Position numbers and translations under genes: made by a program
Source: Rhodospirillales bacterium
Lineage (GTDB): Bacteria; Pseudomonadota; Alphaproteobacteria; Rhodospirillales; Casp-alpha2
Direction of reading: 5' to 3'
NCBI GenBank assembly: GCA_013203595.1
Contig: JABMNT010000011.1
Location: forward strand, 1 to 49,677
DNA length: 49,677 nt
Part shown: positions 1 through 49,677 of the stretch, in pieces
Position numbering within the stretch: position 1 is the stretch's first letter
How the letters are laid out: the number at the start of each line of letters is the position of its first letter
The notes under the pieces: generated by a model
Database searches by the model: none
The model's input: only the letters and a program-made list of their open reading frames with translations
What the model was told of the DNA's origin: nothing

Positions 1-338
1 ATCTTGACCTGGTAGTCATGCTCGTCGATTCCCGGGTGCATCTTGATCTCCTTGACCTCGATGACCTTCTGTTTCTTGCGGGCCTCGTTGGCCTTTTTCT
101 GGGATTCGTATTTGTATTTGCTGTAATCCAGGATCTTGCATACGGGCGGCTTTACATTGGGAGATATCTCTACCAAATCAAGGCCGACTTCCGCCGCCAT
201 TTCCATGGCTTCCGGGGTCGAGACAACGCCGACCTGTTCGCCGTCGGCATCAATGAGGCGGACTTCGTTCACCTCGATCATTTCGTTCACTCGCGGACCC
301 TCTCGGGATGGCGATTGCTGCATGGGACGTCTTGCTAT
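1..338 (-). CDS. infC: Translation initiation factor IF-3, partial (C-terminus outside window)
   Basis: IF-3 binds the 30S subunit and keeps start-codon and initiator-tRNA selection accurate. The visible N-terminal domain reads through [17 protein letters not shown], then [18 protein letters not shown] and the basic linker that precedes the C-terminal domain; the gene runs off the left edge. I place the start at an ATA codon (338-336): it is preceded directly by an in-frame TAA, and an AGGAG lies 8 bases upstream. The only nearby ATG (323-321) is 23 bases from that AGGAG. Rare start codons (AUU/AUA) are known for infC and underlie its autoregulation. The gene follows thrS on the same strand, the usual order in bacteria. 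Product identity is secure; the start is strongly supported. Confidence 0.96.
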
Positions 339-351
339 TTAAATATCTCCT
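336..351 (-). promoter_or_regulatory. infC ribosome binding site with AUA start codon
   Basis: On the minus strand an AGGAG (351-347) is followed after 8 bases by ATA, with TAA directly before it in frame. This spacing is optimal for the ATA and poor for the downstream ATG at 323. In other bacteria IF-3 discriminates against its own non-AUG start, giving feedback control; the same is inferred here. Confidence 0.8.
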
Positions 352-394
352 GTATCAATTGGTGGGTATAGCGGGTTGAATATGCGCACACCGA

Positions 395-2326
395 CTAGCC
401 AGCAACCGGATTGCGGTCGGCTGGACTGATCGCCTGTTCCTTAAGTGTAGCGACTGCCTGTTCAAGTGCAAGGATTTCCTGATCTTTTCCGCCGAGACGG
501 CGCATGGCGACCGTCTGTTCTTCGGCTTCACGCTTGCCGACAACCAGAATAACCGGCACCTTGGCGTGGCTGTGCTCGCGGATCTTGTAGTTTATTTTTT
601 CATTGCGGATATCCAGTTCGGCCAGCAAACCCGCGGCCTGCATGGCGTTGACCACGGTCTGGGCGTAGCTGTCGGCATCGCTGGTAATAGTCGCGACAAC
701 AACCTGAACCGGGGCCAGCCAGAACGGGAATCGGCCCGCATAATTCTCAATGAGAATGCCGATAAACCGCTCGAAGGAGCCCAGAATAGCCCGGTGCAGC
801 ATTACCGGGCGGTGTTTTTCACCGTCCTCGGCGATATAATGGGCATCGAGGCGTTCCGGCAGCACATAATCAACCTGCAGGGTTCCGCACTGCCAGTCGC
901 GGCCGATGGCATCGCGCAGCACAAATTCAAGCTTCGGCCCGTAGAAGGCGCCTTCGCCGGGGTTCATGACCATCTCGACGCCACAGGCCAGCGTTGCATC
1001 GCGCAATGCGTTCTCGGCCCGGTCCCAGACCTCATCGGAGCCGGCGCGGACTTCCGGGCGGTCCGAGAATTTAACGACAAATTCCTCAAAGCCGAAATCC
1101 TTGTAGATTTTCGACAATAACTCGATGAAAATCTTGGTTTCCGACTGGATCTGGTTATCGCGGCAGAAAATATGGGCGTCGTCCTGGGTAAAGGCGCGGA
1201 CCCGCATCAGCCCGTGCAGGGCGCCGGACGGCTCGTTGCGATGGCAGGACCCGAACTCGGCCATGCGCAGGGGCAGGTCCCGGTAGCTGGTCTGGCCCTG
1301 GTTGAAAATCTGTACATGACAGGGACAATTCATGGGTTTGATTGCCAGCACCCGTTCCTCGGCGCCGGTAACGAACATGGCATCGCCAAACTTGTCCCAA
1401 TGGCCCGACGCTTCCCACAACGTACGGTCGACCAGCTGTGGGGTGTTGACCTCCACGTAGCCGCCTTCCGTCTGACGCTTGCGCATATACTCCTGAATGG
1501 TCCGATAAAAGCGCCAGCCCTTGGGATGCCAGAACACCGACCCGGCGGCCTGTTCCTGCTGGTGGAACAGATCCATTTCCCGGCCCAGCCGGCGGTGGTC
1601 GCGCTTTTCCGCTTCTTCGAGCATATGCAGGTACGCGTTGAGTTCCTTGTCGTTGCGCCAGGCCGTGCCGTAGACACGCTGCAGCATCTCGTTGTCGGAG
1701 TTGCCGCGCCAGTAGGCGCCGGCCAGTTTCATCAGTTTGAAGGATTTGCCGATGCGTCCGGTCGACGGCAGGTGCGGGCCGCGACACAGATCAAACCATT
1801 TGCCCTGGCGGTAAACACCGATATCTTCGTCTTTGGGCAGGCCCTCGATCAGTTCCGCCTTATAGATCTCGCCCATCTCGGTGAAGGTTTTGATGGCCTC
1901 GTCGTAGTTCCACACTTCGCGCACGAAGGGATCATTCCGATCGATGATTTCCGCCATCTTTTTCTCCATGGCGACCAGATCGTCGGGGGTAAACGGCGTG
2001 GCCCGGGCAAAATCGTAATAAAACCCGTTTTCAATGGACGGGCCGATGGTGACCTGGGTTCCGGGAAACAGCTCCTGCACCGCTTCCGCCAGCACGTGCG
2101 CCGTGTCGTGACGGATCAGCTCCAGAGCCTCGTCGTCCTTAAGGGTGATAATGGAGACCTCGGCATCGGTGTCGATGGATGTGGCCAGATCGCAGAGCGT
2201 GCCGTTGATGCGTATGGCGAGAGCGGCTTTCGCCAGACCGGGTCCGATATCCGCAGCCAGTTCAAGACCCGTCACCGGGCCGTCGAATTGCCGTTCACTG
2301 CCGTCGGGAAGCTTTAGCGCAACCAT
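395..2326 (-). CDS. thrS: Threonine--tRNA ligase
   Basis: Charges tRNA-Thr with threonine in the cytoplasm and hydrolyses mischarged Ser-tRNA. The 643-residue product has the usual ThrRS length. An N-terminal TGS domain (from LKLPDGS) is followed by the editing domain with [10 protein letters not shown] and CRGPH, then the class II catalytic core: the zinc-binding NCPCH, motif 2 around [16 protein letters not shown], and motif 3 near [11 protein letters not shown]. The anticodon-binding domain closes the protein. A TTG 18 bases upstream (2344) is possible, but its AAGGA is only 1-2 bases away; the ATG at 2326 gives the typical MVALKLPDG beginning. infC follows 56 bases downstream on the same strand. 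Confidence 0.97.
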
Positions 2327-2418
2327 CTGTATTCTCTGTTCCAATTCCTTAAAGAAGCCTGGAATTTAGGCATTCAGGGCCTGCTGTCAAGGACGCAGGT
2401 GTGGTGTGGCCACGGAGC

Positions 2419-3354
2419 TCAGGCGTCGGCCAGCTGCGGGCAGCTCTGCAAAACCGTCTGCAGATCCAGATCTGCCAGATCAGGACGCCGGAGGATGACG
2501 GTTTTGTCGCCGCCGGGCGCGCATAAATCCGGATCCGACTCCTTTGAAAACAAAACCACGCAGGCACATCCGGCGGCCGCGATGATGTGCATGGGTCCGG
2601 TATCGTTGCCGATGGCGACCCGTGCTTTGGCGGCCAGGCCGGCGATCTCTGTCAGGCTGGTCGCACCAACCAGACTGATCGCCTGCGGCACCGAATGGGT
2701 GATCATGGTGATCAGTACGCTCTCCGCCATGGTGCCAAGAAAGACAGGCGTTACGCCCGACTGCACCAAATGGCTGGCCAGAGCGACGTAGTTTTCTGCC
2801 GGCCAGCGCTTGCCCGGACGATGCGGCGCACCGCCTGGAACCAGCAGAGCGAAGGGCTCAGCCAGGTTGAATTTCGAGATGTCGCCGGCAACGGTGCGCA
2901 AATCAGTGGCCGGGACCTGCGCGATGCCGGCCATCTTCAGCTGCTCGCGCTGGCGGTCCTGGGTGTGCATGCGGTCGCGTTCCGGATTGGCATGGGGATG
3001 CGAACAGCCCTTGGCAATGCCGGACCACTGGGGTTTGGCGGTGTCCGCAAACAGCTGAAAATAGCCGGAACTGCGCCGCGATGTCTGCAGGTCGTAGACC
3101 CGCTCGAACTGACCCGCCTGCAGGCGCTGGCGGAGTGCGCGCCATTTTCTGATCTGATAAAACCGGGGCCGCTCGTCGATCCAGATCGCATCGAAAATCG
3201 CCATTGCGCGGGCCAGATCGGCAAAGGCGGCGGTCGTCAGCAAAATGAGTTCAGCCGCCGGATGGTGATCGCGGATCGCCCGCATGGGGCCCAGCGCCTG
3301 CACAAAATCGCCAAGGGCACCCAGCTTGATGACCAGGATACGGGACGCTGCCAT
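2419..3354 (-). CDS. Glycosyltransferase family 9 (heptosyltransferase-like)
   Basis: Predicted ADP-heptose-type glycosyltransferase acting on lipopolysaccharide core or a related envelope glycan at the inner face of the membrane. The 311-residue protein begins with the GT9 pattern ILVIKLGALGDFVQALG, has the nucleotide-sugar region PGGAPHRPGKRWP near residue 175, and the family signature GNDTGPMHIIAAAG about residue 245. It starts 7 bases after the family 4 glycosyltransferase gene ends, so the two are probably one transcript, possibly continuing into thrS. Acceptor and donor cannot be assigned from sequence alone. Confidence 0.85.
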   Translation of the reverse strand: MAASRILVIKLGALGDFVQALGPMRAIRDHHPAAELILLTTAAFADLARAMAIFDAIWIDERPRFYQIRKWRALRQRLQAGQFERVYDLQTSRRSSGYFQLFADTAKPQWSGIAKGCSHPHANPERDRMHTQDRQREQLKMAGIAQVPATDLRTVAGDISKFNLAEPFALLVPGGAPHRPGKRWPAENYVALASHLVQSGVTPVFLGTMAESVLITMITHSVPQAISLVGATSLTEIAGLAAKARVAIGNDTGPMHIIAAAGCACVVLFSKESDPDLCAPGGDKTVILRRPDLADLDLQTVLQSCPQLADA

Positions 3355-3361
3355 GGCCGGT

Positions 3362-4594
3362 TCAGGGGGCTTTGGCAGGGGTTAGTACTTCGTTGTAGAC
3401 CTCCAGGGTCTTCGTGCACATGGCGTCCTTGGAGAAATTGTTGCGGATATTGGCAATTCCTTTTTCCGCCAGCACGGCGCGTTCCTCGGCCGTCAAATTC
3501 AGGGCCTTTTCGATGGTTTTCGCCAGCGCCTCGGCATCGCCGGGGGTCACCAGCCAGCCGGTTTCGTTTTCAATGACGGTTTCCTGGGCGCCGCCATGGG
3601 CGGTGGCGATCACCGGACGGCCCAGGCTTTGCGCTTCAATGACCACCCGGCCAAAGGCTTCCGGGTCGGTCGAGGCGGAGACCACAATATCCGTCAGCAT
3701 ATAGGCCGCCGGCATGTCGTCACAATGGTCGACAATCCGTACAATCTCGCCCAGATCGTGGCTCTCGACCAGGTTTTCCAGCTCTTTGCGATAGTCGTCA
3801 CGGCCCTGGGCATCACCGACCAGCAGGCAGCGCACGTCCCGGCGGTTGAGTTTTTTGATGGCATCGATAAACACCGTCTGGCCCTTCCAGCGGGTCAGCC
3901 GGCCGGGCAGCATGATCACCGGATAACCGTCATCCAGGCGCCATTCATTGGCCAGGGCGACGACCCGTTCCGCCGACACCGCCTTGGGATTAAAGCGCTG
4001 CAGATCGACACCCCGGTGAATCACCCGGATCTTGTTGACCGGCACCCCGTAGATCCTGCGCATATGGCCGGCGATGAACCGGGAATTGGCGATAATGCGG
4101 TCACCCGAGGTCATGATCGAATTGTATTTCCGTTTCAGAAAATTACCCACCGAATAGGTGCCGTGGAAGGTGATAACCAGTGGCTTGCCGGTGCGTTTGG
4201 CGGCAAAGTAGCTGCTCCAGGCCGGTGCGCGCGAGCGCACATGGACCACATCAACCCGGTATTTCTTGATGATCTCAACCAGCCGACCGATATTCTTGTA
4301 CATAACGAAGGGGTTCTTTGAATGGGTCGGCATTTCGATATGTTCGGCTCCGACACGGGCCAGCTCATAAACCATGGAGCCGCCGGCAGAAACCACGATG
4401 GCCCGGCCATTGGCTTCGACGATGGCTTCGGCAACTTCGACGGTGCTGCGTTCAACCCCGCCCGTATTGAGCGCCGGTAATACCTGCAGGACCGTTGCCG
4501 AACGTTCCGGATCGAGGGGCGGATAGGACGTGCCTTCGTTCAACTGCCGTTCCTCTGATGTGGCATCGGTGTTAATGTCTGATATCTCACTCAT
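3362..4594 (-). CDS. Glycosyltransferase family 4
   Basis: A GT-B fold, retaining glycosyltransferase (410 residues) likely building envelope polysaccharide or LPS. The acceptor-side domain opens at LQVLPALNTGGVERSTVEVA, the typical glycine-rich GT4 N-terminus, after about 30 poorly conserved residues. The donor domain carries VIMLPGRLTRWKGQ and the E-x7-E motif in DPEAFGRVVIEAQSLGRPVI. It lies upstream of, and is tightly spaced with, the GT9 gene. No strong ribosome binding site precedes the start at 4594; a later start is possible. The start faces the divergent hydrolase gene only 37 bases away. Confidence 0.87.
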   Translation of the reverse strand: MSEISDINTDATSEERQLNEGTSYPPLDPERSATVLQVLPALNTGGVERSTVEVAEAIVEANGRAIVVSAGGSMVYELARVGAEHIEMPTHSKNPFVMYKNIGRLVEIIKKYRVDVVHVRSRAPAWSSYFAAKRTGKPLVITFHGTYSVGNFLKRKYNSIMTSGDRIIANSRFIAGHMRRIYGVPVNKIRVIHRGVDLQRFNPKAVSAERVVALANEWRLDDGYPVIMLPGRLTRWKGQTVFIDAIKKLNRRDVRCLLVGDAQGRDDYRKELENLVESHDLGEIVRIVDHCDDMPAAYMLTDIVVSASTDPEAFGRVVIEAQSLGRPVIATAHGGAQETVIENETGWLVTPGDAEALAKTIEKALNLTAEERAVLAEKGIANIRNNFSKDAMCTKTLEVYNEVLTPAKAP

Positions 4595-4631
4595 TCGTTA
4601 TGTCTACCATGAACTCATAAAGGTGCCCACA

Positions 4632-5411
4632 ATGGATACGAATCAAGTCAATGAAACCGCATTACTCAATCGTGAAGATGGCCCGACTATCGCTTACCAC
4701 CAAAGTTCTGGCAAGTCTCCCGGTGTGGTCTTTTTAACCGGATTCAAGTCCGATATGTCGGGCAGCAAGGCGCTGGCGCTGGAAACCCACTGCCGGAAAA
4801 GGGGGCAGGCCTTCCTGCGCTTTGATTATTCGGGGCACGGACAGTCGTCCGGCGCGTTTGTCGACGGTTGTATCGGCCAGTGGGCAGCCGATGCGGTCAC
4901 CGTGCTGGACCAGTTGACGACCGGTCCGCAGGTGCTGGTCGGATCCTCCATGGGGGGCTGGATCATGCTGCTGGCGGCCCTGCAAAGACCGCAGCGGATC
5001 GCCGGGCTGATCGGCATTGCCGCGGCGCCGGATTTCACCGAAGACCTGATGTGGAACCACTTCACCGCTGATCAGCAACGACAGATCAGCGAACAGGGAT
5101 ATGTCGATCTGCCAAACTGCTATGAAGACGAGGAACCTTACCGGATCACCCAGAAGCTGATTGAAGACGGCCGCAACCAGCTGTTACTGGGCGGACCGCT
5201 GGCGCTCGATATGCCGGTCCGCCTGATCCAGGGCATGGAGGATGCGGATGTACCCTGGGCGACGGCCGGGCGGATCATGGCGCAGGTCACCTCAGCGGAT
5301 GTCGAGATCAGCTATGTGAAATCCGGCGATCACCGCTTGTCGGAACCGGCCGACCTCGCCCGCCTGTGCCGGACTCTTGATGCACTGCTGGATCAGCTTT
5401 CCATTTCCTGA
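4632..5411 (+). CDS. Alpha/beta hydrolase (ABHD10-like esterase/thioesterase)
   Basis: Predicted cytoplasmic serine hydrolase of 259 residues. The nucleophile elbow GSSMGG (Ser106), an acidic residue in the GMEDADVPW segment and a late His in SGDHRLSEP form a plausible catalytic triad; FDYSGHGQSSG is the oxyanion-side segment common in this subfamily. The ATG at 4632 has AAGGTG 6-7 bases upstream; an in-frame ATG at 4530 would overlap the divergent glycosyltransferase start and is less likely. The 3' end overlaps the convergent SDR gene by 19 bases. Substrate unknown; relation to mitochondrial ABHD10-type enzymes is inferred from general pattern. Confidence 0.8.
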   Translation: MDTNQVNETALLNREDGPTIAYHQSSGKSPGVVFLTGFKSDMSGSKALALETHCRKRGQAFLRFDYSGHGQSSGAFVDGCIGQWAADAVTVLDQLTTGPQVLVGSSMGGWIMLLAALQRPQRIAGLIGIAAAPDFTEDLMWNHFTADQQRQISEQGYVDLPNCYEDEEPYRITQKLIEDGRNQLLLGGPLALDMPVRLIQGMEDADVPWATAGRIMAQVTSADVEISYVKSGDHRLSEPADLARLCRTLDALLDQLSIS

Positions 5412-6271
5412 TGGATCGCCGCCAGCCCTTCGCGGTAGCTCGGATAGCGCAGGCGCACGCCCAGCTCCGCCTTGATCCGGCCATTGTCGACCCGCCGGTT
5501 GTCCTGCCAGAACGACAGCGCCATCGGGCTCATGTCCTGGCTGGCCTGGGCATAGGGAACGGCAGCGGGAACCGGCACCTGCAGCAGTGTGCAGGCATGG
5601 GCCATCACATCGGCGGGCGATGCGGCTTCATCGTCGCAGACATTGTAGATCCGCCCGGGGTCGGGTCGGGCCATGGAAGCGGCCAGGGTCTGGGCGATGT
5701 CGTCGACATGAATCCGTGAAAATTTGTGACCCGGCTTGTCAATGCGCCGGATCCGGCCCGCCTGCACCTGATCGAGGGCACTGCGGCCGGGGCCATAAAT
5801 GCCGGGCAGGCGGAAAATATGCACCGGCACCTCTGCGCTCTCGAGCAGCTGCAGCCAGGCGGTTTCGGCCTCGACACGGTTCTGGCTGCGTGCCGACGAG
5901 GGGTTGAGTGCTGCATCCTCAGTGACCAGGGCGCCGTCGGTATTGCCGTAAACCCCGGTCGTCGACAGATAGCCGACCCATTTCAGGGCTTTGCATTGTT
6001 CGATATCGCGGCGATGCCAGGCCAGGGTCGGATCGCCCTCTGCACCGGGTCCCGCCGTGATCAGGAGATGGCTGACACCCGCCAGCAGCTGCGCCGCCTC
6101 GGCCATGGGCTGGCTGCCGTCAAAGACATGCAGGGCGATCGTGGGCGGGGCCGCTACCACGGACCGGCTGCTGCCGGAAACCGTCCAGCTGTCGGCGGGC
6201 AGCAGTCGGGCCAGGGCCTTTGCGCAATAGCCCATGCCAAAACAGAACAGGTGATTTTTTGATGATTCCAT
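5393..6271 (-). CDS. NAD(P)-dependent SDR family epimerase-like protein (YeeZ type)
   Basis: 292-residue extended short-chain dehydrogenase-like protein. The N-terminus LFCFGMGYCAKALARLL matches the Rossmann glycine motif (variant GxGxCA). Later parts show YLSTTGVYGNTDG, the NRVEAE segment in place of the usual YxxxK, FRLPGIYGPGRSALDQV and FSRIHVDDIAQTL, which are typical of the YeeZ-like group annotated as epimerases. Divergent from the TPR gene (17 bases between starts) and convergent-overlapping with the hydrolase. Substrate unknown. The weak catalytic YxxxK suggests altered or non-classical activity. Confidence 0.78.
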   Translation of the reverse strand: MESSKNHLFCFGMGYCAKALARLLPADSWTVSGSSRSVVAAPPTIALHVFDGSQPMAEAAQLLAGVSHLLITAGPGAEGDPTLAWHRRDIEQCKALKWVGYLSTTGVYGNTDGALVTEDAALNPSSARSQNRVEAETAWLQLLESAEVPVHIFRLPGIYGPGRSALDQVQAGRIRRIDKPGHKFSRIHVDDIAQTLAASMARPDPGRIYNVCDDEAASPADVMAHACTLLQVPVPAAVPYAQASQDMSPMALSFWQDNRRVDNGRIKAELGVRLRYPSYREGLAAIHQEMES

Positions 6272-6288
6272 GGTCGGCTCTTTAATGC

Positions 6289-7089
6289 TTGTCAGCGACC
6301 CTTATACCCCGGCAAATTGTTTGGGCAATGGTTAGATCAGCACCCTTCCTCTTCGGCCTCGCCTTTCTGGCAATCAGTAGCCTGCCGGCCACCGGTTGGG
6401 CCGTCGAAATTGACAATGCCGTTGAATATGAAAAATGTATGGCCGAGGCCGGTCGATCTCCGGGAACGGCCTATATCCGCGCCCTGCGCTGGCGCGATCT
6501 GGGTGGCGGAAATGGTGCCGCCCATTGCGTGGCGACCGCGATGGTCGGTATGGGCCACTACAAGGATGCAGCGGCCCGGCTTGAGGAACTGGCGCAAACC
6601 GCCAGGACCGAACCGGCGATCCGGGCCCAGATACTGGGCCAGGCGACACAGGCCTGGTTACTGGCTGACGATCCGGTGCGGGCCGAAGCCAGTGCTACGG
6701 CGGCGCTCGCGCTTGATCCCGATAGTGCGGAACTGTGGGTCGACCGGGCCCAGGCGATGGCGGCGCGCAAGGATTATAGGGGCGCGCTGAATGATCTCGA
6801 CAAGGCCATTGGCCTCGATGCGGGCCGTGCCGACGCTTTTGTCTTCCGGGCCACGGCGAAACGCTATCTTGACGACCTGGCCGGTGCTCTGGCCGATATC
6901 GGTGAAGCCCTGCGCCTCAATGGCGATCACGTGGACGGGCTGCTGGAACGCGGCATTCTGCACCGGCTGACCAACAATCCGGCGGCCGCCCGCAACGACT
7001 GGCTGATGATCCTGAGCCTCGAGCCGGAATCTGAAGCCGCCGCCGCGGCGCGCAGGAATCTTGAACATATGGACGTCAAGACCCAGTGA
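6289..7089 (+). CDS. Exported TPR-repeat protein
   Basis: Up to 266 residues with an N-terminal hydrophobic segment (SAPFLFGLAFLAISSLPATGWA) that looks like a signal peptide ending in A-x-A-like residues. The rest is helical with tetratricopeptide repeats, clear around ALDPDSAELWVDRAQAM and GLDAGRADAFVFRATAKR. Probably a periplasmic scaffold. The given start is a TTG; an ATG at 6328 would give a shorter, more typical signal peptide, and neither has a clear ribosome binding site. The gene ends 9 bases from the convergent DehI-like gene. Confidence 0.75.
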   Translation: MSATLIPRQIVWAMVRSAPFLFGLAFLAISSLPATGWAVEIDNAVEYEKCMAEAGRSPGTAYIRALRWRDLGGGNGAAHCVATAMVGMGHYKDAAARLEELAQTARTEPAIRAQILGQATQAWLLADDPVRAEASATAALALDPDSAELWVDRAQAMAARKDYRGALNDLDKAIGLDAGRADAFVFRATAKRYLDDLAGALADIGEALRLNGDHVDGLLERGILHRLTNNPAAARNDWLMILSLEPESEAAAAARRNLEHMDVKTQ

Positions 7090-7098
7090 AATCGCCCG

Positions 7099-7926
7099 CT
7101 ATTCGGGCAAGGCGGCCTCGACAGCGCGACCGACGACGACAAGATGCGGAATCAGGTACCCGAAGCCTTCCAGATTCCTGACCAGGTCGGTCGAGCCGGT
7201 TATCGGCGGCGGCTCGCTCAGAGGCGTCCGGGCCCGCTGTGCCAATTCACTGATCAGGGGTACGCAGGCCGTATTCATGGCATGGGTTTCGCGGTCGAGT
7301 GCATCGAGTTGTGCCGTCAACCGATGGGCCACAGCCATCATGAACCGGGGCCAAATCGCGAAATGCCGGTATAGGGTCGGGGTCACCTCAACACCGATAT
7401 CGGGCAGGGTTCTGCAAAGCTCCCGGATCGCGTTCTGCAGGTCCGGTTCCAGACTTGCGACCTTTGGCGGTGGCGGCAAGTCCGGTGGCCGTGGTGGTGG
7501 CAGGGCCGACGGCCTTGCATCGCGCCGGGCCGGTTCGGGCAGGGCGGCGCCGGAGATGAGCGCGCGGATGGCGCCTATTAAAACCAAATTCACCGGGTTC
7601 ATGCGGTTGTAACTGGTCAGCATGTTGCGGATCAGGCTGCGTGCATCCGCATCGATCCCCGTTTCAGCCAGCACGGATTGCCCAATTGGATCAATAGGCA
7701 CGGGTGGCATGGCGGCGACGATGTTCCAGACGGCGTCCTGCACCCAGCCGGCCTCCACATCGTCACCCAGGGTTCTCCAGACCCAGTTCAACAACCCCGG
7801 GGTGGCCGCCATGTGGCGAAAAATCAGCGCCGGTGATCCTGACCCGGTGGCGCTCATCAGCCGCTGATAGATAGCCAGCGTGTCGGGATCGGCGGTGGCA
7901 ACGGGAACTTCTTCAAGGGCTGTCAT
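7099..7926 (-). CDS. DehI-like protein (haloacid dehalogenase DehI / AhpD-like fold)
   Basis: 275 residues in two similar halves joined by a proline-rich linker (about residues 130-155, with PPPRPPDLPPPP). Each half has the pattern LIFRHMAATPGLLNWVWR or LYRHFAIWPRFMMAVAHR, as in DehI-family proteins with a pseudo-tandem helical repeat. DehI itself hydrolyses 2-haloacids; whether this protein does is unknown, and an AhpD-like antioxidant role is also possible. The proline-rich linker is unusual. Family assignment is from memory of the fold pattern, moderate certainty. Confidence 0.5.
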   Translation of the reverse strand: MTALEEVPVATADPDTLAIYQRLMSATGSGSPALIFRHMAATPGLLNWVWRTLGDDVEAGWVQDAVWNIVAAMPPVPIDPIGQSVLAETGIDADARSLIRNMLTSYNRMNPVNLVLIGAIRALISGAALPEPARRDARPSALPPPRPPDLPPPPKVASLEPDLQNAIRELCRTLPDIGVEVTPTLYRHFAIWPRFMMAVAHRLTAQLDALDRETHAMNTACVPLISELAQRARTPLSEPPPITGSTDLVRNLEGFGYLIPHLVVVGRAVEAALPE

Positions 7927-8210
7927 ATTGGCTCCAGGTGGGCGGTTTTTGGATGGTCGAACGGCCTGACGGCTTTTGGCTGGGCCATACAGGGGAAATT
8001 GTTATGCCCTGCGCGCGGGCATTTTTCCAGCGAGACCATCGTACATCTGCAACAGCGTCTTTCGCAGGATCGCGTGCGCGTCGGTCGCTCCGGCGGCGGC
8101 GAGGTCATACATTTTGAGGGTCACGTGAGGGGTCCGTCGCCGGACCGCCGCCTCGCCTGAGGGGCAGGGCCGCGATCCGGGACGACGGATCTCAAGAGGC
8201 TGGCAGCTTC
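7927..8210. other. Intergenic stretch with a hairpin and a doubtful 36-codon frame
   Basis: Between two minus-strand genes. It holds a GC hairpin, GGTCCG/CGGACC (8131-8136 and 8141-8146, 4-base loop), without a U tract. A minus-strand frame at 8112-8002 (MYDLAAAGATDAHAILRKTL onward, 36 codons) has natural-looking composition but no ribosome binding site; it may be a gene remnant or chance. Confidence 0.3.
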
Positions 8211-8747
8211 CTAGACGGGCCCGGTATATTCGCCACGCGCGGGGTAATCCTTGGAGATCGCGAAGTCGAGCGCCTGCACCATCTCTTTGAAGACCGGGCG
8301 AACGAACGGCATTGTCTGTACCGATGCGTAGTACAGGGTCTGGTCGGGACGGATCAGGAAAACACCCGGCTCGGAGAAAAGTGCCGGTTCCTCGATACCA
8401 ATCGAGGTCTTGCCGCGGGACGTCGAGATCGCCAGTCCCCATGCCCTTGCGACGGAGAGGGGCAGGCCGTATCCGAAACGCAGGCCCGGAGTGCCAACCT
8501 TGTCGGCCATTTCCCGCGTGCGATCTTCAGCGTCGGAACTGATGGCTATGGTTTTCACACCGCGCTCTTCGAACTCGGGGGTCAGGCGCCCCAGTTCCTT
8601 GAGGTAGCTCGCGCAGATGGGGCAGTGCAGGCCGCGGTAAAAGGTGACCAAAGTGAAGTGTTTTGCATTGTCAGCGGCAAGGTTAAAATTACCATGGGAC
8701 AGGGTGGGCACTTCTAAATCTGGCGTTTTCTGGCGAGGGACGAGCAT
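8211..8747 (-). CDS. Peroxiredoxin-like (AhpC/TSA family) protein
   Basis: 178-residue thioredoxin-fold protein. The active-site segment is FYRGLHCPICASYL, with Cys42 as the likely peroxidatic residue and Cys45 completing a C-x2-C; this differs from the single-Cys PxxxTxxC of classic 2-Cys peroxiredoxins and marks the peroxiredoxin-like group. Downstream features include IAISSDAEDRTREMADK and FLIRPDQTLYYASVQTMPF. Probably a cytoplasmic peroxide or organic hydroperoxide reductase. It is divergently transcribed from the AraC-type regulator gene, 111 bases between starts, suggesting that the regulator controls it. Confidence 0.82.
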   Translation of the reverse strand: MLVPRQKTPDLEVPTLSHGNFNLAADNAKHFTLVTFYRGLHCPICASYLKELGRLTPEFEERGVKTIAISSDAEDRTREMADKVGTPGLRFGYGLPLSVARAWGLAISTSRGKTSIGIEEPALFSEPGVFLIRPDQTLYYASVQTMPFVRPVFKEMVQALDFAISKDYPARGEYTGPV

Positions 8748-8797
8748 TTAAAAAATCCTTTGTCTTGATCTGATGGCCTGATTGTCAGAACCATTTC

Positions 8798-8827
8798 TTG
8801 ACAATAGAGAACTCTCGGAAACAATAT
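8798..8827 (+). promoter_or_regulatory. Candidate sigma-70 promoter of the AraC regulator
   Basis: TTGACA (8798-8803) and CAATAT (8822-8827) are separated by 18 bases, 31 bases before the AraC start codon. The -35 is a perfect consensus; the -10 is a fair match. The intergenic region is AT-rich and shared with the divergent peroxiredoxin-like gene. Confidence 0.45.
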
Positions 8828-8858
8828 GTTCATATAAATTGATTGAGAGTACAGTATC

Positions 8859-9692
8859 ATGCAAAAAAAGAGACCTGACCGTCTGTCCGCGCTGATTCAA
8901 CGCTTTCGCATCGACGCCAAGGTCCTTCCGGTTGATAACTCCGCCGCCGCGCATGAGCGCAATCAGCATTTAACGCCCAATCTTTTCATTATCGGGCGGG
9001 GCTGTCTGAATGTCTCTGACGCGCGCTTTGCCGGCCTGGCTGACCAGACACCGGTGCTGGTGTTCTTCCCCCGCGGCGCACCTGCTGACTTCACAGTACA
9101 AACCGCCACAGCGGATGCGGAATTTGTCTGCGCATCGGTTGATACCGGTGGCGTTTCAAATCCGATTTCACTGGCCTTGCCTGATGTGGTGACGGTGGCG
9201 TTGCAGGAAGCGAAGCCACTTCAGGCGGTAACGGATATCCTCCTGGATGAAGCGTTCGCGCCCCGTTGCGGTGGCCGTGCTGTGATTGACCGTCTTTGTG
9301 AGATTGTTGTCATTCGATTGCTGCGTCACCTTATCGAAGCCGGAAAAACGGAAGTCGGATTGGTGGCTGGCTTGGCGCATCCGAACATATCCCAGGCGAT
9401 TGTGGTGATTCACAACAATCCCGAAAAAAACTGGCACCTCGAAGACCTGGCGGAAATTGCCGCAATGTCGCGGACACATTTCGCCAATACATTTCGCAAG
9501 GTTGTCGGCGTTACACCCGGTGAATACCTGTCAAGCTGGCGTCTAACGCTGGCACGCATGGAAATTACCAAGGGAACGCCCTTGAAAACGGTCGTGCGAA
9601 AAGTAGGATTTTCGAGCTCAGCCGCCCTGTCCCGCGCGTTCAAGCGCCGATACGGTATCTCGCCAAGACAGGATTACGCGCGCTCAGCCTAG
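8859..9692 (+). CDS. AraC family transcriptional regulator (cupin N-terminus)
   Basis: 277 residues. The N-terminal part (from LSALIQRFRIDAKVL, ending near residue 170) resembles the AraC_N/Cupin_6 sensor domain; the C-terminal ~100 residues hold two helix-turn-helix motifs, the first in LEDLAEIAAMSRTHFANTFR and the second in FSSSAALSRAFKRRYGISP, followed by a short tail. Likely autoregulates and controls the divergent peroxiredoxin-like gene; proteins of this subfamily often sit beside small redox enzymes. Effector unknown. A short inverted repeat GTTTCC/GGAAAC (9696-9716) follows the stop codon. Confidence 0.88.
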   Translation: MQKKRPDRLSALIQRFRIDAKVLPVDNSAAAHERNQHLTPNLFIIGRGCLNVSDARFAGLADQTPVLVFFPRGAPADFTVQTATADAEFVCASVDTGGVSNPISLALPDVVTVALQEAKPLQAVTDILLDEAFAPRCGGRAVIDRLCEIVVIRLLRHLIEAGKTEVGLVAGLAHPNISQAIVVIHNNPEKNWHLEDLAEIAAMSRTHFANTFRKVVGVTPGEYLSSWRLTLARMEITKGTPLKTVVRKVGFSSSAALSRAFKRRYGISPRQDYARSA

Positions 9693-9783
9693 AGTGTTTC
9701 CTATTGATATGGAAACTGCTGCGATCGAAAAAGCGGCCTGCTGGCGACCGAACCGGAGGGCACTTGGCTTCGTAATGACCCGT

Positions 9784-9978
9784 CTAGCGGCTGCGCGCCG
9801 AGCGCTGGGTCATGGCCGGGCTGACCCGTGAATCCACCGCTTTGGGCGAGCCGTAGGTTTTCGGGATCGACTTTGTATCCCGCGCTTCGTCCGGGGCGCC
9901 ATGGACGGATTCGTCAACGGGTCGCTTGACGGTTTTCTTGATGCCGGGTTTGCGGTTGGGTTTCTTGTTCTTGGGCAT
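9784..9978 (-). CDS. Small basic protein of unknown function
   Basis: 64 residues, rich in Lys, Arg and Pro (MPKNKKPNRKPGIKKTVKRP at the start), no hydrophobic segment. The ATG at 9978 has GGAG about 9 bases upstream. Looks like a short disordered cytoplasmic protein; no family recognised. Reading frame composition is consistent with coding, but with such a length the call is moderate. Confidence 0.5.
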   Translation of the reverse strand: MPKNKKPNRKPGIKKTVKRPVDESVHGAPDEARDTKSIPKTYGSPKAVDSRVSPAMTQRSARSR

Positions 9979-10050
9979 GGCCTGGCTCCGTTGGTTGTGT
10001 TGCAGGGCCCCTATGGTAGTCGATTCGCCGGGCAAAGCCAACCACAGACC

Positions 10051-10719
10051 CTAAAAATCCAGGTCCCGATAGTGCTTGGGTGGCGGTGCGCCGGGGATAT
10101 GGTCATCGAGCAGCGGGCGAAAACTGGGCCGGGATTTGATCCGCGCATACCAGTCGCGGGCCGCCGGATGGTCGTTCCACGGCACATCGCCCAGGTAATC
10201 AATGGCTGACAAATGGGCACTGGCGGCCAGGTCGGCAACGGTCAGATGATCACCGGCCAGCCAGTTGCGGCGGTCGACCAGATAACCGATGTAATCGAGA
10301 TGGGTGTGAATATTGGCGTGTCCGGCCCGCACAACCCGTGAATCGGGCTCGCCCAGCCCCAAAAACCGTTTCATCATTTTTTCGGAAACCAGATTTTCCG
10401 TGACTTCGTCATTGAACTTGTGATCGAACCAGTAAACCAGCCGGCGGGCTTCGGCCCGCTCCTTGGCCGAGCGGCCAATCAGCGGCGGCTCCGGTTGGAT
10501 TTCATCTAAGTATTCAACAATGGTGTCGCTGCCGGAAAGCGCGGTGCCGTCGTCTTCGATCAGTACCGGCACCTCGCCGGTCGGATTGAGGGCCAGAAAT
10601 TCGTCGCGGCGTTCCCATACGCTTTCCGTACGCATCTCGAACTCCAGGCGTTTCTCCAGCAGGACGAGGCGAATTTTACGGCAAAAGGGATTTAACCAGA
10701 GGTGATATAAGGTGCGCAT
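10051..10719 (-). CDS. fzlA: GST-fold FtsZ-binding protein FzlA
   Basis: 222 residues with a glutathione-transferase fold: N-terminal thioredoxin-like domain starting MRTLYHLWLNPFCRKIRLVL, then NPTGEVPVLIEDDG and a helical domain with WLAGDHLTVADLAA. The C-terminal stretch with IDYLGDVPWNDHPAARDWY, IKSRPSFRPLL and a final YRDLDF matches the alphaproteobacterial FzlA group, which binds FtsZ filaments and links them to septal wall synthesis. The start at 10719 has AGAGGT 5-6 bases upstream; a possible TTG-type extension at 10737 is less likely. An ordinary GST of the same fold is the alternative. Confidence 0.8.
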   Translation of the reverse strand: MRTLYHLWLNPFCRKIRLVLLEKRLEFEMRTESVWERRDEFLALNPTGEVPVLIEDDGTALSGSDTIVEYLDEIQPEPPLIGRSAKERAEARRLVYWFDHKFNDEVTENLVSEKMMKRFLGLGEPDSRVVRAGHANIHTHLDYIGYLVDRRNWLAGDHLTVADLAASAHLSAIDYLGDVPWNDHPAARDWYARIKSRPSFRPLLDDHIPGAPPPKHYRDLDF

Positions 10720-10936
10720 GGTGGACCTCTTATACAAAGGCTTGCCAGTCGAAACAATCCGTCTTGCGGCGCCGGTGCGGGCTGTTGACGGAGATATCGC
10801 AAAAAAGTGAAGTCGATGTCACTGGCGATAAAACCGGTTTTTGGCGTATGAAAACAGGGCTATCATCGTTTGCAGTGGCGGTTGGGGCTTCAATCCGGAC
10901 CGCGGCGCGAAAAATACCATGAACGGGAGAACCTGA

Positions 10937-11905
10937 ATGCTTATCAAAATCGCCAAGGCTTCGGACGTAAAGTCATCGGAAATTACGCCGAAATCGCTGT
11001 TTGACGGTCGCCGGAATTTTCTCAAAACCGCAGCGATCGCCGGCGTCGGCTTTGCTGCGGGTTCGATCGCACCGCCGTCCTTTGCCATGACCGGCCACGG
11101 CAAACAGATTGACGGCATTCAGCCTTCCAAATGGACGCAGGAGTCGCTGGGCGAGGCGCTGACCGATTATCCGGCGGTGACCACTTACAACAATTTTTAC
11201 GAGTTCGGCACCGGCAAGCAGGATCCGTCAAGCTATGCCACCGACTTCAAGCCGAAGCCCTGGTCGGTTGTGATTGACGGCGAAGTCGACAACCCGGGCA
11301 CCTATTCCTACGAAGATCTGGTCAGCCCGCACCAACTGGAAGACCGGGTGTACCGGTTCCGCTGTGTCGAAGCCTGGTCCATGGTTATCCCCTGGGTCGG
11401 CGTGCCCCTGGCCGATATGATCAAGCGGTTTGGACCGAAAAACGACGCCAGATATGTCGCCTTCGAAACCCTCAACGATCCCGAACGGATGCCCGGCCAG
11501 CGCAGCCGGGTGCTCGACTGGCCGTACCGGGAAGGACTGCGCATGGATGAGGCCATGAACCCGCTCAGCCTGATGGCGGTTGGCATTTACGGCGAGGAAC
11601 TGCCGAGCCAGAACGGCGCCCCGATCCGTCTGGTGACACCGTGGAAATACGGCTTCAAGAGCATCAAGTCGATTGTCCGGATTACCCTGACCAAGGAACA
11701 GCCGGCGACCTCGTGGAACATGGCCGGGCCCGGCGAGTACGGGTTTTATTCCAATGTCAATCCGAGCAAAAGCCATCCGCGCTGGAGTCAGGCCAAGGAA
11801 CGGCGCATTGGTGAGTTTCTGAAACGCCCGACGCTCCCGTTCAATGGCTATGGCGAAGAAGTGGCGGCACTTTACGACGGCATGGACCTTAACGAATTTT
11901 ATTGA
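10937..11905 (+). CDS. msrP: Protein-methionine-sulfoxide reductase catalytic subunit MsrP
   Basis: 322-residue molybdopterin enzyme that repairs oxidised methionines in periplasmic proteins, receiving electrons from the membrane partner MsrQ. A twin-arginine signal is present ([16 protein letters not shown], Arg25-26). Cys143 in [15 protein letters not shown] is the expected molybdenum ligand, and the sulfite-oxidase-fold pattern continues through [18 protein letters not shown]. The stop is 14 bases before the proposed msrQ start, or overlaps a TTG alternative. The pair is a standard two-gene operon. Confidence 0.95.
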
Positions 11906-11919
11906 TCCCCCGCCTTCCG

Positions 11920-12552
11920 ATGACCCAGGACAGACTGATCCGCCACGTCCTCAAGCCGCTGCTCTGGCTGTTGTGTCTGGCCCCGCTGGCCGGCTTGGGC
12001 TGGCTCGCCTATACGGGGGGTCTGACCGCCAATCCCATCGAGTTCCTGAACCGCTATCTGGGCGAATGGGCGCTCAAGTTCCTGCTCATCGCGCTGACGG
12101 TGACGCCGTTGCGCAGCCTCACCGGCTGGGCCGGGATCATCCGCTTTCGCCGCCTGCTGGGCTTGTTTGCGTTCTTTTATGTGGTTTTGTATCTGTCCAG
12201 CTACATCGGCCTCGACCAGTTTTTCAACTGGGGGGACATCTGGCTGGATATTGTCAAACGCACCTATATCACCGTCGGCATGGTCGGCGCGGTGATTCTG
12301 GCGGCACTGGCGGCAACCTCGACAAAGGGCATGATCAAGCGTCTGGGTGGCAAGAACTGGAACCGGCTGCACAAGCTGGTCTATGTGGCTGGCGCCGCCG
12401 GCTGTCTGCATTTCTTCATGATGCGCAAGGGCGTACAGCTGGAGCCGATCATGTACGCCGGCTTCCTGGTGTTTCTGTATCTGGTGCGGTTTGCTGACTA
12501 TCTGAAAAAGCGGCGACGCAAGGGTAAGGTGGGGACGGCGCCAGCTGCCTAA
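11920..12552 (+). CDS. msrQ: Heme-binding membrane subunit MsrQ
   Basis: Ferric-reductase-like membrane protein (210 residues) with about six hydrophobic helices that carries heme b and passes electrons to periplasmic MsrP. Visible family marks are the early GLTANPIEFLNRYLGEWALK, then LTVTPLRSLTGW, RRLLGLFAFFYVVLYL and WNRLHKLVYVAGAAGCLHF with the conserved histidines. I chose ATG 11920; a TTG at 11902 overlapping the msrP stop would add six residues. Coexpression with msrP is very likely. Confidence 0.92.
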   Translation: MTQDRLIRHVLKPLLWLLCLAPLAGLGWLAYTGGLTANPIEFLNRYLGEWALKFLLIALTVTPLRSLTGWAGIIRFRRLLGLFAFFYVVLYLSSYIGLDQFFNWGDIWLDIVKRTYITVGMVGAVILAALAATSTKGMIKRLGGKNWNRLHKLVYVAGAAGCLHFFMMRKGVQLEPIMYAGFLVFLYLVRFADYLKKRRRKGKVGTAPAA

Positions 12553-12565
12553 GCGGCACTGGCGG

Positions 12566-13525
12566 TCATTCGGCGGCTTTAAGAGCTTTCAGCATGGCCA
12601 GCAGCTTGCGGTCCCGTTCGGCTTCCAGGTCATCGATGGAGCGCGTCCCGGCTTCCTCTTCAAGACCGGCGATAATGGTGTCACAGAGCACCTGGGTCAG
12701 TTCCGGCTCGCCCTGCATGGTCTGCCACCAGCTTTCCATGGCCGGGCCGAAATGATCGTAAAAGGCCTGGAACCCGCCCTTGCCTCCAGCCAGGTTGAAA
12801 ATCATATGCGGCCCCATCAGGGCCAGGCGCAGACCCGGTCCCTGGGCCATGGCGGCGTTGATATCGGCGATCGAGGCCAGATCATTGACCACCGCCAGGG
12901 TGGCTTCGCGCCACAGGGCGGCCTGAAAGCGGTTGGCCAGATGGCCCGGCACTTCTTTTTTGATCAAAATCGGATGTTTGCCGATGAATTTATAAAACCC
13001 CATGGCCCAGTCGACGACCGCCGCATCGGTGCGGTTCGAACCAACCACTTCAACCAGCGGGATCAGATGCGGCGGATTGAACGGATGGCCGACGACAAAC
13101 CGCTGCGCGGTTTTGAGGTCAACCACCAGATCGCTCAGGATCAGCCCCGAAGTGCTGGTGGCAAAAATGCAGGCAGGCGGCATGGCCTGGTCGATCTCGG
13201 CATAGAGTTCGCGTTTGAGCTGCAGCCGTTCCGGCGCGTTCTCCTGGACAAAATCGGCATTGGCCACGCAATCGAGCGCCGTCTCATGCAGGGTTAGCTG
13301 GTCTTTCGAGGCATTCGCACCAAGCCCCAGGGCGTCGAGCTGCGGCCAGGCGGTTTCGATGAAATCGTGCAGGCGCTGCTGCCAGCCGTCGCCCGGGTCC
13401 CAGGCGGCAACCTGAAAGCCACGCGACAGAAAATAGGCGGTCCAGCTGGCACCGATGGTGCCGGTGCCGAGCACGGCGATGGTTTTAACATCGGTAAAGG
13501 CGGGCAGGGCAGGCAGGGCCGACAC
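12566..13525 (-). CDS. 3-hydroxyacyl-CoA dehydrogenase-type enzyme (carnitine 3-dehydrogenase-like)
   Basis: 319-residue NAD-dependent dehydrogenase. Rossmann motif GTGTIG at residues 20-25; further family patterns FVQENAPERLQLKREL, FATSTSGLILSDL and the catalytic-His segment VVGHPFNPPHLIPLVEVV; C-terminal helical domain with VPGHLANRFQAALWREA. This combination is closest to L-carnitine dehydrogenase / lambda-crystallin-type enzymes rather than fatty-acid oxidation FadB. The gene is 5 bases downstream of a small hypothetical gene on the same strand. Substrate is inferred only. Confidence 0.8.
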   Translation of the reverse strand: MSALPALPAFTDVKTIAVLGTGTIGASWTAYFLSRGFQVAAWDPGDGWQQRLHDFIETAWPQLDALGLGANASKDQLTLHETALDCVANADFVQENAPERLQLKRELYAEIDQAMPPACIFATSTSGLILSDLVVDLKTAQRFVVGHPFNPPHLIPLVEVVGSNRTDAAVVDWAMGFYKFIGKHPILIKKEVPGHLANRFQAALWREATLAVVNDLASIADINAAMAQGPGLRLALMGPHMIFNLAGGKGGFQAFYDHFGPAMESWWQTMQGEPELTQVLCDTIIAGLEEEAGTRSIDDLEAERDRKLLAMLKALKAAE

Positions 13526-13530
13526 CGCGC

Positions 13531-13872
13531 TCAGGCGACCTGCTGGGTGAGCGAACGACGGATGGTCATGATGATCTGGTCGCCCTGGGTCTGCACCGAT
13601 TTATCGGCATTTTGCGGAATCGGGATGCCCTGATCGCGACAATAGCAGATCAGCGCATCCTTCAGCTTGCCCGCATCCAGATCCACATGACCGACATTCG
13701 ATGCGGCATTTTCGATATAGACAATCCTGAGAGCGCGCATGGGTTCGCAGCCGATAATCACGTTCTGGGGTGTGAACTCAGCCATGTGATGACCGGTCAG
13801 GTTGAGATAGTGGCTGACGACAAGCTTCAGTTCGTCCTTGTTGAAATACAGGTCTCTCGATTCGTTCGGCAT
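13531..13872 (-). CDS. Conserved-looking hypothetical protein
   Basis: 113 residues, mixed alpha/beta composition (ELKLVVSHYLNLTGHHMAEF, then RALRIVYIENAASNVGHVDL), soluble, no signal peptide. No family recognised. It starts at an ATG that follows a purine-rich GGGGGAGAACACC stretch and ends 5 bases before the dehydrogenase start, so the two are probably cotranscribed. Codon use matches the neighbours, which supports a real gene. Confidence 0.65.
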   Translation of the reverse strand: MPNESRDLYFNKDELKLVVSHYLNLTGHHMAEFTPQNVIIGCEPMRALRIVYIENAASNVGHVDLDAGKLKDALICYCRDQGIPIPQNADKSVQTQGDQIIMTIRRSLTQQVA

Positions 13873-14374
13873 GGGTGTTCTCCCCCCTTTTACGCGGATT
13901 CTGCGTCATTCAGGTATAGGAGAAGAAGATTAACGGACGGTAAACAGGATGGCTGTGACGGGACTCACAGATACCACAACATTTGGGTTGTTTTTAGCGC
14001 GTAAACGGCCTCAGCCGCACTATATTGATTAGGTCAGGCCGGACTTTATCCCGGCTTTGCGCCTTTTTCCTGTCGTTCCCGGTCAAATGACCCGCTGATG
14101 GTAAGGGGGCCGTTTTTATAGGTAATAGGATCAAAATTCTCAGGGGGTATTTCAACAGCATCGACCCAAAGCGGACGAATTCGCGCTTGTTAAAATAGGT
14201 CCGTATTGTGCCCTTAGGGAAGGGAGTTCTGAACCTGTGGCAGACACCAAGTTTAACGTTCTGCCTTCACAGGTTTTACCCAGATGAGGGCGACCATACT
14301 TCTATTATGATAACGGGCAAATTGTTGCTAGTATTTGATAAAGACTTTAATCCGAGGGTAAAGGCAATCCAGTT
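13873..14374. other. 500-base region without a gene; contains a 13-bp hairpin
   Basis: AT-richer than the flanks and with no convincing reading frame. A long hairpin pairs AACCTGTG (14232-14239) plus GCAGA (14240-14244) with TCTGC (14260-14264) and CACAGGTT (14268-14275), with a 3-base bulge, followed by TTTT. It could be part of a small RNA or a leader for the downstream 77-codon gene. Confidence 0.5.
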
Positions 14375-14608
14375 ATGGCAATGATCGTTAGTTCTCTCGC
14401 TTTTATCGTGTCATTCGCCGCTTTGTGGATGGTAACGTCCTCCATGAAAAAAATTGATGGCATAGTTGATACTATCGTCCAGCAAATTCGAAGTGATCAG
14501 CGGCAAGCATCTGACAAAGTGAATGCCAAGATCGCTGAACTCACAAAGCAGAACCTTGAACTCACACAGCAGCTAAAAAACCTTTCTTCTGAAAAGGGAA
14601 AGTCCTAA
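14375..14608 (+). CDS. Small membrane-anchored coiled-coil protein
   Basis: 77 residues: an N-terminal hydrophobic helix (MAMIVSSLAFIVSFAALWMV) and a polar, heptad-like helix with KVNAKIAELTKQNLELTQQL. Predicted single-pass inner-membrane protein with a cytoplasmic or periplasmic coiled coil. No named family. AT-richer than its neighbours, like the region before it. A GGGTAAAGG sequence about 12-15 bases before the ATG may serve as ribosome binding site. Confidence 0.5.
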   Translation: MAMIVSSLAFIVSFAALWMVTSSMKKIDGIVDTIVQQIRSDQRQASDKVNAKIAELTKQNLELTQQLKNLSSEKGKS

Positions 14609-14663
14609 TCAGAGTGATTTATCAACTGCTATCCTGGCATTGTGTAGTCTCAACAGGTTGTTC

Positions 14664-14856
14664 ACCCCCAGCCCGGGCTCGGTCATCAGCGGCATGTCCA
14701 CAACAGCGGCGCTTTCCATGCAGGCTTTGACGCAGGCCACGGTGGCGCCGATGTCGGCGTCGGCACCTTCGAAGATCAGTTGATCGTGAACCTGGCACAG
14801 TATTTTTGCCGCCAGACCGGCCTTATCAAGGGCTTTGCCATCGACAGCATGGCACG
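14664..14856 (-). pseudogene. Decayed duplicate of the polA 3' end
   Basis: About 190 bases clearly homologous to the last ~70 codons of polA (16132-16322), same orientation. The translation shows KALDKAGLAAKILCQVHDQL and then ATVACVKACMESAAV, versus the intact HDEL. One base is missing near the 5' side of the fragment (frameshift between the AMLSMAK and ALDKAG parts), the motif C glutamate is changed to glutamine, and the C-terminus reads on into unrelated sequence. It begins abruptly next to the hydrolase gene. It is non-functional. It may be the scar of a recombination at the polA 3' end. Confidence 0.88.
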
Positions 14857-14878
14857 GTCCTGCTCAGAGCCCGCACAG

Positions 14879-15895
14879 CTATTCGAGCAGCATCTCCCAA
14901 AGCCGGCCAAATTGTTCGCGCGCCTGCTCGCGGTGGGTTTGGTAACGAACATGTTCCGTCGGCCCTGCCGCCGACGCGAGTTCGATCGAGAACAGTGTAC
15001 TGACTTCATTCGGGACAAACGAATAGCGCACATCAATGATGCGATTGGGGTTTGCAGGATCCAGCGCGGCGAAGCCATCACTGAATTGGCTGAACCGGGC
15101 GACATCCCTTGCCTGCTGCGAGTCCCCCTCAAGCCAGGGGAAATCCGTGCCAATGTTCAGTTTGGATATGGATGTGCCCTCGTAGACCCGGGGAGCAATG
15201 CCGACCCGAACAGCATCAATATAAAACGTGCCTTGTGCTTCATAAATGCTCTTCCATACAAGAATATTGCCAAAGCTGGGCTTTATCTCAAAACGAAGCG
15301 GGGCATGATTGCGTGACGCTGCCAAATCGGCAGCGATGCCACGCGCCCCCTGATGCTGCCACCATCCTGCCCCTAAATAAATGAGCGCCCAAGCCAGGCC
15401 GATACGGGCCAGAACGGGATTGTTTCGCACCGCAGCCAATACGACCGACAGCGCCAGCGGTAAGGTGAAGAGTGGATCGATGATGGAAATTATGCTCCAG
15501 GAATAACGCGTCTCGACAAAGGGCCAAAGCAGCATGGTGCCGTAAGACGTGGCGGTGTCGAGAAGCGCATGGGTGGCGTAACCCAGTGAACACAAAAGCG
15601 TTGTCTGCCAAAACCGCAGTTGCCCGCGACGGCCCAGGACCCCGTGCATCAACAGCGCGATTATCAACCCGCCCATCGGAATAAAAACCAGAGAATGCGT
15701 AAATTGGCGATGATAGGTCAGAAACAGAAGCGGGTCGGTGTTGGAATAGATCAACACGTCCAGATCCGCAGCCATGCCACCAACCATGCCCAGCAGGCCA
15801 GCGAGGGCGACCTGGTATTTGCGCTGTCTGGACCATTTCGCCCATGTCGATTGCGGCAATGCGGCGCCCAGAGCACCTTGCGTTAGAGGATCCAT
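14879..15895 (-). CDS. Membrane-bound metal-dependent hydrolase (YdjM/YbcI, DUF457 type)
   Basis: 338-residue membrane protein. The start MDPLTQGALGAAL and the metal-binding pattern ADLDVLIYSNTDPLLFLTYH plus RQFTHSLVF and HALLDTATSYGT are hallmarks of the YdjM-like family, built of several transmembrane helices, with a soluble C-terminal domain. The biochemical function is not established. The gene lies between polA and a decayed copy of the polA 3' end, which suggests that it was inserted here. Confidence 0.85.
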   Translation of the reverse strand: MDPLTQGALGAALPQSTWAKWSRQRKYQVALAGLLGMVGGMAADLDVLIYSNTDPLLFLTYHRQFTHSLVFIPMGGLIIALLMHGVLGRRGQLRFWQTTLLCSLGYATHALLDTATSYGTMLLWPFVETRYSWSIISIIDPLFTLPLALSVVLAAVRNNPVLARIGLAWALIYLGAGWWQHQGARGIAADLAASRNHAPLRFEIKPSFGNILVWKSIYEAQGTFYIDAVRVGIAPRVYEGTSISKLNIGTDFPWLEGDSQQARDVARFSQFSDGFAALDPANPNRIIDVRYSFVPNEVSTLFSIELASAAGPTEHVRYQTHREQAREQFGRLWEMLLE

Positions 15896-16107
15896 AGTAT
15901 TCCCGTGTTAGAAATTGCCGTTAGATACAAGGCGGATGTTGCGCCGATACCAGGACCTGGGGTCGCCAGAAAGGGGACAGAATAAATGGACTCCAGGCAA
16001 CGGGGAGCGGCGTGCACCCCAGCCCAGGCGCGGCCCGCTTAAGTCATTTCTCTTTATAACGACAAATCCCCTTTTTGCCCTTTTCGCCCGCGATGGCTAA
16101 TGCCTCT

Positions 16108-18879
<2,772 letters not shown>

Positions 18880-19226
18880 AGGGCATTTCCAAGTAACAGG
18901 GTTTCAGTTGGCCCCGAGTTTACCTTGCCCAACCGGCTCCGGAAACACCCAACGGACAAGAAATTTGTAACATCCTTTAACAGTCTGATTACCCGCTTTT
19001 ATTCGCATACAATCCACTATTGCGCTATATGTAAACTTAAGAACGGTCACAATTCATGACTATTAACGATATATCAGCACATTTCTGGTTAGCTGAATAA
19101 CGCAATGATCAGGAGATATACGGCAACGATAAATCAAGCAGCAGGGAATAGGGGAATCCGCCCGCTACCGGGTGGTGCCATAGGTCGAAAGGCACGATTT
19201 TCGACCAGTTGATGAGGAGAAGACTC
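18880..19226. other. Intergenic region between polA and a small exported protein gene; 5'-UTR hairpin
   Basis: No coding frame seen. AT-rich middle part probably holds divergent promoters. An 8-bp perfect hairpin GGTCGAAA/TTTCGACC (19183-19190 and 19199-19206) lies 8 bases before the GAGGAG ribosome binding site of the gene at 19227, so it may influence that gene's translation. Confidence 0.4.
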
Positions 19227-19553
19227 ATGCGTACCCCGCCTAAAACGATACTGATCCCGCTGATGTTTGCCGTCGTCGCCCTGACGACACCCCTTCTAAT
19301 TTCCACCCCGGCCTCGGCCCAGGCTGTATGCGGTTTGCGCCCCGCTGTGCTCAAACAATTACAGGGCAATTACAAGGAAGCGCCGGTTTCCATGGGATTG
19401 GCCAGCAACGGATCCGTGCTTGAAATCACCCGCTCGGATACCGGCAGCTGGTCGATCCTGCTGACCAATCCGTCCGGCGTCACCTGTCTGATGGCGGCTG
19501 GCGAAAACTGGGAAAGTGTGAAGTCGGAAAACGCCGAGTATAATCCGTCCTGA
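19227..19553 (+). CDS. Small exported protein of unknown function
   Basis: 108 residues with a clear signal peptide (ILIPLMFAVVALTTPLLIS, cleavage probably after ASA). The mature part, QAVCGLRPAVLKQLQGNYKE to the C-terminus, has two cysteines that may pair and the phrase GLASNGSVLEITRSDTGSW. This pattern is common in short alphaproteobacterial periplasmic proteins of unknown role. The ATG at 19227 follows GAGGAGAAGACTC; a TTG at 19209 is less likely. Confidence 0.75.
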   Translation: MRTPPKTILIPLMFAVVALTTPLLISTPASAQAVCGLRPAVLKQLQGNYKEAPVSMGLASNGSVLEITRSDTGSWSILLTNPSGVTCLMAAGENWESVKSENAEYNPS

Positions 19554-19890
19554 TTGTCTGCGGGCTTCGGACAAGGGCGGTGACAAGAACAGGTTATGGC
19601 GTTTCCACGTCCCGGGCTTGTGTCGCTCCCCGCTCGCTCTCGCACGGTCGCCGGGTTCTCTGTGGCCTGGATATCCTGATCTGGCGATACTTCCCATACT
19701 ATTTAGAACTGCTAAATAAAAAGTCTTAAGGCTTTGATTTTCAACTGCTTTTTCTGTTGTGTACGGGGCCGGATACAACTAGGCTTTAACGGTATAATTG
19801 CCAGGCCCTGCTGTTTTCGTGCTGCGCGGGCGGTAGGAAGGGGTTGCCTGGCTATAAAAAGGTAAACGGGAAAGTAAACGGGGAACGATT
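19554..19890. other. Intergenic region with short inverted repeats
   Basis: No gene seen. Contains a TTTAG/CTAAA stem (5-base loop) followed by TAAAAAG around 19700, which may terminate the upstream gene, and an imperfect palindrome AAGTCTTAAGGCTT (19721-19734). The 3' part likely contains the promoter of the lipoprotein pair. Confidence 0.35.
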
Positions 19891-20415
19891 GTGAATCTCA
19901 TAAAAAGTACAATAACCATACTGATAGCGGGAATAGTCCTGGCCGGCTGTAAAACAGCAGCGGATTATTATGGCGAGGGCCCAATTAACCTGTCGTCCAA
20001 TGTTACGAACGGGTTTGAAAAATACAAGAATGGACCTGGGCCGGAATATTTTGCCGTTTCGGAAGATGGCCGCACCTATGGATGGGTCTTCTGTCGTGCG
20101 GGACCAGGATACTGCCGAGGTGGAGGCCTGCCTGAAACCATTGCCCTGAATTCGTGCCAGAGGAACTCGAAAGTGCCGTGCAAGATCTATGCAAAAGGCA
20201 AGAAAGTGGTTTGGAAAGGCCCTGTTGGAACCGGGAACCCCTCAGCAAATTCATCCCGGTTCCCCGCGTCAAAATCGCAGGAAGTGGTTTGTGCCTACGC
20301 GGTCGATTATTCTTCTGATACAATCAAGTGGTCTGAAAATGAAGACTTGCTGCAATATGTTGAAGAGGCGAAGCGGCGGGGCTTCTCACTGGAAAAATGT
20401 GACGAGATGAATTGA
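19891..20415 (+). CDS. Lipoprotein, first of a tandem paralogous pair
   Basis: 174 residues with lipoprotein signal MNLIKSTITILIAGIVLAGC (Cys20). The mature part holds YFAVSEDGRTYGWVFC, CKIYAKGKKVVWKGPVG and VVCAYAVDYSS, all with counterparts in the next gene. Several cysteines suggest disulfides. GTG start with GGGGAA upstream. Function unknown; probably attached to the inner or outer membrane facing the periplasm. The stop codon overlaps the candidate start of the second gene. Confidence 0.8.
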   Translation: MNLIKSTITILIAGIVLAGCKTAADYYGEGPINLSSNVTNGFEKYKNGPGPEYFAVSEDGRTYGWVFCRAGPGYCRGGGLPETIALNSCQRNSKVPCKIYAKGKKVVWKGPVGTGNPSANSSRFPASKSQEVVCAYAVDYSSDTIKWSENEDLLQYVEEAKRRGFSLEKCDEMN

Positions 20416-21059
20416 CGGTGCAAGGGGCTTCGCCACAGGCGCCGATACGGTTGCCATATCCGGCATTTGGAAAGTGGCTTGGCGTCATAGGCCTGTGCGG
20501 GCTGTTAACGGCCTGCCAGGCGCCGCCACCGCCTTCTGAACCGGACGCAGAGCTGATCGGCACGCAGGATCTGGTGATCAGTTTCAATTCCCAGAAATCG
20601 TTTAAACGGTACCGGGAATCGGGCAGCTCCGCCTATTTTGCAATATCCCAGAATGGTCAGGCGACGGGCTGGACCTACTGTGCCGGGCCGCCGGATAATT
20701 GCCAGGGTGAGTTTTCCAAAGAACAGGGTGCCCTCGATTACTGCAAAAAGGACGGCGGCGTGAACTGCAGACTTTTCGCCCGGGGCTGGGAGATCATCTG
20801 GAAAGGCCCTGTCCGTTATGCGGGCGAAGCGCCGGCCGGGACGGCGCCGGCGAAAGTTGATAAACTGCTGATTGTCAAAAAAGGGATGAACCCGGCGCTC
20901 AGGGATTTGTCGGTGAAACAGGTTTGCCAGATTGCCGTCGACTATTCATCGAGGCCCTATGAGTGGTCGGCAAAGGACGAAGCCGGCGATTATGTGGCCG
21001 AGGCCAGGGGTCGTAATCTGTTTATTTACCAATGCGCCTTCGAAACCGGTCATCAATGA
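20412..21059 (+). CDS. Lipoprotein, second of the tandem pair
   Basis: Up to 215 residues. The signal has a lipobox LLTAC (Cys about 35 from the TTG at 20412; a GTG at 20418 or a TTG at 20451 may be the true start). It aligns with the first gene: YFAISQNGQATGWTYC, NCRLFARGWEIIWKGPVR, QVCQIAVDYSS. The pair share an organisation of cysteines and a W-x-x-x-C core, so they arose by duplication. Overlaps the convergent zf-CHCC gene by 7 bases. No known function. Confidence 0.78.
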   Translation: MTVQGASPQAPIRLPYPAFGKWLGVIGLCGLLTACQAPPPPSEPDAELIGTQDLVISFNSQKSFKRYRESGSSAYFAISQNGQATGWTYCAGPPDNCQGEFSKEQGALDYCKKDGGVNCRLFARGWEIIWKGPVRYAGEAPAGTAPAKVDKLLIVKKGMNPALRDLSVKQVCQIAVDYSSRPYEWSAKDEAGDYVAEARGRNLFIYQCAFETGHQ

Positions 21060-21229
21060 CCGCTGGCCACTTCCGCGCCTTCGCGCAGCCGGTAGGTGCG
21101 TGAGCAATAGGGGCAGACAACCTCGGTTTTTTCGCCCATTTCCAAGTATACCAGCGGATGCCCCAGGGTGCCGCCGCCATCGCATCCGACGCGCTTGCTT
21201 TCGACTTCAATGGTTTCGATATCTGACAT
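21053..21229 (-). CDS. Zinc-finger domain protein (zf-CHCC)
   Basis: 58-residue protein with Cys16, His24 in GHPLVYLEMG, and a CPYC pair (Cys39, Cys42), the zf-CHCC pattern. This family is related to the NDUFS6/accessory subunit of complex I and is widespread in alphaproteobacteria. The ATG at 21229 is preceded by GAGG. Its 3' end overlaps the second lipoprotein gene by 7 bases. Confidence 0.88.
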   Translation of the reverse strand: MSDIETIEVESKRVGCDGGGTLGHPLVYLEMGEKTEVVCPYCSRTYRLREGAEVASGH

Positions 21230-21386
21230 GGGGACCTCGTTAATTCAGTATGTGCCTGGCCGTTAAGCTGTCCGATCATAACCACCGGCGGCATTGAATT
21301 CCAGCGCCAATGAAAGGGTATCGGGCGGTTTTCAATTTGCTGATCGCAGACCGGGAACCCGGCATGGACCTTTGCCGGTGCGGGCT

Positions 21387-21650
21387 CTAGAGTGTATCTT
21401 CCCTAATTGGATTCGCTGAGATCGGATACGGGCGACTCCCGCTTCGTCGAAAACGCTTGCCGATGCAATCATCGCCTGCGCGTCTTCTCCTGTCGGGAGG
21501 CGCCCGTATCCGACCAAAGGCACCGCGTCCAGCCCACCGAGCAGCGTCAGGCCTCCCTTGCGATGCGCCAGCATCGCCGCACGCACCCTTCCTTGTCGGC
21601 GAACCGGACGCGATGTCTCAGTGGTTCCAATTGGGGAAGATACGCTCTAG
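21387..21650. mobile_element. MITE-like element with ~31-bp terminal inverted repeats
   Basis: Left terminal repeat 21391-21421 (AGTGTATCTTCCCTAATTGG onward) and right repeat 21616-21646 match as inverted copies at 26 of 31 positions. Both sides are flanked by CTAG (21387-21390 and 21647-21650), as expected for TA/CTAG-targeting elements of the IS630 or mariner type (inference). Inside lies another 20-bp inverted repeat (21422-21441 and 21494-21513, beginning TCGGATACGGGCG). No transposase. About 260 bases in total, ending 25 bases before the ABC ATPase start, so it may supply or block regulation of that gene. Confidence 0.82.
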
Positions 21651-21675
21651 ATTGGAGCCTGAATTTGCCAACTTT

Positions 21676-22674
21676 ATGGAACTGTGGATGATATTCGGCC
21701 CCCCCTCATCAGCCCAGCAAGACGCGCCCGCCTATGCCATCGAGACCGTCGGTCTGAATAAAACCTATGCGGCATCGAACCGGCAGCCCGCCCATGTGGC
21801 CTTGAAGGATGTCAATCTGCGCATCCCGCGGGGCTCGTTTTTTGCTCTGCTCGGGCCAAACGGTGCGGGCAAGTCCACATTGATCAATATTCTGGCCGGC
21901 CTGGTGGTCAAATCATCGGGCCAGGTCTCTGTCTGGGGCAATGATATCGATACCCATATGCGCCGTGCCCGCCGGGCCATCGGTATTGTGCCGCAGGAAC
22001 TGAACATCGATCCGTTTTTCACGCCCCGTGAAATGCTCGATCTGCAGGCTGGCCTGTATGGGGTGCCCAAGTCGTTCCGGCGCGGCGACGAAATCCTGAA
22101 AGCCGTCGGCCTGGCCGATAAGGCCGACGCCTATACCCGCACCCTGTCAGGCGGGATGCGCCGTCGCCTGCTGGTTGCCAAGGCCATGGTCCATAACCCG
22201 CCGGTGCTGGTGCTCGACGAGCCGTCGGCCGGTGTCGATGTGGATTTGCGCCGGCAGTTGTGGGACAACGTCAGGGAAATGAACGCGCACGGGGTGACGG
22301 TGCTGCTGACCACCCATTACCTGGAAGAAGCCGAGGCTATGTGTGACACCGTTGCCATTATCAACCGGGGCCGGCTGATCGCCTGCGAATCAACCCCGCA
22401 ATTGCTGGGCCGCCTGGATTCCAAGGAGATCACCTTTACCCTGGATAAGGACCTGACGGCGGTTCCCGATCAACTGGCCGCCTTTAATCTGGAAATCATT
22501 GAAAACCGCCAGCTCAAGTTTCGCTATGCGCCCAGCAAGGTCTCGTCGGGGCAGATCCTGGCGGCCATCTCGGCGGCCGGACTAACCATTTCCGAGATAT
22601 CCACCCGGGAAACCGAACTGGAAGATATCTTTCTGAAACTGACGAGCGAGCCGGACGCCGGAGCCGATGCCTAG
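21676..22674 (+). CDS. ABC-2 type transporter ATP-binding protein
   Basis: 332-residue ATPase with Walker A GPNGAGKST, Q-loop IGIVPQELN, signature LSGGMRRRL, Walker B VLVLDEPSAGVD and switch TTHYLEEAE. The type resembles ATPases of drug or polysaccharide exporters with a separate ABC-2 permease. No permease gene is adjacent in this window. The MITE-like element ends 25 bases upstream and open reading continues into it, so the start is uncertain: ATG at 21676 or 21688, neither with a good ribosome binding site. A permease may be elsewhere. Confidence 0.86.
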   Translation: MELWMIFGPPSSAQQDAPAYAIETVGLNKTYAASNRQPAHVALKDVNLRIPRGSFFALLGPNGAGKSTLINILAGLVVKSSGQVSVWGNDIDTHMRRARRAIGIVPQELNIDPFFTPREMLDLQAGLYGVPKSFRRGDEILKAVGLADKADAYTRTLSGGMRRRLLVAKAMVHNPPVLVLDEPSAGVDVDLRRQLWDNVREMNAHGVTVLLTTHYLEEAEAMCDTVAIINRGRLIACESTPQLLGRLDSKEITFTLDKDLTAVPDQLAAFNLEIIENRQLKFRYAPSKVSSGQILAAISAAGLTISEISTRETELEDIFLKLTSEPDAGADA

Positions 22675-23688
22675 ATGGGTATGGCGGGGCGCTGGCCGGG
22701 CTGGGCTGTGGTGATCGCCGGCGCCCTGCTGAGTGCCTGTGCACCGGTTGTCCACGAAGGAGGGGCTGCCATGGTCGAACCTGCACTGACCGAAACGCAT
22801 TTTGTCGCCAGCGATGGCCAGCAACTGCCCCTGCGCAAATGGCTGCCGGCGGCGATGCCGCCGAAAGCGGTGTTGCTGGCGGTGCACGGTTTCAATGATT
22901 ACTCCCATTATTTCGACGCCCCCGGCAGTTATCTGGCGGCTCATTATCAGGTGGCCTCCTACGCCCTTGACCAGCGCGGTTTCGGCCAGGCGCCGCCGGA
23001 ACCGGGCATCTGGGCGGGAACCCAGGCCTATGCCGATGATGTGAAGGGTGCTGCCGCGGCCCTGAGAAATCAGTATCCCGGCCTGCCGCTCTATCTGTTG
23101 GGCACCTCCATGGGCGGTGCCGTGGTGATGATTGCCATGACCGGGCCTACACCGCCCCGGGTCGACGGGATTATTCTGTCGGCGCCTGCCGTATGGGGGC
23201 GTGCGACCATGCCCTGGTATCAGCGGCTGGCGCTGTGGCTCGGCGCCCATACGGTGCCCAACATGACCCTGAGCGGGCGCGGTTTGAACCTGAAACCCAG
23301 TGATAACTACGAAATGCTGGTGGCGCTCGGCAGGGACCCGCTGGTGATCAAGCAAACCCGCATCGGCACCATCTACGGGCTCGTCAATTTGATGGATCTG
23401 GCGCTGGAGAGATCATCGCTGCTGTCGGACAAGGCCCTCATTCTGTATGGCGAGAAGGACGAAATCATCCCCCGGCGACCGACTGCATTGATGCTTGCGC
23501 AGTTGCCGCCGTCGGCAAAGGATAAACGCCGGATTGCCTTGTATGAACAGGGCTACCATATGCTGTTGCGGGATTTGCAGCGCGAAACCGTGTGGAAGGA
23601 TATCGGCGCCTGGATCGATGATGCCACGGCGCCGCTGCCATCCGGTGCTGACCGGCGGGAGCTGTCGTCATTGACTGAAAAGGGTTAA
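22675..23688 (+). CDS. Lipoprotein alpha/beta hydrolase (monoacylglycerol lipase/lysophospholipase type)
   Basis: 337 residues with a lipoprotein signal (VVIAGALLSAC, Cys22) directing it to the membrane. The fold carries VHGFNDYSHYF (oxyanion side), nucleophile GTSMGGAVV, an acidic residue in LYGEKDEIIP and a late His in YEQGYHMLLRD, giving a complete triad. The start codon begins 3 bases after the ABC ATPase codon block ends, and the next gene starts 3 bases after its stop, so the three are likely one transcript. Lipid or detergent-like substrate is inferred. Confidence 0.85.
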   Translation: MGMAGRWPGWAVVIAGALLSACAPVVHEGGAAMVEPALTETHFVASDGQQLPLRKWLPAAMPPKAVLLAVHGFNDYSHYFDAPGSYLAAHYQVASYALDQRGFGQAPPEPGIWAGTQAYADDVKGAAAALRNQYPGLPLYLLGTSMGGAVVMIAMTGPTPPRVDGIILSAPAVWGRATMPWYQRLALWLGAHTVPNMTLSGRGLNLKPSDNYEMLVALGRDPLVIKQTRIGTIYGLVNLMDLALERSSLLSDKALILYGEKDEIIPRRPTALMLAQLPPSAKDKRRIALYEQGYHMLLRDLQRETVWKDIGAWIDDATAPLPSGADRRELSSLTEKG

Positions 23689-23691
23689 CCC

Positions 23692-24984
23692 ATGAGCGAA
23701 CTGAAGCTGACGCCCTACTGGTGGGAAGCCGCCCCCCGCCCCGAGGCCCGGGCCATTGCGGTGCCCGAGAAAACCGATGTCTGTATCGTCGGTGCCGGCT
23801 ATGCCGGCCTGTCGGCAGCGCTGCATCTGGCCCGGGCCGGCCGTTCAGTTGTCGTGTTTGATGCCATGCGGGCAGGGGAAGGGGCATCGAGCCGCAATGG
23901 CGGCATCGCCAGCGGCAATATCAAGTTTTCCTTCAATGCCATGATCAGCAAGTTTGGCCTGCAACGGGCCAAGGATTTCTACGCCGAAGGGATCGCCGCC
24001 CGCGACCATCTGGCGGCACTGATCCGGGCTGAAAAAATCGATTGCGGTTTCAAGATGGTCGGTCGCTTCACCGGCGCCAATTCTGATGCAGATTACGAGA
24101 TGCTGGGGCGCGAGGCGGATGCCCTCAATCAGCATCTCGAGCTGGGGGTGGAAATGGTCAGTCATGCGGATCAGCACCGGGAACTGGGCACCGATCACTA
24201 TGTGGGCGGACAGGTGCGTGGCGATATCGGTGGCCTGCATCCAGGCCTGCTGCATCAGGGACTTCTGGAGCGCGTGGTTGCCGCCGGGGTCCTGGTGATT
24301 TGCGAAACACGGGTCAGTGGCGTTGCTAAAACCGACGCTGGCTTTGTCGTGACAACACCCAAAGGCCCGGTTCTGGCACAGGATGTGATCATCGCCACCA
24401 ACGGCTATACGGATGGTCTGATCAGCTGGCTGCAGCGTCGCATCATTCCGATCCCGAGCCAGATCATCGCCACCGAGGCGCTGCCGGCGGGGCTGATGGA
24501 TCAGCTCATGCCGAAACGCCGGATGCTCGGTAATACCCTCAATCTTTACAACTACTATCGCCCGTCGCCGGATGACCAATGCATTATCTTTGGCGGCCGC
24601 CGCGGTGCCGATACGGATGATCCGCAGCGTAAAACCAGGGCGCTCCGCGAGCAGCTGATCGAGGTGTTTCCCCAGCTGCAGAACACAGGTCTTACCCACA
24701 GCTGGTGGGGTTATACCGGCTATACCTTTGATTTTCTGCCCAAGGTCATGGTCAACGACGGCATTCATTACGCTTTGGGATTTTGCGGCTCGGGTGTGGT
24801 CTGGGCCAACTGGCTCGGCCTGAAGGCGGCGCTGTCGATTTTAGGCGAAACCGACGCGGAGTCGATTTTCGCCAAATACCCGTTTCAGACCCGGCCTTTG
24901 TATCGCGGCTATCCCTGGTTCCTGCCGTTTGTCATCCGCTGGTATGCGATCAAGGATAAACTGGGCAAGGGGCGGCACGGCTGA
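23692..24984 (+). CDS. FAD-dependent oxidoreductase (DAO/PuuB-like)
   Basis: 430-residue amine/amino-acid oxidase-like flavoprotein. The dinucleotide-binding motif VGAGYAGLSAALHLARAG starts near residue 33; SSRNGGIASGNIKF follows, and FGGRRGADTDD and WGYTGYTFDFLPKV match gamma-glutamylputrescine oxidase and related enzymes, with GFCGSGVVWANWLGLKAA near the C-terminus. It presumably oxidises an amine, N-methyl or glutamylated substrate in the cytoplasm. Cotranscribed with the lipoprotein hydrolase upstream; convergent with the STAS gene. Substrate unknown. Confidence 0.83.
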   Translation: MSELKLTPYWWEAAPRPEARAIAVPEKTDVCIVGAGYAGLSAALHLARAGRSVVVFDAMRAGEGASSRNGGIASGNIKFSFNAMISKFGLQRAKDFYAEGIAARDHLAALIRAEKIDCGFKMVGRFTGANSDADYEMLGREADALNQHLELGVEMVSHADQHRELGTDHYVGGQVRGDIGGLHPGLLHQGLLERVVAAGVLVICETRVSGVAKTDAGFVVTTPKGPVLAQDVIIATNGYTDGLISWLQRRIIPIPSQIIATEALPAGLMDQLMPKRRMLGNTLNLYNYYRPSPDDQCIIFGGRRGADTDDPQRKTRALREQLIEVFPQLQNTGLTHSWWGYTGYTFDFLPKVMVNDGIHYALGFCGSGVVWANWLGLKAALSILGETDAESIFAKYPFQTRPLYRGYPWFLPFVIRWYAIKDKLGKGRHG

Positions 24985-24991
24985 GCTGTGG

Positions 24992-25300
24992 TTAGCCGTC
25001 GATAACGGTGAGCGTCTCGGCCAGCCTGAAGGTGGCGAACAGCTCGGCAATGGAGCCGCCCACACCACGCACGGCCATGGATTTGTGCCGCTCGACCGCC
25101 AGTTGCTGGGCCTTGAGGAGGATGCCGATGCCGTAGGAATCGAGCTTGACCAGCCGGCTCAGGTCAATGACCAGGCGATCAACCGCGGCCTCATCGAGCA
25201 GGGCGGTGAGGGCATCAACGAACTGATCATCACCAAATTTCAGATCCCCGACGAGATGGATCTCGCGGGTTTTGCCCGAACTTTCAATTGTATATTCCAT
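24992..25300 (-). CDS. STAS domain protein (anti-sigma factor antagonist-like)
   Basis: 102 residues forming a single STAS domain. The core motif LVIDLSRLVKLDSYGIG carries the usual phosphorylatable serine (Ser55) next to Asp. Such proteins bind anti-sigma factors or modulate transporters and are controlled by Ser phosphorylation; no kinase gene is close. The ATG at 25300 follows GGAGCAGGATC; an upstream ATG at 25375 would add a non-conserved basic extension. Confidence 0.85.
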   Translation of the reverse strand: MEYTIESSGKTREIHLVGDLKFGDDQFVDALTALLDEAAVDRLVIDLSRLVKLDSYGIGILLKAQQLAVERHKSMAVRGVGGSIAELFATFRLAETLTVIDG

Positions 25301-25651
25301 GATCCTGCTCCGCCGGCCCGTTGATTTTGTTGATTTATGCTTGCCGAAAACTCTTACAACAGCATTCGTTGCCATGAAATAACTTTTTCAGCCAGGCGCG
25401 GTTTTCCCGGCCGGGCGATGCGTCGAAATACCGTTTGCGGAGGTTACCCTGCGGGGTAAACGGACCGCTGTCCGGAACGCTGTCGAGCCATTAAATTATC
25501 CTTGAGATGGGAACCCGGGTAAGCCTATATATGCGGGCGTCGGAGTAGTTGCTGAGCGGTCATTTTGGGCTAGGCAAGCATTCCGGCAAAGCCGCCAAAT
25601 CGGCTCCCCTACATCAACAGGCATCACAGGTAAGAAAGAAGCTAAGGCTGA
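25301..25651. other. Divergent intergenic region, about 350 bases
   Basis: Separates the STAS gene (minus) and the hypothetical gene at 25652 (plus). No coding frame seen. A bulged hairpin (CCGTTT and ACCC pairing with GGGTAAACGG, 25431-25463) is the only notable structure. Confidence 0.3.
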
Positions 25652-26341
25652 ATGGTTAATACGTTTCATGTTCGCGTTCTTCACTTCTCCAACCTTCTTG
25701 AAATTGAAGGTGCGCGCAAGACGGAAGACTTTGCGGCGCTGCTCGAGGCTATGGAATATGGCGATCTGACCGGCATGAGTGATGATGAAATTCGCGAAAT
25801 GTGCATCATGTCCCTGCAGGACCTGGAGCCCGTCGACGCTGCCTATCTGGTACTTAAGCATGATCTCGGCGATTTGCTTCGCGATGGCCAGATCCGCAAT
25901 GTGGCCGGCGAAATGATAGACGAGAAAATGTGGGAGGAATATGCCAACTCGTCCCTGCATGAGCGGTTTTTCAATGCCGGCAGCCTGCTCTATGCGGCTT
26001 TTCCCCAGGAATTTCCAAAACCTGATGCGGTGCGCGTCGCCCTTGAGGTCTCCGCCACCAATGGCGGCGCCAAGCGCCTGTTGGCCCAGTCACTCTCCGA
26101 GCCATTTCTGGTCCGCCTGCTGGCCGACGGGATGGATGACAACGCCGTGCTGCACCGGCTCTATGGCGATCAGATAACCGGCAAATCCTTCCCCAATGCA
26201 GACGAAGTGGTGTGGATCGTGCGCCCCGAAGTGACCAGTGAAGAAACCCTGAAGATCGAGGTCATCAGTTCCGGCTACTGGCTGGATCCGCTGCAGGGGA
26301 CCAAATCCTACGATTCCACCGCCTATGCCGATGAGGACTAG
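25652..26341 (+). CDS. Hypothetical acidic protein, unknown family
   Basis: 229 residues, acidic, soluble, no signal or membrane segment. The beginning MVNTFHVRVLHFSNLLEIEG is followed by helical stretches such as MSDDEIREMCIMSLQDLEPV and LKHDLGDLLRDGQIRNVAGE, and a C-terminal beta-rich part with YGDQITGKSFPNADEVVWIV. I do not recognise the family. The ATG has AAGG 5 bases upstream. Composition and codon use agree with a real gene. Confidence 0.7.
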   Translation: MVNTFHVRVLHFSNLLEIEGARKTEDFAALLEAMEYGDLTGMSDDEIREMCIMSLQDLEPVDAAYLVLKHDLGDLLRDGQIRNVAGEMIDEKMWEEYANSSLHERFFNAGSLLYAAFPQEFPKPDAVRVALEVSATNGGAKRLLAQSLSEPFLVRLLADGMDDNAVLHRLYGDQITGKSFPNADEVVWIVRPEVTSEETLKIEVISSGYWLDPLQGTKSYDSTAYADED

Positions 26342-26408
26342 CTTTTGGCCGGTGGTTATCGGAATCGCCGGCATGGCCCTGATTTATTGATGGTGCCGCA
26401 AAGCCCGG

Positions 26409-26846
26409 TTACGTCGCGCCGCTGAGGGCCGCGATCGCCGCCCCGGCGATCTCCTGATCCTGTTGCCAGTCGCCACCGCTGACCCCGATGCCACCGACGC
26501 AGTCGGCACCGACCATTACCGGAAATCCACCTTCCAGCGCGGTCCACTGCGCCGGCTGCGCGGCCAGCGACAGGCCGATGGCATGCAGGGTATCGAGCTC
26601 CTGGCCCTGGGCGCCCCGGGTCGTGGTCGGGCGTTTGTTGGACGCCGCGGTTGCCGCCTTGGTCGTTGCCGAATGGACCGTATGAAAGCGGCCGCCGTCC
26701 ATCCGTTCAAGAACCAGCAGATGCCCGCCCGCATCGACAAGGGCGACAGTGACGGCGATGCCCAGGTCTTCGGCTTTGGCAATGGCGGCCGCCAGCATCA
26801 GTTTGGCACCTTTGCTGGTCAGGCGGGGAACAGTGGTGAGCGGCAT
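26409..26846 (-). CDS. GlcG/HbpS family (DUF336) heme-binding-like protein
   Basis: 145 residues of the GlcG/HbpS family, small alpha/beta proteins that include a heme-degrading/binding extracellular protein and a glycolate-utilisation protein. Family marks are LTSKGAKLMLAAAIAKAEDL, VALVDAGGHLLVLERMDGG and GGFPVMVGADCVGGIGVSGG. The ATG at 26846 follows GGAGG by 8 bases. It lies 49 bases downstream of the TRAP-like binding-protein gene and may be cotranscribed with it; binding of a ligand related to the TRAP substrate is possible but unproved. Confidence 0.85.
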   Translation of the reverse strand: MPLTTVPRLTSKGAKLMLAAAIAKAEDLGIAVTVALVDAGGHLLVLERMDGGRFHTVHSATTKAATAASNKRPTTTRGAQGQELDTLHAIGLSLAAQPAQWTALEGGFPVMVGADCVGGIGVSGGDWQQDQEIAGAAIAALSGAT

Positions 26847-26895
26847 GGGGTGGCCTCCGGTCAGGATGTTGAAAAAAGCGGGTGGGCAAAGCAAT

Positions 26896-27819
26896 TCACA
26901 GCTTGGCAAGTTGAAAAATCCTGTCGCCGAACAGGGCGCGGGCGTCGGCGTGCTGCGGTTGGACCGCGTCCAGAAATGCCTTCTGCTCGTTCGCGTCCAG
27001 TGTGACAATTTCACAGCCTGCCGCTTCGATCTGCGCTCGTGCATCGATGGCTTCGCGTTCGGACAACTGGCGCTGGAAGGCGATCGCCTCGGTGGCGGCC
27101 GCGTACAGGGCGTCGCGCAATTCCGGCGGCCAGCTATCGACGCTGGCCCGATGGGTGAAGATCGGGCGCGAGATATAGAAATGCCCGGTCAGGGTATGAT
27201 AGGGGTGAAACTTGTGGACGCCATAGGTCACCGTATTGGCCAGCGGGTTCTCCTGGGCGTCCAGGGAGCCGTCGACGACCCCGGCAATGGCTTCCGTTAA
27301 ATCCATTTTCTGAGGCTTTGCACCGAGCAGGGCGAAAGTACGGGCCTGCACGTCGCTGGGCAGTACCCGGATTTTCATACCGGTGAGGTCTTCAGGCCGG
27401 TGGACCGGACGCAGGCGGTTGGAGATGTGGCGAAAGCCATTTTCAAAATAGCCGATGATCCGGTAATCGATACGGGCTTCTATGCATTCGGTCAGGTGGC
27501 GGCCGAGGTCGCCGTCGATAGCGGCCCGGGCCTGGGCATTGCTGGCAAACAGAAAAGGCAGATCGACGAAACCCAGTTCCGGCACCCGGTCGGTCAGGTA
27601 GCTGCTGGACTGGTAACCCAGGCTCAGCAGACCGCTTTCCACCAGCCACAGGATATCCTCGCCCCGGTAACCGAGATCCATGATGTTCCAGATATATTTG
27701 ATATCCACATCATCGCCGAACTGGCTCTGCAGCCGGTCACCGATGAACTTCAGGGCCTTGCTGAAGGCCGTGGTGGGCGGCCCGTAACCGCCCATCCGGA
27801 TCTGTATGGGTGTTTTCAA
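26896..27819 (-). CDS. TRAP-type C4-dicarboxylate binding protein (DctP-like) without signal peptide
   Basis: 307 residues covering a full DctP-like binding fold (from MKTPIQIRMGGYGPPTTAF; core LTGMKIRVLPSDVQARTF and VDGSLDAQENPLANTVTYG). Family members are periplasmic and bind organic acids for TRAP transporters. Here the coding start is a TTG with GGGGG about 9 bases upstream, and in-frame stops close by leave no room for a signal peptide; no permease genes are near. So this is either a cytoplasmic member or a decayed system. Lies between the rhodanese and GlcG-like genes. Confidence 0.82.
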   Translation of the reverse strand: MKTPIQIRMGGYGPPTTAFSKALKFIGDRLQSQFGDDVDIKYIWNIMDLGYRGEDILWLVESGLLSLGYQSSSYLTDRVPELGFVDLPFLFASNAQARAAIDGDLGRHLTECIEARIDYRIIGYFENGFRHISNRLRPVHRPEDLTGMKIRVLPSDVQARTFALLGAKPQKMDLTEAIAGVVDGSLDAQENPLANTVTYGVHKFHPYHTLTGHFYISRPIFTHRASVDSWPPELRDALYAAATEAIAFQRQLSEREAIDARAQIEAAGCEIVTLDANEQKAFLDAVQPQHADARALFGDRIFQLAKL

Positions 27820-27897
27820 TTTTCGTTTCCCCCGGTGTTGGCTCTTATCCCAGAATCAATGGCAGTGGCGTCGCATTAAAAAAGATCGGTAAATTTC

Positions 27898-28764
27898 TTA
27901 TTTTTCCACCGGAAAGCCGACGATACTGCCCCATTCTGTCCACGAACCATCGTAGATTTTGAGGTTTTCGAAACCAAGAAGAAAGCGCATTGCGAACCAG
28001 ACCAGGGCCGCGCGATGGCTGAGGCGACAGTAGATGATGATTTCGTCTGATCGTTGCGGATGCAAATTCAGTTTGGCAAACAGGGCCAGCAGGGCGTCCC
28101 GGTCAAGATAGCAATCATCTTCGTCAAGGATGTCCTGATAATGCAGGTGAAGCGCGCCCGGAATGCGTCCTTTGCGTTCTGCCCCATGATCGAAATCAGG
28201 CGGTGGCATGACGCGCTGGCCCGCATATTCTTCCGGCGAGCGGACATCCAGCAGCACACTGCCGGGTTGGCCCAGTTTGGCACGCACCGCGTCACGGCCG
28301 ATGCGCATGGAATGATCGGCTGTTTGACAGCTATAGGTCCCCGGCAAAAGCCGGGGCAGGACTGTCGTCATTGGCCTGGCTTCAGCTATCCATTTTGTCC
28401 GCCCGCCGTCCAAAATCCGAACATCCGCATGTCCGGCCATCATGTAGGTCCAGGCGGCATAAGGGCCATATTGAACCGGGTTGCCATAGAAAACCAATGT
28501 GTCATCGGGTTTAACGCCGATCCGGCCAAGGTGTTGGGCCGCCAGTTCCGGCGTTATAAATTCCCGGTCGCTGTCGTGCCAGCACCAGGCCTTCCAGTAC
28601 CACCAGAGAGCGCCCGGGATATGACCCTTTAAATAATCACTGTTGTCGGCGAGCGAACAGACATCAATAAGACGCACCGTTGGGTCAGGCAGGTGCGCTT
28701 CAAGCCAGGCTCCCGATACAATCGAATTGCCGGCAGGTGCTGCGGTATCATGATCAATCGCCAT
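27898..28764 (-). CDS. Thiosulfate sulfurtransferase (two rhodanese domains)
   Basis: 288 residues: an inactive-looking N-terminal rhodanese domain (GAWLEAHLPDPTVRLIDV and GHIPGALWWYWKAWCW) and a catalytic C-terminal domain with the active Cys246 in IIIYCRLSHRAALVW. Moves sulfur from thiosulfate or another donor to cyanide/thiol acceptors; an exact role is not fixed. The ATG follows GAGGACAGA. The TRAP-like and GlcG-like genes lie downstream on the same strand. Confidence 0.88.
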   Translation of the reverse strand: MAIDHDTAAPAGNSIVSGAWLEAHLPDPTVRLIDVCSLADNSDYLKGHIPGALWWYWKAWCWHDSDREFITPELAAQHLGRIGVKPDDTLVFYGNPVQYGPYAAWTYMMAGHADVRILDGGRTKWIAEARPMTTVLPRLLPGTYSCQTADHSMRIGRDAVRAKLGQPGSVLLDVRSPEEYAGQRVMPPPDFDHGAERKGRIPGALHLHYQDILDEDDCYLDRDALLALFAKLNLHPQRSDEIIIYCRLSHRAALVWFAMRFLLGFENLKIYDGSWTEWGSIVGFPVEK

Positions 28765-29049
28765 TCTGTCCTCGCAATGCTATCGCCCGTTATTGTTTCC
28801 GTTTCCCGTTGGTGCCGCGCGCCGGGCGGAAACCCGGCCACCGTGAGTTTGCATCTAAATACCGGCGGCGGGTAAGCGCAAGCCATTGGTTATGAAGTTA
28901 ATTCATAGCAAAATCTGTAAAATGAATTAGCTATGATGTTGTATTTCTCCCAGCAGTCTGTCGGATTTCATTATGATTTTAGGCCACCCAAAAAGACGAA
29001 CAAACCGCCGCCCCGAATAACCACCCGGTGGCGTTCAGCAATGCAGTAG
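28765..29049. other. Intergenic region before an IS remnant
   Basis: No intact gene. AT-rich middle section with a CATAGC/GCTATG pair separated by about 20 bases near 28905-28940. Presumably contains the promoter of the rhodanese gene and flanking sequence of the IS remnant. Confidence 0.3.
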
Positions 29050-29241
29050 AAACGTCAAACCGACGAGGCAAAGAACAAATACCGAAAACGCAAACAAACC
29101 GTGAAACCCGTTTTCGGCATCATCAAATCAGTTCCCGGCTTTGCCCGGTTCCACCTTTGCGGCATTGAAAATGTCAAAACTGAATGGGCCCTGATTGCAC
29201 TCGTCCATAATTGTAAACGACTGGCAAAGCTGATGGTCTGA
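29050..29241 (+). pseudogene. IS1182-type transposase C-terminal remnant
   Basis: Reads KRQTDEAKNKYRKRKQTVKP, then VFGIIKSVPGFARFHLCGIE, then WALIALVHNCKRLAKLMV to a TGA at 29241. The phrases KRKQTV-PVFGIIKSV and the ending with W-L-L-HN-KRL are typical of IS1182/DDE transposases of the C-terminal region. An in-frame TAG directly upstream and lack of a preceding transposase body show it is a fragment. Confidence 0.8.
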
Positions 29242-29300
29242 CAGCCGTCCTAAAAGCTGTATACTAATTTAATAATCGAAAAATCGATAGCCGGCGTGAC

Positions 29301-30551
29301 TTAGGACAGGGATCGTCCGGTCCCGGCAACTGTGTCCCGGCACAGGGTTTCGATGACCACCCGCCGGTTGCGGTCGTTCTTGACGCCGTCAACGGTGTGG
29401 ATATTCAGCCAGCGTTCACCCCAGCCCTTGACCGCGCCCACAGCAATCTGCCTGTCGCGCAACAGCGCCGCCACATGTTCGGCGCGCTGCAATGAAAGCT
29501 CCAGGTTTTTCTGGTCGCCGCCCAGAGTGTCGGAAAATCCCATGACATTGGACAGGCAATGGCCGGCGCGGCTGTATTCGACGATATTGGCGACGATCGG
29601 GTTGATGATCTGCTCCGGTGCCGCATCGGTAACCTGACCGAGAGCAAAATACACGGTCTGGTTCAGGCTGTCGTCGCGGGCCCCCGGCTGGGCCGGTAGG
29701 GGCGCCGGCGCCGGGGTGGCCGAGGCCATCAGCCCCTCGGTTCGCAATTCCATAAAGGCTCTGAATTTCTCCTGATCCCTGCGCAGGGTGGTCATCTCCT
29801 GCTGGAACGCTGTGATCCGGCCATTCAGTTCACCCAGTGCCGCAGTGACCGCGGCGGAAACCTGATCAGGGGTGATCGCGGCCCGGGCGGCCGCCTGTTG
29901 GCCGATGACGCCGATGTCGCGGATCGCCTCGGCCCTGAGGTCGGCAACCCGGCGCAAAAGGCCCGCCTGTCCGGCCCGGACCTCTTTCATGTCGCCGTTC
30001 ATCTCGGCCAGGGCCGCGGCCACGGCGGCGGAAATCTGATCCGGGGTGATCGCGGTCGGGGCGGCTGCCTGGCGTGCCTTGATCTCTTCGATTGTGCCAT
30101 TGATCTGGCCCAGGGCCGCGGTCACGGCCGTGGAAATCTGTGCCGGGGTCACCGGCGTTGCGGCCGGGGCCTTGTCAGACAGGGCCCTGATCCCGTCGAC
30201 GGTTTGCGTCCTGAGCGCAGCGAAATCCCGGGCCAGACCGGCCTGGCCACCCTGCAGCCCGTTTATCTGGTCACCCAGAGCGCCAAGCGCCGTGGTGACG
30301 GCGGTCGAGATCGCAGTTGATACCTGGTCGGGGGTGACCGCTGTCTGGGCGGTCGACTGTGCGGCAAAGGACTTGATCTCCCTGAGGGTTTCCGATTTCA
30401 GATCGAGCACAACCCGAATCATATCCGTCTGTCCCGCTTCAATCCGCTCGCCGACACCCTGAAAGCCCAGATAGGACAGGGGCAGCGCGACGCCGAGGAC
30501 GATGACGGCGGAAACAAGGGATGTGGCGAAAATCATTTTGCCGGGGGTCAT
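29301..30551 (-). CDS. Membrane-anchored coiled-coil protein with OmpA-like C-terminus
   Basis: 416 residues. One N-terminal membrane helix (ATSLVSAVIVLGVALPLSY), then a periplasmic stalk with four internal repeats around residues 72-97, 134-152, 168-187 and 226-244, each containing a TPDQVSAAV-TALGELNG-like block, interleaved with coiled-coil segments, and a C-terminal OmpA-like peptidoglycan-binding domain (AEHVAALLRDRQIAVGAVKG, ending with NDRNRRVVIETL). Likely links the inner membrane to the wall, like MotB/Pal-type proteins. Start at 30551 has AAGGAG before it. Divergent from the chemotaxis receptor gene. Confidence 0.8.
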   Translation of the reverse strand: MTPGKMIFATSLVSAVIVLGVALPLSYLGFQGVGERIEAGQTDMIRVVLDLKSETLREIKSFAAQSTAQTAVTPDQVSTAISTAVTTALGALGDQINGLQGGQAGLARDFAALRTQTVDGIRALSDKAPAATPVTPAQISTAVTAALGQINGTIEEIKARQAAAPTAITPDQISAAVAAALAEMNGDMKEVRAGQAGLLRRVADLRAEAIRDIGVIGQQAAARAAITPDQVSAAVTAALGELNGRITAFQQEMTTLRRDQEKFRAFMELRTEGLMASATPAPAPLPAQPGARDDSLNQTVYFALGQVTDAAPEQIINPIVANIVEYSRAGHCLSNVMGFSDTLGGDQKNLELSLQRAEHVAALLRDRQIAVGAVKGWGERWLNIHTVDGVKNDRNRRVVIETLCRDTVAGTGRSLS

Positions 30552-30573
30552 GGCCTTCTCCTTATTCAGTCCC

Positions 30574-30592
30574 TGTCGACACAATGTCGACA
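30574..30592. promoter_or_regulatory. Two tandem TGTCGACA palindromes
   Basis: The 8-bp palindrome TGTCGACA occurs at 30574-30581 and again at 30585-30592. The start-to-start distance of 11 bases places both on the same helix face, 23-41 bases upstream of the OmpA-like start. Good candidate for an operator of a dimeric regulator in the divergent region. Confidence 0.5.
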
Positions 30593-31057
30593 CCGGAATC
30601 GCAATACCATGATACACCTCTTTGGCCTATCACGCATGCCTGCAAGGGGAGCAGGCGGACCGCACCCGGTAAAAACCGCCTTGGCGACGGATAAAGTATT
30701 GCCGGTTTTGGTAAACAAACCGTAAACACCTGGTGATTCCATACTAACAGGAAAGGTACTAAGGCACCGCTCTGGTCTCCACTGCCATCTGCAGCGGCAG
30801 TGACGCCGACACGGATATCAGGCCGGTTGCTGCCATTATCCGGTATCCGTGGCGCAGCCGGACCGGGCGCTGCCAGCATGCCTTGTTCACAGGCTGTAAC
30901 ACCAATTTAAGACATATTACCCGGTTTTGTCTTCCTTTCGGGTCAGGGGAACTCTATTGCTTCCCCTGTCGGGCCTCCGCTGGAAGGCGGGCCCATGCGC
31001 GTGGAACCGACAAGCGAACGACGGTGTGCCCGCATAATTCTCAGGAAGGAATGAAAT
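30593..31057. other. Divergent intergenic region with strong stem-loops before the chemotaxis gene
   Basis: About 470 bases without a gene. Stem-loops: CACTGCC/GGCAGTG (30780-30802, 9-base loop); CAGGGGAA/TTCCCCTG (30944-30968, 9-base loop); directly after it GGGCC/GGCCC (from 30971). The latter two would lie in the 5' leader of the MCP gene or end an unseen transcript. No known riboswitch consensus recognised. Confidence 0.4.
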
Positions 31058-32794
31058 ATGACGATCAAGGTTAAGGTTTTTGCCATCCTGAGTATAATTC
31101 TGGTTCTTGCCTGGGCCGCCATCGGCACCGCCGTGGTCAAGCTGACCGCCCAGGGGCCGGGGCTGACCAAAACAGAGGAGCAGGTCGGCCTGGTGTCCGA
31201 TGCGGCGATCCCCCTGCTGGTGACCATCAAGGAAATCAATGCTGATGTCATTCAGGTGCAGGGCTGGCTGACTGATATTGCGGCAACCCGTGGACTGCCC
31301 GGATTTGATGACGGCTTTGCCGAGGCAGAAACCTATGCCAAAAAATTTACCGCTGACGTTGCCCTGGCCCGGGACTATGCAGGCAATCTCGAGCTGGCCG
31401 AGGTGCTGACCGCCCTCGACGCCCTGCAGGCGGCGTTTGGCCCCTTTTACGACGGCGGCAAAAGAATGGCCCAAGCCTATATCGATGAGGGCCCAAAGGG
31501 CGGCAATCCGCAAATGGAGAACTTTGATACCGTTGCCGAAAAAATGGGCGAAACCACTGACAACCTGGTGACACTGGTGGACCGGAAAACCTCGGAGATT
31601 TTGACGGGATTGCAGGAATTGTCGAAAGACGTTCATACCAGCAATTCGGACCTGATCTCCCTGTTGGTGGTGCTCAGCGTCATTATCGCTGTGGTGATGG
31701 TGGTCGGGGTTTCCTATTTGTATGTCCTGCTGAGCGGCAGCTTTAGCAAGCTGAACAGCGATGTTGATATCGTGATGACCGATGACGGGTCGGCGACCCT
31801 GGCCCTTGATCCCGAGCGCAAGGATGAATTTGGCCCCGTTGCCCGCGCCCTGGTTCAGTTTCGCGCCAACAAGGATGCGGCCGGCGCCGCCGAAGCCCGG
31901 GCCACGTCGGAGATCGAAACACGCCGCGCTGACCGTCATCAGAAAATGCAGGCCATGGCGGAAAGCTTTGAAAGCTCGATCGGTCATGTGGTGCAGTCTG
32001 TTTCATCGGCGGCGACCGAGATGCATGCCTCCGCGGATGCCATGGTGAGCACCGCCGACCGGACCAATGCCCAGGCAGGCAATGTGGCCTCGGCCTCCGA
32101 AGAGGCGTCAAGCAACGTGCAGACGGTTGCCAGTGCGGCGGAGGAATTATCCGCCTCCATCGCCGAAATCACCCGCCAGGTGACGGATTCCCTGGCCGCC
32201 AACTCGGAAGCCGTACTGAAGGCCGATAAATCCCAGGAAACGGTGCAGCAACTGGTCGCTTCGGCGCAGAAAATCGGTGCCGTGGTTGAACTGATTTCCG
32301 ATGTCGCCGAACAGACCAACCTGCTGGCCCTGAATGCCACCATCGAGGCGGCCCGTGCCGGCGAAGCCGGCAAGGGATTTGCCGTTGTTGCCTCCGAAGT
32401 CAAGAACCTGGCCAGTCAGACGGCGCGGGCGACGGAAGACATTCGCGAGCAGGTCGGCAATATCCAGCGCGTTGCCGAGGAAGCGGCGCGCTCGATTCGT
32501 GATATTGGCGAAAGCATCACCATAGTCTCGACCAACACATCCAGCGTTTCCACCTCCGTCGAGGAGCAGGATGCGGCGACCCAGGAGATTGCGCGCAATG
32601 TTGAACAGGCCGCGGCCGGCACCCGCGAGGTTGCCGAAAACATAATCCTGGTGACCCAGGGGGCATCGGAAACCGGTGCGGCGGCGTCCGAGATCCTGGC
32701 CGCTGCCGGCGAGTTGTCGAAACAGGCCGAATACCTGAACGGCGAAGTGAACGCCTTTCTCAACCAGATCCGCAGTGACCAGGCCTCCGCCTGA
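31058..32794 (+). CDS. Methyl-accepting chemotaxis protein
   Basis: 578-residue chemoreceptor. TM1 about residues 7-27, a mostly helical periplasmic domain to 195, TM2 about 199-225 ([20 protein letters not shown]), a HAMP-like segment to about 275, then the methyl-accepting coiled coil with the signalling hairpin [20 protein letters not shown] followed by [19 protein letters not shown]. No recognised ligand motif. The ATG follows AGGAAGGAATGAAAT. Transducer for an unknown stimulus; no other che gene is in the window. Confidence 0.9.
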
Positions 32795-32813
32795 CCGGCG
32801 CCTGTTGGGCGTC

Positions 32814-32841
32814 AGATAAGAGCTGTTAGTTATCTATTTTT
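32814..32841 (+). terminator. Possible terminator between convergent genes
   Basis: AGATAA/TTATCT stem (32814-32819 and 32830-32835, 10-base loop) followed by a run of T to 32841. Stem is short and AT-rich, so strength is doubtful; it also overlaps the stop of the convergent gene. Confidence 0.3.
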
Positions 32842-33913
32842 CGACAAGGGCCGCGGCTTTTTTAAAACAGCTTTCAGCCCTGTCGTTCTGTCCAAGAGCG
32901 CGATAGGCCTGGCCCAGATCTCCGTAGGCGTCTTTGTTCTCCGGGTCCGCAACAAACGAACGCGTGATCAGGTCAACGGCTGCGCTAAAATCAGTCTTCG
33001 CCAGGGCAATGCGACCCAGCATCTGTAAGGCGATCGGGTGAACAGGTTCCAGGTTCAGTACCTGCCTGCAAATATCACCCGCTTTGCTGACATCGCCGGT
33101 CTGGTAAAACCGGGCGGCAATTTCCATGGCTGTGGCCGTTGTGACCTGTTGTGTTCCACTGGATATCTGATGCGGGTTATTGGTCGCCAGCGCATCGAGG
33201 CACTGGCACCGCCCGCGTACATGTCCGCACGGCAGAACCAGAAAATTCGACTGGCTGGCAATCGTTTGTTCGAGGACGGACCAGTGTTCGATTTTATCGG
33301 TGCCAATTTGCAGGCAGAAAAGGACACGGGGAACCGGGGTCTTTGCATAGGGTTCCGTGCCATGCTCGAAATGATCGCCGACCAGGATGGCTTCGCCTGT
33401 TTTGTAGACATAGGTCTGCTTCACATTCTGTTCGTCTTTGAATTGTAAATTGCCATGCTCGGGCTGGGTCGGGAACAACGGCGTCAAAAGCGTATAGGCA
33501 TTGGCGCCGGGTCGGTAATCGACATGAAATGTCTCCTGACTGGCCTGGTTGCCAACCACAAAGAACCCGCAGTAAAGCTGTATATGATCGTCAAAATCGA
33601 CAAGCCCCTTCAATGCCTCCGTAATATCCAGATTCTCGAAGGCTTCCTGAAAAGGATCGAAGCTCGACTGCCCGTCGCAGGAAACCCACAACAGCGGATT
33701 TTTGCCATAGCTCGTATAAAAATAATCGAACGCTGCAGAATGGAACTGGCCGCTTTTCGTATAGCCTGCTTCAAACAATGTCGCCTGTTTTGGCGCTGAT
33801 AAGAAAGGCGCGACATGGGCGCTGTACATGGACCTCATCCGATCCAGAATTTTGCCGTCAAAGGAAAAGGTATACGCGTTCAGGTTCGGTTCAATTTGTT
33901 TAAGGGCCGCCAT
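32834..33913 (-). CDS. 2OG-Fe(II) oxygenase-like protein fused to TPR repeats
   Basis: 359 residues. The N-terminal 230 look like a jelly-roll 2-oxoglutarate/Fe(II) oxygenase: H130-x-D132 in FHVDYR and distal His184 with Arg196 (EHGTEPYAKTPVPRVLF) supply metal and 2OG ligands. The C-terminal 95 residues are TPRs (from EIAARFYQTGDVSKAGD, then PENKDAYGDLGQAYRALGQ). A cysteine cluster CGHVRGRCQC sits between. Such fusions often modify peptide side chains or glycans, with TPRs binding the partner. ATG at 33913 has GGAG 12 bases upstream. Substrate unknown. Confidence 0.72.
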   Translation of the reverse strand: MAALKQIEPNLNAYTFSFDGKILDRMRSMYSAHVAPFLSAPKQATLFEAGYTKSGQFHSAAFDYFYTSYGKNPLLWVSCDGQSSFDPFQEAFENLDITEALKGLVDFDDHIQLYCGFFVVGNQASQETFHVDYRPGANAYTLLTPLFPTQPEHGNLQFKDEQNVKQTYVYKTGEAILVGDHFEHGTEPYAKTPVPRVLFCLQIGTDKIEHWSVLEQTIASQSNFLVLPCGHVRGRCQCLDALATNNPHQISSGTQQVTTATAMEIAARFYQTGDVSKAGDICRQVLNLEPVHPIALQMLGRIALAKTDFSAAVDLITRSFVADPENKDAYGDLGQAYRALGQNDRAESCFKKAAALVEK

Positions 33914-34143
33914 ACCTTTTCGCTGCTCCAATGCATCTGTTCAAACGCCACTGCGTTTCCTGCCGCCGGGTCTCTCCTCTCAGTAAATCAGATAAGTTAA
34001 AATTTGAATAGCGGCACAGTTAATATTTATGCCGGATCACCCGATGCCGTCAGCAACAGGCTTAAACGGGATTTGTCATAGAATCATTGAAAGCAGAATT
34101 GATATGGAGAGAACAAGATGAAACCAGAGAACAGGCATAAAAC
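33914..34143. other. Intergenic region upstream of the oxidase island
   Basis: Low-GC stretch of about 230 bases without a convincing gene; holds presumed promoters for the oxygenase-TPR gene and flank sequence of the IS3-type remnant. Confidence 0.3.
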
Positions 34144-34243
34144 GCCTTGTTCCACTACATCAACGGATTTTATAATCCACGTCATCACCATTCGTAATCT
34201 GGGCAGCATAAGCCCGGTGAAGTATGAAAGAATGGCAAACTAA
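34144..34243 (+). pseudogene. IS3-type transposase (OrfB) C-terminal remnant, frameshifted
   Basis: Frame 1 gives ALFHYINGFYNPRHHHS then TAA; the next frame continues NLGSISPVKYERMAN then TAA. Joined, these match the usual IS3-family OrfB tail (YI-GFYNPRR-HS-LG-ISPV-FE). A one-base shift at about 34195 breaks it. It lies at the left border of the oxidase island. Confidence 0.82.
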
Positions 34244-34327
34244 ATGAGAGGGTAACTTTCCACTTTTACTGTACGAGTCCATAGAAGGGACATTCGAGCA
34301 AATGTTGCGTAACCAACGAGGCACTCC

Positions 34328-35425
34328 GTGAGTAGCGGCCCTGTGTATTCAAAAGGCGTGGACATTTCTTGTAACCCTCCGCAAGAGATCTCGTATCCTT
34401 TGCCGAAGGCGCGGCTGACGGCACTGGCGATCCTTCCTGTTGTCTTTGCATTGTTGGGGCTTTTCCTGCTGGTCGATGCCGTCACGGCAGGAGAGAGCAA
34501 GCGCGGTAACGATTCTGTTTCGCTACCGGATATCGAACCCATTTCTGCGATACCGCTCAAAGTCGATGTTAACTGGGACAAGGTCGCGCTGGGCGAAAAA
34601 CTATTCAATGACCCCCGGCTGTCGCATGATGGTTTCTTGGCCTGCGCCTCTTGCCATCAACTGGATCAGGGGGGAGACGACGGCCTGCCCCTGTCCATCA
34701 CGAACACCGGCGAACCTGGCGTCATCAATGCACCCACGGTTTTCAACAGCGCGTTTAACTTTCGCCTCACTTGGCGTGGGCGCTTTCGTACGTTGGACGA
34801 TCAGGTCGAGGCCGTCCTACACAATCCTATGGAGATGAATACGAACTGGACCGAGATTCTGCCTAAGCTTCAGGCCGATGCTGACTATACGGTCCTTTTC
34901 AGCCGTCTCTATCTGGACGGGATAAAGGGGAAAAACGTCCTCGATGCCATATCCAATTTTCAACGCTCACTTATCACGCCCAACGCGCGGTTCGACCAGT
35001 ATCTTCGTGGCCGGCGCGACGCGCTGACCGAAGATGAGAAACAGGGCTATCAATTGTTCAGGACATACGGCTGCGCGGCGTGTCATCAAGGGGTAAATGT
35101 GGGCGGCAATCTGTACCAGAAACTGGGAATCTTCATGGACTACTTCGCCGGCCGTGGCAAAGTCACTGAGGCGGATTTCGGTCGCTTTCTCGAAACCGGC
35201 GCCGACAGCGACCGTTACGTTTTCCGGGTTCCCAGTCTGCGAAACGTCGCAGTGACCGCGCCTTATTTTCACGATGGCAGCGTCAGCGATTTGGAGGAAG
35301 CCGTCCAAAAGATGGGCGAGGTGCAACTGGGGGAAACCCTTGCAAAGGCGGAAATTAGCCTCATCGTGAAATTTTTGCGCTCCCTGACCGGCGAATATCG
35401 GGGCCGGTCTCTGGATATGGAATAG
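34328..35425 (+). CDS. Di-heme cytochrome c peroxidase / MauG-family protein
   Basis: 365 residues with an N-terminal membrane anchor (TALAILPVVFALLGLFLLVD, residues 31-50). Two c-type heme sites: CASCH (106-110) and CAACH (249-253). Segments such as GEPGVINAPTVFNSAFNFR and FRVPSLRNVAVTAPYFHDG fit the cytochrome c peroxidase/MauG family, which uses peroxide or modifies protein residues. GTG start with GAGG 6 bases upstream. First gene of a unit with the sensor kinase, which begins 4 bases after its stop. Role with the oxidase (peroxide removal, electron entry) is inferred. Confidence 0.88.
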   Translation: MSSGPVYSKGVDISCNPPQEISYPLPKARLTALAILPVVFALLGLFLLVDAVTAGESKRGNDSVSLPDIEPISAIPLKVDVNWDKVALGEKLFNDPRLSHDGFLACASCHQLDQGGDDGLPLSITNTGEPGVINAPTVFNSAFNFRLTWRGRFRTLDDQVEAVLHNPMEMNTNWTEILPKLQADADYTVLFSRLYLDGIKGKNVLDAISNFQRSLITPNARFDQYLRGRRDALTEDEKQGYQLFRTYGCAACHQGVNVGGNLYQKLGIFMDYFAGRGKVTEADFGRFLETGADSDRYVFRVPSLRNVAVTAPYFHDGSVSDLEEAVQKMGEVQLGETLAKAEISLIVKFLRSLTGEYRGRSLDME

Positions 35426-35429
35426 GGAG

Positions 35430-37082
35430 ATGCCCATGCCGCGTAAATTGTGGCTACGCGCGGCATTTATCGCTGCGTTTCTTGCTGCGGTGACCTACCT
35501 GTTCGTAGAGAGCACCGCACTTGACCCGGCGCAACAGGTACGCACCCTGCAGGCCATAAATGCCTTGAACAGGGCCGATGCGGAACTCGACCGTAATCTG
35601 TTCCTGACCCGGAGTGGGATGCGTCTCCATTATGATTCCCTGAACCGTGCGGTTGCCGAGCTATACCGGCAGTTGGAAGCCCTCTCTTTTGGGAGCGATA
35701 CCACCGCCCGGACGTTTCCAGACGAGATGATCCGGCAGTTCGAGGTTATCCGTGCCAACGTGGCGCACAAGGAAGAATTGGTAGAGCAGTTCAAGTCTAG
35801 TAACGCCCTGCTACGCAACTCTTGGGCGTACTTCACCGTCAGAAGCCACGAAGTCAGTAGGCGCAACGCGACGTCACCCGGATCGGAAGAATTCACAGCG
35901 ACCATCGGTCAGTTGCCTTCCGTCATGCTGCGCGTCCTAAGGAGCCCTCACGGCGAAGCGAAGGATAACGCCAACGCGCTGTTGGACCACCTTGAAAAGA
36001 TGGCCGTCCCGAAGCATCTGACGCTCGCTGTCAACTCAATGCTACTCCACGGGCGCCTAATCTTGAACCTTTCCCCTGGCTTGGACAGCACATTGAAGAA
36101 TCTGCTGGCGTTGCCAACGACAACGCTCATCAATCTCTTGCGTAACAGCTACATAAAACACCAGCACCGCATTGAAGAACGGGCCAAACGGCATCGGGTT
36201 CTCCTCTACGTGGTTTCGGTGCTGTTGCTGGCATATCTGATTTACCTGTTTTACCGGCTCCAGGCCAGCGCCAGGGATTTGTTCCGAGTCAACGAAGGGC
36301 TCGTCGAGCAAATCGCCGAGCGTAGGCGTGCGGAGGGCGAAGCACATGAACTCCAAACCGAGTTGGCCCATGTTCACCGCCTGAGCACGATGGGTGAGAT
36401 GGCGACCGGGTTGGCCCATGAGCTCAATCAACCCCTCGCCGCCATTACCAGTTACGCCCAGGGCTGCGTGCAGCGGATGCGCCTGAGAAAGACAAAGCCC
36501 GACGAGATGATTGATATCATGAATAAGATCTCGCTGGAGGCAAAGCGGGCGGCCAGCATTATCCACCGGCTGCGCAGCTTAGCTCGAAAGAGGGCGCCCA
36601 GGCAGGTTCGTATCAATGTCAACGCCGCCATTCGAGAGATAGCTGGCTTGCTGGAAGCTGAGGCCCACAGGCATCATGTGAGGATCGCACTCGATTTGAG
36701 CAACCCTTTGCCAAAGGTGATGGCGGATACAATTGAAATCCAGCAAATTGTCCTCAATCTGATGCGGAACGGGATGGAGGCAATGGAAGAAGACGTCTCT
36801 GCTCCTCGTGACCTGACTATCCGGACGGAGAGAAAAGAAAATAACTTCATCAAGGTGGCCGTCCAGGACTCTGGACACGGAATACCCCCCGAAATTCTCG
36901 AGCGCATATTTGATCCTTTCTATACAACCAAGCTCTCGGGCTTGGGCTTGGGCCTATCAATATGCCGTTCAATCGTCGAAGGGCACGGCGGTCGCCTGTG
37001 GGCAACGTCCGATGCCGATACCAGAACAACGTTCTTTTTCACGCTGCCAATTGCCGAGGAGGACCCGCATGACAATGTCTGA
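35430..37082 (+). CDS. Membrane sensor histidine kinase with DAHL-type periplasmic domain
   Basis: 550 residues. TM1 about 8-27; a periplasmic all-helical sensor (30-250) with RADAELDRNLFLTRSGMRLH, typical of DAHL domains; TM2 about 253-275; a short coiled coil; then the kinase core: H-box HRLSTMGEMATGLAHELNQP (His330), N-box VLNLMRNGMEAME, and G boxes DSGHGIPPEI and GLGLGLSICRSIVEGHGG. It should phosphorylate the FixJ-type regulator encoded next, overlapping by 14 bases. The signal is unknown; redox or quinol-type sensing is possible. Confidence 0.92.
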   Translation: MPMPRKLWLRAAFIAAFLAAVTYLFVESTALDPAQQVRTLQAINALNRADAELDRNLFLTRSGMRLHYDSLNRAVAELYRQLEALSFGSDTTARTFPDEMIRQFEVIRANVAHKEELVEQFKSSNALLRNSWAYFTVRSHEVSRRNATSPGSEEFTATIGQLPSVMLRVLRSPHGEAKDNANALLDHLEKMAVPKHLTLAVNSMLLHGRLILNLSPGLDSTLKNLLALPTTTLINLLRNSYIKHQHRIEERAKRHRVLLYVVSVLLLAYLIYLFYRLQASARDLFRVNEGLVEQIAERRRAEGEAHELQTELAHVHRLSTMGEMATGLAHELNQPLAAITSYAQGCVQRMRLRKTKPDEMIDIMNKISLEAKRAASIIHRLRSLARKRAPRQVRINVNAAIREIAGLLEAEAHRHHVRIALDLSNPLPKVMADTIEIQQIVLNLMRNGMEAMEEDVSAPRDLTIRTERKENNFIKVAVQDSGHGIPPEILERIFDPFYTTKLSGLGLGLSICRSIVEGHGGRLWATSDADTRTTFFFTLPIAEEDPHDNV

Positions 37083-37671
37083 ACCGACCGTTTATGTAAT
37101 TGACGACGACGAGTCCGTGCGCGACGCCCTCAATTGGTTAATTACGTCAGTGGATTTGCCGGTGCGGACCTTTGAGTCCGCGCACACGTTCTTGGAGTCC
37201 TACCAGCCCGACAATCTGGGGTGTATCGTGGTCGATGTGCGCATGCCGGGCATGAGCGGGATCGAGTTACAGAAGAAACTGGCGAGGCTGTCCGACAGAA
37301 TTCCGATCATCATTATCACCGGGCATGGTCATGTGGATATGGCGGTGAACGCCATGAAGGCGGGCGCCTTCGACTTTTTCGAAAAGCCGTTCGATGAACA
37401 GCTGTTATTGGATTCGGTCCAGAATGCGATGGTGAAAGGCGCTCAAGTTGCCCGGGACAACGCGAGGAAGGTCGAAATCCGACAGCGGCTGGAGCTGCTC
37501 ACGCCCCGCGAGAGGGAGGTCCTTGACTTGATTGTGACGGGTGAGCCCAACAAAAAAATCGCCCACCGCCTCGGAGTCGGAGAAAAAACCGTCGAATCTC
37601 ACCGCGCCAAAGTGATGGAGAAGATGCAGGCCAAGTCCTTGGCGGACCTCATAAAAATCACCCTAATCTAG
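37069..37671 (+). CDS. FixJ/NarL-type response regulator
   Basis: 200 residues: receiver domain with acidic pocket DDDE (12-15), phosphoacceptor Asp56 in CIVVDVRMPGMSG, and FEKPF loop; then a LuxR-type HTH in ELLTPREREVLDLIVTGEPN and VGEKTVESHRAKVMEKMQAK. Start ATG 37069 has GAGGAGG 6-7 bases upstream and overlaps the kinase gene. Likely activates the oxidase operon or cupredoxin gene downstream, whose upstream region carries the inverted repeats described separately. FixLJ controls microaerobic cbb3 expression in rhizobia, so a comparable role here is plausible (inference). Confidence 0.92.
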   Translation: MTMSEPTVYVIDDDESVRDALNWLITSVDLPVRTFESAHTFLESYQPDNLGCIVVDVRMPGMSGIELQKKLARLSDRIPIIIITGHGHVDMAVNAMKAGAFDFFEKPFDEQLLLDSVQNAMVKGAQVARDNARKVEIRQRLELLTPREREVLDLIVTGEPNKKIAHRLGVGEKTVESHRAKVMEKMQAKSLADLIKITLI

Positions 37672-37682
37672 AAGTTGTATTC

Positions 37683-37717
37683 GGGAAATCCCTAACCCTA
37701 ATTTGGGGTATCCCCAA
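37683..37717. promoter_or_regulatory. Candidate operator upstream of the cupredoxin-oxidase genes
   Basis: GGGAAATCCC (37683-37692) and TTGGGGTATCCCCAA (37703-37717; 6-base arms around TAT) are two inverted repeats between the response regulator gene and the next start. Position suggests binding of the FixJ-type regulator or another factor. No -35/-10 can be fixed safely. Confidence 0.45.
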
Positions 37718-37828
37718 TAGACACCCTCCCCCTTTCGACATCAATGTCGCAAAAGTGGAATTGGCTAGAACTTGGGATTTAAAAAAATCTTGAGTTTATG
37801 AACAAAAGACAAGGGGGAACGTCTAGTC

Positions 37829-38596
37829 GTGAGAGATTACAAACAATTATATAGCTTATGTCCCGCGAAGCTGCGTTCAGTTTCGGTAGCCATTTTCGCC
37901 ACGGCGTTTGTCGCGTCGGCGTTATTCGCGCATAGGGCTCAGGCTTATGAGGAGGTTATTGTTTCGGGCGGAGGAACCCTCACCGGCAAGGTTGTTTTCA
38001 ACGGTGATGTTCCCACCAAAATGGTCATACCCACAAAGGACCCGGCGGTCTGCGGTGGAATACGTAATGTTCCCACCATTGCGGTCGGCGCGGACAAAGG
38101 CGTCAAGAATGCGGTTGCTTACCTGAAGGTGGTAGAAAGCGGCAAAGCATGGGGCAAGGAATGGATGCAATCCATGGAAGCGCCAGTGCTTGACCAGGTA
38201 AAGTGCGAGTTCGCGCCGTATGTTCAAATCATTCGGCCCGGGACGTTAAATATCCTCAATTCCGATCCCCTCCTCCACAACACGCACGGTTTTTACGGCA
38301 GGCGCACCGCCTTTAATCTGGCCATGCCAAATAAGGGTGATTCGAACCGCGCCGACTTGAAGAGGCCGGGCCTCGTTCGGATTGAGTGTGATGCCCATGG
38401 CTGGATGCTCGCCTGGGTTCATGTTGCGGATAGTCCCTATTATGCCGTCACTGGCGAGGACGGCATGTTCACGATTAACGACATTCCGCCGGGAGAGTAC
38501 ACCCTGGTTATTTGGCAAGATACTGAACGTACAATTGAGCAAAAGGTGGTCGTCAAGACCGGAGAGAAGCTCGAGATGTCTATCGAATTAAATTAA
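37829..38596 (+). CDS. Cupredoxin-like periplasmic protein
   Basis: 255 residues with signal peptide (AIFATAFVASALFAHRAQA, cleavage after AQA near 39). The copper site is suggested by His150/His153 (LLHNTHGFYG) and C187-D-A-H190-G-W-M193, the C-x2-H-x2-M spacing also seen in amicyanin. The last ~50 residues (VTGEDGMFTINDIPPGEYTL) are a carboxypeptidase-regulatory-like beta sandwich. Such proteins are found beside c-type oxidases and methylamine genes; an electron-carrier or copper-delivery role is inferred. GTG start with GGGGGAAC upstream. First gene after the regulator. Confidence 0.8.
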   Translation: MRDYKQLYSLCPAKLRSVSVAIFATAFVASALFAHRAQAYEEVIVSGGGTLTGKVVFNGDVPTKMVIPTKDPAVCGGIRNVPTIAVGADKGVKNAVAYLKVVESGKAWGKEWMQSMEAPVLDQVKCEFAPYVQIIRPGTLNILNSDPLLHNTHGFYGRRTAFNLAMPNKGDSNRADLKRPGLVRIECDAHGWMLAWVHVADSPYYAVTGEDGMFTINDIPPGEYTLVIWQDTERTIEQKVVVKTGEKLEMSIELN

Positions 38597-38647
38597 ATGT
38601 AGCTTGCCCAAACGGGTCCGCCGTTTTTGAAAGGAAGGAGAGTAGAT

Positions 38648-39784
38648 ATGCCTAATGAAATCGACAAGGGTCGTAGGGATTTGGACAAAGTCTTACGCAA
38701 TCCAGTCAAACGCCCGGATAGTTCTGTAAGTCTTACCCGCCGGACGTTCCTTCAGAGGTCGTTGGTGACAGGGACGGCATTGGGCGCGGGAGCCGCATCT
38801 CTTGGTTTATTGCCGCTCGTCAATACCATCGATGTAGCCCAGGCTGCTGGGGAGAGTTTCAGGTTCGCCTGGGTCTCCGACACACACCTCTATGGCCCGG
38901 GGGTTAATGAACGCTTTGTTGACAAGACGGTTAAGGCGTTCAAAGAAATCCAAGGAATGAGTCCATCCGCCGACTTCATGATCTTTGGCGGCGATCTGGC
39001 CCAGAAAGGGCGTCAGGACGAGCTTCAACTGGGTTCCGACCTTTTGAAGGAGGTGAAGATCAAAAAGCTCTTCATTCCTGGGGAACACGACTGGTATCTT
39101 GACATGGGGGCGGAATGGGAAAAACGTTTCGGCGGTAGCCCCTGGTCCATGGATCACAAAGGTGTCCGGATCATCGGGCTGAACACGATCGGGCATGCGC
39201 CGGATTACTGGACGGCCAAGAAAATGTCCCCGGAAGAGCGCATGGGCCACATGGAAGCCTTGGACGGCACGGTAGCAGGTGCTTGGGCGGGCTTAGGCAG
39301 GCCGCAGCTCAAGTGGCTTAGCGACAATTTGGCTGGATGGCCTAAGGACAAGCCAATCATCGTTTTCTCCCATAATCCATTATATAATTATTATGCACCA
39401 TGGAACTTCTGGGTTCGTGATTGGCAGGAGGTTCAGGAAATTCTCGGGCCGTATAGCAACGTCACCAACGTGCATGGGCACACCCATCAGGTCCTTTATA
39501 ACGAGATCGGCACTATGCGTTCGATTGGCATGTTGGCGACCTCGTGGCCTTGGCCATACGCCCCGGGTGTTCCTAACCTGACCACACCAATGGTGCGTGT
39601 GGATCCGGGCGACCACTTTGACGGGGTCGGGTGGGGCTCGCTCACCGGAGGTGACCGGGTCGAGAATGAGTACATGATGTGGCGTAAGGATATCTTTGCT
39701 ACGGCTCAGGCCGATTCTGGGGCCGGTGACGAGGGCAATCAGGTTTTGAACGAACGCATCGCCGATAAGCAATGGCCTTACTAA
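38648..39784 (+). CDS. Tat-exported metallophosphoesterase (calcineurin-like)
   Basis: 378 residues. A twin-arginine signal (LTRRTFLQRSLVTGTALGAG) directs folded export. Metal-site motifs are VSDTHLYG, GGDLAQKG, GEHDWY, FSHNP and HGHTH, a complete calcineurin-like set; the usual GNHD is replaced by GEHD (Asn to Glu), which may alter activity. Could act as phosphodiesterase or purely structural metal protein. AAGGAG lies 7-8 bases before the ATG at 38648. Lies inside the operon between the cupredoxin-like and cytochrome genes, an unusual member for an oxidase cluster. Confidence 0.85.
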   Translation: MPNEIDKGRRDLDKVLRNPVKRPDSSVSLTRRTFLQRSLVTGTALGAGAASLGLLPLVNTIDVAQAAGESFRFAWVSDTHLYGPGVNERFVDKTVKAFKEIQGMSPSADFMIFGGDLAQKGRQDELQLGSDLLKEVKIKKLFIPGEHDWYLDMGAEWEKRFGGSPWSMDHKGVRIIGLNTIGHAPDYWTAKKMSPEERMGHMEALDGTVAGAWAGLGRPQLKWLSDNLAGWPKDKPIIVFSHNPLYNYYAPWNFWVRDWQEVQEILGPYSNVTNVHGHTHQVLYNEIGTMRSIGMLATSWPWPYAPGVPNLTTPMVRVDPGDHFDGVGWGSLTGGDRVENEYMMWRKDIFATAQADSGAGDEGNQVLNERIADKQWPY

Positions 39785-39796
39785 AATGAATGTATT

Positions 39797-39875
39797 GGAG
39801 GCCTGATAGCTCTGGGGCAGGACGCGGCTGAGGCTTGAACGCCACCACGGCCTGCCCTGAAAAGCGAAAGCCTCC
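39797..39875 (+). other. Nested hairpin between metallophosphoesterase and cytochrome c genes
   Basis: Outer stem GGAGGC (39797-39802) pairs with GCCTCC (39870-39875); inner stem GGGCAGG (39815-39821) pairs with CCTGCCC (39851-39857). In the operon transcript this may protect or punctuate segments, or attenuate. Confidence 0.5.
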
Positions 39876-39922
39876 GGTTTGGAAATGCGCTATCGGAGAA
39901 TTGCGCCAAAGGAGGGATTGTT

Positions 39923-40399
39923 ATGAAGATAAAGTTATCTAATCGCATTGGGTTACTGTCGGGCAGCTTCCTCATCGTGGCGGGGGTTGCTGTGGGACTG
40001 GTGGCTAGTTTCAGTGACACGGCCCAGGCTCACAAGGTGAAGCATTCGCCTGCCACGCTTAATGCCTTTGATCAGGTTTTCATGGAACAGGTCCGGCTCG
40101 GCGATTTGTTGTTCCACGGAGATCCCGCGACCCAGAAAAAAATGGGCGTCACGCTTTCTAAAACCGGCATGGCCTGCGCCATGTGCCATCCGCGGGCCGC
40201 AGATACGCATCCTTATGAGTATCCGAAGTTCCAGGAGCAAATAAATAAATTCTCGACGCTACGGGATATTACCAACTGGTGCATTGAAAAGCCCAATCAA
40301 GGTGAAAAGATCAGTGTTGATTCAGACGCCATGAAAGCTTTGGAGGCATACATGTATTGGTCTACTCGGGGCTCGAAACTGGATCCAGGCAGACATTAG
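39923..40399 (+). CDS. Mono-heme cytochrome c (SoxA-like pattern)
   Basis: 158 residues with signal peptide (SGSFLIVAGVAVGLVAS, then AQA). One heme motif CAMCH at 85-89 and a later unpaired Cys120 in NWCIEKPNQGEKISVDSDAM; the NWCI-KP-G---L-MKALEAYM arrangement recalls SoxA/TsdA-type cytochromes. Likely a periplasmic electron carrier for the oxidase. ATG start after GGAGG (9 bases). Its role in sulfur oxidation is not shown. Confidence 0.82.
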   Translation: MKIKLSNRIGLLSGSFLIVAGVAVGLVASFSDTAQAHKVKHSPATLNAFDQVFMEQVRLGDLLFHGDPATQKKMGVTLSKTGMACAMCHPRAADTHPYEYPKFQEQINKFSTLRDITNWCIEKPNQGEKISVDSDAMKALEAYMYWSTRGSKLDPGRH

Positions 40400-40429
40400 A
40401 ACTCTCATTTGTGCCCGGTATATATGCCA

Positions 40430-40495
40430 GGCGCTGAACGATGGTGCAAGCTGGCCCTGGTGACGGGGCCGGCAACCCTGGACGGGTGGCGCGCC
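40430..40495 (+). other. Nested hairpin upstream of ccoN
   Basis: GGCGC (40430-40434) pairs with GCGCC (40491-40495); inside it, GCTGGCCC (40450-40457) pairs with GGGCCGGC (40466-40473), one G-T pair. GC-rich without a U-tract. Similar nested form to the hairpin in front of the cytochrome gene. Confidence 0.5.
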
Positions 40496-40520
40496 AAAAA
40501 TAAAGATGGGGAAAACTAAG

Positions 40521-41936
40521 ATGGCCGAGCGTACCGCTGAATTAACCCGTGAAGAACTTGACGATTTGGTCGATGTTCCGCTGGTTCGTTTGTGGCTGTA
40601 TTGGGGTCTTTTCTGGCTCATGGTTACGCCGACCTTCGGCGCAATGGCCGCGACTTTGTTCAACTATCCGGATTATCTGGGAACGTCTTTGGAGTTGGGT
40701 TTCGGCCGATTGCGGCCGATGCATGTCAACGGGGTCATATTCGGCGCCTTTTCTACATTGTTCTTTGGGCTTTGCTACTACCTCGTGCCCCGGCTCTGCT
40801 GCGTGCGAATGTATGGTGGCCGTCTTGGCCATTACTTGGTCTGGATTTTTAATCTGGCGTTGGCCGCCGGCATGGTGTCGCTTGCGCTCGGCTATAATCA
40901 GGGCCTCGAGGCGGGCGAGCTTCCGTATTTCATCGACCTCGCCATCTTCGTCGTATTTGTAGCACTTACCGTTCAACTTCTGATGACCGTCGCCAGGCGG
41001 ACTGAACCACAGCTCTACGTCTCCATGTGGTACATGGTCGCGGCCATGGTGTGGACCGTGATGAATTTGATCCTGGGGGCCTTTATTCTCCCCTTCTCGT
41101 TCGCCGGGATCAATAGCGCTGCCTGGCACGGCCTTTTTATCCATTATATCGTGGGTTTGTGGATCACGCCGGCCGGTTATGTCATTATCTACTACTTCCT
41201 CCCCGCCAGCATTCAGAACCCGATCTACAGTCACAAGCTGTCGCTGATTGGATTCTGGTCGCTGGCACTCTTCTACCCATTCGTCGGCATCCACCATTAT
41301 CTCTTCAGCCCGATCGCGGATTGGGCCGAAACCCTGGCTATCATCACGTCCATGTTGCTGATCGTGCCGGTATGGACAGTGCTGCAGAATTTCTTCGGCA
41401 CCATGATCGGCCGCTGGAAAACGTTTGGCCCAAACCTGCCGGCCAAGTTTCTGATCATGGGATCGCTGATGTACCTCATCGGCTGCTTCCAGGGATCGGT
41501 CGAGGCGTTGCGCTCCATACAGGAACCAACCCACTTCACCGATTTCGTTATCAGCCATTCGCACCTTACGGTATTTGGTACATTCGTGATCTGGGCAATC
41601 GGCGGAACGCTCTATGTCTGGCCAAAAATCCACGGCCGGGAACTTTGGTCCTTCAAGCTCGGAAATTGGTCGTTCTGGCTAATTACCCTGGGCCTCTCCG
41701 TCATGGCGGTGGATCTGTCGGCTGCTGGGTTGCAGCAGGGCTTCATGTGGATGACCGGCACCGAGTGGATGAATTCCTTGGTTCCGCTTCTTCCCTACTG
41801 GCTGGTGCGTACCTTGGCGGGAATAACAATGGATATTGGTATGTCGCTATTAGTGTTTAACCTGATGATGACCACACTCACCAGTTCGGAATCAGCCCCG
41901 CAGGGCGAGGTGGCAGTCGAGGGAGCAGCAGAATGA
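40521..41936 (+). CDS. ccoN: cbb3-type cytochrome c oxidase subunit I (CcoN-like)
   Basis: 471-residue catalytic subunit with about 12 membrane helices; reduces O2 at heme b3-CuB. All six expected histidines are visible: His68 (RPMHVNGVIFG), His208 (GLFIHYIVGL), the CuB pair His258-His259 (VGIHHYLFS) and His346/His348 (VISHSHLTVFG). Tyr252 near the CuB pair fits the cbb3 cross-linked tyrosine. The sequence differs markedly from common CcoN, for example in the loops. ATG 40521 follows GGGG; an ATG at 40506 is less likely. Overlaps the CcoO-type gene by 4 bases (ATGA). Confidence 0.9.
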   Translation: MAERTAELTREELDDLVDVPLVRLWLYWGLFWLMVTPTFGAMAATLFNYPDYLGTSLELGFGRLRPMHVNGVIFGAFSTLFFGLCYYLVPRLCCVRMYGGRLGHYLVWIFNLALAAGMVSLALGYNQGLEAGELPYFIDLAIFVVFVALTVQLLMTVARRTEPQLYVSMWYMVAAMVWTVMNLILGAFILPFSFAGINSAAWHGLFIHYIVGLWITPAGYVIIYYFLPASIQNPIYSHKLSLIGFWSLALFYPFVGIHHYLFSPIADWAETLAIITSMLLIVPVWTVLQNFFGTMIGRWKTFGPNLPAKFLIMGSLMYLIGCFQGSVEALRSIQEPTHFTDFVISHSHLTVFGTFVIWAIGGTLYVWPKIHGRELWSFKLGNWSFWLITLGLSVMAVDLSAAGLQQGFMWMTGTEWMNSLVPLLPYWLVRTLAGITMDIGMSLLVFNLMMTTLTSSESAPQGEVAVEGAAE

Positions 41937-43669
41937 ACTCGCGCACCGTTGCTTTGATCTCCGGATTCCTGTTCCTGACTCTCGCGGCATTCACGCAAGG
42001 CGTGTTGCCTATGCTGGAACCCCAATCCCGCTCTGCGAAGGTCACCAAGGTGGTTCGCACCAATCTCGGCGAACTGAAGTGGATGGAAGCGAAGGCGACC
42101 GACTACACGGCGAAACAGGCGCTCGGTCGCAAGGTCTATATCCGGGAAGGCTGTTGGTATTGTCACTCGCAGTTTGTGCGACCGGTGACTGGTGAGACGC
42201 GCCGTTGGGGACCGGTCAGCCAGGCTGGTGAATATGCCTTCGATGTACCTCACTTGTTTTCGACGCGGCGCATCGGGCCCGATCTGACCCGTGTCGGTTT
42301 GAAATACAGCGATGAATGGCATCTCGCCCATTTTTGGAATCCGCGTATGGTGGTCCCGGATTCGATCATGCCGAGATTCGCCGAGCTGTTTGATGCGCCT
42401 GAGGAGCGGGTCCCCGTCGTCGACGGTGACGCCGGGGTCAAGACCCTGGCGCGCACAGCGGCGAGCGAAGCGATGTTCGACTTTTCCAGCAAGGAGAAGA
42501 TCCAGCTGACACCCAACGCCGATGGATTGCTGTTCGTTCCGGAGCGAGGCAAAAATCCGGTCATCTTCACGCCCAATAAGGAATTCACCGGCGCTTCGGT
42601 CCGCTTAGCCGCGGTCACCCCGGAACTCGAGGGGCTGGTTGCCTATATCCAGAAGCTCGGCACCAATCGCGGCAAGTGGCGTGATCGGTTTGAGCCCCAG
42701 TTGATAAGTGCATCGCAGGTATCGATGCCGCTCTCCGAGGAATGGATCGGCCACGGCAAGCAGGTCTACGAACGGCGCTGTTTGGGTTGTCACGGGGTCA
42801 AGGGCGACGGCAATGGTCCCGCCGCCACCTTCATGCACGCGGTGCGCCCACGGGACTTCACCCTCGGCGTGTTCAAGTTCCACCTGACACCATCCGGTTC
42901 TATGCCGACAGATGGAGACCTGCTGCGCACCATAACCCAGGGCATACGGGGCACTGCCATGCCGACATGGCATATGCTGTCGGAGAAGGACCGGCTTTCC
43001 GTCATCCAGTATATTAAATACGTGCTGGCGGCGGATCGCAGCGATCCGAAGAACCCTTATTTGTATTTCATCGAGGAACCGCCCAAGCCGCCTGTTTACA
43101 TCGGCCAACCACCGGCCCCGTCGGAGTCGCTGGTCGCCCGTGGTGGCGAGGTCTGGCTGCAGGCTAAATGCTGGGAGTGCCACGGCGAAAAGGGCAGGGG
43201 CGATGGTACGAAAGCGGTAGGTCTGATGAACGATTTCGGCTATCCGATTCCACCGGCCAACCTGACCACGGGCCAGTTCAAGTCGGGTCCCTTGGTCCAG
43301 GATATATTTAGAACGGTGACGAATGGCCTGCGAGGCACGCCAATGCCGTCCTACGCGAAACCGATTGCGGAAGCGGATCGCTGGGCTCTGGCGTATTATA
43401 TCCTTTCGCTTTCCGCGTACACTGACCCCCTGACGGGAGAAAAGTTGAATATTTCCGCTGAGGATCGCGCGGCGCTGAATGACCCCGGTCTGAAGGCCTC
43501 GACCTCGAGTCAGGCTTATGCACCACCACAGCCAAGCTCCTCGCTTAGCGGTGCCTATGGCGGTGATGCCTGGGCGGGGCGTAAAGGCATGGAAATCGTG
43601 AAACCCGGGAGCAAGCCGAAGCCTACCGCCCAGGTGAAACCCAATCGGAAAGGCAAGGACGATGGTTGA
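41933..43669 (+). CDS. CcoO-type cytochrome fused to two extra cytochrome c domains
   Basis: 578 residues, three c-heme sites: C74-W-Y-C-H78 in a typical CcoO context (REGCWYCHSQFVRPVTGETR, with a membrane anchor at residues 3-25), C283-L-G-C-H287 and C413-W-E-C-H417, the last two in a CcoP-like di-heme part with axial-Met candidates in GTAMPTW and GTPMPSY. Thus one polypeptide appears to carry the functions normally split between CcoO and CcoP. A ~65-residue insertion follows the first heme domain. The lysine-rich tail ends KGKDDG. It would pass electrons to CcoN. The stop overlaps the CcoS-like gene. Confidence 0.88.
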   Translation: MNSRTVALISGFLFLTLAAFTQGVLPMLEPQSRSAKVTKVVRTNLGELKWMEAKATDYTAKQALGRKVYIREGCWYCHSQFVRPVTGETRRWGPVSQAGEYAFDVPHLFSTRRIGPDLTRVGLKYSDEWHLAHFWNPRMVVPDSIMPRFAELFDAPEERVPVVDGDAGVKTLARTAASEAMFDFSSKEKIQLTPNADGLLFVPERGKNPVIFTPNKEFTGASVRLAAVTPELEGLVAYIQKLGTNRGKWRDRFEPQLISASQVSMPLSEEWIGHGKQVYERRCLGCHGVKGDGNGPAATFMHAVRPRDFTLGVFKFHLTPSGSMPTDGDLLRTITQGIRGTAMPTWHMLSEKDRLSVIQYIKYVLAADRSDPKNPYLYFIEEPPKPPVYIGQPPAPSESLVARGGEVWLQAKCWECHGEKGRGDGTKAVGLMNDFGYPIPPANLTTGQFKSGPLVQDIFRTVTNGLRGTPMPSYAKPIAEADRWALAYYILSLSAYTDPLTGEKLNISAEDRAALNDPGLKASTSSQAYAPPQPSSSLSGAYGGDAWAGRKGMEIVKPGSKPKPTAQVKPNRKGKDDG

Positions 43670-43838
43670 GGTAACTTTCGTGCAGTTCTTGGTTGCTCTG
43701 TTTATGGGCCTTGGTGGCCTCAGCATATTTATATGGGGGGTGCTTTCAGGTATGTTTACCAATGTTGAAGAGATTAAGTATCGGGCATATCGAGCGGAGG
43801 TGAGGGATGATGACCCAAGAGACGCAACCGCAAGCTGA
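43662..43838 (+). CDS. ccoS: CcoS-like oxidase assembly protein
   Basis: 58 residues, not longer: MVEVTFVQFLVALFMGLGGL, then SIFIWGVLSGMFTNVEEIKY. One membrane helix and the W-x3-SG-F-x2-E-E ending match CcoS/FixS. In other bacteria CcoS is needed for cofactor insertion into cbb3. It starts inside the previous gene (8-base overlap) and overlaps the next gene by 32 bases, indicating tight coupling. The extra tail beyond the family end (AEVRDDDPRDATAS) is unusual. Confidence 0.75.
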   Translation: MVEVTFVQFLVALFMGLGGLSIFIWGVLSGMFTNVEEIKYRAYRAEVRDDDPRDATAS

Positions 43839-44037
43839 CGCTCCGGACGGAGGTTCCGGCGGCAAGGATTCGGTGCCATCACACGAGCAACTGGAGGAGT
43901 ATGGCGGGGGCCATATCAAGGCGCGCCATGGTCGCGTAAACGGGTGGTTGCTTGGGGTTTACGCCATCCTGTTCGTTTGGTCGATCTATTACGGCTTTGT
44001 CTATTGGGGTGGGTTAGGCCCTGGGCTGGACTATTAG
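43807..44037 (+). CDS. Stand-alone CcoP/FixP N-terminal membrane anchor
   Basis: 76 residues. A polar, glycine-rich head, then HEQLEEYGGGHIKARHGRVN, and one membrane helix (GWLLGVYAILFVWSIYYGFV) ending WGGLGPGLDY. This matches the N-terminal domain (FixP_N) that anchors CcoP, but there are no heme motifs. Since the di-heme module sits on the CcoO-type protein, this looks like the separated anchor of CcoP. GGTGAGG lies 3-4 bases before the start. Overlaps ccoS-like by 32 bases. Confidence 0.72.
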   Translation: MMTQETQPQADAPDGGSGGKDSVPSHEQLEEYGGGHIKARHGRVNGWLLGVYAILFVWSIYYGFVYWGGLGPGLDY

Positions 44038-44101
44038 GGATGGCGGTTCCGGCGGTACAGGGGCCTACACGGGATTTATCCAAGGAAGGAAATGATTAGT
44101 A

Positions 44102-44197
44102 ATGGCAGCCAAAATCATTCTTGTAGTCGTATTCTTAAATCTTTCGTTCCTCTTTTTCAAAATGGCCTTCAATATTGTTGGCGTAGCGTTGCTGTAA
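44102..44197 (+). CDS. 31-residue hydrophobic peptide
   Basis: MAAKIILVVVFLNLSFLFFK followed by MAFNIVGVALL: a single membrane helix. AGGAAGG stands about 10 bases before the ATG. Position between oxidase genes suggests a small oxidase subunit such as CcoQ/CcoM-type peptides. No family could be confirmed. Confidence 0.5.
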   Translation: MAAKIILVVVFLNLSFLFFKMAFNIVGVALL

Positions 44198-44210
44198 CGG
44201 AGGCACACAG

Positions 44211-44303
44211 ATGTCGGGTCCTGAAACAACCGCTTTTGTAATCTTCATCGTCATGACCGTCGCCTTCTTCGGCTGGGTGGTATACCTGGCCATCAAGAAG
44301 TAA
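44211..44303 (+). CDS. 30-residue CcoQ-like membrane peptide
   Basis: MSGPETTAFVIFIVMTVAFF then GWVVYLAIKK, one helix with a basic end, similar in layout to CcoQ. GGAGG lies 8 bases before the ATG. Ends 24 bases before the SafE-type gene. Probably stabilises the oxidase. Confidence 0.55.
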   Translation: MSGPETTAFVIFIVMTVAFFGWVVYLAIKK

Positions 44304-44327
44304 CCGTCGGCGCTGAAGGCGTACCTA

Positions 44328-45053
44328 ATGACATACTACGTGATGATCTTCTTCGCCGGCCTGGCGGGGAGCTTTCACTGCTTGGGGATGTGCGGCGGGT
44401 TCGCCTGTGCCCTGGGAAGCGACCCGCGTGGCCGGACAGCCACCGTCGCCCGCCATCTGCTGTACAACATGGGGCGGGTCACCACCTATGCCTTTCTTGG
44501 CGGCCTGGCCGGATCGGCAGCGGGCGCACTGGTCGCCTACGGCACCCCGGGTATGTTCACGACGGCGCAGCAGGCCCTTGCGCTGGTCGCGGGGCTGCTG
44601 ATGGTCACTATGGCCCTACAGCTCTTCGGCTTTCTCCGGAGATGGCAGCATCCGTGGGCAGGGATTGGCGCTCACAAGGTAGGATTTGGTGGCGACACGC
44701 TGGTCGTTTCGCTCCGCAGTTTGCTTGCCGTACCTCATCATTCGGCTCCCTTGGCCTTCGGGGTTCTCAACGGCTTTCTTCCTTGTCCTTTGGTGTATGC
44801 ATTTGTCGCCCAGGCCGCCGCGCTATGCATCTCCGATCCGAGCCGTGGAGTGCTGACCGGGATCCTGACGATGCTGGCCTTCGGTTTGGGAACCTTTCCC
44901 GCGATGCTCCTTATGGGTGGTGTTGGCGGCCTGATCAAGCCGGTTTGGCGGCGGAGGGGCGTCTACGTCGCGGGCGCGTTTATTCTCGTGCTGGGCCTGA
45001 TCACCCTATCCCGGGGGTTTTTGCCGTTTTCCGGGCACCTTCATCCACTATGA
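44328..45053 (+). CDS. SafE/UreH-type membrane protein (COG2836-like)
   Basis: 241 residues with about six helices. Two motif pairs are prominent: HCLGMCGGFACALG near the start and NGFLPCPLVYAF later, both Cys-containing, as in the sulfite-exporter/TauE-SafE relatives that commonly accompany ccoI and handle copper or thiol redox. Its stop TGA overlaps the ATG of the copper ATPase. Function inferred from neighbours. Confidence 0.82.
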   Translation: MTYYVMIFFAGLAGSFHCLGMCGGFACALGSDPRGRTATVARHLLYNMGRVTTYAFLGGLAGSAAGALVAYGTPGMFTTAQQALALVAGLLMVTMALQLFGFLRRWQHPWAGIGAHKVGFGGDTLVVSLRSLLAVPHHSAPLAFGVLNGFLPCPLVYAFVAQAAALCISDPSRGVLTGILTMLAFGLGTFPAMLLMGGVGGLIKPVWRRRGVYVAGAFILVLGLITLSRGFLPFSGHLHPL

Positions 45054-47173
45054 GCAGCGCCGTTTGCAGTCATTGCCTGCTGCCGGTTCGCGCTCACGCG
45101 CACGAGCGCGAAGTGAATGGCGAGGCTTACCAGTTTTGTTGTTACGGATGCGCGCTTGCCTTCCAGGTCCACCACGGGCAGCACGAAGAGGCGGATGCCG
45201 CCTGGCTGTTGATCCGTCTAGGTGCGGGCGCATTTCTCGCCATGAACATAATGCTTTTCAGCCTGGTGTTGTATTCCGGGAGCCTCGGGCCAGCAGATGG
45301 ACAACTGGCTTGGAGAATCCATGTTTTGCTGTGGGCGCTGGCCACCCCGATCCTTGTCATCCTGGGTGGACCGTTTTTCAAAGGTGCTTGGCAGGCGGCA
45401 CGCAATGGCCAGGCGACCGCCGACACCCTGGTGAGTCTCGGAGCCATTGCTGCCTACGGTTATTCAGTTCTCGAAGTTGTGACCGGCGGGGCTGCGGTCT
45501 ATTTTGACACCGCCACTATGGTGCTCGTGCTGTTCACACTGGGACGGTATCTCGAGGCGATAGGTCGGGGCCGCGCTGCGCGGAGCCTGGCTCCCATGCT
45601 CGCCGCCGAGCGGGCCTGTGCCACCGTGATTGTGAATGGCCGGGATAGCGAACGTCCGGTGCGGGAGATATCACCGGGGACCACCGTGCGCGTACGCCCC
45701 GGGGAGCGGGTGCCGGTGGATGGAGTGGTGATTGAGGGGCGTTCCCAGTGCGACGAGGCGGTACTCACGGGTCAGTCCGATCCCGTAATTAAATTTCCTG
45801 ATTCCGTCGTATATGCCGGCAGTATCAACAGCACTGGACAGCTTTTGATCCGGACCACGGTCGCTGGGCCTGCCACCCGCTGGGGGAAGATGAGTCGTCT
45901 GGTGCGCGAGGCCTTGAGTCACAAAGGCCTCCTCGGTGAGCTCGTGGACCAGGTGGCGGCGGTATTTGTTCCGGCTGTGGTGATTCTGGCGGCGGGCACG
46001 ATCCTCTATTGGAGCAGCCAGGGGTCGTTCGAGCAGGCCCTGATGGCGGGCTTGGCGGTACTGGTGGTGGCATGTCCCTGTGCGCTGGGACTGGCCGCAT
46101 CGTTGGCGACCGCCCTCGGCCTGGGCCTGGCGGCGGAGCAGGGTGTGTTGATTCGTAGCGGCGGCGTGCTCGAACGCCTGGCCCGGGTGAAGGCCGTGGC
46201 CTTCGACAAGACGGGCACCCTGACATCGGGGCAGGTGCGCATGACGGGAGCACTTACAGACGGCGTACCCGAGACCGAATTGCTGCGGCGCGCGGCTGGC
46301 GTCGAGCAGGGGTCGGAGCATCCCCTGGCTCGGGGGATCGTCGCCGCTGCCCACGCTGGAGGGCTCGCGCCGGAGACCGTCCCCAACGTTCACGCGCTGC
46401 CGGGCCAAGGGGTCGTCGGCGGGGACGGGGATCGCCTGACCGCGGTTGGCAACGCCCGCTTGATGGCGACGCTCGGGTGGACCATCCCACCGGCTCTTGC
46501 GGCGCGTGCGCGGGAGCGCTCAGCAGAGGGGCATGAGACGATTGCTTACGTAGGGTGGTCCGGTCGTGTTTGGGGTTTGCTCCGGTTGTCCGACACCCCT
46601 CTGCCTGAGGCCAAGGCGGTGGTGAAACGTACACGCGAGTTGGGGTTGAAGACACTTCTCCTGTCCGGGGACGCGCCCACCGTGGTTAAAAGCGTGGCCG
46701 TTGCACTCGGGTTCGATGCCTGGCAGGGGGGAATGTCGCCGGAAGAAAAACTTGCTGCCCTTGAGGCAAGGTCAGAGGAAGAAGGATTGATTGCCATGGT
46801 CGGAGATGGCTTGAATGACGGACCGGTGCTGGCGGCGGCCGGTGTCGGCGTGGCGGTGGGCGGCGCCGCCGATCTAGCACGGGAGAGCGCGGACATCACC
46901 CTGCCGGAAGGAGCCCTTCAGCGCCTGCCCTGGCTTATCCAACATGCCCGGAAGGTACATAAGGCCATACGCATGAACATAGTTTGGGCCTTGGGGTATA
47001 ACCTGGTGGCCCTATTTCTCGCGGCCGCGGGCCTGTTGCAGCCGGTGATTGCCGCCGGGCTCATGGCCGGCTCCAGTTTGGTGGTGGTGATCAATTCCTT
47101 GCATGTTGGGAAAGAGCAATACCCCGGCCCGGTGACGAAACCGGGTCCGGCCACGGCGATGTGTAAGGACTGA
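45050..47173 (+). CDS. ccoI: CcoI-type copper-transporting P-type ATPase without HMA domain
   Basis: 707 residues. An N-terminal metal ribbon (Cys6-x2-Cys9 and FCCYGC, 29-34) precedes the membrane domain; the ion motif is ACPCALG (342-344 CPC), the phosphorylation motif DKTGTLT (Asp386), and GDGLND is at 585-590. CcoI-type pumps supply copper to the oxidase. Most CcoI have an HMA domain after the ribbon; none is visible here. The start at 45050 overlaps the SafE stop. The gene ends just before the HEAT-repeat gene. Confidence 0.92.
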   Translation: MSSAVCSHCLLPVRAHAHEREVNGEAYQFCCYGCALAFQVHHGQHEEADAAWLLIRLGAGAFLAMNIMLFSLVLYSGSLGPADGQLAWRIHVLLWALATPILVILGGPFFKGAWQAARNGQATADTLVSLGAIAAYGYSVLEVVTGGAAVYFDTATMVLVLFTLGRYLEAIGRGRAARSLAPMLAAERACATVIVNGRDSERPVREISPGTTVRVRPGERVPVDGVVIEGRSQCDEAVLTGQSDPVIKFPDSVVYAGSINSTGQLLIRTTVAGPATRWGKMSRLVREALSHKGLLGELVDQVAAVFVPAVVILAAGTILYWSSQGSFEQALMAGLAVLVVACPCALGLAASLATALGLGLAAEQGVLIRSGGVLERLARVKAVAFDKTGTLTSGQVRMTGALTDGVPETELLRRAAGVEQGSEHPLARGIVAAAHAGGLAPETVPNVHALPGQGVVGGDGDRLTAVGNARLMATLGWTIPPALAARARERSAEGHETIAYVGWSGRVWGLLRLSDTPLPEAKAVVKRTRELGLKTLLLSGDAPTVVKSVAVALGFDAWQGGMSPEEKLAALEARSEEEGLIAMVGDGLNDGPVLAAAGVGVAVGGAADLARESADITLPEGALQRLPWLIQHARKVHKAIRMNIVWALGYNLVALFLAAAGLLQPVIAAGLMAGSSLVVVINSLHVGKEQYPGPVTKPGPATAMCKD

Positions 47174-47236
47174 GCCATGTGCGTCCAGGCCCGGAGAAAT
47201 CCTTCGATGCAGCAAGATCATTCACGAGGTCAGAGG

Positions 47237-48316
47237 ATGCGTGGCCGCCGGTGTTCCGTTGCCTGTGCATTGCTGTTTTGGATGGGCGCATTGTTTGTCG
47301 TCAGCGGCGCTGGTATTTCATATGCCGGGGAGGGTGTCTCGGTTTCGGTTGAGCAGCTGATGGATATCCTGAAAGGGGCCGATACCCCGGAAGCCCGCCA
47401 GCACGCGGCTGAACGCCTGGGTACTTTGGGACGTGATCCTCGGATCGAGGCCGTGGCCGCCGCCCTGATCGAAGCCCTCAACTGGGATCTCCAGCCAAGG
47501 GTCCGCGGCCACGCCGCCGCCGCCCTCGGCGAGATTGGTTTAGCGACAGAGGGCGTTCTCCCCGCTCTCGCCGATGCGCTCTTAGTGGATACGGATCCGG
47601 AAGTTCGCGGGCGCACTGCCGCAGCGCTTGGCATGATCGGTCCGGCAGCGAGACGTGCTGTCCCAGCCCTGATCGAGGCCCTCGACGCAGACGACCACCT
47701 CGGGGTTCGTTGGCATGTTTCACGCGCCCTCGGGAACATCGGCCTGGCGACAGAGGAGGTCGTTACTGCCCTGATCGAGGCGCTCGTCCGTGATGAACGT
47801 TCGGGGGTCCGCGCGCGCGCCGCCGTCTCGCTTGGGATGCTTGGTGCGACGACGGGGAACGTTGCACCAGCCTTGATTGAGGCGCTTGGCTGGGATCCGC
47901 ATCCTGGGGTCCGCCTGTCAGCGGTGGAGGCCCTTGGGCAGCTCGGTCCTGTAACCGACGAGGTTGCTCCCGCCCTGATTGAGGCGCTCGGCAACGATGA
48001 GCACTCGGGGGTTCGAATGGGCGCCGCCCAGGCCCTGGGCAAGATCGGTCCGGTGACAGAGAAGGTCATTCCCACCCTGATCGAGGCGCTCGCCAGGGAT
48101 GAGGAACCGGGAGTGCATAGCTACGCCGCAGAGGCCCTTGGGGCTAGTGTAAATATCCTGCGAAACTCTCAAACCCCGTCGTCGATAAGCGCGCTGAAGG
48201 AGGTGTTGGCGGCTCTCGAGAGGCACCGAGTTTCTCGGATAAGAATGAACGCTGATACAGTGCGTGGTGCGATCCGGGTTCCCGAGCGGAAACGGCAGTC
48301 TCAGGGCAGGAAATAG
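47237..48316 (+). CDS. Exported HEAT-repeat protein
   Basis: 359 residues. A signal peptide (CALLFWMGALFVVSGAGISYA) is followed by about seven HEAT-like repeats of roughly 42 residues, each ending with a pattern like VAPALIEALGWDPHPGVRLS; the DNA repeats a CCCTGATCGAGGC-like block many times. Such proteins form helical solenoids for protein contact, here probably in the periplasm for the oxidase or its assembly. ATG 47237 has GAGG 7-8 bases upstream and gives the best signal peptide; ATG 47177 and 47207 are alternatives. No close function known. Confidence 0.78.
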   Translation: MRGRRCSVACALLFWMGALFVVSGAGISYAGEGVSVSVEQLMDILKGADTPEARQHAAERLGTLGRDPRIEAVAAALIEALNWDLQPRVRGHAAAALGEIGLATEGVLPALADALLVDTDPEVRGRTAAALGMIGPAARRAVPALIEALDADDHLGVRWHVSRALGNIGLATEEVVTALIEALVRDERSGVRARAAVSLGMLGATTGNVAPALIEALGWDPHPGVRLSAVEALGQLGPVTDEVAPALIEALGNDEHSGVRMGAAQALGKIGPVTEKVIPTLIEALARDEEPGVHSYAAEALGASVNILRNSQTPSSISALKEVLAALERHRVSRIRMNADTVRGAIRVPERKRQSQGRK

Positions 48317-48552
48317 ATCATCCATAACTTCATGGCCTGTGCCGAAAGATATTCAGAACGCGCAGCTTGTGTGCTTTGTGTTTTCTGACGGCTCCTCGCT
48401 CGGCGGTGGAAAATCGGTGCCCGAAGGGACCCCAACTGTCTGACGTCAGTGCCTATGGGACTTATTGAAGGGTTTGCACAACGGAGGCTCTGACTCATCT
48501 TGGTTTGAAGCCGGACAATCTCTAAACGTAAAAAATGATTGGGAGTTTTATA
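48317..48552. other. Intergenic region after the oxidase operon
   Basis: About 235 bases; no convincing coding frame or mobile-element homology recognised. Separates the HEAT gene and the truncated copper chaperone gene. Confidence 0.3.
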
Positions 48553-48704
48553 ATGTATCGCGGTATTGCGTCTATCGGCTTCATTATCCTGTTGATTGGC
48601 ACAGCCACAGCTTCGGCAGACGATTATAAGGACGGTGGCCTTACGGTCAGCCACTCCTGGGCACGGGCATCAGCCGGCAAGGCAAAGGCGGGCGCTGCCG
48701 ACAT
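48553..48704 (+). pseudogene. PCu(A)C copper chaperone, truncated by a transposon end
   Basis: A signal peptide (GIASIGFIILLIGTATASAD) and the beginning of a PCuAC domain (GGLTVSHSWARASAGKAKAG) are present, then the frame changes to unrelated residues exactly where a Tn3-type terminal repeat begins (48705). The histidine/methionine copper site is missing. GGGAG lies 8 bases before the ATG. PCuAC proteins bring copper to oxidases, so loss would matter for the nearby oxidase. Confidence 0.75.
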
Positions 48705-48741
48705 GGGGTCCGTTGCGGTAGGGGCGGTTTGATACCCTAAG
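48705..48741. repeat. Tn3-family terminal inverted repeat (one end)
   Basis: 37 bases beginning GGGGTCCGTTGCGG and ending ACCCTAAG. Tn3-family elements have 35-40-bp ends that start with GGGG and finish with TAAG. It breaks the PCuAC gene and lies upstream of a truncated Tn3-type transposase N-terminus. No second copy found downstream. Confidence 0.72.
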
Positions 48742-48827
48742 GAATTAGATGCCGGCCCAAACCCTCTCTGGTTCATGGATTGCAAAGCCCCGATTTTACT
48801 GGCGGGATCTTTGTTCAGTTCGAACAA

Positions 48828-49045
48828 ATGACCAGCTGGAACAAATTCATGCCAAGACGCACTATATTGATATTGACCGACCGCCAAAGGGCTTTGCTTC
48901 TCAACCTTCCTATAGATGATCCAGCACGTCTTATATATTACACGTTGGCGAATGACGGTCTGGCGCATCTATGGCGGTGGAGGAGGCCGGAGAATCAGCC
49001 TGGCTTTACATTGCAGCACTGTGCATTGAGATATTCTGGGCGTCG
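48828..49045 (+). pseudogene. Tn3-family transposase, N-terminal fragment
   Basis: FMPRRTILILTDRQRALLLN, then LPIDDPARLIYYTLANDGLA and RRPENQPGFTLQHCALRY are typical of the Tn3 TnpA N-terminus (DUF4158). The frame then runs into unrelated sequence (junction near 49041-49049) after about 70 codons; the catalytic DDE part is missing. Confidence 0.8.
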
Positions 49046-49292
49046 GATGCAGATGCGCCGCTCACCGACGATGAATTCGAACGCGGACGCACAGCAATGC
49101 TCGCCCCTCAATCGCGTTTTGCAACGGGACTATCACAACAGGATTTTGCCAAACGTTTCGGCATTCCCGTGGCCTCTCTAAGAGACTGGAAACATGGGCG
49201 CAGAACGCCTGACAGGGCCGCGCAAAGCTACCTGCGTGTGATTGCAAAAAATGCCTGACGATGTGGCAAAGGTTCTGCACAATGCAGCCTGA
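49041..49292 (+). pseudogene. HTH antitoxin C-terminal remnant with frameshift
   Basis: DADAPLTDDEFERGRTAML is followed by the helix-turn-helix GLSQQDFAKRFGIPVASLRD and GRRTPDRAAQSYLRVIAKN. In the original frame a stop (TGA, 49256-49258) follows, but one base later the next frame continues PDDVAKVLHNAA to a stop at 49292, as in typical HigA-like antitoxins. N-terminus is lost at the junction with the Tn3 fragment. Confidence 0.7.
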
Positions 49293-49360
49293 CCAACCCC
49301 TGGCCTTTGACAGCAAAAACCGGTTCGCCATCACATCGCATCGTCCTCGCATTCTGTTCG
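49293..49360. other. Short non-coding link
   Basis: No feature recognised. Confidence 0.3.
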
Positions 49361-49605
49361 TCAGTTTCTTCGTTTTCCGGGCGCCTCCTGAGCCGTATTG
49401 TCCGTCGCCAGCTGTGGCTTTTGGTAAACCTCCTGGCGCACCATCAGGACCCAGGCAATGCCGGTGACTTCATTGGCCATGGCTACGGCGACCAGTCAGG
49501 CCGGCTTTTGTCGCAGCAATCCGCTCGCTGACGCTCTGATAGCCCATAGAGGACAGCGCCAGCGCCACAACCGCCACACCAGCGGCACAAAGCCACTGCT
49601 TGCAC
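49361..49605 (-). pseudogene. Frameshifted remnant of a small membrane protein
   Basis: Two frames join by removing one base: VAVVALALSSMGYQSVSERI followed by AATKAGLT, then VAVAMANEVTGIAWVLMVRQ to KRRN and stop. A block of about 53 bases (near 49517-49570) resembles the N-terminus of the OmpA-like gene (around 30430-30500), including the GYQSVSERI/GFQGVGERI segment. Probably a decayed relative; exact family unknown. Confidence 0.5.
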
Positions 49606-49641
49606 CGGCACAGATCTCAGGCTAAGTTGCGCCCGTTTCCA
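49606..49641. other. Upstream flank of tRNA-Arg
   Basis: 36 bases with no feature recognised; would contain the tRNA promoter. Confidence 0.2.

Positions 49642-49677
<36 letters not shown>

Follow-up and report, generated by a model that had tools for sequence, protein, structure and literature searches.

A probable Tn3-family transposon scar in an accessory PCuAC copper chaperone gene of a Rhodospirillales bacterium

An accessory gene for the copper chaperone PCuAC breaks off exactly at a Tn3-family transposon end in this Rhodospirillales genome, and the site can with good confidence be read as a transposon scar. The window (the whole stretch of DNA analysed, 49,677 nucleotides) is the entire contig C114 of a 4.58 Mb genome assembled in 288 contigs. 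Its last 1.25 kb, 3' of a HEAT-repeat protein gene, is a row of broken pieces, and the case for a scar lies in the independent identification of each: the 5' part of the PCuAC gene, a Tn3 terminal repeat, a stretch resembling a res region, the start of a transposase gene and a fragment of an antitoxin gene.

The PCuAC piece (48553-48699, plus strand) starts with an ATG at 48553 and runs for 49 codons, comprising a signal-peptide-like start and the first conserved stretch of the protein. Its residues 3-49 score 38.3 bits against a PCuAC profile built from 30 proteins (29 from loci of relatives and one from the C239 gene of the same genome, the window being excluded); when those letters were shuffled 20,000 times, no shuffle exceeded 11.5 bits. 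At the DNA level, blastn with 48501-48704 matches the PCuAC gene in 11 loci, leaving aside a match in L080 that falls outside that locus's PCuAC gene; similarity ends at 48698-48699 in nine of the 11 and earlier in two (L088 and L099). With Pfam the fragment gave no family at E ≤ 1, the PF04314 cut-off not being reached; it matched nothing among plasmids at E ≤ 1 and nothing among solved structures at E ≤ 10. The break that the first-pass annotation placed exactly at a Tn3-family end is thus borne out: by the profile score, by the point at which blastn similarity ends, and by the GACAT and the repeat that follow from there.

What is left of the gene would make no chaperone. The reading frame runs on into the Tn3 repeat and stops at 48732, and the stump ends before the His/Met-rich stretch of related proteins; by eye, the H(M)X10MX21HXM copper-binding motif is absent. 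Set beside PCuAC/PccA proteins (PF04314), the stump has the signal-peptide-like start and the WARASAG...AGAA stretch, and lacks the region that holds the copper site as described in PMC12617631. Any product would be a peptide of no more than about 60 residues with the copper site lacking, so the stump is in all likelihood dead. The 3' half was not found in the 288-contig assembly by the PF04314 search, whose only match in the genome is the intact C239 gene; the same search picked up a fragment of 38 positions in a relative (G049), so the 3' half should have shown. A recent duplication of the resident C239 gene was considered as the source of the stump and rejected: blastn (E ≤ 0.01) finds other PCuAC genes and not C239, and the C239 protein ranks only seventh among the 30 PCuAC proteins compared pairwise. 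The stretch 48553-49045 as a whole matches only itself in the genome (22/22 candidates scored).

Between the stump and the repeat stand five bases, GACAT (48700-48704, plus strand), which may be one half of a 5-bp target duplication. According to PMC4133298, elements of the Tn3 family and derivatives of them generated 5-bp repeats where the target was AT-rich (AACAT in the case of TIME-RES), with 5 or 6 bp given for the non-autonomous ones. GACAT fits this pattern, although one copy proves nothing: it abuts the sole Tn3 end found, and a second GACAT beside another end was not found. The five bases could also be altered PCuAC sequence, since some relatives (L084, L092 and L097) have Tyr-Met at the same point. 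Where the window has Asp, an aromatic residue is found in 24/24 related PCuAC proteins, from the 24 loci confirmed among 593 candidate stretches (at least 24 such loci exist, and the full length of each gene is not assumed).

Directly after GACAT comes the GGGG...TAAG terminal inverted repeat (48705-48741, plus strand), of the 38-bp class and 37 bp long here. It is closest to the repeat of a plasmid element, L052, with 31 identities in 38 columns and one gap. Scored against single plasmid elements and compared with the best of 50 shuffled windows, it reaches 22 against 17 (L052), 20 against 15 (L056) and 18 against 16 (L057); for L059 its score of 14 is below the shuffles' best of 20. The repeat is present once in the genome: a second, inverted copy was not found in the assembly, whether 3 mismatches were allowed or a degenerate pattern was used, and a contig gap could hide one. 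The exact repeat has no match in viral contigs.

Beyond the repeat lies the truncated start of tnpA, of about 65 codons (48849-49042, plus strand). The residues from 48849 onward match PF13700/DUF4158, which we take to be the N-terminal domain of the Tn3 transposase TnpA, with 34.1 bits against a cut-off of 27.4, and tblastn finds matches to this stretch in 2,997 plasmid records, the best at 61.5% identity. The transposase N-terminus that had been read 3' of the repeat is confirmed by both results. At the nucleotide level, a blastn search of plasmids with the Tn3 part found nothing, so the relationship to Tn3 rests on similarity of the protein and of the short repeat. Used as a protein query against the genome contigs, the tnpA fragment gave 592 pattern matches, none of which was confirmed. 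The genome has no match to the Tn3 DDE catalytic domain, PF01526, at E ≤ 0.1, in a search that detected it in 3/14 control genomes and over the cut-off in two. The gene tnpR is missing as well: just 107 bp separate the repeat from tnpA, too short for it. Despite this absence, a MAFFT alignment with eight plasmid elements places the window from about 48756 onward against their tnpR-tnpA intergenic region; on the strength of this alignment the stretch 48756-48848 (plus strand) may be a res region. With tnpR and most of tnpA gone and one end left, the transposon is a relic.

The closest known counterparts are plasmid-borne Tn3 elements of alphaproteobacteria (Roseibium, Rhizobium, Sinorhizobium, Pukyongiella and Sphingobium; L052-L057) with divergent tnpR and tnpA; terminal repeat, tnpR-tnpA intergenic region and TnpA N-terminus are common to them and the window. 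Among the 2,997 plasmid records, the surroundings were examined in eight. Six of these (L052, L054, L055, L056, L057 and L059) have an annotated recombinase gene that diverges from tnpA, at least one 38-bp GGGG...TAAG sequence was found by pattern in seven (all except L058), and a matching inverted pair, again by pattern, in three (L056, L057 and L059). In the four loci where a repeat was found on the same side (L053, L056, L057 and L059), 0.7-2.3 kb lie between repeat and tnpA, as against 107 bp in the window; moreover the window element, unlike the plasmid elements, has no tnpR, about 65 codons of tnpA and a single end. The miniature Tn3 derivatives of TIME type (PMC4133298) are likewise shortened Tn3 elements with a repeat of the 38-bp class, but they are described there as mobile and as having two ends, whereas one end was found here.

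The tnpA similarity stops where similarity to an HTH antitoxin gene starts, at 49043. This fragment (49043-49308, plus strand), with its 5' end missing, is 92.5% identical over 266 columns to a sequence on contig C249, where a BrnT toxin gene (79.5 bits) is followed by an HTH antitoxin gene (HTH_3, 30.5 bits; L018 6156-6681). It has one extra base near its 3' end relative to the C249 copy and, judged from its sequence, appears degenerate. In elements with divergent tnpR and tnpA, toxin-antitoxin modules sit between the two genes according to PMC7157771, in the main text of which BrnT does not occur. The idea that the antitoxin is a Tn3 module in this usual place was rejected: the fragment begins inside tnpA.

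Other remnants flank these pieces. Just upstream of the PCuAC stump, a 63-bp left end (48438-48500, plus strand) begins TGTCTGACGTCAG and lacks the body of its element; we assign it to the IS3 family on the presumption that the orfA-like frames adjoining the same end in two relatives' loci (L007 and L012) are a guide, the name coming from that sequence and not from a search. The end has matches of 76-96% identity in 7/60 relatives and is multicopy in one (G053), often near contig ends. Towards the contig end, a 57-bp stretch (49512-49568) is 81% like 30435-30491, part of the gene 29301-30617, and is perhaps a decayed copy. The contig stops inside a tRNA-Arg(CCG) gene, the 5' half of which occupies 49640-49677; contig C178 starts with the same gene, with an overlap of 38 bp, and the two contigs may be neighbours. 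ARAGORN reported no tRNA in the window, presumably because this gene is cut by the contig end, and Rfam gave nothing at gathering scores for 48300-49677.

While the sequence shows the pieces, how they are joined and which intact copies exist elsewhere, the order of events can only be proposed. A Tn3-family element of the alphaproteobacterial type with divergent tnpR and tnpA would have placed one end behind codon 49 or 50 of the accessory PCuAC gene, either inserting there or arriving by adjacent deletion; deletions would then have taken the second end together with tnpR, the bulk of tnpA and the remainder of the PCuAC gene, and the tnpA stub would have been joined by deletion to the antitoxin gene fragment. 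We infer transposition from the junction alone, because a single end remains and there is no direct repeat to compare. The second end or the PCuAC 3' half could lie in a gap between the 288 contigs.

How the end came to lie in PCuAC admits two routes within this history. In adjacent deletion, the Tn3 element would first have sat 3' of PCuAC; replicative transposition within the same molecule would then have driven its end into the gene and deleted the 3' part; no target duplication is then expected at the junction of PCuAC and repeat. Elements of the Tn3 and IS6 families do cause deletions that start precisely at the element end, as PMC9330008 describes for them, and the PCuAC 3' half and a second repeat were indeed not found in the genome. 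On the sequence at hand, however, this route is indistinguishable from insertion followed by deletion. Measured against that plainer course, and with both taken as forms of the scar, we tentatively assign adjacent deletion rather less than an even share; the two fit about equally, and in both the stump is a by-product. The first-pass annotation had proposed that the interruption would be contradicted by a PCuAC 3' half found nowhere together with a second repeat lacking in all relatives. In this assembly both are indeed missing. The part concerning relatives found no footing: 0/60 carry the tnpA fragment at E ≤ 1e-5, so that no relative is usable for comparing the insertion.

A different account, that of the first-pass annotation, makes the truncated PCuAC a member of an acquired cbb3 oxidase island, so that its loss would weaken copper delivery to that oxidase. 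Proximity speaks for it: the stump lies about 1.4 kb downstream of an ATPase gene, presumably CcoI-like by its sequence. Between stump and island, however, lies the IS3-family remnant, and no such company was found for PCuAC genes elsewhere: neither cco genes nor the HEAT-repeat gene were matched beside any of 24 related PCuAC loci (at least 24 exist; up to 5 kb on each side, among the matches listed) or beside any of 36 other PCuAC loci (mostly 1.5 kb on each side; two regions in this set are counted twice and one locus has no PCuAC match). A Sco gene is nearby in 5/24 of the related loci, among the matches listed. Membership of the stump in the island is accordingly unsupported, and we regard this account as very improbable.

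The island has features of its own. The divergent cbb3 oxidase cluster (40506-43669) encodes a CcoN-like protein whose score, 242.8 bits, compares with a cut-off of 583.15 for ccoN. In the product of the gene that follows (41933-43669; 578 aa), a CcoO-like part is fused to additional cytochrome c domains; none of 60 relatives has a match to this fusion protein at E ≤ 1e-60, a limit that would miss more distant ones. A gene for a MauG/MbnH-like di-heme enzyme (34328-35422) precedes a sensor kinase gene and the oxidase cluster; its best score of 172.6 bits falls short of the curated cut-off, 362.85. Directly 3' of the CcoI-like ATPase gene comes the HEAT-repeat protein gene (47177-48316), with a signal-like N-terminus by eye and repeat units spaced 102 bp.

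Nor is there support for the idea that the break deprives the cell, or the oxidase island, of a copper chaperone. An intact PCuAC gene lies on contig C239 (G000:C239:6272-6784) and scores 134.6 bits to PF04314; it adjoins a gene that we take, from its sequence, to be hrcA, as PCuAC does in 3/3 congeners examined. PF04314 matches are found in 38 of 41 genomes (this one and 40 relatives), and one congener (G003) has a second, weaker match. SCO1-family matches occur in three places (C178, C240 and C98), two of them over the full 134 positions; that on C98 is weak yet over the cut-off. According to PMC12617631, Caulobacter depends on one PCuAC protein for aa3 activity and for cbb3 to be fully active, and supplementing copper can make up for that protein. 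Given the intact PCuAC and the SCO1-family proteins in the genome, and the Caulobacter precedent, the claim of weakened copper delivery lacks support. The hrcA-linked PCuAC and the Sco proteins would be the ones to deliver copper, and the break is probably without effect on the cell. That a foreign cbb3 cluster arrived with its own PCuAC, lost it and came to depend on the host's hrcA-linked chaperone, in a natural chaperone swap, strikes us as highly unlikely.

An assembly artefact joining unrelated pieces at a contig end also seems highly unlikely: the pieces do lie in the last 1.25 kb of a contig that ends inside the tRNA-Arg gene also starting C178, and the antitoxin fragment does have its 92.5% copy on C249, but 48553-49045, including the junction of PCuAC and repeat, matches only itself and so offers no shared repeat to explain a mis-join, and about 7.5% of columns distinguish the two antitoxin copies.

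The stump thus looks like ordinary gene decay, a genomic scar rather than a lost function, and its importance outside this genome is small. It illustrates that the break point of an accessory gene can remain marked by a Tn3 end once the transposon has decayed; and the site carries a warning, that loss of function should not be read from one broken paralogue before the rest of the genome has been checked.
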